Under the pieces are notes generated by a model, which saw only the letters and a list, made by a program, of their open reading frames with translations, had not been told where the DNA came from and made no database searches. Both the position numbers and the translations under genes were made by a program. From contig JAOZQY010000031.1 of the NCBI GenBank assembly GCA_029931975.1, positions 1 to 43,950 of the forward strand: a stretch of DNA of 43,950 nt. Reading direction: 5' to 3'. Shown in pieces: positions 1 to 43,950 of the stretch. This DNA is from Bacteroidales bacterium (GTDB lineage Bacteria; Bacteroidota; Bacteroidia; Bacteroidales; GCA-2748055). How positions within the stretch are numbered: the first letter of the stretch is position 1; every line of letters starts with the position of its first letter.

Positions 1-60
1 CGGCCCACCAAAGACGATGCATCAGCGGGCCGGGAGGAAAACCTAATCCACTTGCCAGGA
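1..60. other. Window edge, no gene; small inverted repeats
   Basis: No coding frame is supported here. Two inverted repeats are visible: CGGCCC at 1-6 with GGGCCG at 27-32, and CTAATCC at 43-49 with GGATTAG at 58-64. The second includes the stop codon of the neighbouring minus-strand gene and could be a weak 3' stem-loop for it, but only a short mixed T tract follows on that strand, so a terminator call is not secure. Confidence 0.3.
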
Positions 61-798
61 TTAGTCGATATAAAACCCTAAACGGATCTCTATCCGGTTA
101 AACACATCGGTATACTCGTAGCTCTGCATGTTATATTCGTAAGTCTCGCTGTAGGAGGTCTCCTGGTAGCGGTACAGCAGTTCAATGTCCCAGGCAAAAT
201 GATCTCTGGTCCTGATCTTAAGTCCCAGTCCTACACCAAAAAGTGGGCCTCCTGAGTATTCATAGCTAGTACTATACTCTTCGCGGTCGGCAGAAAGGGG
301 CACGCCATAGCCACCTTTGGCCAAAAGGTAAGGAACCACATCCTTCCCGAAAAGATCATACCTCAAATCAATATATAGAGGCAGGTAGCTGGTGGAGAAA
401 AATTCTATCCCCGTACCCAGTCCAGCAAAAAGACCAGTGCTAAACCAATAGCCGTTTACCATCAGCAAGGAAAAAGGAGCCACCTGGGCATTGTGCGACG
501 ATCCGGCCAGAAAACCAATGGAGCTTAAATTCACAAACCCGGCGTCGAATCCAGCCCCTTGTTGCTTTTGAGCACCTGATGTAAAGGGCTCCGAGGTGAT
601 CTTCTCCACATCAGTGATTTTATAATACCAAATATTCCCGCACAGATCCTCTATCTTCACATGGTCGACCGGTTCTATCTCCATGACCTGACCCCGGATT
701 ACACTACCCGTTTTCAGGTAGACATGGTCCACTTCCTGTGCCAGTAATAAGCCGGAAGTAAAAATGAAAAACAAGACCGGAAATAAGGTGAATTTCAT
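61..798 (-). CDS. Predicted outer-membrane beta-barrel protein
   Basis: A 245-residue secreted protein. From the chosen ATG at 798 the first 20 residues form a typical signal peptide (MKFTLF, hydrophobic core, LLAQ cleavage region). A short N-terminal segment with the pattern VYLKTGSVIRGQV...KI follows; this motif precedes small beta-barrels in many Bacteroidota proteins. The rest is rich in Tyr, Gly and aromatic residues in alternating strands and ends in a strand finishing LGFYID, as expected of an outer-membrane barrel. ATGs at 825 and 864 are in frame upstream; the one at 825 would only lengthen the signal peptide n-region. It diverges from the LVIVD lipoprotein gene. The substrate or partner is unknown. 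Confidence 0.7.
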   Translation of the reverse strand: MKFTLFPVLFFIFTSGLLLAQEVDHVYLKTGSVIRGQVMEIEPVDHVKIEDLCGNIWYYKITDVEKITSEPFTSGAQKQQGAGFDAGFVNLSSIGFLAGSSHNAQVAPFSLLMVNGYWFSTGLFAGLGTGIEFFSTSYLPLYIDLRYDLFGKDVVPYLLAKGGYGVPLSADREEYSTSYEYSGGPLFGVGLGLKIRTRDHFAWDIELLYRYQETSYSETYEYNMQSYEYTDVFNRIEIRLGFYID

Positions 799-866
799 AT
801 GAATGGAGTTTTGTTGTTGTTTCATAGAGGGCATATTTTCTGTCAGGATGAAGCTCCCGTCCATTT

Positions 867-886
867 GGTTGCGTCTTCACGCAACC
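867..886. other. Perfect 7-bp stem-loop in divergent intergenic region
   Basis: GGTTGCG at 867-873 and CGCAACC at 880-886 form a perfect stem around a 6-base loop, between two divergently transcribed genes. No T tract follows on either strand, so it is not an ordinary terminator. It may be a 5' UTR structure of the minus-strand barrel gene or a protein-binding palindrome. Confidence 0.4.
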
Positions 887-941
887 GGAAGTTGCCTTGC
901 TGCATCCTAAGAGCAAAACAAGCTAAAAAAGACACTCGATT

Positions 942-2213
942 ATGAAGCACCTGCTCTTTCTTCTTTCCTTTTCCGCCATTATCCTTAGCTCTTGCGAGGA
1001 CAAACGTTTACAAACGTATATGGCTAACGTCCCCCTTTATCTGAGCTACGATGAGCTTCGCTCCTCTTTCGAGGTACTCGATGCCGAAGACATGGTGAAA
1101 CCAGGGAAAATTTGCTTCTACGGCAACCATATGTATATAAATGAATACCAGAAGGGCATTCATGTGGTGGATATCTCCAATCCGGAAAATCCGGAAATTA
1201 AAGCATTTATTAATGTTCCAGGCAACGTGGATATGGCCATTCGCAATGATCTGCTATATGCCGAAAGCTATGTGGATCTCCTGGTGATAGATATCTCCGA
1301 TCCTGAGCAACCAGAGCTGAGCAAACGCGTTGAAGATCTGTTTGAATATATAATCCCTCCCTACGACTACGATTACCCTCTGGATGAGATTGACCAGGAT
1401 ATAGGAGTAATAACCGGATATGAGATCAGGAAAATTACCCGGGAAGTATATCACCATCCCGGCCCATGGCCCGTCTACTATGACTACCGACTTGAATCAA
1501 GCTTCTCTTCAGATATAAGTCCGGGTGCTGTCGGAAACACTTATGGCGTGGGTGGCTCCATGGCGCGCTTTATTACCTATGATGATTACCTCTATGTGCT
1601 GGAGAGTTCCTGGAAATTAAAAACCATAGATATATCTGACATGGATAATCTATCGGTAGAAAAGGAAGTCTATCTCTCGGGTAGCGTGGAAACCGTTTTT
1701 ATAGCCGACACCTACCTCTATGTGGGCACTTCCAACGGGATGCATATTCTGGACCTGAGCAATCCCGCTGCTCCTAACCTTCTTTCCACCTATCAGCATA
1801 TTACCGCTTGCGATCCGGTGGTTGTTGAAGGCGACAGGGCCTATGTTACCCTGCGTTCGGGAAATACATGCGGGGGAACAGCTGATCTGCTGGAAGTGGT
1901 GGATATCTCTGATAAATATGAGCCCCGACGGCTCTCTTCCTTCTCCATGACAGAACCCTATGGCCTTGGAATTGATGCTGGCACCCTGTTTGTCTGTGAA
2001 GGAAAACACGGACTGAAAATATATGATGCCAGCTACGAAAACAGCATCACCTCTCATCTGCTTGCCTCCTTTCCCGGAATAAATGCCTATGATGTGATTC
2101 CCCTTGGGGACATACTTTTTATGATTGGAGAGGATGGTTTCTACCTATACGACTATTCGGACCTGAACAGCATTTCACTGCTGGGAACCCTGTTGACAAC
2201 GCCATCAGAATAG
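942..2213 (+). CDS. LVIVD-repeat lipoprotein
   Basis: A 423-residue predicted lipoprotein. The N-terminus is a lipoprotein signal peptide with the lipobox ending at Cys18 (LSSC). The body contains repeated units of the form (hydrophobic)VxxG-xLYV...L.(V/I)xDISNPxxPxxL, for example VVDISNPENPE near residue 75, VIDISDPEQPE near 118 and ILDLSNPAAPN near 270. These are LVIVD repeats, which fold as beta-propeller blades. A central insert rich in Tyr and Pro (about residues 135-185) interrupts the blades. The protein is probably surface or periplasmic and involved in binding. Its ligand cannot be told from sequence. It is divergent from the barrel-protein gene and lies 58 bp before ffh, with no terminator seen between. 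Confidence 0.8.
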   Translation: MKHLLFLLSFSAIILSSCEDKRLQTYMANVPLYLSYDELRSSFEVLDAEDMVKPGKICFYGNHMYINEYQKGIHVVDISNPENPEIKAFINVPGNVDMAIRNDLLYAESYVDLLVIDISDPEQPELSKRVEDLFEYIIPPYDYDYPLDEIDQDIGVITGYEIRKITREVYHHPGPWPVYYDYRLESSFSSDISPGAVGNTYGVGGSMARFITYDDYLYVLESSWKLKTIDISDMDNLSVEKEVYLSGSVETVFIADTYLYVGTSNGMHILDLSNPAAPNLLSTYQHITACDPVVVEGDRAYVTLRSGNTCGGTADLLEVVDISDKYEPRRLSSFSMTEPYGLGIDAGTLFVCEGKHGLKIYDASYENSITSHLLASFPGINAYDVIPLGDILFMIGEDGFYLYDYSDLNSISLLGTLLTTPSE

Positions 2214-2237
2214 TGCGGAAATCTGCATGATTTTAAC

Positions 2238-2245
2238 TATTTTTG
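2238..2245 (+). promoter_or_regulatory. Bacteroidota -7 promoter element for ffh
   Basis: TATTTTTG matches the Bacteroidota sigma-A -7 consensus TAnnTTTG and lies 26 bp before the ffh ATG at 2272. A convincing -33 TTTG box at the expected spacing is not seen, so the call rests on the -7 element and position only. Confidence 0.5.
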
Positions 2246-2271
2246 CAGCTTGATAATTGAATTGACTGCAG

Positions 2272-3588
2272 ATGTTTGAAAATCTATCAGAAAGGCTTGA
2301 GCAATCCTTTAAGATGCTCAAGGGACAGGGACGGATCACTGAGATCAATGTGGCGGAAACCCTGAAAGATGTGAGACGGGCGCTCCTGGATGCTGACGTC
2401 AACTACAAAATAGCCAAACAATTTACCGAAAAGGTTAAAGAAGAGGCACTTGGTCAGAAAATACTGACATCAGTGAAACCTTCTGATATGATGGTAAAGA
2501 TTGTTCACGCCCACCTGACCAAACTGATGGGTAGTGAGAATGTACCTGTCAATCTGAAGGGCAACCCCAGTGTGATCCTGATTGCCGGGTTGCAGGGTTC
2601 TGGTAAAACCACCTTTTCAGGAAAACTGGCCAATCATCTGAAAAGTAAACAGGGCAAGCAGCCCCTGCTTGTGGCTGGTGACGTCTATCGCCCTGCTGCC
2701 ATCGACCAGTTAAAAGTGGTGGGAGAACAGATCAATGTTCCGGTCTATACCGAAGACGGAAACAAAAACCCGGTAAAGATTGCCAAAGCCGCCATCAAAG
2801 AGGCTAAACTGAAGGGCTACAATACGGTTATTGTGGATACCGCGGGCCGGTTGGCAGTAGACGAGGAGATGATGAAGGAAATTGCAGCCATCAAAGATGC
2901 AGTCTCTCCCCACGAGATCCTGTTTGTGGTGGACTCCATGACCGGTCAGGATGCGGTTAATACGGCAAAAGAATTCAATGACAGACTCGATTTTGATGGG
3001 GTGGTACTGACCAAACTGGATGGAGATACCCGTGGTGGTGCGGCCCTTTCGATCCGTTCAGTAGTAGATAAGCCCATCAAATTTGTGGGTACAGGCGAGA
3101 AGATGGATGCCCTGGATGCCTTCCACCCCAACAGGATGGCTGACAGGATTCTTGGTATGGGTGATATTGTTTCCCTGGTTGAAAAGGCCCAGGAGCAGTA
3201 TGACCAGGATGAGGCACGGAAACTGCAGAAGAAGATTGCCAAGAACCAGTTTGACTTCACCGATTTCATGTCGCAGATCCAGCAGATCAAAAAAATGGGG
3301 AATATAAAGGACCTTGCCGGGATGATTCCGGGCATGGGTAAAGCCATGAAGAACCTGGATATGGACGACGATGCCTTTAAAGGTATTGAGGCCATTATCA
3401 ACTCCATGACTCACGATGAACGTTCCAATCCTGCAGTTTTAAATGGCAGCAGGAGAAAACGAATTGCTGATGGAAGTGGAACTACTGTTCCCGAAGTCAA
3501 CAGGCTGGTCAAGCAGTTCGATGAGACCAGGAAAATGATGAAGATGATGTCTTCCGGAAAGAAAATGCGCATTCCAAAAATGAGATAA
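2272..3588 (+). CDS. ffh: Signal recognition particle protein Ffh (SRP54)
   Basis: The GTPase that binds signal sequences of nascent inner-membrane proteins together with 4.5S RNA and docks them to FtsY. At 438 residues it has normal length. The N domain is at about 1-90. The G domain carries Walker A GLQGSGKT at 106-113, the DVYRPAA motif near 137-143, DTAGR at 189-193 and TKLDGD at 247-252. The methionine-rich M domain runs from about 300 to the end and includes the GMIPGMG segment and a terminal run of Met and Lys. Start: the ATG at 2272 gives the canonical MFENLSERL. The stop at 3586-3588 is one base before the folD ATG, so the two are probably translated from one message. Confidence 0.98.
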
Positions 3589-3589
3589 T

Positions 3590-4459
3590 ATGCAGTTAAT
3601 TGATGGTAAAGCCACCGCAAAGGCTATTAAGGGGGAAATCAGGGCAGAAGTTGAAGAGCTCACATCTGGAGGACAGCGGCCTCCTCATCTTGCAGCCGTT
3701 CTGGTGGGCCATGATGGAGGAAGTGAAAGCTATGTGGCCTTTAAGATCAAAGATTGTGAAGAGGTGGGATTCAGATCCTCGCTGATCCGTTTTGAGGATG
3801 ACGTGAATGAAAGGGTACTTCTTGAAAAGATAAATGAGCTCAACAATGATCCTGAATTGGATGGTTTTATTGTTCAATTGCCACTGCCGGACCATATAAA
3901 TGAGCAAAAGCTTATAGAGGCCATCGATCCGGGAAAAGATGTGGATGGTTTTCACCCGGTGAACGTGGGGAAAACTGTCATTGGTCTCCCCTCTTTTGTG
4001 TCGGCCACTCCCTATGGCATTGTGGAACTATTGAAGCGCTACAAGGTAGAGACCTCCGGTAAAAACTGTGTGATTGTGGGACGCAGCAATATTGTAGGAA
4101 GGCCCATGAGCATTCTGATGTCGCAAAAATCCATCAATGCGACGGTCACCGTGGCTCACAGCCGTACCAGGAATCTTGAAGAATTATGTGCCTCTGCAGA
4201 CATCCTTATTGCTGCCCTTGGTTCCCCGGGCTTTATCAAAGCAAACATGGTAAAAGAAGGTGCCGTGGTAATTGATGTGGGTACCACACGTGTTCCTTCC
4301 ACAGAAACCAAATCGGGATTCCGTCTCAGGGGAGATGTGGTTTTTGACGAGGTGGCTTCAAAGTGCTCTCTAATTACGCCCGTACCCGGCGGCGTGGGAC
4401 CTATGACCAGGGTTTCCCTACTTTTAAATACCCTTAAGGCCGCCAAAGAAAATATATAG
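3590..4459 (+). CDS. folD: Bifunctional methylene-THF dehydrogenase/cyclohydrolase
   Basis: FolD interconverts 5,10-methylene-THF, 5,10-methenyl-THF and 10-formyl-THF, supplying one-carbon units for purines and formyl-methionine. It has 289 residues, the usual length. Visible hallmarks are the VGxxxxSxxYVxxKxKxCEEVG block near 37-58 with the catalytic Tyr and Lys, the QLPLP motif, [10 protein letters not shown], the Rossmann motif [12 protein letters not shown] near 163-174 and the C-terminal [10 protein letters not shown]. It starts immediately after the ffh stop. Pairing with ffh is recurrent in Bacteroidota in my recollection. Confidence 0.98.
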
Positions 4460-4501
4460 ATCTAAGAATTCGTTTAATTAGCGAAATCAAAATCCCCCAA
4501 A

Positions 4502-6394
4502 ATGAAACGACTGTTGTTCCCGGTTCTACTCATGTTCCTGGCCGGCAAACTGTCATCACAAACCAGCCTTGAGCCCGATTCACTTCTTAATACACCTAAA
4601 TTCAGTCTTAGTACTGCCTGGGAATATGTGGATCATATTGTGCATACCTCTACCTTCTGGCGTTCACAGGACGATTCGACCCGAACAGCCCTTCAACGTC
4701 TCCTTTATCATTCCACAGAACCCTTTGATTCTGTCCGTTCCCGACTTATTACAGAAGATTTCACATTGATTGAGGTGATAAAAGGTGATCCTGAGCTCAC
4801 AGACAGCATTGAACTAAAATGGATTAACGATTCAACTTTCCTGGTTGATCAAGGGGGATGGAGTCCTGAGCTCTATCTGACAAAGGAGATCCTTTTAATC
4901 TACCCGGAAAAGGATACTTCCATGGATATACTCACAGGGATACCCATGGATACCACTATTTTAGCAGATTCATTGATCCAATCCCCTGCTGAAGCCCCCA
5001 TCCCCGATACGATGCTTATCACCCGAATCGACACATCAGCCTTGGAGGCCCTGGGTATCACCATGCACTCCTTCAATGGGGGGGAAATCACTCCTTCACT
5101 TGAAATTGAGGGAAAGGCCAGTATGATGACAGCCGACCGGAACAGGGTACTCTACTATACGACGGGTACTACCTGGAAAGCTCCAGAAACTTCACCTTTT
5201 CGGATCCTGGAGGGAAAACATCAGCTAGACTCCCTCCAGTATGCAGTAGATCAAATACTTAATTTTACGCTGCAGCGCGACTCAAGCTTACTATGGGTCA
5301 ATGATATGCATGGGAATAAGACTCCATTCTGGTTGAACCAGGGAAATGATGAAGCCTATAGATTCTGGGTCAAGAATTACAGAAATGATTCCATTACCAT
5401 TTGGCTTGGGAATCCTGCCCCCCATGAGATCAGCCTGATGTTGGAGGATGATGTGAGTATCAACCGCCTTCGAAAAGAAGAAATAAATGCGCTTCCTGAA
5501 TTTTTGGAGATGCCGGATCGAAGTCTGGCCTCCATGTCCATAATGGAACCAGATCCCATCTATTGGGATTATAAACTTGGAAGTGTTTTCACCATGAACC
5601 AGACCTACCTGACCAACTGGAGTAAAGGAGGTGAGAGTTCTTTTTCGACCAACCTCGATATACTGGGCGAAGCCACCTATAATAACAAAGATGCTAAAAC
5701 GCAGTGGATTAGTACCATGAGGCTTAATTTCGGAACACTTAGCACAAAGGAAAACGGATTCCGGAAAAACAACGACCTGTTTGAAATCAACTCTAAATTC
5801 AATGGAAATGCATGGGGAAAGATCGGCATGAGTGCCTCGTTCTATATGAAAAACCAGGTGGCAAAAGGCTATAACTACCCAAATGATTCGGTGGTAGTAT
5901 CCAAATTCCTGAATCCTTCCACCCTGACCCTCGGCCTTGGTTTTGAATATAAACCTTTCAAGAATACTACGCTTAACATGGCTCCTCTTTCCTACAAAAA
6001 CACCTTTGTACTTGATACCACTCATATTGATCAAACCAAGCATGGTATTGATAAGGAGAAAAGAAGCAAACAGGAAATGGGTACACAAATTGTTATTAAC
6101 AATAAGGTCTCTCCCTACAAGGACCTCACCATTGAGAACCGGGTCAGACTCTTCTCAAGCTATTTGAATAATCCTCAGAATGTGGATGTGGATTGGGAGC
6201 TGATTTTAGATCAAAAGATCAACTGGTTTTTCACTATCCGTCTTAACCTTCATCTGATCTATGACGACGACATCCTTTTTCCTGTACTTGATTCAGAGGG
6301 CTCAGCTATTGTATTGCCTGATGGTAACCCGAAAAAAGTTACCAAAGCTCAATTTAAGGAATTTATCGGACTCTCCCTTCAGTTTAAATTCTAA
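4502..6394 (+). CDS. DUF3078 family protein with long N-terminal region
   Basis: A 630-residue secreted protein. It has a signal peptide at 1-20 (ending KLSSQ). Residues about 25-350 are a poorly recognisable region rich in Asp, Thr and Ser with repeated short beta-like segments. From about residue 358 the DUF3078 domain begins with the sequence GSVFTMNQTYLTNWSKGGESS and continues to the C-terminus with many amphipathic strands ending GLSLQFKF, which is a barrel-like terminal strand. DUF3078 is a Bacteroidota family of predicted outer-membrane proteins without an assigned function. It lies 42 bp after folD on the same strand and may be in the same operon. Only 12 bp separate it from the convergent TPR gene. 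Confidence 0.8.
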   Translation: MKRLLFPVLLMFLAGKLSSQTSLEPDSLLNTPKFSLSTAWEYVDHIVHTSTFWRSQDDSTRTALQRLLYHSTEPFDSVRSRLITEDFTLIEVIKGDPELTDSIELKWINDSTFLVDQGGWSPELYLTKEILLIYPEKDTSMDILTGIPMDTTILADSLIQSPAEAPIPDTMLITRIDTSALEALGITMHSFNGGEITPSLEIEGKASMMTADRNRVLYYTTGTTWKAPETSPFRILEGKHQLDSLQYAVDQILNFTLQRDSSLLWVNDMHGNKTPFWLNQGNDEAYRFWVKNYRNDSITIWLGNPAPHEISLMLEDDVSINRLRKEEINALPEFLEMPDRSLASMSIMEPDPIYWDYKLGSVFTMNQTYLTNWSKGGESSFSTNLDILGEATYNNKDAKTQWISTMRLNFGTLSTKENGFRKNNDLFEINSKFNGNAWGKIGMSASFYMKNQVAKGYNYPNDSVVVSKFLNPSTLTLGLGFEYKPFKNTTLNMAPLSYKNTFVLDTTHIDQTKHGIDKEKRSKQEMGTQIVINNKVSPYKDLTIENRVRLFSSYLNNPQNVDVDWELILDQKINWFFTIRLNLHLIYDDDILFPVLDSEGSAIVLPDGNPKKVTKAQFKEFIGLSLQFKF

Positions 6395-6406
6395 TCAATA
6401 AACAAG

Positions 6407-7543
6407 TTACTGCATTTTATCCAATTCCTCTTTCATCTGAAGTTGGGAATATAATTGGGAAAGTGCGGAAACAGTCTCCTTTTTGTGGGGATCCAGTTTG
6501 TATGAACGTTCAAGCCATTTGACAGCCTCTCTGAATTTGTCAAGGTATTGTTCCCTTAGCTCCATGTAAATATTATTTTCATTAATACGAAGGGCTGATT
6601 CGCGGAGCTCAATACCAATGTTAGAATAACTCACGCCCAAATGGTAGTATAATTCAGCTTCCTCGGAAGAAAACTCAGTTGCCAGAAGGAAATTCTCGAT
6701 GGCTTTATCATTGAGCCCCATCTTCTGATACACCAATCCTCTTGCCCAGAAGAACCTGAAGTTCTCAGGACAGACTTCGATAGCCCGGTCCAGGATCTCA
6801 ATAGCCCTGGCAGTTCTGTTATCTTTGGAAAGATAATTGACCAGATACATAAGCAAAGACTCCTCATACTCATATATCTCCAAAGCTTCCATGATCACTT
6901 TCTCGCTACGCAATGTATCGCCGGAATTCAGGTAAGCAAAAGAAAGCAGCTGGCTTGCAGTACTGGAATATGCGTCTTCATGCAGTCCACTCAGATAAAA
7001 AATTGCCTTCTCCCAATTCTGACTTTCGTAAGCCGCAAGAGCTGTATTATAGACAAGGTTTGTGTCCGTTTTAGCTGAGATCAGATCACTTTTCATTATC
7101 AATAGAGCATTTTCAAATGCACGTAAAGACTCCCCATACTCTTTTTTCTGATAAAGCTCCTTTCCATGAGCCCTGAAGTCGTTTGACAAGAGGTAGTATT
7201 TCTGTTTGATAGTATTTTTCAACCGCTCTCGCGCATCAAGCTTTAGTGCCATCTCATAGGAATCATATGCCAGAAAAAGCTGATCGGGATATAGCTTGAT
7301 TAGTTTCTGATCATTTTTCTTAATACCTGTCTCATATGCGCTTTGACAGAGTAATCCTCTGGTGAAATAGGTTCTGTGCCACCTGGATGTTTTTTCGTTC
7401 CCCACTGCAAGCTCGATGTTCTCCTTGGCTTCAAGAAATTTTTCAGTTTCAATCATCTGCATCGCAGCCATTACCTTGCTCTTCTGTCCTGAGACAGAAG
7501 CTGCCATGCACACTATAAGTACGATACCAATGCTACGTTTCAT
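6407..7543 (-). CDS. Secreted tetratricopeptide-repeat protein
   Basis: A 378-residue protein with an N-terminal signal peptide (MKRSIGIVLIVCMAASVSGQ) and a body made of helical repeats. Several units fit the TPR pattern (W/L-A-Y-A-F-A-P), for example GESLRAFENALLI, WEKAIFYLSGLHED, ARAIEILDRAIEVCPENFRFFWARGLVY, LNDKAIENFLLATEF and a last unit beginning EAVKWLERSYKLDPHKKE. It is probably a periplasmic scaffold or interaction protein; no enzymatic domain is visible. It begins 23 bp after the argS stop on the same strand, so the two are probably co-transcribed. The 3' end faces the DUF3078 gene 12 bp away. Confidence 0.8.
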   Translation of the reverse strand: MKRSIGIVLIVCMAASVSGQKSKVMAAMQMIETEKFLEAKENIELAVGNEKTSRWHRTYFTRGLLCQSAYETGIKKNDQKLIKLYPDQLFLAYDSYEMALKLDARERLKNTIKQKYYLLSNDFRAHGKELYQKKEYGESLRAFENALLIMKSDLISAKTDTNLVYNTALAAYESQNWEKAIFYLSGLHEDAYSSTASQLLSFAYLNSGDTLRSEKVIMEALEIYEYEESLLMYLVNYLSKDNRTARAIEILDRAIEVCPENFRFFWARGLVYQKMGLNDKAIENFLLATEFSSEEAELYYHLGVSYSNIGIELRESALRINENNIYMELREQYLDKFREAVKWLERSYKLDPHKKETVSALSQLYSQLQMKEELDKMQ

Positions 7544-7566
7544 GCTTACCGAGTTCAGTACAGGTA

Positions 7567-9348
7567 CTACATCCGTTCGGGCACCTCAATGCCCAACAGG
7601 TCCATACCTGATTCAATAATATTTCCCGTGGCTTCGACCAGCAAAAGACGCTGACAAACCTGGCCAGGTGAATCAGCACTCAGAATACTATGGTCATGAT
7701 AGAACTGGTTAAACTCCTTTGCCAGTTCGTAAAGAAAATTAGCGACTAGCGAAGGATTCAGAGCTCGTGAAGCCTCCCGGAGAATTTCAGGATATTCATA
7801 CATCATATGCACCAGTGCTATTTCCTTCTCATTCAGTGCTTCCGCACTGGTACATTTCTCGATTTCTTTTCCCTTACGGCACACACTCCTGATACGTGCA
7901 TAGGTGTATTGAATGAAGGGACCAGTATTTCCATTGAAGTCAACTGACTCCCTGGGATCAAAGATCATATTCTTTTTTGGATCAACTTTCAGAATAAAAT
8001 ACTTGAGGGCTCCCATTCCGACCTGCCTGAAAATTCGGGTTTTGTCCTCTTCGCTAAAGTTTTCCAATTTTCCCAATTCCTCCGACATCTGCCTGGCAGT
8101 TGCTTCCATCTCATCCATCAGATCGTCGGCATCCACCACCGTTCCTTCCCTTGACTTCATCTTGCCTTCGGGAAGTTCAACCATTCCATAAGAGAGATGA
8201 AAAAGCCTGTCGGCCCACTCATAGCCAAGTTTTTTCAAAACAATGGTAAGCACCTGGAAATGATAATTTTGCTCGTTTCCAACCACATAGATATGGGAAT
8301 CAAAACCTGATTCTTCGAAGCGCTGGTGAGCGGTTCCCACATCCTGAGTCATATAGACAGAGGTTCCGTCGGAACGCAATAAAAGCTTATGATCGAGCCC
8401 CTCATCCTCCAGATTGGCCCAGATAGACCCATCCTCTTTTTTATAGAGCACACCCTCTTCAACTCCCCTGACCACCAGCTCTCTACCAAGCTTATATGTA
8501 TTTGACTCATAATATGTTTTGTCAAAACTAATCCCCATCCGCCTGTAGGTCTCCTCGAATCCCTTATAAACCCAGGAATTCATGGTCTCCCATAGCGCCC
8601 TTACTTCCACATCATCGGCTTCCCAAAGACGAAGCATCTCTCGTGCTTCTTCAAGCACTGTTGCTCCGGCTTCAGCATCCTGCTTGCTTTTTCCCCGGTC
8701 CACCAGTGCTGCAACTTCAGCTTTGTATAGCTGATCGAAGCGTACATAATAGTCCCCCACCAGGTGATCCCCTTTTTGTCCGGTCGATTCAGGATTCGCA
8801 CCATTGCCCTCCTTCTTCCAGGCCAGCATGGACTTACAGATATGGATTCCTCGGTCGTTTACCAGATTCACCTTCTGCACCCTGTTTCCGGAAGCCTTAA
8901 GGATCCTGGCCACGGAATGTCCCAGCAAATTGTTCCTGACATGTCCCAGGTGAAGAGGTTTGTTGGTATTGGGCGATGAAAACTCGATCATAACCAGGGG
9001 TGAATCCTTATCTGCATTCAGTGTTCCATATGCCTCTGCTTTCAGCTCACCATCCAGAAACTCTTTCCAGTATTGCTGGGAAATTTCCAGGTTTAAAAAT
9101 CCTTTAATGACGTTAAAACCCGCCACCATGATTGAATGTTCCTGCATATAGGCACCCAGTATAGTGCCGGTTTCTTCGGGTGAAAGCTTCGAATAACGCA
9201 AGAGGGAAAATGTCACTACGGTGAAATCGCCTGTAAAATCTTTCCGGGTTTTTTGAACCTGGATCAGCTCTTCCTCCAACTGTATTCCCCATTTCTCCCC
9301 GATGGCTTCTTTGGCTAAAGCCTTTAATATCTGATCAATTTTCTGCAT
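7567..9348 (-). CDS. argS: Arginyl-tRNA synthetase
   Basis: Charges tRNA-Arg with arginine in the cytoplasm. It has 593 residues, normal for the family. An Arg-tRNA synthetase N-terminal domain occupies about 1-90. The class I signature is SPNTNKPLHLGHVRNN with HLGH at 133-136. A KMSKS-equivalent loop is present as MKSREGTVVDADDL, as usual for this enzyme where the second lysine is often replaced. The anticodon-binding all-helical domain forms the C-terminus, ending in VPERM, near the canonical xRM end. The start at 9348 is the ATG nearest the promoter at 9367-9374, which gives a leader of about 14 nt. Confidence 0.98.
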   Translation of the reverse strand: MQKIDQILKALAKEAIGEKWGIQLEEELIQVQKTRKDFTGDFTVVTFSLLRYSKLSPEETGTILGAYMQEHSIMVAGFNVIKGFLNLEISQQYWKEFLDGELKAEAYGTLNADKDSPLVMIEFSSPNTNKPLHLGHVRNNLLGHSVARILKASGNRVQKVNLVNDRGIHICKSMLAWKKEGNGANPESTGQKGDHLVGDYYVRFDQLYKAEVAALVDRGKSKQDAEAGATVLEEAREMLRLWEADDVEVRALWETMNSWVYKGFEETYRRMGISFDKTYYESNTYKLGRELVVRGVEEGVLYKKEDGSIWANLEDEGLDHKLLLRSDGTSVYMTQDVGTAHQRFEESGFDSHIYVVGNEQNYHFQVLTIVLKKLGYEWADRLFHLSYGMVELPEGKMKSREGTVVDADDLMDEMEATARQMSEELGKLENFSEEDKTRIFRQVGMGALKYFILKVDPKKNMIFDPRESVDFNGNTGPFIQYTYARIRSVCRKGKEIEKCTSAEALNEKEIALVHMMYEYPEILREASRALNPSLVANFLYELAKEFNQFYHDHSILSADSPGQVCQRLLLVEATGNIIESGMDLLGIEVPERM

Positions 9349-9366
9349 CTACATTTTTCTAAAGTG

Positions 9367-9374
9367 CAAAGATA
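9367..9374 (-). promoter_or_regulatory. Bacteroidota -7 promoter element for argS
   Basis: Read on the minus strand this is TATCTTTG, a full match to TAnnTTTG, 18 bp upstream of the argS start. A weak GTTA lies about 17 bp further upstream at the -33 position. The implied start site is near 9362. Confidence 0.6.
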
Positions 9375-9430
9375 AAAAATGAATACGAACTTAACGAGGG
9401 AATAAGTATTTGCCCTGAAGGCCGGTATAA

Positions 9431-9466
9431 CACAAAAAGGCCCTCCTGCGAGCGCAGAAGGACCTT
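9431..9466 (-). terminator. Strong hairpin, terminator-like on the minus strand
   Basis: Arms 9437-9449 and 9454-9466 pair over 13 positions with two mismatches and a GAGC loop. Read on the minus strand the stem is followed by TTTTTGTG (9438-9431), a rho-independent terminator shape. Read on the plus strand no T tract follows; instead an A/C-rich leader and small open frame come next. It could insulate argS from antisense transcription or be a plus-strand leader structure. Confidence 0.45.
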
Positions 9467-9495
9467 AAAACTAAACTAACCCTAAAACTAAATCT

Positions 9496-9549
9496 ATGAA
9501 AAGAAATGTAGAATTTAAAGAACGAAATTATCTATTTGATAATCAATAA
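9496..9549 (+). CDS. Possible 17-residue leader peptide
   Basis: ATG at 9496 opens a frame encoding MKRNVEFKERNYLFDNQ followed by TAA at 9547-9549. It lies after the hairpin and an A/C-rich untranslated stretch that ends directly in the start codon, the kind of context seen in front of many highly expressed Bacteroidota genes (recollection, not checked). No Shine-Dalgarno is present. It precedes the glycosyltransferase by 131 bp. It could be a leader peptide, a remnant of the 5' end of a lost gene, or chance. Confidence 0.3.
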   Translation: MKRNVEFKERNYLFDNQ

Positions 9550-9680
9550 AGTCTCTACATTTTTATAACGTGCAAATTGCGAAAAAGTTGCACTAAATTG
9601 TGAAAATTTTCATTAAAAATTGTTAATATTTTTCCCGTATCTTTAACATTATTGACAATTAATGTACGTTGTGGATTAAT

Positions 9681-10796
9681 ATGCCTTCACAATATCTTCA
9701 TATAGTTTCCTTCAACATTCCCTATCCGGCCGACTATGGAGGCGTCATTGATATTTTCTATAAAATAAAAGCACTCTCACAGGCCGGGGTCCGGGTTATA
9801 CTTCACTGCTTTCAATACGGACGTTCACCTTCCAAAGAACTCGAGGATCTATGCTTTAAGGTACATTACTATCCCCGAAAGCGTGGAATCAACTATATGC
9901 TTAATTCCGATCCATACATTGTAGTTACAAGAAATGCAAATACCATGCCAAAGCATCTCCTTGGCGACTCATTTCCTGTGCTTTTCGAAGGCTTACACAG
10001 CACCAGCGTTCTACATAAATGTATTCAGGCCAAGAAATTGACATTGGTAAGGGCCCATAATATTGAGCATGACTATTACAGGAGCCTTTCCCGGGTCGAA
10101 CGGATCCCTTCTCATAAACTCTTCCTGCTCTCAGAATCCATCAAATTGAGACGCTATGAAAAAATCTTGCATCATGCCGATTACATCCTGGGCATAGCCA
10201 AGCATGAAACAGATTATTTCAATGAGACCTATGGAGATGCCGTGTTTGTTCCAGCTTTTCACCGTTTTGAGGAAGTAAGCTCCCTGCCTGGGAGGGGAAA
10301 CTATATTCTTTACCACGGCAACCTGGAGGTGGCGGAAAACTCAGAAATGTTTCTTAGCCTGGCGAAGAATCTCCTTACAGGGACCCCTTACTTTGTGGTA
10401 GTAGCAGGAAAAAATCCATCTCCGGGCTTTCAGAAAAGAGTAGCCCGTTTTCCTACTGTCAGACTGGTGGCAAATCCTTCCGACCAGGAACTGGATAAAC
10501 TCATTGCCCATGCCCATATCAACCTACTGTTTACCAGGCAGTCCACAGGAATCAAACTCAAACTGTTGCATGCTCTTTTTGCAGGCAGGCATTGCCTTGC
10601 AAACCCGGAAATGGTGGAAGGAAGCGGACTCGACAGGCTATGCACTGTAGCAGGGTCTATGGAAGAATCAAAAATTCAGCTTGTAAAACTCATGGGACAG
10701 GCTTTTAGTGAACAGCAGGTCCAGGACAGAAAAAGGGCCCTGATGGAGTTCTCCAACAGGGCCGGTGCAGAAAAAATTCTAAGGATATTGGCTTAA
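9681..10796 (+). CDS. Glycosyltransferase, GT4-like (GT-B fold)
   Basis: A 371-residue predicted sugar transferase acting at the cytoplasmic membrane. The N-terminal half starts MPSQYLHIVSFNIPYPADYGGVID, with the PADYGG glycine turn typical of GT-B acceptors, and contains VRAHNIEHDYYRSL, common in GT4-like enzymes. The C-terminal half has YILYHGNLEVAENSEMFL, a VVAGKNPSPGF strand-loop and INLLFTRQSTGIKLKLLHALFAGRHCLAN, matching the donor-binding block with its TGIKLK segment. I chose ATG 9681 over an upstream in-frame TTG at 9669, since the protein then begins at the first beta strand. It stands alone, without other polysaccharide genes, and its last 4 bp overlap the convergent small membrane protein gene. 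Acceptor and sugar are unknown. Confidence 0.8.
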   Translation: MPSQYLHIVSFNIPYPADYGGVIDIFYKIKALSQAGVRVILHCFQYGRSPSKELEDLCFKVHYYPRKRGINYMLNSDPYIVVTRNANTMPKHLLGDSFPVLFEGLHSTSVLHKCIQAKKLTLVRAHNIEHDYYRSLSRVERIPSHKLFLLSESIKLRRYEKILHHADYILGIAKHETDYFNETYGDAVFVPAFHRFEEVSSLPGRGNYILYHGNLEVAENSEMFLSLAKNLLTGTPYFVVVAGKNPSPGFQKRVARFPTVRLVANPSDQELDKLIAHAHINLLFTRQSTGIKLKLLHALFAGRHCLANPEMVEGSGLDRLCTVAGSMEESKIQLVKLMGQAFSEQQVQDRKRALMEFSNRAGAEKILRILA

Positions 10797-11020
10797 CTCT
10801 CCTCTGGTCCACTTCGTTCATGCCGGTGGTCAGGTCTGTCGAGAATGGAGAAAATAAGTACAACTACTGCAGCAGCGGCAAGTACCACCATCAGAGATTT
10901 AAACATCCTTGCAATAAGGTATTCAATATCAACCACTTCCCAGATTCCAAGAATGGCTACAAGAGAGAATATCAGTACCAGAGCAGACAGTGTATAGGCA
11001 ATAATTCTTTTTGCTTTCAT
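10793..11020 (-). CDS. Small two-helix membrane protein
   Basis: 75 residues with two hydrophobic segments, about 7-28 (IIAYTLSALVLIFSLVAILGI) and 42-62 (SLMVVLAAAAVVVLIFSIL), and a charged tail rich in Asp, His, Arg and Glu. It is predicted to sit in the inner membrane with a hairpin topology. No family was recognised. The ATG at 11018-11020 is the only good start. Its stop overlaps the end of the glycosyltransferase gene, which runs the other way. It is separated by 37 bp from the ABC ATPase gene stop upstream on the same strand, so it might be the last gene of the importer operon. Confidence 0.65.
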   Translation of the reverse strand: MKAKRIIAYTLSALVLIFSLVAILGIWEVVDIEYLIARMFKSLMVVLAAAAVVVLIFSILDRPDHRHERSGPEES

Positions 11021-11057
11021 AGTTTGAAAATTTAGTTTATGTATTCAAATTACTGAA

Positions 11058-12062
11058 TTATTGTTTTTGTATCAAGAAACGGGCCAATGAATATAAATTA
11101 TGGAATTCCCGGGAGCCTCCCTTTTCTTGAAGTATCCATTGTGTCCTCCCCGGCAGAGACTCCACCTGAATCGTCGTGGGAGCACTCTGATCCACACCGT
11201 ACCCCAGCCTTTCCAGACTACTGCGGGTCCATGCGAGGGCCTCTTCCCTATCCCCTTCCAGCCTGATACTACCTTTACGGTCCCTGGAATACAGAAACCT
11301 GCCAGCTATTTCATCGAAGCGGATACCTGAGCTGGAAAACAAATCATTGAATAATCCGGACAGGCCCAGATCCTCCGGGGCACCCTCCAGTATCCTTCCC
11401 TCATGGATCACCCACATTTTATCGGCACACATCATGGCTGTTTCCAGGTCGTGGGTGGAATAGACGATGGACCTGCCTCGGTCCCGGAAGCGACTTAGTA
11501 GAGCAATCAGATCATAGGTGTTGGGAATATCAAGAAAGGCAGTAGGTTCATCCAGTACCATCAGCGGAGTATCCTGGGCAAAAGCGCGGGCGATCATGGC
11601 ACGTTGCCGCTCTCCGTCACTCAGGCAATCCAGTTTCCGATCCATAAAAACGCCCATCTGAACCTCACTGAGTGCCTGTTCAATCTGATCCCGATCCTCC
11701 CTGGTCAGCCGCCCCATCCATCCGGTGTGAGGCATTCTGCCCAATCCTACCAGTTCTCCAACGGTCAGGGAGGGAAGCTGTGTAAGCTGGGAGGAAACAA
11801 AACTGACTCTGCGGGCACGTTCCGGAAGGGAATAGTCACCGAAGGGCCTGCCTTCGAGCAGACAATCTCCACCCAACGGTGTAAGCAGTCCGATCATGGA
11901 TTTCAGAAGAGTACTCTTTCCTGTCCCGTTCCTGCCAATCAGGGCCACCATTTCGCCCGGATTTACGGATAGCCTGATGGAATCAAGCAGGGCTTTTCCC
12001 TTTTGAAAACCAATGCTAAAACGGTCCAGCGAGATAATATGTCCTTCCTCAGTTCCCGACAT
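11058..12062 (-). CDS. Metal-chelate ABC importer ATPase (FecE/BtuD-type)
   Basis: The 334-residue ATPase that powers the neighbouring FecCD-type permease. Walker A is GRNGTGKST (43-51), the signature LSDGE (147-151), Walker B LMVLDEPT (167-174) and the H-loop histidine is about 204 (STHDLE). The ATPase domain ends near 240. An extra C-terminal portion of about 90 residues follows, holding a basic Arg-rich segment and the sequence PTTIQVESLPGRTQWIL, not part of the ABC fold. I chose the ATG at 12062, which overlaps the permease stop as TGATG, over an in-frame ATG at 12101. Substrate could be a siderophore, heme or a corrinoid. Confidence 0.88.
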   Translation of the reverse strand: MSGTEEGHIISLDRFSIGFQKGKALLDSIRLSVNPGEMVALIGRNGTGKSTLLKSMIGLLTPLGGDCLLEGRPFGDYSLPERARRVSFVSSQLTQLPSLTVGELVGLGRMPHTGWMGRLTREDRDQIEQALSEVQMGVFMDRKLDCLSDGERQRAMIARAFAQDTPLMVLDEPTAFLDIPNTYDLIALLSRFRDRGRSIVYSTHDLETAMMCADKMWVIHEGRILEGAPEDLGLSGLFNDLFSSSGIRFDEIAGRFLYSRDRKGSIRLEGDREEALAWTRSSLERLGYGVDQSAPTTIQVESLPGRTQWILQEKGGSREFHNLYSLARFLIQKQ

Positions 12063-13078
12063 CAGAGCGATTGTGCTTTTTTGTTCATAATCACAAGCCA
12101 TATTACCACCGGAATACCAATCAGGGAGGTAACTGCATTGATGGGTAATATATGCTCGGTACCCGGCAGGCGGGAAACTATATCACTAAAGAGCATCACT
12201 ACCATACCTGTGAGCATACTGGCCGGTAAGAGAATGCGGTGATCGGAACGGTTCAGAAGGAATCTAGCCATATGTGGTACGGCAATCCCGATAAAGCCTA
12301 TGGGGCCGCAAAAGGCTGTAATGGTCCCTGCCAGGATGCTGGTGGTGGCAAATATTATCAAACGGGTGCGCTGTATGCGGATCCCCATGGTAAGCGCATA
12401 CTCCTCTCCAAGCATCAGTCCGTTAAGCACCTTTGAATATGCAAGGGTCACCAACAAAAGCGGAAGGATGGCCCAAGCCATAATAGTAAGCTGAGCCCCG
12501 GTAACATTGCCCAGACTGCCCATGCTCCAAATCACAAATGATTTGAGAGCCGAAGCCTGGCTGAAATACTGCATAATACTGATTATAGCGGCCAGTCCGC
12601 TGGCAAACATAATTCCCAGGATCAGGATGGTCATCACATCCTTGATGCGGTAAGACACAAAGAGCAGAAGCAGCATTACTGTACCTGCCCCTATCCAGGC
12701 AGCGATGGCCAGGCTCCAGGTGGCCACGATGCCGGTAGCTCCAGCACCCAATACCACCAGTGCCGCTCCAAAACTGGCACCGGAGCTGATTCCCAGTACA
12801 TAGGGGCCTGCAAGCGGATTTCGGAAGAGGGTCTGCATCTGAAGGCCACATACAGGGAGTGCTGCCCCTGCCATCAGTGCCGTGGCCACCCTGGGCAGCC
12901 TGAATTTTGTCAGTATCACCAGCTCTTGTTCCGAGAGCGTGTTTCTTCCCAGCAAATGACCCCACATATCACCAAGGGTAATGGAAATACTCCCCAGCCT
13001 CAGATCCAGAAAAAAAAGAGCCACAAGGAGCAGCCCCAGAATATAGATAATAAATACAGCTCTCGAGTGGAATCTCAC
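12062..13078 (-). CDS. Metal-chelate ABC importer permease (FecCD family)
   Basis: The 338-residue inner-membrane subunit of a type II importer for iron-siderophore, heme or vitamin B12. It has about nine to ten hydrophobic helices and the FecCD hallmarks LPRVATALMAGAALPVCGLQMQTLFRNPLAGPYVLGISSGAS near 53-95 and GTITAFCGPIGFIGIAVPHMAR near 254-275, the second being the coupling-helix region that contacts the ATPase. The first in-frame start is a GTG at 13078, only 3 bp after the stop of the 90-residue gene. The stop overlaps the ATPase start. It is clearly co-transcribed with both. Confidence 0.92.
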   Translation of the reverse strand: MRFHSRAVFIIYILGLLLVALFFLDLRLGSISITLGDMWGHLLGRNTLSEQELVILTKFRLPRVATALMAGAALPVCGLQMQTLFRNPLAGPYVLGISSGASFGAALVVLGAGATGIVATWSLAIAAWIGAGTVMLLLLFVSYRIKDVMTILILGIMFASGLAAIISIMQYFSQASALKSFVIWSMGSLGNVTGAQLTIMAWAILPLLLVTLAYSKVLNGLMLGEEYALTMGIRIQRTRLIIFATTSILAGTITAFCGPIGFIGIAVPHMARFLLNRSDHRILLPASMLTGMVVMLFSDIVSRLPGTEHILPINAVTSLIGIPVVIWLVIMNKKAQSL

Positions 13079-13081
13079 ATC

Positions 13082-13354
13082 CTACTTCTTTAGGTCTTCC
13101 ACAAGCTCGGCCAGTTTAATTAAATCCAGCTGAACCTGCCTGTAGTGCTCTTTTAATGAGGATGATTCAGCATCAGTTTCAGGATGATTGGTCCGCAGAA
13201 TCAAGTCGTTTCTAAGCAATACCAGTTTACTGATTACTTTGTCGAATTTGTCTTCGGAAAGCTCATTTGTATAGTGCCTGTAAGAGAAACACTCCTGCAA
13301 TAAATCAAATGCAAACCTGTTGATATCCTTCTTCAGTATCCTGATGCTGGCCAT
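13082..13354 (-). CDS. Small helical protein of unknown function in importer operon
   Basis: 90 residues, mostly alpha-helical and charged (starts MASIRILKKDINRFAFDLLQ, ends LAELVEDLKK), with no signal peptide or membrane segment, so probably cytoplasmic. Heptad-like spacing of Leu and Ile in the second half suggests a helical bundle. It is inserted between the substrate-binding protein (34 bp upstream) and the permease (3 bp downstream). The tight spacing implies co-expression. I do not recognise the family. A cytoplasmic regulator, chaperone or metal handler are all possible; none is shown by sequence. Confidence 0.75.
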   Translation of the reverse strand: MASIRILKKDINRFAFDLLQECFSYRHYTNELSEDKFDKVISKLVLLRNDLILRTNHPETDAESSSLKEHYRQVQLDLIKLAELVEDLKK

Positions 13355-13388
13355 GAGTAGTAGTTTTTATGATACCCAAAAGTAAGGA

Positions 13389-14540
13389 TTATTTTAATTG
13401 CCTGTAGTATACATAGCGATGATCTGTCAATAAGCCAGGATGAAACACCCCGATTAGATCGGCCAGTACCAGATCGGGGCGGACCGTAGCCGATTCCCAG
13501 TAATCGTTTCCCCCGGCATCATTGCTGCGCGCATCATTGTTATAGACCTGACCACTTTTCTGTACCTTCAGATCCCCGAAACGTTCATCCAGCTCAATGA
13601 TATCCTCCAGGGAACTGGCTGCCCCGGGGTTGATCCAGATATCGGCTTTCACGGCTCTCAGGTAGACCGACTCCAGGTCGAGAGGTACAGCCTGGGTGGA
13701 AGGATTATCCTTCCACAGATAATCCCCACCGGCATCCTCCATAAGTTTTGCTGCAAAGCTCTCCCCCCCCGCCATGTACCAGGTATCCTTCCATGGAAGA
13801 CCGCTAAGCACCCTTGGTCTGAAACTCAGCTCTGAAGTCAGATGGGCCAGTGCATTGTAGGCCGAATCGATCTCCTTGAAAAAGCTGGCAGCTTGTTTCT
13901 CCTTCTCATAAAAGAGGGAAAAAAACCTGATCCACTCAGCTTTGCCCAGGGGATGGGGCTCCAGATACTCACCGCAGAACACTGCGGAAATTCCTAATTC
14001 GGTGAGCTTTTCCAGTATGGTCATCACGTTCCCTTCTACCCCGTAGAGAAAAACAAGATCGGGACTTAGTCCGACCATAGTCTCATAATCAAGTCCCTGA
14101 CCATATCCAATATCTTGCACTTCTCCCGCTTCGATTCGTTCCCTGATGGCCCGGGTGTAAATAAACTTACTGCCGGAGAGTCCCACAATGGATTCCGCAC
14201 TCCCCAGCTGATCAATCATGGCCACATGGGTAGTGGAAAGCACAATTACCCTTTGAACAGGAGTCTTAATAAAGGGAATAGTAGCCAGTGAATCCGGAAT
14301 AGGAGTTCCCTCATGGGCCAGCACATAGGAAAAGATCACATGCTGACTCTGCTGCCAGGGGTCGATCACCTCCAGCAGCCTGTAAGATCCATGTTCCTGT
14401 ACCCGGAAGCCCAAAGCATAGCGCGTGTAACTATCGCCTGCCGTGGCACCGGGTGAGTCTTTCCTTTCGGAAGATGCTGATTGCCCTGTACAACCGTAAA
14501 GCAGTACGGCTCCAATAATCAACAGCTGTCTTATGCTCAT
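13389..14540 (-). CDS. Metal-chelate ABC importer substrate-binding lipoprotein
   Basis: A 383-residue periplasmic lipoprotein of the FepB/BtuF cluster (class III binding protein). Lipobox ends at Cys17 (LYGC). The core starts around residue 90 with RVIVLSTTHVAMIDQLGSAESIVGLSG, continues with VGLSPDLVFLYG, the central backbone helix region around ERFGDLK, and the C-terminal RPDLVLADLIGVFHPGL, all typical of these proteins. Residues about 18-85 form an extra N-terminal segment. The ATG at 14540 overlaps the protease stop as ATGA, so translation is coupled to the upstream protease gene. It would deliver a ligand such as ferric siderophore, heme or corrinoid to the permease encoded downstream. 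Confidence 0.9.
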   Translation of the reverse strand: MSIRQLLIIGAVLLYGCTGQSASSERKDSPGATAGDSYTRYALGFRVQEHGSYRLLEVIDPWQQSQHVIFSYVLAHEGTPIPDSLATIPFIKTPVQRVIVLSTTHVAMIDQLGSAESIVGLSGSKFIYTRAIRERIEAGEVQDIGYGQGLDYETMVGLSPDLVFLYGVEGNVMTILEKLTELGISAVFCGEYLEPHPLGKAEWIRFFSLFYEKEKQAASFFKEIDSAYNALAHLTSELSFRPRVLSGLPWKDTWYMAGGESFAAKLMEDAGGDYLWKDNPSTQAVPLDLESVYLRAVKADIWINPGAASSLEDIIELDERFGDLKVQKSGQVYNNDARSNDAGGNDYWESATVRPDLVLADLIGVFHPGLLTDHRYVYYRQLK

Positions 14541-16246
14541 TGAGCTGTAAGTATTAGTTTATAATGCTCCTGATAGCTGTCATCGCCTACGGTGAGCAGA
14601 TAAATGCCTGACGGCAGTGTGGTACATTGTATCTTCATACTTCCCTCTCCCTGGAGCCTGCCTTTTAATACAAGAACTCCTGAAAGATTCACCAGACTGT
14701 AACAGGCATCAGCCCTCAAAGCTTCTTTTGAAGTGATGTAGAATCGATCACTGGCAGGATTGGGGAAGACCTGGAAACGGCTCTTCTGCTCAAGTTGAAC
14801 AGTCTCTGTGGAGGTAGGATCAAATCCGCCAAGGATCATAGGATCCAGATTTTCCGGATCAAGCCAGGATTTTAGGGCATTCCCCTTTTCCTCCTCATAG
14901 TCCCAGGCCATCCCAAAGCGGGTAAAATAATCATCATAATTGGGTGCGGGATTATAAATCACCCGATTGTTCTCCGCATCATATCCAATGGAGTCGCCAC
15001 AGGCCGCATTTCCTCCGCTCAGGGTACCAATCACCCGGCGGGCCTGGTTAAAAAGTGGGGAGCCTGAGGAACCCCCTTCGGTGGAGCCCACATCCCACTG
15101 CCTGACCCACCAGTAGGAAAAATAGTGATAGTCATCTAATCCGTTATAGGGTACATCAGCGGGTGTTGCAGGTATAGAGGGTATATCAGCATCGTGAGAT
15201 ATCTTCTTCACATCCCCGAAGGGGTGGTGGATGGTGACCGTGGCAGTGGTCTGAAAAGTTGAGCGTTCCCACCCTGCATAGTAAGCCCCGAATGAAGCAG
15301 GAGGGATTTCCGAAAGCTTCACCAAACTAAAATCAATGCTATCCCCGTGCGTAAGATAATCAGCCCCTGAGATGGACATATCCAGAAGTCCGTCCTCCCC
15401 GAAACATTCTGCACTCTCATAGTTAAACTGGAAGACCGAGCGATCGGCATAATACTGCTTGTTTAGACAATGTTCAGCTGTGAGAATATAAGGGGTGCTA
15501 TCGTAGGCGGTGTTGTTTACCAGGACCCCGGTGCACCAGAGTGTGGTTGTATACACCCTGACCACGGAAGGCCTTACCCGTTCCCAGCCATCTCCTTCCA
15601 CACAGTTTATATCTATTTCACAGCCCTGGGAACATCCAAAATCCCCGGCGGGACAATCGGCCCGGGTGGATTTGAAACCGGTATTCAGAAAAGCGTGCGA
15701 AAGAGATTGTAGTTCCAGCTCTCCATAGCTGGTCATAGCTTCCGGTACCTGCATTTCAATAAGTACTTCCTCGCCCGGGATGTGACCCACCGGTAAAATG
15801 CCGGACTTTTTGTTATTGGCGGAAGTATAGGCCCCCTTCACTTCCTGCATGGAGGGGTCATATACAAATATCTTAACGCCGGGCAGCAGCTCATATCTAT
15901 CAAAAACCAGTCCCAGCGAATAGGCACCGGGCGATAGTACATGGACCCTCCAAACCCTCAGATCTCCTTCCCGACTCCAGCTACCATGGCTTTCAGGAGA
16001 CAGGTTTACAGGACGCTCCAGGGCAAAACGCAGAGGTTTTGAGTTAGTCCTGCGGTTCATCTCTTTAGCAGCCTCGATCTCCATGGGATCGGCCGGGGGA
16101 AGAACATACATGACATCAGCAGCTTTCAGACCAGAGCTAATCCCCAGGGGCTTGCCCGGAAACTGCAGCTGTGCGGAGAGAGGTATACTTCCCATAAGAA
16201 AAAGCAGTGCAAATCCCCAAAATATGTAACAGATTCTTATCTTCAT
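14537..16246 (-). CDS. Secreted trypsin-like serine protease with T9SS sorting tail
   Basis: A 569-residue protease (family S1-like, resembling lysyl endopeptidase). It has a signal peptide at about 1-26, an N-terminal beta-rich region with jelly-roll-like look at about 90-180, a Cys-rich linker DFGCSQGCEIDINC, then the protease domain. The triad is visible: His259 in LTAEHC, Asp305 in SIDFSLV, Ser394 in GGSSGSPLF. The last 75 residues (FQVFPNPASDRFYI ... LPSGIYLLTV) are a type A T9SS sorting domain, which directs export across the outer membrane and surface attachment. I chose ATG 16246 over GTG 16249. It is the first gene of the importer operon, which is unusual. Confidence 0.9.
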   Translation of the reverse strand: MKIRICYIFWGFALLFLMGSIPLSAQLQFPGKPLGISSGLKAADVMYVLPPADPMEIEAAKEMNRRTNSKPLRFALERPVNLSPESHGSWSREGDLRVWRVHVLSPGAYSLGLVFDRYELLPGVKIFVYDPSMQEVKGAYTSANNKKSGILPVGHIPGEEVLIEMQVPEAMTSYGELELQSLSHAFLNTGFKSTRADCPAGDFGCSQGCEIDINCVEGDGWERVRPSVVRVYTTTLWCTGVLVNNTAYDSTPYILTAEHCLNKQYYADRSVFQFNYESAECFGEDGLLDMSISGADYLTHGDSIDFSLVKLSEIPPASFGAYYAGWERSTFQTTATVTIHHPFGDVKKISHDADIPSIPATPADVPYNGLDDYHYFSYWWVRQWDVGSTEGGSSGSPLFNQARRVIGTLSGGNAACGDSIGYDAENNRVIYNPAPNYDDYFTRFGMAWDYEEEKGNALKSWLDPENLDPMILGGFDPTSTETVQLEQKSRFQVFPNPASDRFYITSKEALRADACYSLVNLSGVLVLKGRLQGEGSMKIQCTTLPSGIYLLTVGDDSYQEHYKLILTAQ

Positions 16247-16254
16247 CACCAGTA

Positions 16255-16272
16255 ACCGGGCTTTATCCCGGT
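16255..16272 (-). other. Leader stem-loop upstream of the protease-importer operon
   Basis: ACCGGG (16255-16260) and CCCGGT (16267-16272) form a perfect 6-bp stem with a 6-base loop, 8 bases upstream of the protease start on the minus strand. No T tract follows. It is too small to be a cobalamin or other known riboswitch. Its place close to the start codon could affect translation of the first gene. Confidence 0.35.
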
Positions 16273-16315
16273 GGTTCTAAAAGTAGAGAATTAAACCCAA
16301 AGGTGAAATATTATT

Positions 16316-16323
16316 TATCTTTG
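16316..16323 (+). promoter_or_regulatory. Bacteroidota -7 promoter element for ligA
   Basis: TATCTTTG matches TAnnTTTG and is 16 bp before the ligA ATG at 16340. No clear -33 TTTG is seen at the proper spacing. Confidence 0.5.
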
Positions 16324-16324
16324 A

Positions 16325-18343
<2,019 letters not shown>

Positions 18344-18359
18344 CATTGAATAATAATTG

Positions 18360-18367
18360 TATTTTTG
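18360..18367 (+). promoter_or_regulatory. Bacteroidota -7 element directly before DUF6913 start
   Basis: TATTTTTG matches TAnnTTTG. It ends only 5 bp before the ATG at 18373, so a transcript from it would have little or no 5' UTR for the DUF6913 gene. No clear -33 box is found. Confidence 0.45.
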
Positions 18368-18372
18368 TGCGT

Positions 18373-18912
18373 ATGGCAGGAATAAGAGAATACATTGGGA
18401 TCAGGGTACTGAACGGTAAACTGAAGAACTTTAAAAGAGAGACCAGGGTTCATAATTTCAAAACTGCCTCTACGGCTGTTATCCTATTTGATACGGAAGC
18501 TCCAGGTTCTTTCAAGGTGATTAAAGAATTTCTGGATTTCTTAAAAAGGGAGGGAATTGCATCTTCCGTATTTGGGTATGTAAATCAGAAGGAGGTTCCG
18601 CAAGAGATGCTATTCTGGAAGGATTTTTATATGATCACCCGAAAGGACCTGAACTGGTATTTGAAGCCAGGAGGTGAGATGGTGGATCTATTCTACAGCC
18701 AGGATCCTGATATATTGATCGATTTTACGAGGGATCTCTCCCTGGAACTACAGTTTCTGGTTCAACTCTCACCCGCCAGATTTAAAATTGGAAACTTTAC
18801 TGAGCAGAAGAATGATTACGATTTGATGATCAACGCCACAGATCACGATGATATGGCTTATATTTCTGAACAGATAAGGCACTATGTCTCAATTTTGAAC
18901 CCCATAAACTGA
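18373..18912 (+). CDS. DUF6913 family protein
   Basis: 179 residues, soluble, without signal peptide. It begins MAGIREYIGIRVLNGKLKNFKRETRVHNF and contains TAVILFDTEAP, a strand-turn unit, and near the C-terminus SPARFKIGNFTEQKNDYDLMINA, which are typical of this Bacteroidota family. The family is often found directly upstream of dapA (recollection). No function is established. I chose ATG 18373 rather than an in-frame TTG at 18346 because the family starts with this charged helix and because the -7 element lies between the two. It is 8 bp before dapA, so the pair is almost certainly co-transcribed. Confidence 0.8.
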   Translation: MAGIREYIGIRVLNGKLKNFKRETRVHNFKTASTAVILFDTEAPGSFKVIKEFLDFLKREGIASSVFGYVNQKEVPQEMLFWKDFYMITRKDLNWYLKPGGEMVDLFYSQDPDILIDFTRDLSLELQFLVQLSPARFKIGNFTEQKNDYDLMINATDHDDMAYISEQIRHYVSILNPIN

Positions 18913-18920
18913 ATTCAATC

Positions 18921-19823
18921 ATGATGGCAACAAAACTTTTTGGAGGTACAGGAGTGGCTATGATTACACCTTTTCAAAATAATGGAGACCTTGATTTTGA
19001 CCGCCTGACGATCCATGCCGACCGCTTGATCAGTCAGGGATGCGGTTACCTTGTTGTCCTGGGGACAACCGCAGAGACCCCTACCCTTTCAGCAGATGAA
19101 AAAGAAGATGTGCTCTCCTGTGTCGCAGATACCTGTGGAAACAGAGTACCCATCATGCTGGGTATTGGCGGGAATGACACAAGAAATGTCGTTGAGTCCA
19201 TTAAAAAAGTAAATACAGGAAAAATCGAGGGATTGCTCAGTGTTTCTCCCTACTACAATAAGCCCGGCCAGGAGGGCATCTACCAGCACTATGCTGCGCT
19301 GGCTGCAGTTAGTGAACTGCCCCTGATGTTATACAATGTTCCCGGACGAACCGGATCCAATATTAGTGCTGAAACTGCACTCAGACTTGCCAGTGATTTC
19401 GAAGGAACCATTATAGGTGTAAAGGAGGCCTCGGGCGATTTTGATCAGATGATGAAGATCATTGCAGAGCGGCCTGAAGGATTCCTGGTGGTCTCAGGAG
19501 ATGATGCCATTGCACTACCCCTGATTGCGGCTGGTGGTGACGGGGTGATCTCAGTGATTGCTAATGCCTATCCCTCCCTGACATCCACTATGGCTGCTGC
19601 TGCCCTGGATGGCTCTTTTGTGAAGGCCAGAGAGATACATTACGCACTGTTTCCCATGATCAAAGCCATCTTTAAAGAGGGAAATCCTGCAGGTGTAAAA
19701 GCCGCAATGGAGGTTCAGGGTTGGATCGAAAATGTACTGCGCCTTCCTTTGATTCCGGCAAGTTCAGAACTTCAGCAGGAGATCGCTCTGCTGAACAGCA
19801 AACTTCAACAGATTTCAGCTTAG
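18921..19823 (+). CDS. dapA: 4-hydroxy-tetrahydrodipicolinate synthase
   Basis: Condenses pyruvate with aspartate semialdehyde, the first committed step to diaminopimelate and lysine, thus feeding peptidoglycan synthesis. 300 residues, a TIM barrel. Key residues are the Schiff-base Lys168 in GVKEASGD, the Tyr138 in [10 protein letters not shown] with Arg143 nearby, and the GTTAE loop at 48-52. Two ATG codons are in tandem at 18921; either gives a normal N-terminus ([16 protein letters not shown]). The last 4 bp overlap the convergent secA gene. Confidence 0.97.
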
Positions 19824-22800
19824 CCCTGGGCTCCCGGTCTTCCGTGACAGTTCTTGTATTTCTTTCCGCTTCCGCAGGGACAGGGGTCGTTTCGTCCCAC
19901 TTTTTTCTCCACCCGTACCGGTTGCTGAGCCTGGCTTCGTCCGTCTTTTCCCTTTCCCCCACCTGAAGGATCATTGTAGCCAGTCGCATCATCCTTGTTT
20001 GTCTCAAACTTACTGAGATCCATCTTCTTTGGAGCTTCAGCACGTTTTACAGAACTGGGATCGCGTAAAGGAATATGTGCCTTCATCAAGGTGGATACTA
20101 CATCTTTATTCACCTTTTCAATCATGGATGAAAAGAGCTCGAAGGCCTCAAATTTATAGATAAGCAGTGGATCCTTCTGTTCATACTGTGCATTACGCAC
20201 CGATTGACGAAGATCGTCCAGTTCGCGAAGATGTTCCTGCCATGATTGGTCTATGGTAGCCAGGATAATGCTTTTTTCATAGGAGCGGACCAGTTCTTTT
20301 CCTTTCGACTCATAGCATTTTTCAAGGTTGGCTAGCACCTGAAAAACCCTGGTACCATCAGAAACCGGAACCACTATGTTTTCATAAACCTGCCGCTGAT
20401 GCTCATACACCTGGTTAATCACCGGCATGGCCTGATCAGAGATACTCTCCTGCTTCCGTTTGTAAGCCTCCAGCAGATCCTCATATATTAGATCGACCAG
20501 TTCACTGCTGTTCAGACTCTTAAATTCATCGACTGTCACAGGCGCTTCAATGGAGAAGTAACGGATAAGCTCCAGCTTGAAAGCATCAAAGTCGCCACTG
20601 CCATGAAATTCGTTTACAATACTTTCAGTAACATCATACATGTTGTTGGCAATATCAAGACCGATCCGCTCCCCATAGAGGGCGTGTTTTCTTCTCTTAT
20701 ATATCACCTCACGCTGTGAGTTCATCACATCGTCATACTCCAGTAAATTCTTCCGGATACCGAAGTTATTCTCCTCCACCTTTTTCTGTGCCCGTTCAAT
20801 GGATTTGGTAATCATGGAATGTTGAATCTCCTCCCCTTCTTTCAATCCCAGCTTATCCATCATGCCGGCAATTCGTTCGGATCCAAACAGGCGCATCAGG
20901 TCATCCTCCAGTGACACATAGAACTGGGAAGAACCCGGATCACCCTGTCGTCCGGCACGACCCCTTAACTGGCGGTCGACCCGTCTCGATTCATGCCGCT
21001 CGGTCCCTATGATGGCCAGTCCCCCGGCCTTTATAACCTCTTCGGACAGCTTAATATCGGTTCCACGTCCGGCCATGTTGGTGGCAATGGTAACCGTACC
21101 TGCCTTACCCGCCTGGGCCACCACTTCGGCCTCCCGCTGGTGCAGCTTGGCATTCAGTACATTGTGAGGAATCTTCCTGATCTTTAACATTTTCGACAAA
21201 AGTTCAGATACCTCCACAGTGGTAGTACCCACCAGCGCAGGACGCCCAGCCTTATTGAGCCTTACCAGCTCATCTATCACCGAATTATATTTTTCCCGCT
21301 TGGTTTTATAAACAAGGTCCTCACGGTCGTCCCTTACAATGGGGCGATTGGTGGGGATCACCATAACATCCAGTTTGTAGATATCCCACAATTCACCTGC
21401 TTCGGTCTCGGCCGTACCGGTCATACCGGCCAGTTTGTGGTACATCCTGAAATAGTTCTGCAGCGTAATGGTGGCCCAGGTCTGTGTGGCTGCCTCCACC
21501 TTCACATTCTCCTTGGCTTCAATGGCCTGGTGGAGTCCGTCGCTGTAGCGCCTTCCTTCCATTATACGGCCGGTCTGCTCATCAACAATCTTCACCTTGT
21601 TATCCATCACCACGTACTCCACCTCTTTTTCGAACATGGAATAGGCTTTCAAAAGCTGGTTCACAGTATGAATCCGTTCCGACTTCACAGCATAATCCTG
21701 GAGCATTTTGTCTTTGATCTCCAGCTTTTTCTTATCGCTTATATCTGACTTCTCGATCTCGGCCACTTCGGAGCCAATATCGGGCATAATGAAGAAGGCG
21801 GCATCGTCGGAGGAACCTGTGATCAGGTCGATCCCTTTCTCTGTCAGTTCCACCGAGTTTAATTTCTCCTCAATAATAAAGAAGAGGTCATCGGTGACAA
21901 GGTGCATGTTTTTGGACTGCTCCTGCATGTAGTGATTCTCCGTCTTCAGCATCAGGGATTTATTGCCCTCCTCACTCAACAGCTTTATTAATGGCTTGTA
22001 CTTTGGAAAGCCTTTATAGGCCTGAAGCAGCTTAAAACCTGCCTTCTCTGTATCTCCATCAGCAAGCAACTTTCTGGCTTCTGTAAAAATTTCCGTGATC
22101 AGCTTGCGCTGTACGTTTACCAGCTTCTCAACCTTGGGTTTATACTCACCAAACTCCTGATCATCTCCCCGTGGAATCGGTCCGGATATAATCAATGGGG
22201 TTCTTGCGTCATCCACCAGAACCGAGTCCACCTCATCCACGATGGCATAATTATGTTTGCGCTGCACTAGTTCGGCCGGACTATGCGCCATATTGTCACG
22301 CAGGTAGTCAAACCCAAATTCGTTGTTGGTCCCAAATGTAATATCACTGTTATAGGCTTTTCGTCTGGCCTCAGAATTGGGCTGATGCCTGTCTATACAA
22401 TCGACCGTTAATCCGTGAAACTCGTAGATGGGGCCCATCCATTCGGAGTCACGCTTGGCCAGGTAATCATTCACTGTAACCACATGGACACCCTTCCCGG
22501 AAAGAGCATTCAAAAAAACAGGCAGTGTGGCCACCAGGGTTTTTCCTTCCCCAGTTGCCATCTCTGCGATTCTCCCTGTGTGTAAAGCCACACCCCCGAT
22601 TAACTGCACATCATAATGCAGCATATCCCAGGTAACTTCATTGCCACCGGCCATCCAGGTACTACTCCATATGGCGCGATTCCCTTTGATCACTACCGAC
22701 TCCCGGCTTGCAGCCAGGGTCCGGTCATAGTCCAGGGCAGTAACCTCCACCTCATCCTGTTCCTTGAAGCGACGGGCCGTATCTTTAATCACCGAAAATG

Positions 22801-23134
22801 CCTCCGGGAGAATCTCATCCAGTATCACCTCATATTTCTCATCGATAACTTCCATCAGCTTATCGATTTGCTGGTAAATTTCCTCCTTCTCACTTACGTC
22901 CACTTCAGCATCCTCTGCCTTGGCCTTCAAGGCTTCCAGCTTTGTATTCTCCTCTGCCACGTAATCAGTTACCCGCTTTTTCAAAGCTGCAGAACGTTCA
23001 CGTAACTGATCGTTACTCAAGTTCGGTATGGATTCATATGCTGCTTTAATTTTTTCAACAAAGGGCATCACCTCACGCATATCCCTGTCCGCCTTGTTGC
23101 CCAGAAATTTTCCTATTATTTTGCCTACATCCAT
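19820..23134 (-). CDS. secA: Preprotein translocase ATPase SecA
   Basis: Motor of the Sec pathway, driving signal-peptide proteins through SecYEG. 1104 residues, longer than the 900 of E. coli because of insertions in the central region, as is usual in Bacteroidota. Helicase motif I is [14 protein letters not shown] (about 190-205), [20 protein letters not shown] follows, the PPXD is large, then motifs [13 protein letters not shown] and [14 protein letters not shown]. The C-terminus has the zinc-binding SEC-C motif [14 protein letters not shown], used to contact SecB or ribosomes. It faces dapA with overlapping stop regions. Confidence 0.98.
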
Positions 23135-23179
23135 GATCCGATGTGATTATTTAGTTTATATCTATATATTGTGAAAACA

Positions 23180-23187
23180 CAAATTTA
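23180..23187 (-). promoter_or_regulatory. Bacteroidota -7 promoter element for secA
   Basis: On the minus strand TAAATTTG matches TAnnTTTG, 46 bp before the secA ATG. A TTTG lies about 24 bp upstream of it, a little further than the usual -33 spacing. Confidence 0.5.
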
Positions 23188-23253
23188 CCTTTTTTATCGA
23201 TCCTGCACTTTCAAATTGTGTACCAATATTAAAATCCGGCGAATTTGGCAGCA

Positions 23254-23301
23254 TAAAAAAGGAAAGGGGATGTTTCTCATGACCTGAAAAACACCCCCCT
23301 A
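23254..23301 (-). terminator. Rho-independent terminator after ferritin
   Basis: On the minus strand an AGGGGGG-TGTTTTTC arm pairs with GAGAAACA-T-CCCCTTT around a short AGGTCAT loop, with one bulged base. A T-rich tail with six consecutive Ts (complement of 23255-23260) follows. It sits about 25-70 bp after the ferritin stop and separates ferritin from secA. Confidence 0.65.
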
Positions 23302-23323
23302 GTCCCTTGTAAAAGGTAGTTAC

Positions 23324-23830
23324 TTACTCTGCAGAAGCCTCCCCGTCCCCGCGCATGGTCATAATATCACGATCGAACATATAAAGGTTATTTTTTCCCA
23401 GGAGATTCAGTTTATCGATGATCGCTTTTACGGACGATTCCTCTTCGATCTGTTCGGTAACAAACCACTGAATCCAGTTTTGGGTCGTATAGTCATTTTC
23501 TGCAATACAGGCACCTACAATCTCATTGATGGATGCAGAAATATACTTCTCGTGTTTCAACACCTGGTCAAACATCACAAATACATCCCCGAAATCTTTG
23601 GGAGGTGTATTGATGCCGGGAATAAGAGCGACACCATCACGTTCGTTTACATATTTGACCAGCTTAAGCATATGTATCCGCTCTTCTTCTGCCTGGGAAT
23701 AGAGCCAGTTTGAAACACCCTCAAAGCCTTTATTTTCGGCCCATGAGGCCATGGAAAGATACAACTGTGATGAGTAGTCTTCCCGTTCTATCTGTCGATT
23801 CAGAATCTCTTCAACTTTTTTTGGTAGCAT
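23324..23830 (-). CDS. ftnA: Bacterial non-heme ferritin
   Basis: Iron-storage protein forming a 24-subunit shell with ferroxidase activity. 168 residues. The dinuclear iron site is intact: Glu17, Glu50 and His53 (AEEERIHM) coincide with the E. coli FtnA numbering, and downstream Glu residues in the ENDYTTQNWIQWFVTEQIEEE helix supply the rest. No transmembrane or signal sequence. It lies 31 bp downstream of icd on the same strand and may be co-transcribed, ending at the terminator at 23254-23301. Confidence 0.95.
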   Translation of the reverse strand: MLPKKVEEILNRQIEREDYSSQLYLSMASWAENKGFEGVSNWLYSQAEEERIHMLKLVKYVNERDGVALIPGINTPPKDFGDVFVMFDQVLKHEKYISASINEIVGACIAENDYTTQNWIQWFVTEQIEEESSVKAIIDKLNLLGKNNLYMFDRDIMTMRGDGEASAE

Positions 23831-23861
23831 AGTATTAAAGTTAATAGGTTCTTAACTAAAT

Positions 23862-25127
23862 TCACATATTTTCGATAATGGCTGAGCCAAATTCTGAACA
23901 CTTCAGTTCAGTGGAATCATCCATGAGTCGGGCAAAGTCATAAGTCACCTTTTTCTTCAAAATTGCCTCCTGCAATCCGCTAACAATCAAATCGGCCGCT
24001 TCATTCCATCCCATATACTGAAGCATCATTACTCCCGAAAGGATCACCGATCCAGGATTCACCTTATCCAATCCTGCATATTTCGGAGCCGTCCCATGGG
24101 TAGCCTCAAATATGGCATGCCCGGTCTCATAGTTAATGTTGGCCCCCGGAGCAATGCCAATTCCTCCCACGATTGCGGCAAGCGCATCAGAAATATAATC
24201 GCCGTTCAGGTTCATGGTGGCAATGACCGAGTATTCGGCCGGACGGGTAAGTATCTGCTGCAAGAAGGCATCAGCTATAACATCCTTAATCAGAATCTTG
24301 CCAGCCTTCAGTGCGGATTCCTGGGCCTTATCAGCCTCAGCTTTCCCTTCTTTCTCGGCAATCCTGTCATACTGGTTCCAGGTAAATACCACATCGCCAA
24401 ATTCCTCTTCGGCCAACTCATAGCCCCAAAGCTTAAACTGTCCCTCGGTAAACTTCATGATATTCCCTTTATGTACCAGGGATACAGATGGCTTCTGGTT
24501 ACGAACTGCATACTGGATAGCGCTTCTCACCAGGCGATATGTACCTTCTTTGGAAATGGGCTTAATACCTATGGATGTAGTTTCCGGAAAACGCATTGTA
24601 GAGACTCCCATCTCGTCCAGTAGAAATTTTTTGATTTTTTCCCCTTCCGGTGTACCGGTCAGCCACTCAATTCCGGCATATATATCTTCTGAATTTTCAC
24701 GGAAGATTACCATATCGGTAGTCTCAGGCCTTTTTACAGGGGAGGGAACTCCTTTATAATATCGTACAGGACGCAGACATACATATAAATCAAGAATCTG
24801 TCTCAAAGCCACATTAAGTGAACGAATCCCTCCTCCGATAGGTGTTGTCAGCGGTCCCTTGATGGCCACCAGGTGTTCATGAATTACATCGAGGGTCTCC
24901 TCGGGCAACCACTTGCCAGTTTTGCCAAATGCTTTATCGCCGGCATAGACTTCCTTCCAGACAATTTTTCTTTTACCCTGGTATGCTTTCTCAACAGCAG
25001 CATCCAGAACCCTTACAGATGCGGCCCAGATATCCGGACCTGTACCATCTCCTTCAATAAATGGAACAATTGGAAAATCAGGAACTGTTATTTTCCCATG
25101 CTGGTTGGTGATCTTTTCTCCGGTCAT
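23862..25127 (-). CDS. icd: NADP-dependent isocitrate dehydrogenase
   Basis: Oxidative decarboxylation of isocitrate to 2-oxoglutarate in the TCA cycle. 421 residues, homodimeric E. coli type. The substrate loop [13 protein letters not shown] carries the serine that is regulated by phosphorylation in E. coli. NADP specificity residues are all of the NADP type: Lys-Tyr in GTAPKYAG, Val in DKVNPGS, and Tyr and Arg in VTYDFARLM. The C-terminus [12 protein letters not shown] is typical. It lies 52 bp after the dnaX stop. Confidence 0.97.
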
Positions 25128-25179
25128 TTTTATAATCTTATGGTTTACGTATTAAATTACAATTGAAAATCTATAATGT

Positions 25180-26961
25180 TCAATCGTCAAAATCCAGATT
25201 AAACCGGGTTTTGAGCTTTTCGAGTTCAGGGTTCTTCCCCACCAGAAATTCCAGTTTGTCCTGCTCTGTGTATATTTTCTTACCATTCTGCGTGTTCTCA
25301 GACACTTCTGTAACAATTTCTATGGCTGACAATCCAGTAACATTCTTAATATATGCTAAAAGTCCTGATTTGATATTCTTTAAAAAATTATCCCTTTGCA
25401 ACTCGCTGTTCAACAATACCAGCAATGCTCCATCATTCCTGACCACCGGACTGTTATTCACCAGTGTACTGTAAATACGAGGTTTCGTTTTCTCAATGGA
25501 GGCTGCATAATCCTTCCATGCCTTAATTATAGCATCAGGTCCTGCCGTCTGGGGCTTATCAGGCACCATCTCATGCTGCTCCAGAGATTCAGATGATTGT
25601 TTCTCCATCGGCTCAACGGCCCTGGCGGTACCTCTCAGACCATCTTTTATGGAAATGCCCGTGCTCCTTACAAGATTGCTGGCACCATTCCAGTTTTCGT
25701 TCTTTTCCACATTCGGTTGAACTTCAGATTCAGGGACTGGCTGAGCCTCTGATTCAGAGACTATTTGAGCCACAGGTTCTTGTGGACTTTTAGTCTGGGG
25801 CTCCTTTTTTTGAACTGATGCAGACAGCTGATCAGTTTTAGACTCAGTTACTGTTTTTTTTTTTGAAACCCCGGAAAGGTTGGCCAGTTTAACCAGTGCA
25901 AGCTCAATGGTTAGGCGTTGATTCCGGCTAACTCTAAACTGAATATCCGTCTGGTTGCATATTTCGAGTCCGGAATACAGAAACTGCAGAGTTACTTCCT
26001 TCGATTGTGAGAGATACTTCTCCTTAATCCCAGCTCCAACCTCCATCAATTGAACCGTCTCCGGATTTTTGCAAACCATCAGATCCCTGAGGTGGGCCGC
26101 ATACCCATTGATGAAGTTTCGGGGATCAAATCCCTTTGAAAGAATCTCATCAAAAAGGAGCATGGCAGAAGCCACATCCCCTTCAAGCAGCGAGAATGTG
26201 AGCTTAAAGAAATATTCATAGTCCAGAATATTCAGGTTATTAATCACATCCTGGTAGCGAATCTTCTCCCCTGAAAAACTAACCACCTGGTCGAAAATGG
26301 AAAGTGCATCCCGCATGGCCCCGTCTGCCTTCTGTGCAATGACATGCAGTGCATCTTCTTCGTATTCAAGCTTCTCTTTTCCTGCAATGCCCTTCAGGTA
26401 TTCCACCGCATCTTCCACACGAATCCGGTTAAAGTCAAAAATCTGGCAACGGGAGAGGATGGTTGGAATGATTTTATGTTTCTCTGTGGTTGCCAGGACA
26501 AAGATGGCATGTGCGGGTGGTTCCTCCAGGGTTTTCAGGAAAGCATTAAATGCAGCCTGGGAGAGCATATGAACCTCATCTATTATATAGATGCTATAGG
26601 TGCCAATCTGGGGGGGGATTCTAACCTGTTCGGTAAGCGTTCTGATATCATCCACCGAATTATTGGAAGCAGCATCTAATTCATGAATGCTGTATGAGCG
26701 GTTCTCATTGAAGGAAATGCATGACTCACACTTATCACAGGCCTCTCCTGCATCAGAGATATTTTCACAGTTGATTGTTTTGGCAAAGATCCGTGCACAG
26801 GTGGTTTTCCCCACTCCACGCGGTCCGCTGAAAAGATAGGCGTGTCCCAGGTGGTTGTTCAAAATGGAATTCCGAAGAGTGGTAGTCAGAGAAGGCTGAC
26901 CAACTACATCATTAAAACTTACCGGTCTGTATTTTCGGGCTGATACAATAAATTTATCCAT
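25180..26961 (-). CDS. dnaX: DNA polymerase III subunits tau/gamma
   Basis: Clamp-loader ATPase; tau also links polymerase cores and helicase. 593 residues from the ATG at 26961 (MDKFIVSARKYRPVSFNDVVGQ); an upstream in-frame ATG at 26982 precedes the promoter. Walker A is GPRGVGKT (46-53), zinc cysteines are C65, C75, C78, C81, and the DEVH box is in IYIIDEVHMLS. Clamp-loader domains I-III end near residue 365. Directly after, SKKKT is encoded in an 11-A run (25854-25864 as T on the plus strand), with stop codons in both other frames just downstream, pointing to a slippage-made gamma form. The following Ser/Glu/Pro/Gln-rich linker (about 370-470) and C-terminal domain are tau-specific. Confidence 0.97.
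   Translation of the reverse strand: MDKFIVSARKYRPVSFNDVVGQPSLTTTLRNSILNNHLGHAYLFSGPRGVGKTTCARIFAKTINCENISDAGEACDKCESCISFNENRSYSIHELDAASNNSVDDIRTLTEQVRIPPQIGTYSIYIIDEVHMLSQAAFNAFLKTLEEPPAHAIFVLATTEKHKIIPTILSRCQIFDFNRIRVEDAVEYLKGIAGKEKLEYEEDALHVIAQKADGAMRDALSIFDQVVSFSGEKIRYQDVINNLNILDYEYFFKLTFSLLEGDVASAMLLFDEILSKGFDPRNFINGYAAHLRDLMVCKNPETVQLMEVGAGIKEKYLSQSKEVTLQFLYSGLEICNQTDIQFRVSRNQRLTIELALVKLANLSGVSKKKTVTESKTDQLSASVQKKEPQTKSPQEPVAQIVSESEAQPVPESEVQPNVEKNENWNGASNLVRSTGISIKDGLRGTARAVEPMEKQSSESLEQHEMVPDKPQTAGPDAIIKAWKDYAASIEKTKPRIYSTLVNNSPVVRNDGALLVLLNSELQRDNFLKNIKSGLLAYIKNVTGLSAIEIVTEVSENTQNGKKIYTEQDKLEFLVGKNPELEKLKTRFNLDFDD
25854..25864 (-). promoter_or_regulatory. Candidate slippage site for gamma production in dnaX
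   Basis: A run of 11 A on the coding strand sits at codons 366-370, at the boundary of clamp-loader domain III and the tau-specific part. In frame it reads TCA-AAA-AAA-AAA-ACA. Adding one A leads to KKKNSN then TGA; losing one A leads to KKKQ then TAA. Both produce a protein of about 370 residues. Thermus dnaX uses transcriptional slippage at an A run for the same purpose, whereas E. coli uses ribosomal -1 frameshifting. Confidence 0.6.
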
Positions 26962-26970
26962 ATGCAATTG

Positions 26971-27000
26971 CAAAGATAACAACTATGTCGTAAAGTCAAA
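26971..27000 (-). promoter_or_regulatory. Promoter for dnaX (TTTG-N18-TATCTTTG)
   Basis: On the minus strand TTTG (27000-26997) and TATCTTTG (26978-26971) are 18 bp apart, a good match to the Bacteroidota -33/-7 promoter. The -7 box ends 9 bp before the dnaX ATG at 26961, which implies a leader of only a few bases. Confidence 0.75.
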
Positions 27001-27042
27001 CGTCTGAAAAGTCATATATATAATGAAATGTAAGGCTCTTTG

Positions 27043-27074
27043 TTTGGCTCTTAATCAAAAACTTCCTACTTTTG
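27043..27074 (+). promoter_or_regulatory. Promoter for rpsF operon (TTTG-N20-TACTTTTG)
   Basis: TTTG at 27043-27046 and TACTTTTG at 27067-27074, spaced by 20 bp, form a near-ideal Bacteroidota promoter. The start site would be near 27080, which excludes the in-frame ATG at 27023 and places the rpsF start at 27107. Confidence 0.8.
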
Positions 27075-27106
27075 CAGTCAATTTTTTATTAACTAAATAT
27101 TTATAC

Positions 27107-27463
27107 ATGTTGAATCAATACGAAACCGTTTTCATTGCTACTCCCGTTTTGTCTGAAAGCCAGATGAAGGAAGCGGTTGCAAAATTCAAAAAGATTATCA
27201 CCGATAGCAAAGGTGAAATCGTTTATGAAGAGGATTGGGGTCTGAAAAAGCTGGCCTATCCCATTCAGAAAAAATCCACTGGATTTTACCATCTGATCGA
27301 GTTCAGGGCTGAGCCCGACCTGATCGCCAAACTTGAAGTCGAGTACCGCAGGGATGAGCGAATTCTTCGCTTCCTAACTATGAAAATGGAGAAATATGCG
27401 GTTGCTTATGCAGAGAAGAAAAGAGCAAGAAAATCAGCAGAACAAAAACAGGAGAACGAGTAA
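27107..27463 (+). CDS. rpsF: 30S ribosomal protein bS6
   Basis: 118-residue component of the 30S platform that binds 16S rRNA together with bS18. Starts [17 protein letters not shown], with the bS6 blocks [25 protein letters not shown] and the [21 protein letters not shown] segment (here [11 protein letters not shown]) and a lysine/arginine/glutamate-rich tail. The promoter at 27043-27074 lies downstream of the more upstream possible start, so the ATG at 27107 was chosen. The stop overlaps the rpsR start as TAATG. In Bacteroidota bS6, bS18 and bS21 are reported to sequester the anti-Shine-Dalgarno tail of 16S rRNA, which fits the lack of such sites in this window. Confidence 0.97.
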
Positions 27464-27732
27464 TGGCACAGGACAATTCAGAAATCAGATATTTAACTCC
27501 ACCAACGGTAGAGATTAAGAAAAAGAAGTATTGCAGGTTCAGAAAGAGCCGCATCAGATACATCGACTATAAAGATCCCGAGTTCCTGAAGAAGTTCCTG
27601 AACGAGCAGGGTAAAATTCTTCCGAGGCGCCTTACCGGTACCTCGCTGAAGTTTCAGAGAAAAATTGCAGTGGCCATCAAACGTGCACGTCACCTGGCAC
27701 TGCTTCCTTATGTAACTGACATGTTAAAGTAA
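27463..27732 (+). CDS. rpsR: 30S ribosomal protein bS18
   Basis: 89-residue partner of bS6 on the 30S platform. It carries the family core [65 protein letters not shown], with the RRxTGTxxxxQRxxxxAIKRAR signature. It is translationally coupled to rpsF (one base overlap) and is followed after 15 bp by rplI. The N-terminal extension ([14 protein letters not shown]) is of the kind usual in Bacteroidota. Confidence 0.98.
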
Positions 27733-27739
27733 AAGGAGG
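27733..27739 (+). promoter_or_regulatory. Consensus Shine-Dalgarno for rplI
   Basis: AAGGAGG at 27733-27739 lies 8 bp before the rplI ATG at 27748 and starts right after the rpsR stop. It is the only strong Shine-Dalgarno I found in front of any gene in this window; other starts lack one. Confidence 0.75.
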
Positions 27740-27747
27740 ACCTTAAA

Positions 27748-28194
27748 ATGAATGTGATCTTAAAACAGGACATGCCTAACCTGGGACATAAGGACGATAT
27801 TATAACAGTGAAAGATGGTTATGCCAGGAATTACCTGATTCCAAAAGGATATGCCATTAATGCTACTGCGCAGAACAAGAAAATCCATGAGGAAATCCTT
27901 CGCCAGCGTGCTCATAAAGAGGCAGAACTGAAGGAGGCAGCCTTGAAACTTGCCGAAGAGCTGAAGAAAGTTTCCCTGAGCATTGGTGCTAAAACCAGTA
28001 CCAAAGGTAAGATCTTCGGTTCTGTAAACACAATCCAGATAGCAGAAGCCCTGACGGAAAAAGGATTCGAAGTGGAGCGGAAGAACATCTCCATCAAGGA
28101 CGATCTGATTAAGGAAGTCGGCAGTTATTCAGCTACCGTAAGACTGCACAGAGAAGTGCATGTAGATATTCCTTTCGAGATAGTCTCAGAATAG
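27748..28194 (+). CDS. rplI: 50S ribosomal protein bL9
   Basis: 148-residue protein of the L1-stalk region of the 50S subunit. It starts MNVILKQDMPNLGHKDDIITVKDGYARNYLIPKGYA, the classic bL9 N-terminal domain that binds 23S rRNA, followed by a long connecting helix with AxxxxEEILRQRAHKEAELKEAAL and a C-terminal domain with the pattern IFGSVNTIQIAEAL. It is the last gene of the rpsF operon and is followed by the bidirectional terminator at 28214-28252. Confidence 0.98.
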   Translation: MNVILKQDMPNLGHKDDIITVKDGYARNYLIPKGYAINATAQNKKIHEEILRQRAHKEAELKEAALKLAEELKKVSLSIGAKTSTKGKIFGSVNTIQIAEALTEKGFEVERKNISIKDDLIKEVGSYSATVRLHREVHVDIPFEIVSE

Positions 28195-28213
28195 AGATAT
28201 ACTACTGTTTTAT

Positions 28214-28252
28214 ATAAAAAAACCGTCCGGTTAGCCCGGGCGGTTTTTTTAT
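28214..28252. terminator. Bidirectional terminator between rplI and lptD
   Basis: AACCGTCCGG (28221-28230) and CCGGGCGGTT (28236-28245) form a 10-bp stem with one G-T pair and a 5-base loop. A T run follows on the plus strand (28244-28250) and an A run precedes it, giving a T run on the minus strand. It serves both convergent genes. Confidence 0.85.
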
Positions 28253-28258
28253 AAGTTA

Positions 28259-30994
28259 CTAGTTGCCAAAGTTATCTACCCAGGACTTCCGTTTGTTGTA
28301 TTTCAGGTCCGCCAGGATGGATGATTTGGCATTGATCTGGAAATTGTAGGATTTGTAGTCCCCAAAGGGAACAACAGAGATCCGCATCTCCCAGCAGTGA
28401 AGATCCCTGTAGATGCTGAGATTAGTTGTGGAGAATTGCTTCTTATTTAGGTCATAGCCTGTATTAAACCCGATCTTCCAGTTGGGCGACAGAGAAAAAT
28501 CGCCCGATGCCCGTATGGTCTGAACAGTTGTGGCTTCGTATTTCGGCTTTCTATAGCTGAAACTATAATCGAGCCTCAGGGACCAGGGAATATCGAAATC
28601 CACATAATCGCCATAATACTCCTCCACATTGGGATCATAACCCGCCATGGGATCATCCCTGCTCATATCCTTGTTATTCAATTGCGATTCCCTGTCCATA
28701 TTTTCCTGTCCCGACTTGCTGTCACCCTTGTCCTGTTGCGATTTCAGTGTAAAGCCTGCAGACATGCTGGCACTTGATAAACGAAGAGGTTTTCCCGTCT
28801 GTGCAAAATAGGTTTTAGCGGTCCGGGAATACGTAGAATCATATCCAAAGGGGTCCATGACTCCCCTGAAGCTTATATTCATCTTCCCCTTAAATATCCT
28901 GGTACTTCCGTTGAAGTTAATGGGGGTCCAGGCCGGGGTAAGAGTATCGTTATGAAAGAGGTTCAGGCTGGTACTAAAATTCAGGTTATCCAGTAGCTTC
29001 ACCTTTTCCAGCTCATCGATGGTATCCACCTTGGAGCGCATTTTGGCCTCCAGGTTATTACGTAAGGAAAAATTCAGGGATCCGGAGGCACCTCTGGATG
29101 TAGGCGTTCCATAAATCTGATCCTTATAAATAGAATACTCGGCCAGTGTATCGTTGTTATTTTCCGGATCAACCAGTGTCCGGTAGTAATCGGCCTGGAG
29201 CTCACCCATATCAGGCACATAGGAAAAACTGGCCGAAGGAGACATTACATGCCTGATTGCCTCCAGTCTTCCTTTCCCACTGAACTGGTACATCCCGTAA
29301 ATTTTTGGAGAAAGCCCGGATCCGATGCTTGGAAACATAGAATGCGCATAGGATAGCTTATTAAGCAGGGTATCCTCCACAATTGGATTCTGACCGGTAA
29401 TGTTCCCCTGATCATCATACATATATTCATAATCTGAGATATACATTTCGTACTGCCTGGTATATACCATCCCATTGTAATTCATAGAGGGAGTGATGGC
29501 AAAACTCTGCAACATGGGCGTTTTTCTGAATGGCTTAATGCTCAGGCTTAAAGGAATGGTGTGCTTGTACCCGTTTTCCATATCATTCCATACATCGCTG
29601 GTAAACAACAGTGAATCAGTGGTGGAAATTCGGTTCTCCAGCATACTGGTGTAACTCAGTTGTATGTCCTCATACCACCTTTTTGGCCCTGTACTCACTT
29701 TACGTTTGAAAGGATTGATCCTGGACATATTAAACGAAATCTTTGGCAGGGTCAGGTTCACCCCCTGTGTATTGCTGTTCTGCGAGTGGTTGAGAGAGGC
29801 ACTCATATTAAAGGGACTGCCGGGCCAGGATTTGGTATAGGAAATACTGGACTGCTTGGTGTTGGTCATCACGCTGTTGATGTTCCGTGTATGGTTCTTA
29901 TCATAGGAAGAAGAGGAGAGGTTCACAGAAGCCCTGAAGGAGCTAGTGGGATTAGCCCTGGAGTCCTGGCTATGGCTCCATCCAATGCGGTAGTCCTTGC
30001 TTGCACTGTATGTATCTTCAATATCCCTGAAGCCAGAGACATTCTTAAAATATTGCACATTCACGTTCCCTCCAAAGCGATAGTTCACCTTATAAGCACT
30101 TGCCATCCTTACTCCCCAGGTACCATTTGTATAGATATCACCGGTAACACGAAGATCCATATAATCATTCAGGGCAAAATAGTAGCCACCATCCCTGAGG
30201 TAAAATCCTCTGTTGGATTCCTCTCCGTATTTTGGCAGGAGTATCCCGGAGGCTTTAGTCCTGGTGTTGGGGAAAAAACCAAAAGGAATCCCAATAGGTA
30301 ATGGAACATCGGCCACCACAACATAGGCCGGCCCGGATACAATCTTATCCCCCGGCATACTAATCCCCTTGGTGATGGCTATATAGAAATGAGGATGTTC
30401 TAAATCGCAGGTGGTATACTTGCCATTCTTTAGATGCACATGCCCGTTGTTCTGCATCTTGGTTTCCTCAGCATGCAGGAAGCCCCCTTCCTGTTCGGTA
30501 ATCACTTCCGTGACATAAGCCTTTTTAGTCTTGAAATTATATTCCAGATGTTTTGCATTAAAAGCTCCACTGAGGTCGGTGAAAACCGGATTTCCCTTGA
30601 TAGTACCTGTGGAATCTGGCAGACCATAGGCTACAACCAGGTTCTGATCCATATCATAACGAATATAAGCTGCATCAAGAACGATTTCTTCATAGGTTAT
30701 ATGGGCATTCCCGTAGAGTTCAACCATTCCGCCATCCAGAGAAAAAACAAGCGAATCGCTGGCATTATACTTCACTTCCGCCCCAATATCGCTTCTCACC
30801 GGCTTGGGACCAGGCAGTGTGTCGGAGCGAATAGAATCGGCCAGCAGGATATCATCAGATATTGTACTATCGCCAGAGCCCGGACTCATAGAGTCTGCCA
30901 CCACTAATGAATCTGGCCGTTGCGCATGCAATAAGCTGCATGTCACAATAGTTAGTAAGATGATGAAAAATAACTTAGGTCGAGCGTAATGCAA
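28259..30994 (-). CDS. lptD: Putative LPS-assembly outer-membrane protein LptD
   Basis: 911-residue outer-membrane protein expected to insert lipopolysaccharide or lipooligosaccharide into the outer leaflet. The N-terminus has a signal peptide (FFIILLTIVTCSLLHAQ), then an OstA/LptA-like beta-jellyroll region around residues 80-260 with MVELYGNAHITYEEIVLDAAYIRYDMDQN and a sequence with GYYFALNDYMDLRVTGDIYTNG, where the barrel portion with many Tyr/Asn-rich strands begins. The sequence starts with TTG at 30994 because no ATG or GTG precedes the signal peptide in frame after the preceding stop. A -7 element at 31026-31033 lies upstream. The C-terminus ends with a strand and KSWVDNFGN. Confidence 0.85.
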   Translation of the reverse strand: MHYARPKLFFIILLTIVTCSLLHAQRPDSLVVADSMSPGSGDSTISDDILLADSIRSDTLPGPKPVRSDIGAEVKYNASDSLVFSLDGGMVELYGNAHITYEEIVLDAAYIRYDMDQNLVVAYGLPDSTGTIKGNPVFTDLSGAFNAKHLEYNFKTKKAYVTEVITEQEGGFLHAEETKMQNNGHVHLKNGKYTTCDLEHPHFYIAITKGISMPGDKIVSGPAYVVVADVPLPIGIPFGFFPNTRTKASGILLPKYGEESNRGFYLRDGGYYFALNDYMDLRVTGDIYTNGTWGVRMASAYKVNYRFGGNVNVQYFKNVSGFRDIEDTYSASKDYRIGWSHSQDSRANPTSSFRASVNLSSSSYDKNHTRNINSVMTNTKQSSISYTKSWPGSPFNMSASLNHSQNSNTQGVNLTLPKISFNMSRINPFKRKVSTGPKRWYEDIQLSYTSMLENRISTTDSLLFTSDVWNDMENGYKHTIPLSLSIKPFRKTPMLQSFAITPSMNYNGMVYTRQYEMYISDYEYMYDDQGNITGQNPIVEDTLLNKLSYAHSMFPSIGSGLSPKIYGMYQFSGKGRLEAIRHVMSPSASFSYVPDMGELQADYYRTLVDPENNNDTLAEYSIYKDQIYGTPTSRGASGSLNFSLRNNLEAKMRSKVDTIDELEKVKLLDNLNFSTSLNLFHNDTLTPAWTPINFNGSTRIFKGKMNISFRGVMDPFGYDSTYSRTAKTYFAQTGKPLRLSSASMSAGFTLKSQQDKGDSKSGQENMDRESQLNNKDMSRDDPMAGYDPNVEEYYGDYVDFDIPWSLRLDYSFSYRKPKYEATTVQTIRASGDFSLSPNWKIGFNTGYDLNKKQFSTTNLSIYRDLHCWEMRISVVPFGDYKSYNFQINAKSSILADLKYNKRKSWVDNFGN

Positions 30995-31008
30995 GATGGA
31001 TAAACTTA

Positions 31009-31016
31009 TATTTTTG
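31009..31016 (+). promoter_or_regulatory. Bacteroidota -7 element for the amidase gene
   Basis: TATTTTTG matches TAnnTTTG. The start site would be near 31022, so the upstream in-frame GTG at 31016 would be untranscribed and the ATG at 31034 is the likely start of the amidase. It is only 9 bp from the divergent lptD element. Confidence 0.55.
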
Positions 31017-31025
31017 TGATAAATG

Positions 31026-31033
31026 CAAAGGTA
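31026..31033 (-). promoter_or_regulatory. Bacteroidota -7 element for lptD
   Basis: On the minus strand this is TACCTTTG, a match to TAnnTTTG, giving a start site near 31020 and a leader of about 26 bases before the TTG start codon of lptD. It overlaps the initial transcribed region of the divergent amidase gene. Confidence 0.5.
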
Positions 31034-32182
31034 ATGCCAATAAATGTAAAACGGTTATTTCATACGTTTCTTGTTTCAACATTCTTAGTATTTATTTTTA
31101 TCCCACTGAATGCAGGAAACAATAGTACAGATCCACCCAAGGGGATCCGGACCGTTGTGATTGATGCTGGTCATGGCGGCAAGGATTCCGGAGCCGTGGG
31201 GAAAAAGGGTAAGGAAAAGGATATCGCCCTGGCCATCACCCTGAAGCTGGGGAAGTACATTGAGGAAAACATTCCCGAGGTGAAGGTGATTTACACCCGA
31301 AAAACGGATGTATACCCAAAACTGATCGAGCGTGCCAATATAGCCAACGAGGCTGAAGCGGACCTGTTTATCTCAATTCATGTGAACGCGCATACCCAAT
31401 CTTCGGCCGATGGAACACTTACGCTGGTGCTCGGGCAACACAGGGCAGATGAGAACTTCGATGTGGCGGTCAGGGAGAATTCGGTGATCCTGTTGGAAGA
31501 TGATTATGAAATAACCTATGAAGGTTTCGATCCCAAATCCACCGAGTCCTATATCATGTTCTCGCTGATGCAGAAAACTTATTTTAAGCAGAGCATACAG
31601 TTCGGGGACTATGTTCAGGATCAGTTTCGCGAACGTGCAAACCGAAAGGACCGTGGAGTCAGGGAGCAAGGAATCCTGGTGCTTGCTCAGATATCCATGC
31701 CGGGTGTCCTGGTGGAGACCGGATTTATAACAAATCCACAGGAAGAGAAATACCTGATGACTGAATATGGACAGGACATTATTGCTTCGGCCATATACCG
31801 GGGGTTTAAAGAATATAAGGAGGAGATTGACCGCAAAAGCAAACTAACTGTAGTTGTGGATGATAAGCCAGCTACCAGTCAGTCAGCCACTGCAAAGGCT
31901 GCGCTATCCTCTTCGGTCGACCAGATTGTCTTTAGTATCCAGGTGGCCTCTTCCAAGAACAAAATAGACACAGATCCGTCATCCTTTAAGGGATACGAAG
32001 GAATAATGGTCCTTGAGGATGGAAAATGGTTTAAGTATCTGGTGGGAAAGGAAAGCAGCTATCATTCGGCACTGGATAAATGCAAAACCATCAAGTCTGA
32101 TTACCCTGATGCCTTTGTAGTGGCATCAAAGAGTGGGAGGCTCATTCCTCTGAATGAGGCCCTGGAAGAAATGAACCACTAA
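31034..32182 (+). CDS. N-acetylmuramoyl-L-alanine amidase with SPOR-like domain
   Basis: 382-residue secreted peptidoglycan amidase, cutting the bond between muramic acid and the peptide stem. N-terminal signal/anchor segment (about 8-28), amidase_3 domain with the zinc ligands and catalytic residues visible in VVIDAGHGGKDSGA, the ISIHVNAH loop and VLVETGFITN (catalytic Glu). The C-terminal 80 residues beginning IVFSIQVASSK look like a SPOR domain, which binds denuded glycans at the septum. ATG 31034 was chosen from the promoter position. It lies 1 bp before the MCE gene. Confidence 0.92.
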   Translation: MPINVKRLFHTFLVSTFLVFIFIPLNAGNNSTDPPKGIRTVVIDAGHGGKDSGAVGKKGKEKDIALAITLKLGKYIEENIPEVKVIYTRKTDVYPKLIERANIANEAEADLFISIHVNAHTQSSADGTLTLVLGQHRADENFDVAVRENSVILLEDDYEITYEGFDPKSTESYIMFSLMQKTYFKQSIQFGDYVQDQFRERANRKDRGVREQGILVLAQISMPGVLVETGFITNPQEEKYLMTEYGQDIIASAIYRGFKEYKEEIDRKSKLTVVVDDKPATSQSATAKAALSSSVDQIVFSIQVASSKNKIDTDPSSFKGYEGIMVLEDGKWFKYLVGKESSYHSALDKCKTIKSDYPDAFVVASKSGRLIPLNEALEEMNH

Positions 32183-32183
32183 T

Positions 32184-33104
32184 ATGAAAATCAAAAGCGA
32201 AGTAAAAGTTGGCCTGATCGGTATAGCTACCCTGGTATTATTAATTTGGGGCATTAACTATCTGAAAGGCCGGGATATACTTACAAAAACCTACACGCTT
32301 CATGCTTTTTTTGAAGATTCTGAAGGATTGGAAAGTTCATCCCCAGTGCTTCTGAAAGGTGTAAAGATCGGCTATATTGATGCAATTGAACTGCAAGCCG
32401 AAGCTCCACTACCCATTCATGTAATCTTAAACATTGAAAAATCCTACCCCCTGAAAATTGGTTCTACAGCGATTCTATTTAGTGCAGATTTGCTTGGAAG
32501 CCGCGCCATCCGGCTTGAATCGTCAGAGGAAGAGGGATATCTGCAACACAACGATACAATCCATACAGCAACTGAAACTAATATGTTCTCTTCACTAACA
32601 GAGCAGGTTCTGCCCGTGATGCAACAGATTGGAGATCTTGCTGAATCGCTCGACAGCGTAGTATTGAAGCTTGACATGCTCCTGGAAACAGATGCCCCGG
32701 ATAAAACTCTGCAGAACCTCTCAGAGATATCAGGCTCTCTTTCTGCTTCTTTGAGTCCAGGCGGCCCCCTCTATGAAAGTTTCCTCAATCTGGAATCCTT
32801 CACCTCCATGCTCAAAGCACAGGAGGATGAAATTGCATCCATGACCTTTCATCTGAATTCCATTAGCGAAGCATTGGATAGTGCAGGAATTATTAGGATA
32901 TCCAAAGAGTTAATAGCCGCATCCGCAGAGTTCACACAGCTTATTGAACAGGTGAATTCCGGCCAGGGCTCGGCAGGTAAACTAATCTATTCAGATTCTC
33001 TATATACACACCTGCTCCACCTGGTGACCGACCTTGACAGCCTGGTATATGATCTGAATGAAAATCCCCAGGATTATGTGAGGTTTTCTCTGTTTGGAAA
33101 ATAA
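32184..33104 (+). CDS. MCE/MlaD-family lipid-transport protein
   Basis: 306-residue protein with one N-terminal transmembrane helix (VGLIGIATLVLLIWGINYLKG) and an MCE domain (about 38-115: LHAFFEDSEGLESSSPVLLKGVKIGYID), followed by a long alpha-helical C-terminal region with repeated serine/leucine heptads, suggestive of a hexameric tunnel or rod in the periplasm. MlaD proteins move phospholipids between inner and outer membranes together with an ABC transporter, not encoded here. Its gene is separated by 1 bp from the amidase gene and the stop is followed by the dnaA upstream region. In this window it is clustered with lptD and the amidase. Confidence 0.88.
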   Translation: MKIKSEVKVGLIGIATLVLLIWGINYLKGRDILTKTYTLHAFFEDSEGLESSSPVLLKGVKIGYIDAIELQAEAPLPIHVILNIEKSYPLKIGSTAILFSADLLGSRAIRLESSEEEGYLQHNDTIHTATETNMFSSLTEQVLPVMQQIGDLAESLDSVVLKLDMLLETDAPDKTLQNLSEISGSLSASLSPGGPLYESFLNLESFTSMLKAQEDEIASMTFHLNSISEALDSAGIIRISKELIAASAEFTQLIEQVNSGQGSAGKLIYSDSLYTHLLHLVTDLDSLVYDLNENPQDYVRFSLFGK

Positions 33105-33476
33105 CAGATGTAAATCTGCCGTTTGCCCTATTTTTTTACTCGATAATTTGATGAAATTATTGTTTCTTATGTCTGAATTCTGCACCTCAGGAGTGATTGC
33201 ATTAAACTATATATTGAATTGGGAGGACTAAAGGTTTAAATAACAATCCATTAAGCTTATATTAACATCGAATTTAGTTATCTGCCTGGTAATCTGCACG
33301 TTACGGGAATTGATTTTTTTTTCATTTTCTAAAGAGTTGACCTTAAAACGGATATAATATTTCTGAGAGTTTCAGGGCTTGTTCAGTTTTTTTTTAACTT
33401 TTTTTTCACAATCTTTGTTTTAGGAATCCTGAGGGATCTAAGTGTATGAAACTAACCTGTAAAATCGTTGTTTACG
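33105..33476. other. 370-bp region upstream of dnaA
   Basis: The region holds a small stem CAGAT/ATCTG at 33105-33118 just after the MCE stop followed 10-15 bases later by a T run (weak terminator), several long T tracts at 33311-33323, 33386-33406, an AATCTTTG sequence at 33410-33417 that approaches the -7 consensus, and a 12-codon frame starting at 33446. No DnaA boxes of the TTATCCACA type were found, so I do not call an origin. Confidence 0.5.
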
Positions 33477-33484
33477 ATGCATGA
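33446..33484 (+). CDS. Possible 12-residue upstream ORF overlapping dnaA start
   Basis: ATG at 33446 opens MKLTCKIVVYDA ending with TGA at 33482-33484. This stop lies 3 bases into the dnaA reading frame past its ATG at 33477. If translated, termination there would be next to the dnaA start and could couple or compete with initiation. No conserved context is known to me, and short frames of this size occur by chance. Confidence 0.25.
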   Translation: MKLTCKIVVYDA

Positions 33485-34898
33485 ACGTATATGGAACAGT
33501 TGTCTTAATGTAATTAAAGACAATGTCCCCTCAATAAGTTTTCGTACTTGGTTTGAGCCTATTGTTCCACTTAAGCTTGATAATGATATTCTGACCATCC
33601 AGGTTCCCAGTCCTTTTTTTTACGAGTACCTTGAAGAACAGTACATTGATATTTTGAGAAAAGTGATCAAGAAAGAGCTGGGCCCGGAAGCCAAGCTTGA
33701 GTATAATGTGATCATGCAGAATAATTCTTATAATAACAACAAACCTTACACAGTTAAGTTCCCCGCAAGTAACAACAAGGAGATCAAGAATACTCCTGTT
33801 TCGGTTCCACTGGATGCCAGTGAGAACACTATCAAAAATCCTTTTGTCATCCCGGGCCTGAAAAAATTGGACATTGACCCCAGGCTTAACCCGGAAAATT
33901 CATTTGATAATTTTATTGAAGGGGAATGTAACAGGCTGGCCCGTTCTGCCGGATTTGCAGTGTCGAAGAATCCCGGAGGAACTGCATTTAATCCCCTCCT
34001 GATCTATGGAGACAGCGGACTGGGGAAAACGCACCTGGCTCAGGCCATTGGCATAGAAGTAAAGGAGTTGTTCCCTGAGAAGATCGTACTTTATGTAAAT
34101 GCAAACAAGTTCCAAACTCAGTTTGTAGATGCCATCAGGAACAATAATAAGAACGATTTTCTTCATTTTTACCAGATGATTGATGTGTTGATCATCGATG
34201 ACGTACATGAATTTGCAGGTAAAGAAAAGACACAAGATACCTTTTTCCATATTTTTAATCATCTCCATCAGAGCGGCAAGCAGCTCATTCTCACTTCAGA
34301 TAAGCCTCCTGTGGAATTACAGGGGATGGAATCGAGACTGCTGAGCAGGTTCAAGTGGGGCCTCTCTGCCGATCTTCAGGCACCCGATTTCGAAACCCGG
34401 ATGGCCATATTGAAGAAGAAGACCTATAACGATGGCATAGTACTTCCTGAAGAAGTGCTGGAATACATCGCCACACATATCTCTGACAATATCAGAGAAC
34501 TTGAAGGAGCACTGATATCACTGCTTGCACAGTCAACTCTTAATAAAAAAGAGATTACCCTTGATCTGACCAAGGAGATGATCGATAAGCTTATTAAGAG
34601 CACAAAAAGGGAGATTTCCATTGACTATATTCAGAAAGTCGTTTGCAACTACTACAACATCGGGCTTGAACAACTGCAATCTAAAACCAGAAAAAGGGAG
34701 ATTGTTCAGGCGAGGCAGGTGGCCATGTTTTTCTCCAAGTCTATGACCAAATCTTCGCTGGCAACCATTGGCTCCCAGATTGGAGGAAAGGATCACGCCA
34801 CCGTACTGCACGCTTGTAAAACAGTCAATAACCTGATTGAAACCGATAAACGCTTCCGGCTTCAGGTCGATGAAATTGAAAAAAAACTAAAGATGTAA
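33477..34898 (+). CDS. dnaA: Chromosomal replication initiator DnaA
   Basis: 473-residue AAA+ initiator that opens the origin. Domain I starts MHERIWNSCLNVIKDNVPSISFRTWFEPI. After a flexible Asn/Lys-rich linker (about 85-135) domain III has Walker A GDSGLGKTH, Walker B VLIIDDVHEF, sensor SRLLSRFKWGL, and domain IV has the DnaA signature GGKDHATVLHACKTVN that binds DnaA boxes. The ATG at 33477 is used; an in-frame TTG at 33468 would add three residues. A terminator follows at 34911-34939. Confidence 0.98.
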   Translation: MHERIWNSCLNVIKDNVPSISFRTWFEPIVPLKLDNDILTIQVPSPFFYEYLEEQYIDILRKVIKKELGPEAKLEYNVIMQNNSYNNNKPYTVKFPASNNKEIKNTPVSVPLDASENTIKNPFVIPGLKKLDIDPRLNPENSFDNFIEGECNRLARSAGFAVSKNPGGTAFNPLLIYGDSGLGKTHLAQAIGIEVKELFPEKIVLYVNANKFQTQFVDAIRNNNKNDFLHFYQMIDVLIIDDVHEFAGKEKTQDTFFHIFNHLHQSGKQLILTSDKPPVELQGMESRLLSRFKWGLSADLQAPDFETRMAILKKKTYNDGIVLPEEVLEYIATHISDNIRELEGALISLLAQSTLNKKEITLDLTKEMIDKLIKSTKREISIDYIQKVVCNYYNIGLEQLQSKTRKREIVQARQVAMFFSKSMTKSSLATIGSQIGGKDHATVLHACKTVNNLIETDKRFRLQVDEIEKKLKM

Positions 34899-34910
34899 AA
34901 ACAATACAAA

Positions 34911-34939
34911 ACAGGTTCCTAAGGGACCTGTTTTTTTTT
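34911..34939 (+). terminator. Rho-independent terminator after dnaA
   Basis: ACAGGTTCC (34911-34919) pairs with GGGACCTGT (34923-34931) across a TAA loop, followed by nine Ts (34931-34939). It is 13 bp after the dnaA stop and only 15 bp before the next gene on the same strand. Confidence 0.85.
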
Positions 34940-34954
34940 AATTAAAATTTCTGA

Positions 34955-35836
34955 ATGCATTTTCTGCTCCTCTGCATAGTCTCATCCACAGCTATTTTCG
35001 TCATATTTAAAACCATTGATCGCTTCAATATCCCCACCTTCCCTGTTATTGTGATCAATTACCTGACTGCTACGATCCTTGGCTTTATGATCTATTCCGG
35101 TCCCAGTGGCCCGTCTGCCATTCTCGGATCCCGATGGCTGCCCATCAGCGCCCTCATAGGTGTGATGTTTATTCTAATGTTCTTCCTGGTGGCTTACTCA
35201 TCCCGTAAGGCCGGACTATCTGTCACTACTGTAGCCAGCAAAATGTCTGTGATATTCCCCATTGCCTTCTCCCTGATGATCGATCCATCCGACAGGCTAA
35301 ACCTTATGAAATCGGCAGCCATTCTTATTGCACTGGGAGGAGTGGTTCTTACTGTATATAAGCCAGCGAAAGTAAAGAGCGACCGGAGCGTGATCTTTGT
35401 CCCTCTTCTACTCTTTGTGGGAATGGGAATAGTGGACTCACTGGTAAAACTGGCTCAACAAAACTTTGTGCATGATAATGAGACGGCCCTGTTCAGTGCC
35501 ATCCTCTTTCTGAATGCCTTCCTGTCCGGGATTCTGGCCATGTTCTTCTACCGGAAACATAGGCGACAATTTTTAAAGCTTAAAGCATGGGGCTGGGGAT
35601 TGCTGCTTGGAACTGTGAATTTTGGGTCCATCTTTTTCCTGGTCAGAGCCCTGAACTTTCGGTCGGATGCCGGATCAGGCATGGACGGCTCGGTAATATT
35701 TGGGGCAAACAACATAAGCATCGTGGCACTGAGTGTCCTTGTGGGATTGCTGGTTTTCAAGGAGAAACTAAGCTTTATTAACTGGATGGGAATTGTGCTC
35801 TCGGCACTGGCCCTGCTCCTTTTCACCCTTGTATAA
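34955..35836 (+). CDS. EamA/DMT-family transporter
   Basis: 293-residue inner-membrane protein with about ten hydrophobic helices in two repeats, each about 140 residues (first from MHFLLLCIVSSTAIFVIF to VVLTVY, second from VIFVPLLLFVGMGIVDSLV to the end). This is the drug/metabolite transporter fold, which includes exporters of amino acids and nucleotide sugars. The substrate is unknown. It has little room for its own promoter between the dnaA terminator and its start. Its TAA stop is directly followed by the ATG of the YigZ-family gene. Confidence 0.8.
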   Translation: MHFLLLCIVSSTAIFVIFKTIDRFNIPTFPVIVINYLTATILGFMIYSGPSGPSAILGSRWLPISALIGVMFILMFFLVAYSSRKAGLSVTTVASKMSVIFPIAFSLMIDPSDRLNLMKSAAILIALGGVVLTVYKPAKVKSDRSVIFVPLLLFVGMGIVDSLVKLAQQNFVHDNETALFSAILFLNAFLSGILAMFFYRKHRRQFLKLKAWGWGLLLGTVNFGSIFFLVRALNFRSDAGSGMDGSVIFGANNISIVALSVLVGLLVFKEKLSFINWMGIVLSALALLLFTLV

Positions 35837-36442
35837 ATGATTGATCTATATAAAACCATACAGTCCGACTCCGAGGGAATCTTTAAAGATAAAGGGAGTA
35901 AATTTCTCGCTTTCGCCTACCCTGTTAACTCGGAGAAAGAAATCAAGGAGAAACTGGCGGCACTCCGGAAAGAGTACCACGATGCTCGTCATCACTGCTA
36001 TGCCTGGCGGCTGGAACCTGAAAAAACACGCTACAGGGCCAATGATGATGGTGAACCTTCAGGAAGTGCAGGAAAACCCATTTATGGTCAGATTGTATCG
36101 CGCGACCTGAGCGATCTGCTTATCGTGGTGGTTCGATATTTTGGAGGTACACTTCTGGGTGTTGGCGGACTGATCAATGCCTACCGTTCAGCAGCCTCGG
36201 ATGCACTGGATCATAACCGCATTATTGAAAACAAGGTATATGACCTTTTGAGAGTGGAGTTTGAATATGAGCGTATGAATACCGTAATGAAGGTGATCAA
36301 GGATAATAGGCTTGAATTTGAAGATCAGCAGTTTGATATGGATTGCAGCCTGACCCTGAAAGTGTGGAAGCGAAAAACAGAATGGGTGTTGGATAGTTTT
36401 TCAAAAATCACGCAATGCAAAATATCACTTTTAGAAGAATAG
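35837..36442 (+). CDS. YigZ/IMPACT family protein
   Basis: 201-residue cytoplasmic protein of the IMPACT (UPF0029) family. Residues 1-115 contain FKDKGSKFLAFAYPV, DARHHCYAWRL and NDDGEPSGSAGKPI.GQI, the conserved block of this family. The C-terminal domain is a ferredoxin-like fold. E. coli YigZ and human IMPACT are linked to translation or nucleotide metabolism, but no precise function is established. It abuts the transporter (zero bp gap). Confidence 0.9.
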   Translation: MIDLYKTIQSDSEGIFKDKGSKFLAFAYPVNSEKEIKEKLAALRKEYHDARHHCYAWRLEPEKTRYRANDDGEPSGSAGKPIYGQIVSRDLSDLLIVVVRYFGGTLLGVGGLINAYRSAASDALDHNRIIENKVYDLLRVEFEYERMNTVMKVIKDNRLEFEDQQFDMDCSLTLKVWKRKTEWVLDSFSKITQCKISLLEE

Positions 36443-36476
36443 TCACTATATTATATTCCCAATAAATTATCATAAC

Positions 36477-37385
36477 ATGAAGTATAAAAATCTTGTTTCA
36501 ATCACAGATTTCACCAAGGAAGAATACATGAGGATCATGAAGCTGGCCGCTGAGTTTGAAGAGAACCACAGACAGGAAATCCTGAACGGCTACGTTATCT
36601 CAACGCTATTTTTCGAGCCCTCCACCAGGACACGCCTGAGTTTCGAGACTGCCATTAACGGACTTGGAGGCAGAGTTGTTGGATTCAGCGACTCGGGTGC
36701 AACCAGTGCTTCCAAAGGCGAAACACTGCATGACACCATTAAGATGGTAAGTAATTATGCCGACCTGATTGTGATGCGCCATCCACTGGAAGGTAGTGCC
36801 AGACTGGCCAGTGAGGTAAGCTCAGTACCAATCGTGAATGCAGGTGATGGTGCCAACCAGCATCCAACCCAGACTCTGTTAGACATGTACTCCATTCTTA
36901 AGACCCAGGGTACACTGGAAAACCTGAAGATTTTTATGGTGGGCGATCTGAAATACGGACGTACGGTCCATTCACTGCTTCAGGCCATGTCCATGTTTAA
37001 TACCACCTTTTATTTTATTTCGCCCGATGAGCTGATGATGCCTCCAACCTATAAACTTCAACTGGACAAAATGGGCCTTAAATATTTCGAGGGAAAGGAT
37101 CTGACAGAGTTTCTTTCTGAAGCTGATATTATCTATATGACCAGGGTCCAGCAGGAGCGCTTCACCGACCCCATCGAATACGAGAGGGTAAAAAATGCCT
37201 ATATCCTGAAACGTGAAATGCTGAAAGGCTGCAAGAAGAGCATGAAAGTTCTGCACCCCCTGCCTCGTGTGAATGAGATTCATACCGATGTGGACGACAG
37301 TCCCCATGCTTACTACTTTGATCAGGCCAGGAACGGCGTTTATGTACGTATGGCCATCCTTACCTCCATCCTGGGAATAAAATAA
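36477..37385 (+). CDS. pyrB: Aspartate carbamoyltransferase catalytic subunit
   Basis: Forms N-carbamoyl-aspartate from carbamoyl phosphate and aspartate, the committed step of pyrimidine synthesis. 302 residues. Catalytic motifs are FFEPSTRTRLSFE (carbamoyl phosphate binding), the loop ATSASKGETLHDT, HPTQTLLDMY, and KVLHPLPRVNEIHTDVD. It is of the type that forms a holoenzyme with PyrI, encoded 28 bp downstream. The gap upstream to yigZ is 34 bp. Confidence 0.98.
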   Translation: MKYKNLVSITDFTKEEYMRIMKLAAEFEENHRQEILNGYVISTLFFEPSTRTRLSFETAINGLGGRVVGFSDSGATSASKGETLHDTIKMVSNYADLIVMRHPLEGSARLASEVSSVPIVNAGDGANQHPTQTLLDMYSILKTQGTLENLKIFMVGDLKYGRTVHSLLQAMSMFNTTFYFISPDELMMPPTYKLQLDKMGLKYFEGKDLTEFLSEADIIYMTRVQQERFTDPIEYERVKNAYILKREMLKGCKKSMKVLHPLPRVNEIHTDVDDSPHAYYFDQARNGVYVRMAILTSILGIK

Positions 37386-37413
37386 ACCAGACAAATCGAA
37401 CAAGCAACTTAAG

Positions 37414-37869
37414 ATGAAAGATAAACAACTATCAGTCAGCGCGATTAAAGAAGGAACTGTTATTGATCACATACCGGCTTCTGCTCTATTCAAGGTAGTC
37501 TCCATCCTGAACCTGGATAAACTCGATACCATGATTACCATTGGGAATAGTCTTGAAAGTGACAAGCTGGGAAAGAAAGGTATCATCAAACTATCAAAGG
37601 TCTTTTTCGAAGACAATGAGGTCAACAAGATTGCCCTGGTGGCTCCGAGTGCCAAGCTAAATATAATCAGGGATTATGGTGTGGTGGAGAAACGGGTGGT
37701 GGAAATTCCCGATGAAATCTTCAACATAGCGAAATGTGTGAATCCCAAATGTATTACCAACAATGAAAAGGTAAGCACTCGTTTTGAAGTGGTCTCCAAA
37801 TCGGATCTAAAGCTAAAGTGCCACTACTGCGAGAAGATCACCGATCAGGACAACATCGAGATTATCTGA
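37414..37869 (+). CDS. pyrI: Aspartate carbamoyltransferase regulatory subunit
   Basis: 151-residue allosteric subunit that binds CTP (inhibitor) and ATP (activator). N-terminal allosteric domain starts KDKQLSVSAIKEGTVIDHIPA. The C-terminal zinc site has the four cysteines as CVNPKC and CHYC, giving a CX4C...CX2C array like E. coli PyrI. The pyrB-pyrI pair therefore makes a regulated holoenzyme. Its last 8 bp overlap the end of the convergent DUF4293 gene. Confidence 0.97.
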   Translation: MKDKQLSVSAIKEGTVIDHIPASALFKVVSILNLDKLDTMITIGNSLESDKLGKKGIIKLSKVFFEDNEVNKIALVAPSAKLNIIRDYGVVEKRVVEIPDEIFNIAKCVNPKCITNNEKVSTRFEVVSKSDLKLKCHYCEKITDQDNIEII

Positions 37870-38320
37870 TCCTGTCGTAGGCCTTTACCATCAGCTCGTC
37901 CCTTCGAATTCTCCTGAATGCAAAATAGAGCAGGATCATATTAATGGGTGGGATCACAAATCTTAAGCGATAAAGCACCAGGACATCCTCTAACTGACTT
38001 TTTCCCAAAGATGTATAGTAAAACATCATAAGCACCATTCCTGCATTTAGAAATATCAGAAAGATGGCAATACGCATCTGCCTCATACGATGCCTGTAAA
38101 AGAAAATATTCAGAAAGGTCAACAGAGAAACTCCAATAAACAATGCAGATATTGGCCATGTAACCATTTCAGTCTTCACTCCGCTGGTATCAAACAGCCC
38201 GGAGTGCTTTAAAACAAATTCGCTGCCTTCAAGGGTAAAACGTGTAAAGGGACCTGTCAGCAAAAACAGGGAAAGAATAAAGACCCCCAAAAGAATGAGG
38301 GTCTGTGATCTCTGCAGCAT
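37862..38320 (-). CDS. DUF4293 family membrane protein
   Basis: 152-residue protein with four predicted transmembrane helices (about 7-25, 53-72, 79-100, 120-137), beginning MLQRSQTLILL and ending IRRDELMVKAYDRIR, the recognisable C-terminal motif of DUF4293, a Bacteroidota family of unknown function. It follows the prohibitin gene by 13 bp on the same strand, so the two are probably co-transcribed. The 3' end overlaps pyrI. Confidence 0.85.
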   Translation of the reverse strand: MLQRSQTLILLGVFILSLFLLTGPFTRFTLEGSEFVLKHSGLFDTSGVKTEMVTWPISALFIGVSLLTFLNIFFYRHRMRQMRIAIFLIFLNAGMVLMMFYYTSLGKSQLEDVLVLYRLRFVIPPINMILLYFAFRRIRRDELMVKAYDRIR

Positions 38321-38333
38321 AACTCAGCTTTTT

Positions 38334-39146
38334 TTAGTTACTTCCAAGGATCAAAGGCATGCCATCATCTCCGCTTCCAATGACCACTATCTTGGAGTTA
38401 GCTGAATTAGCCAGTTCCAGCGTGGCATCGATCCCCTTCTGCTTCAGGATATTGGTTGTGAGAGACTGACTGATAATCCGGTTGTAATCGGCAATACCCT
38501 GGGCCTGGATCCTGAGACGGTCTGCCTCACTTTTCTCACGATCAAGCCTGTATTTGTAGGCAAGGGCCTCCTGCTGTTGCTGTAGTTTACTTTCAATAGC
38601 AGCTTTGATCTTTTCAGGCAGGGTAATGGAGCGGATCAGCAGATCCTTCATCTCGATATTCTTATCTGCAAGCGCCCTCCTGGTGGATTCTATAATTTCA
38701 GTTTCCACTTCGCCTCTTTTTGTAGAGTAGATTTCCTCCGCGGTATATCGCCCCGTGACCGCTCTTACTGATGATCTTACATTGGGGATAACCATCACTG
38801 AGATGAAATTTGATCCAATGTTTTCGTGCAGATCGCCGATCTTATCGTAAAAGGGGTTGAATATGATGGTCACATCCACATTGATGGATAGTCCGCCTTT
38901 ATCCAGGACGTCCATGGTCTCCTCGGCCTTTACCTCTTTTACATCGTAACGGATCATATCGTTCCATGGGGCAATCACATGAAAGCCTGGAATGAGAACA
39001 TTCTCTTTGTCCAGTCCGCCAGTGAATTTCTTAAAAACCACGGCACGCTCGCCCGGTTTCAGTACATAAAACATCTGGCTGCCAAAAATGAGTAAGAGCA
39101 CCACGATGCCTACAACACTAATAATCATGTATTGGGCTTTTTTCAT
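38334..39146 (-). CDS. Prohibitin/SPFH (PHB) domain protein
   Basis: 270-residue membrane protein with one N-terminal transmembrane helix (about 5-27), then a PHB/SPFH domain starting VLKPGERAVVFKKFTGG and containing GRYTAEEIYSTKRGEVETEI and KDLLIRSITLPEKIKAAIE. The C-terminal part has a long helix (QQQQEALAYKYRLDREKSEADRLRIQAQGIADYN) that promotes oligomers. Such proteins form large rings in the inner membrane and scaffold proteases such as FtsH. It diverges from the nucleoside phosphorylase gene 86 bp away. Confidence 0.92.
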   Translation of the reverse strand: MKKAQYMIISVVGIVVLLLIFGSQMFYVLKPGERAVVFKKFTGGLDKENVLIPGFHVIAPWNDMIRYDVKEVKAEETMDVLDKGGLSINVDVTIIFNPFYDKIGDLHENIGSNFISVMVIPNVRSSVRAVTGRYTAEEIYSTKRGEVETEIIESTRRALADKNIEMKDLLIRSITLPEKIKAAIESKLQQQQEALAYKYRLDREKSEADRLRIQAQGIADYNRIISQSLTTNILKQKGIDATLELANSANSKIVVIGSGDDGMPLILGSN

Positions 39147-39232
39147 ATCGCTTGGTTTTTGTTGTGAGTAAGTATTTAAAAAGTAGCTTAAAAATACATT
39201 ATTTTTATCAAATAAGTGATAAAGTAGAACTC

Positions 39233-40114
39233 ATGAATCCAATTCCACATACTGATCTGATTCTCAACTCCGATGGAAGTGTTTACCATCTGGACCTTCT
39301 TCCGGAAGATATTTCTGACCAGATAATTCTTGTGGGTGATCCGGACAGGGTAAGCCTGGTATCATCTCATTTTGATCATGTGGAACTGGAAAAGAGCAAC
39401 AGGGAATTTGTAACACATACCGGCACCTACAAAGGAAAAAGAATAACCGCACTCTCTACCGGTATCGGAACAGATAACATAGACATTGTACTGAATGAGC
39501 TGGATGCACTGGTCAATATTGACCTGGAGAAAAGAACCCCGAAATCCATACACAGGAGCCTCAACCTAATCCGCATCGGGACCAGCGGGGCACTGCATGC
39601 CGATATTGCCCCGGGAGAACAGATTATCACCAGGGTAGCAGGCGGACTTGATGGCCTGTACCATTTTTATAAGGATCCGGATAAGTTTAACAATGAAGCA
39701 CTTGTCTCGGCGTTTATAAATACTACCGGGTGGGCAAAGCGCCTGGCCGAACCCTATTTCATTAAAGGTTCCGATAGCCTGTTTCAGCTGTTTTCAGAAC
39801 CTGGAATAATACCAGGAATCACCATTTCCACTCCAGGATTCTACGCTCCCCAGGTTCGCTCCCTGCGCCTGTCCCCTTTCGACCCGGATCTGGTCGCTAA
39901 GATGAGCACTTTCAGCTTCGAGGGAATGCGAATCAATAATTTTGAAATGGAGAGTTCTGCTCTCTATGCTCTATCGGCACTTCTAAAACACCAGGCTATT
40001 ACCATTTGTGTAGCAATCGCAAACCGTGTCTCCCTGGAATTCCTTGAAGACTATCATGGGGCCGTTGATGCCTTGATCAGTAAGGTACTTAACAAGCTGA
40101 TAGAGAATGACTGA
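39233..40114 (+). CDS. Nucleoside phosphorylase
   Basis: 293-residue enzyme of the PNP/UDP phosphorylase superfamily, splitting a nucleoside with phosphate into base and pentose 1-phosphate. It shows IILVGDPDRVSLVSSHFD (phosphate-binding), STGIGTDNIDIVLNEL, RIGTSGALHADIAPGE and FEMESSALYALSALL, the signature near the ribose and phosphate sites. The pattern is closest to uridine phosphorylase but exact substrate is open. ATG 39233 was used; an upstream in-frame ATG at 39152 would add a non-homologous 27-residue tail. The stop overlaps the following SirB1-like gene by 8 bp. Confidence 0.88.
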   Translation: MNPIPHTDLILNSDGSVYHLDLLPEDISDQIILVGDPDRVSLVSSHFDHVELEKSNREFVTHTGTYKGKRITALSTGIGTDNIDIVLNELDALVNIDLEKRTPKSIHRSLNLIRIGTSGALHADIAPGEQIITRVAGGLDGLYHFYKDPDKFNNEALVSAFINTTGWAKRLAEPYFIKGSDSLFQLFSEPGIIPGITISTPGFYAPQVRSLRLSPFDPDLVAKMSTFSFEGMRINNFEMESSALYALSALLKHQAITICVAIANRVSLEFLEDYHGAVDALISKVLNKLIEND

Positions 40115-40964
40115 CAATGGGAATAGAGAGCTGGAGGCACTGATCAGTCTTCTGGAGGATCCGGATAACATGGTGTTCGATAATGTATCGTCGCGCTTGA
40201 TAGAGCTGGGTGAAGAAGTGGTCTCCCCCCTGGAGAAGCGCTGGGAAATTACCCTGAAGCCTAAGCTGCAGGAACGCATAGAAAATGTGATTCGAAAAAT
40301 CCAGTTTAACACCCTGCAAAGAGGAATGTTTAGCTGGAAATCTGGTGGAGGATCGAATCTGCTTTTTGGAGCTTACCTGGTAGCACGCTTCCACTATCCG
40401 GAGCTGGACTATGACCTGCTTAATGAAAAAATTGAGCAGATTAAGAAGGATATCTGGCTGGAACTGAACAATGAGCTCACCGCACTTGAAAAGGTGAAGG
40501 TTATCAACTACTTTCTTTATGACATTAACAAGTTTGATAAGAGCCTGAAGAAGGCGCACACTCCCCAGTTATACCTGGTCAATCATGTCATGGATACCTT
40601 CAAAGGAAGTCCTGTTATGCTTGGATTGATCTACGCTGAGCTGGCCAGGAGACTGAATCTGCCCATATTCGGGGTCAACCTTCCACGGAATTTCGTGCTC
40701 TGTTATTACGATCCTGATTACCCCGACGATCCCAATAACATTTTATTCTATATCAATCCATCCGACAAGGGTGCAGTACTGGGCCTTAAGGAGCTAAAGC
40801 ACTTTCTGAAACACCTTAAGATTGATGAGAAAGAATTCTACTTCAGTCCCTGTTCCGGAGTAGATATCATTGAACGACTGATCATCAACCTGCAGTTTGC
40901 CTACGAGCGTTCGGGCCAAAGCGAAAAAGCAGAATCACTAAAACGGCTGCTAAAAAACCAGTAG
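40107..40964 (+). CDS. SirB1/transglutaminase-like family protein
   Basis: 285-residue cytoplasmic protein. N-terminal helical (HEAT-like) region (about 1-100) is followed by the transglutaminase-core-2 domain: INYFLYDINKFDKS, FKGSPVMLGLIYAELARRLNLPIFGVNLPRNFVLCYYDPDYPDD, and INPSDKGAVLGLKEL. The catalytic cysteine of active transglutaminases is not present at the SPVMLGLIY position, as usual for SirB1 proteins. The function is unknown. The start overlaps the phosphorylase stop by 8 bp, so expression is coupled. Confidence 0.85.
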   Translation: MTDNGNRELEALISLLEDPDNMVFDNVSSRLIELGEEVVSPLEKRWEITLKPKLQERIENVIRKIQFNTLQRGMFSWKSGGGSNLLFGAYLVARFHYPELDYDLLNEKIEQIKKDIWLELNNELTALEKVKVINYFLYDINKFDKSLKKAHTPQLYLVNHVMDTFKGSPVMLGLIYAELARRLNLPIFGVNLPRNFVLCYYDPDYPDDPNNILFYINPSDKGAVLGLKELKHFLKHLKIDEKEFYFSPCSGVDIIERLIINLQFAYERSGQSEKAESLKRLLKNQ

Positions 40965-40990
40965 CCTCGGAAAATCTTCGGCTGTAGGAT

Positions 40991-42046
40991 CTAGATCTTA
41001 TAATACTCTCTGTACCAGTCAATGAAGCGTTTAATTCCGGTTTCCACCGGAGTATCGGGATTGTATGAGTAATTCTTTTTCAGGGATGAAACATCTGCCC
41101 AGGTCCGCTCCACATCACCTGGCTGAAGAGCTTTCATCTGCCACTCTGCCTTTTTCCCCAGGGCTTTCTCAATAGCCTTAATGAAACTGGTAAGTTTCAC
41201 TGGACTGCTGTTACCTATATTATGAATGCGATAGGGGGCTGATGAAATAGAGGGGTCGGGCTTTTCAGGATCCCAGCCCTCCCCTGTAATGTGCGGCTTG
41301 CTGACCATGCGTTCGATTCCACCTATAATATCATCCACATAGGTGAAATCACGTTCCATCTTTCCGTGGTTAAAGACCTGGATCGGTTCACCGGCCAGAA
41401 TAGCTTTCGTAAAAAGAAACAGAGCCATATCGGGTCGTCCCCATGGCCCGTAAACAGTAAAGAAACGCAAACCTATGGTAGGAACACCAAACAGGTGACT
41501 GTAAGTATGGGCCATCATTTCATTGGCCTTTTTACTGGCTGCATAGAGACTTACCGGGTGATCCGCACTGGAACTTGTGGAAAAGGGCATATTCTTATTC
41601 AATCCGTATACGCTGGAACTGCTGGCATAGATCAGGCTCTCCACCGGATGGTGCCTGCAGGCCTCCAGGATATTCAAAAATCCTGTGATATTGCTATCAA
41701 TATAGACCTGTGGATGGGTCAGACTATAACGGACTCCAGCCTGTGCGGCCAGGTTCACCACCACATCAAATTTACGATTGGCAAAGAGCTCAAAGAGCGC
41801 CTCCCGATCCTCCAGCTTCAACTGAATAAACTGGTAATTGTCGTTTTTAATACTTGTAATTACCTGATTGTAGGCTATACTATCGCGTAAAATCCCGGAC
41901 AGTTCCAACCTGTCATACTTCAGTTCCACATCGTAGTAGTCATTGATAATATCCAGTCCAGTGACAAAAAAACCCATCTCTACCAGCCTCCTGGCAAGAT
42001 GAAAACCAATAAAACCGGCTGTACCTGTAATTAGAACTTTTTTCAC
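40991..42046 (-). CDS. NAD-dependent sugar epimerase (UDP-glucuronate 4-epimerase type)
   Basis: 351-residue short-chain dehydrogenase/epimerase. NAD-binding GTAGFIGFHLARRL at 8-21 (GxxGxxG), the Ser/Tyr/Lys triad with YAASKKANE at about 170, and the RFFTVYGPWGRPDMALFLFTKAI segment that is typical of UDP-glucuronate 4-epimerases (LpsL, WbnF types). It makes UDP-galacturonate for surface polysaccharide or lipid A modification. Start codon is GTG at 42046, overlapping the rny stop as TAGTG. Confidence 0.9.
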   Translation of the reverse strand: MKKVLITGTAGFIGFHLARRLVEMGFFVTGLDIINDYYDVELKYDRLELSGILRDSIAYNQVITSIKNDNYQFIQLKLEDREALFELFANRKFDVVVNLAAQAGVRYSLTHPQVYIDSNITGFLNILEACRHHPVESLIYASSSSVYGLNKNMPFSTSSSADHPVSLYAASKKANEMMAHTYSHLFGVPTIGLRFFTVYGPWGRPDMALFLFTKAILAGEPIQVFNHGKMERDFTYVDDIIGGIERMVSKPHITGEGWDPEKPDPSISSAPYRIHNIGNSSPVKLTSFIKAIEKALGKKAEWQMKALQPGDVERTWADVSSLKKNYSYNPDTPVETGIKRFIDWYREYYKI

Positions 42047-43620
42047 TATTTAGCGTAATTTATGGCACGTGTTTCTCGAATAACTGTCACCTTTACCTGT
42101 CCAGGATAAGTCATTTCATCCTGTATCTTCCTGGCTATATCAAAGGAGAGACTCTCGGCTTCCTTATCAGTTACTTTCTCACTGCCCACGATTACCCTGA
42201 GCTCTCTTCCGGCCTGTATGGCATAGGTTTTTAATACACCCGGATATGATAAGGCCATGGCTTCAAGTTCCTTCAAACGCTTGATATAGGATTCAACCAC
42301 CTCTCGACGTGCCCCCGGACGGGCTCCTGAAATGGCATCACATACCTGCACAATGGGTGCCAGCAGCGTAGTCATCTCCACCTCGTCGTGGTGAGACCCT
42401 ATGGCATTGCATATTTCGGCTTTTTCCTTGTATTTCTCTGCCAGCTTCATTCCAAACACGGCATGGGGTATCTCCAGCTCATCATCGGGCACCTTGCCTA
42501 TATCATGAAGCAATCCGGCCCTGCGTGCAAGTTTGGCATTGAGTCCTAGCTCTGTGGCCATAATTGCACATAGGTTGGCAACCTCCCTGGAGTGTTGTAA
42601 GAGATTCTGTCCATAGGAGGAACGATATTTCATTTTACCTACCATACGGGTTAATTCGGGATGCAAACCATGGATCCCCAGGTCAATAGCCGTACGCTTT
42701 CCAACCTCGATAATTTCCTCTTCAATCTGCTTCCTGGTTTTAGCAACCACTTCCTCAATCCGGGCCGGATGAATGCGGCCATCGGTTACCAGCTGATGCA
42801 AGGATAAACGAGCCACTTCTCTTCTTACAGGATCGAAGGCCGAAAGAATAATGGCTTCCGGTGTATCATCCACAATCACTTCAACGCCTGTGGCAGCTTC
42901 AAGGGCCCGAATATTACGGCCTTCCCTTCCAATGATCCTGCCCTTCAACTCATCCGATTCGATATTGAAAACAGTAACTGCATTTTCAATTGCAGTTTCC
43001 GTTGCCACCCGCTGAATGGTTTTAATTACAATACTCTTCGCCTCTTTGGTGGCTGTCATCCTGGCCTCATCAATGATCTCATTGATCAGCGACATGGCCT
43101 CAGCTTTGGCCTCCTCTTTCAGCGATTCAGTTAATTGAGCTTTGGCCTCTACAGCAGAAAGACCGGAAATGGCCTCCAGTTGTTCCACCTGTATGCGGTG
43201 GGACCGCTCAAGTTCGTCTTTCTTTTTTTCAATAATTTCAAGCTGCACATTGAGGTTCTCACGAATCGATTCCACCTCCTTATTCTTCCGTTGTATATCT
43301 TCCAGCTTCTGATTGATAGAAAACTCTTTCTGTTTTACCTCATTATCTCTCTGATTCAGCTTTCCATTTTTCTCATTGATGAGCTTCTCGTGTTCTTCTT
43401 TAAGCTGAAGAAACTTCTCCTTGGCCTGCAGTATCTTCTGTTGCTTGATCATCTCGGCTTCACCTTCCGCCTCTTTCAACAGGTTATTGCTCTTTCCCCT
43501 TACAACTTTATTGACGAGAAAAAAGGCAATTCCTGTTCCCAACAGCAATGAAGCACCTCCTATTACAAGATACATGACCGTGGACGACTGCAGCACCAAT
43601 AAATGCATTAACAGTTCCAT
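42046..43620 (-). CDS. rny: Ribonuclease Y
   Basis: 524-residue membrane-anchored endoribonuclease that starts mRNA decay. N-terminal transmembrane helix about 17-36 ([20 protein letters not shown]), then a coiled coil about 45-190 rich in Glu, Lys and Gln, a KH domain about 215-280 with [15 protein letters not shown], and an HD domain with [17 protein letters not shown]. Length is normal. The start could also be an internal ATG about residue 16. A stretch with a 6S-like RNA gene lies upstream, and the epimerase start overlaps the stop. Confidence 0.97.
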
Positions 43621-43641
43621 AGGTTGTTCATTTTAGAAAAT

Positions 43642-43842
43642 AAAAAAACCCGCATATTCCCTCAATATTTTAAAAAACCCCAAAAAGCATGGGTGGAACT
43701 GCCAGATTGCATTAAGTGTCCAATGACTGAATATTTCAGTAACCGGCGAACCGGAATTTTGGCCTGCTTTTTACAACCCGAGCTTTGCTCCAAAATAATA
43801 AATGTTGAGTTTCAAAAATAATTGAAGAAACAATGCGGGCAA
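43642..43842 (-). ncRNA. ssrS: Probable 6S RNA (6S-Flavo type) upstream of rny
   Basis: A 200-bp non-coding stretch between rny and the zapA-like gene. On the minus strand, distal stems pair CCCGCAT (43839-43833) with ATGCGGG (43655-43649), CTCAA (43809-43805) with TTGAG (43665-43661), and AAAAAGCA (43772-43765) with TGCTTTTT (43689-43682). Inside are the hairpins CCGG-TTCG-CCGG (43754-43743) and ACTGAA-ATA-TTCAGT (43740-43726), plus GAGC-TTT-GCTC (43790-43780). The final stem is followed by a T run (43648-43642) that ends transcription. A long closed stem with a large central bulge and position between zapA and rny fit 6S RNA, which binds RNA polymerase. Confidence 0.6.
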
Positions 43843-43874
43843 ACTCTTTAATATGTGTAAGAACGTTATTACTC

Positions 43875-43949
43875 CTATTTCAATAATTCATCTAACTCAC
43901 TACTCAAACTCCCCAACTCCTCTTCCAAAGATACAACATTTTGTTGTTG
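43875..43949 (-). CDS. zapA: C-terminal end of a ZapA-like gene (partial)
   Basis: From the window edge the minus strand encodes QQQNVVSLEEELGSLSSELDELLK followed by TAG at 43877-43875. This is a coiled-coil end like that of ZapA, the FtsZ-ring associated protein, which usually lies upstream of the 6S RNA gene and rny in Bacteroidota. Only 24 residues are visible, so family assignment rests on the coil and gene order. Confidence 0.5.
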   Translation of the reverse strand, partial: QQQNVVSLEEELGSLSSELDELLK

Positions 43950-43950
43950 T

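Follow-up and report, generated by a model that had tools for sequence, protein, structure and literature searches.

Previous studies have established transcriptional slippage on a run of nine A residues (A9) for dnaX of Thermus thermophilus (PMC1088944, PMC5009743) and -1 ribosomal frameshifting for dnaX of E. coli (PMC5009743). In addition, a GeneTack survey of 2013 (PMC3711429) listed 17 two-ORF dnaX genes with a poly-A site from 12 genera, nine of them with 10 A, plus three of Chlorobi with 7-9 A, and slippage was suggested for them. Some of these genera may lie within the group studied here. A review of 2012 (PMC3290774) stated that most other bacteria keep no dnaX frameshift signatures and may not make gamma.

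In the present study, we analysed a dnaX gene of a Bacteroidales bacterium in a stretch of 43,950 nucleotides (contig JAOZQY010000031.1), hereafter the window. Like Thermus dnaX, this gene encodes tau in one ORF, carries a sense-strand run of at least nine A after the clamp-loader domains and has stops soon after the run in both other frames, with gamma predicted to arise from slipped mRNAs. The Thermus type is further marked by mRNAs of mixed A-run length and by gamma at about 1:1 with tau. The window's gene differs from Thermus dnaX in having A11 instead of A9, in belonging to another phylum and in being known here from sequence alone. Its run also starts in codon 366 of a gene of 593 codons, where domain III ends, whereas the Thermus run lies seven-eighths through the coding sequence (PMC1088944). 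In the two-ORF genes of PMC3711429, too, the gamma and tau parts are separated by a poly-A site, mostly A10, and their layout recurs in 56-58 relatives of the window's gene; the latter, unlike that type, has tau in the zero frame. Like E. coli dnaX, it is predicted to yield tau plus a gamma that terminates soon after domain III. Unlike E. coli dnaX, it lacks A_AAA_AAG at the site, both of its other frames are closed, and its relatives show no enrichment of Shine-Dalgarno (SD) sequences or, by a weak test, of stem-loops.

The first-pass annotation of the window had described this dnaX as a third lineage with the same outcome as Thermus and E. coli. This wording was too strong, because PMC3711429 already lists its 17 genes. 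The proposed slippage at the run is of a known kind, and the single-ORF form and its extent in this lineage seem to be undescribed. The accessible part of PMC3711429 describes neither the single-ORF form in this group nor an exchange of layouts. Our literature search, which left most subscription journals beyond its reach, found no account of the conservation of the site across the group, of layout switching or of slippage in coaBC.

The dnaX gene of the window and its predicted products

The features of the locus are as follows.

25180..26961, minus strand: dnaX, DNA polymerase III subunit tau, 593 aa; ORF above the cut-off of NCBIfam NF011531; the zero frame continues through the run
25855..26961, minus strand: domains I-III, residues 1-369, the whole content of the predicted gamma (Pfam PF13177, PF22608, PF12169)
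25854..25864, minus strand: candidate A11 slippage site, coding nt 1098-1108, beginning in codon 366; a run of at least nine A stands at the same junction in 166/201 class-level loci
25848..25850, minus strand: TAA closing the frame after -1 A (or +2 A), predicted gamma of 370-371 aa
25844..25846, minus strand: TGA closing the frame after +1 A (or -2 A), predicted gamma of 371-372 aa
25540..25853 (approximate), minus strand: variable linker from domain III to the C-terminal domain, by comparison of relatives
25186..25539 (approximate), minus strand: conserved tau-only C-terminal domain, about residues 475-592, found in another frame in split relatives

The gene starts with ATG at 26961 and stops at 25180 on the minus strand. 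When it was tested for tau in one ORF, the whole 593 aa were found to be encoded from the ATG, and the product also scored above the cut-off for TIGR02397 (NCBIfam). In the coding strand, the run reads TC[A AAA AAA AAA A]CA, that is, exactly 11 A, and the codons at the site are TCA AAA AAA AAA ACA. Domain III (Pfam PF12169) spans residues 245-369, and its end at residue 369 places A11 at the end of domain III, which confirmed the earlier claim that the run follows directly on this domain. The stops close by in both alternate frames (KKKNSN-TGA and KKKQ-TAA) were likewise confirmed from the sequence. The product of about 370 residues with domains I-III only was recomputed as 370-372 aa for a change of one or two A in either direction: one extra A yields ...SKKKNSN-stop (372 aa), one A fewer yields ...SKKKQ-stop (370 aa), and both +2 and -2 A terminate after 371 aa. 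Solved clamp-loader structures include E. coli gamma constructs of 368-373 aa, so that the predicted gamma matches a functional subunit of the clamp loader in size. The statement that other long A runs are missing from coding frames in the window also held, since the runs of at least nine A at 33314, 33387 and 34931 lie outside ORFs of at least 60 aa.

We propose, with a probability of roughly 0.83, that A11 is a programmed slippage site in dnaX at which RNA polymerase slips, giving both tau and gamma. RNA polymerase would slip on A11 and produce dnaX mRNAs with a mixed number of A. The mRNAs with 11 A, or with three A more or fewer, would encode full-length tau, which would tether polymerases, by analogy with E. 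coli. The remaining mRNAs would encode gamma of 370-372 residues with domains I-III, a clamp loader subunit unable to tether. That transcription slips, how efficiently it does so and the synthesis of both proteins in the organism of the window are points that we infer.

Elsewhere in the window, a search of Rfam at gathering thresholds found nothing, and the scan for promoters and terminators gave a result within the range of shuffles. A run of G8 on the plus strand at 26610-26617 reads as C8, starting at nt 345, on the coding strand of dnaX; the 49 other loci of the same comparison set held no run of seven or more C or G at this position.

Conservation of the run and layouts of dnaX in relatives

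The run was evaluated in 201 class-level loci: 51 came from 61 genomes at the level of genus, family or order, 79 from 80 named loci of the genome collection, and 71 from 72 additional genomes at order or class level. In the other 10 of the 61, no dnaX match extended from the N-terminal end over the site. Partial dnaX matches were present in two of these ten, G010 (A11 at the site) and G033 (none at the site); both were kept outside the 201, as was G226, which has A10 downstream at about nt 1246. L051 was left out as a duplicate of L014. L014 and L087 stop at a contig edge and were not assigned a tau frame, and L067, L091 and L105, which have no run, sit on cut contigs. These loci are not independent samples, as certain groups are over-represented and there may be overlap between named and other genomes. 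The term class refers to the grouping of the genome collection, and NCBI ranks place the named carriers in several classes.

A run of at least nine A (A9-A13) was detected between nt 1030 and 1260 in 166 of the 201 loci, with A10 in 117, A11 in 26, A9 in 16, A12 in four and A13 in three. It was present in all 13 loci read in the genus (12 within the 201 and one more), in 10/10 loci of other genera of the family and, by the same search, in 16/29 loci of the rest of the order. After clustering at 75% identity, 56 of 80 loci retained it. Runs of this length were absent from nt 1-1029 in all 201 class-level and all 54 other-class loci, and they occurred beyond nt 1260 in three of the 201. According to NCBI ranks, the named carriers belong to Bacteroidales, Marinilabiliales, Flavobacteriales, Sphingobacteriales, Cytophagales, Chitinophagales and Saprospirales. 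For other classes of the phylum, 54 loci were read of 223 genomes (among them L207, L209, L375-L391 and L395-L414), and A9-A10 stood at the same junction in 20 of the 54: 2/17 in a set of mostly best matches, and 11/17 and 7/20 in two sets spread over families. These results indicated that the run site is older or wider than the class. The first-pass annotation had named conservation in relatives as a check, and the relatives were found to hold both the run and the stops in both alternative frames.

The run was missing from 35/201 class-level and 34/54 other-class loci, which counts against the proposal. In these loci, either gamma of this origin would be dispensable or the sites would have moved, and gamma may be absent or otherwise made in groups that lack the run. 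The run and the lysines were missing together in several groups (e.g. L072, L078, L080), and all three loci with titles that NCBI places in Bacteroidaceae had no run. L049 has a split dnaX with the tau part in another frame and without any A run, which could point to recoding by another signal, to a pseudogene or to faulty assembly. L126, also without an A run, has an in-frame TAG at dnaX codon 367, at the gamma/tau junction with 366 residues before it; the tau part resumes behind the TAG in the same frame, and stop readthrough or an error is possible.

Signs of selection were observed at the site. Across loci, the runs begin in all three codon phases. Lysine codons within the run showed an AAA:AAG ratio of 424:41, compared with 2326:1024 in the first 1029 nt, and KKK at the junction was seen in only one of the 35 loci without a run, so that the lysines disappear along with the run. 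The free codon phase, the AAA excess and the loss of lysines with the run together suggested that it is the run itself that is conserved, not the lysines as such. Tau stands in the zero frame in 106 genes; of these, 104 have a stop within eight codons in the -1 frame, and 92 have one in the +1 frame. Both alternative frames are closed within this distance in 91/106, compared with 16% at control positions 15-65 codons downstream, which were measured in the same way. The count was 33/40 when genes were clustered at 75% identity, and in other classes it was 14/17, against 14% for the control. The conserved run thus looks like an old, selected device rather than a sequencing accident. Most of the class and part of the phylum keep a dnaX signature with stops for slips both ways. 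This favours the view that production of a short clamp loader is under selection in bacteria distant from E. coli and Thermus. Cultured species carry the run, and the role of gamma can be addressed there.

The tau C-terminal domain was located with an HMM built in this analysis. In 58 run-bearing class-level genes, it lies in a frame other than that of the N-terminal part. Two of these, L029 and L062, are doubtful, with apparent frame errors away from the run; they were kept in the 58 and omitted from the tree counts. In all split genes except these two, the zero frame, which encodes gamma, closes no more than six codons from the run. Between the run and the C-terminal domain, the tau frame stays open in 56/58, and 41/58 contain no ATG there. 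Taken together, these two counts suggested that making tau in the split genes very probably needs a frame change at the run. The same direction (-1 for a ribosome, or one extra A) is required in 52 of the 58, and the opposite shift is required in five certain run-bearing split genes (L023, L031, L036, L128 and L169). The earlier proposal of gamma made by slippage at the run was therefore supported, in that the relatives with gamma in the zero frame show that a frame change must be productive in the lineage.

A FastTree tree of the first 343 DnaX residues shows at least 19 changes of layout among the genes that carry the run. In the genus of the window, A13 occurs in G007, whose zero frame encodes gamma; in the family of the window, 4/4 loci of genus g3 are split. 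Elsewhere the split layout is uniform, in 17/17 loci read of genus g45, 6/6 of family f38 and 7/7 of family f43. Split dnaX genes that seem frameshifted or gamma-only are, on this evidence, probably whole genes. The switching of layouts suggests that an indel in an essential gene can be nearly neutral when its expression is already heterogeneous.

Proposed slippage by RNA polymerase and its rivals

The stimulators that accompany E. coli-type frameshifting were sought at the site. The mean fold z of the downstream segment was -0.33, compared with -0.21 for the control (p = 0.45, 164 loci); this test is weak, as E. coli dnaX itself scores from -1.7 to 0.4. By the same weak test, the downstream segment of the window is mildly stable, with a z of -2.1. 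SD-like sequences upstream were found in 11/164 relatives against 9.0 expected, which is no enrichment, and none of the five SD-like pentamers sought was present in the 30 nt before the run of the window. The heptamer A_AAA_AAG is absent from the zero frame at the window's site, where A_AAA_AAA stands instead. With neither SD sequences nor hairpins enriched, the latter by the weak test, stimulators of the E. coli type were rejected. Among 25 tRNA matches, an incomplete set for which 150/184 candidates were scored, the only anticodon found for tRNA-Lys was TTT (UUU). In PMC5009743, the state of a single tRNA-Lys(UUU) is linked to ribosomal shifting in E. coli.

The main rival of RNA-polymerase slippage is a ribosome that changes frame on the A run, through -1 programmed frameshifting or free sliding on poly-A. 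The same products would result, and sliding on poly-A would produce the same stops. We consider this route unlikely, though it accounts for part of the data. The zero frame holds A_AAA_AAA heptamers, the run ends in AAG in a number of relatives, and sliding of ribosomes on iterated AAA was shown in E. coli (PMC4363877). The single tRNA-Lys(UUU), the downstream z of -2.1 in the window and the shared -1 direction of 52/58 split genes also count against slippage by RNA polymerase. However, the +1-frame stops, which -1 shifting does not need, are near as well (92/106), five split genes require the other direction, and runs of 10-13 A are longer than the heptamer that suffices for -1 shifting. SD stimulators were not enriched either, nor, by the weak test, were hairpins. 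The occurrence of shifts both ways, with no enrichment of stimulators of the E. coli type, favoured slippage by RNA polymerase, as in Thermus. Runs that are long and free in phase, with stops in either alternative frame and shifts both ways, are expected from such slippage.

In the split relatives, the tau C-terminal part could be a separate, re-initiated protein that needs no recoding. Some split genes do have a possible start codon (ATG, GTG or TTG) in the tau frame no more than 20 codons from the run, and an ATG occurs somewhere before the domain in 17/58. Against this stand the 41/58 genes with no ATG from run to domain and the frame that is open up to the run in 56/58; on these counts re-initiation was rejected as very unlikely. 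A neutral lysine-rich linker, with slippage as incidental noise, was judged still less likely. The run does lie at the start of a variable linker, and A10-A11 runs occur in other ORFs of the genome. The assembly (4.76 Mb, 366 contigs) contains four runs of A11, both strands summed. In 20 other stretches we counted 24 runs of at least nine A or T, of which six, with A10-A11, lie on the coding strand inside ORFs of at least 400 aa: L222 (GH42-like), L224 (CHAT-TPR), L226 (CoaBC), L227 (AsmA), L230 (unidentified ORF) and L232 (cyclase-TPR). A run at the very start of an ftsK ORF (L221) is excluded from the six. Long A runs in the ORFs of this genome are rare, not unique, and chance was therefore judged by conservation and not by rarity alone. 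Two control runs of the same genome, A10 of AsmA and A9 of TyrRS, were absent in relatives (0/9 and 0/17, respectively, with the site covered); for the cyclase-TPR gene as a control, there was no match at E<=1e-60 in 30 relatives. In dnaX, by contrast, position and length are conserved, the lysines are gone when the run is gone, alternative-frame stops are enriched, and tau would be unlikely in split genes without a frame change. The chance linker was rejected on the AAA bias, the loss of lysines with the run and the unconserved controls. An error of homopolymer length in assembly or sequencing is the least credible explanation. The window does come from an assembly of 366 contigs, and some layout changes among MAGs, such as A13 in G007, could be miscounts. 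However, A10 recurs in named isolates (e.g. L060, L063) and single-contig genomes (e.g. L134, L145), and the split layout holds throughout the loci of g45 (17), f38 (6) and f43 (7). The first-pass annotation had raised homopolymer variation in the assembly as a possible refutation; the recurrence of the run in independent MAGs, named isolates and single-contig genomes indicated that it is not an assembly quirk. Sequencing error was thus contradicted as an account of the run, though not of individual run lengths.

coaBC as a second candidate

We found a candidate with the same architecture in coaBC of the same genome (C78, 4080-5291). An A10 run (L226:1532-1541) lies at the CoaC/CoaB junction, with stops in both other frames. 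Among 79 coaBC loci read (50 plus the best 29 of a second listing, mostly best matches and hence not a class frequency), 42 had a run of at least nine A (A9-A13) at this junction, 29 of them fused and 13 split. The 16 loci read in the genus and the 10 read from the family's other genera all had the run. In 25/29 fused genes, stops close both other frames within eight codons. In 8/13 split genes, the open frame of CoaB contains no ATG, GTG or TTG before the first conserved motif of CoaB. These sequence features suggested coaBC as a second slippage candidate, which adds a metabolic gene to dnaX.

Whether the two genes share one device is a more tentative matter, to which we give slightly less than an even chance. 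Poly-A slippage would then be an ancestral general device that yields two lengths per multidomain protein in at least dnaX and coaBC. In such a device, slipping would supply both products anyway, so the DNA-level frame after the run would be nearly neutral and layouts could swap between fused and split. In total, 14 of the relatives read have coaBC in two frames, 13 of them with the run. The remaining one, L306, is split without a run, and in another split coaBC, L302, an ATG overlaps the stop.
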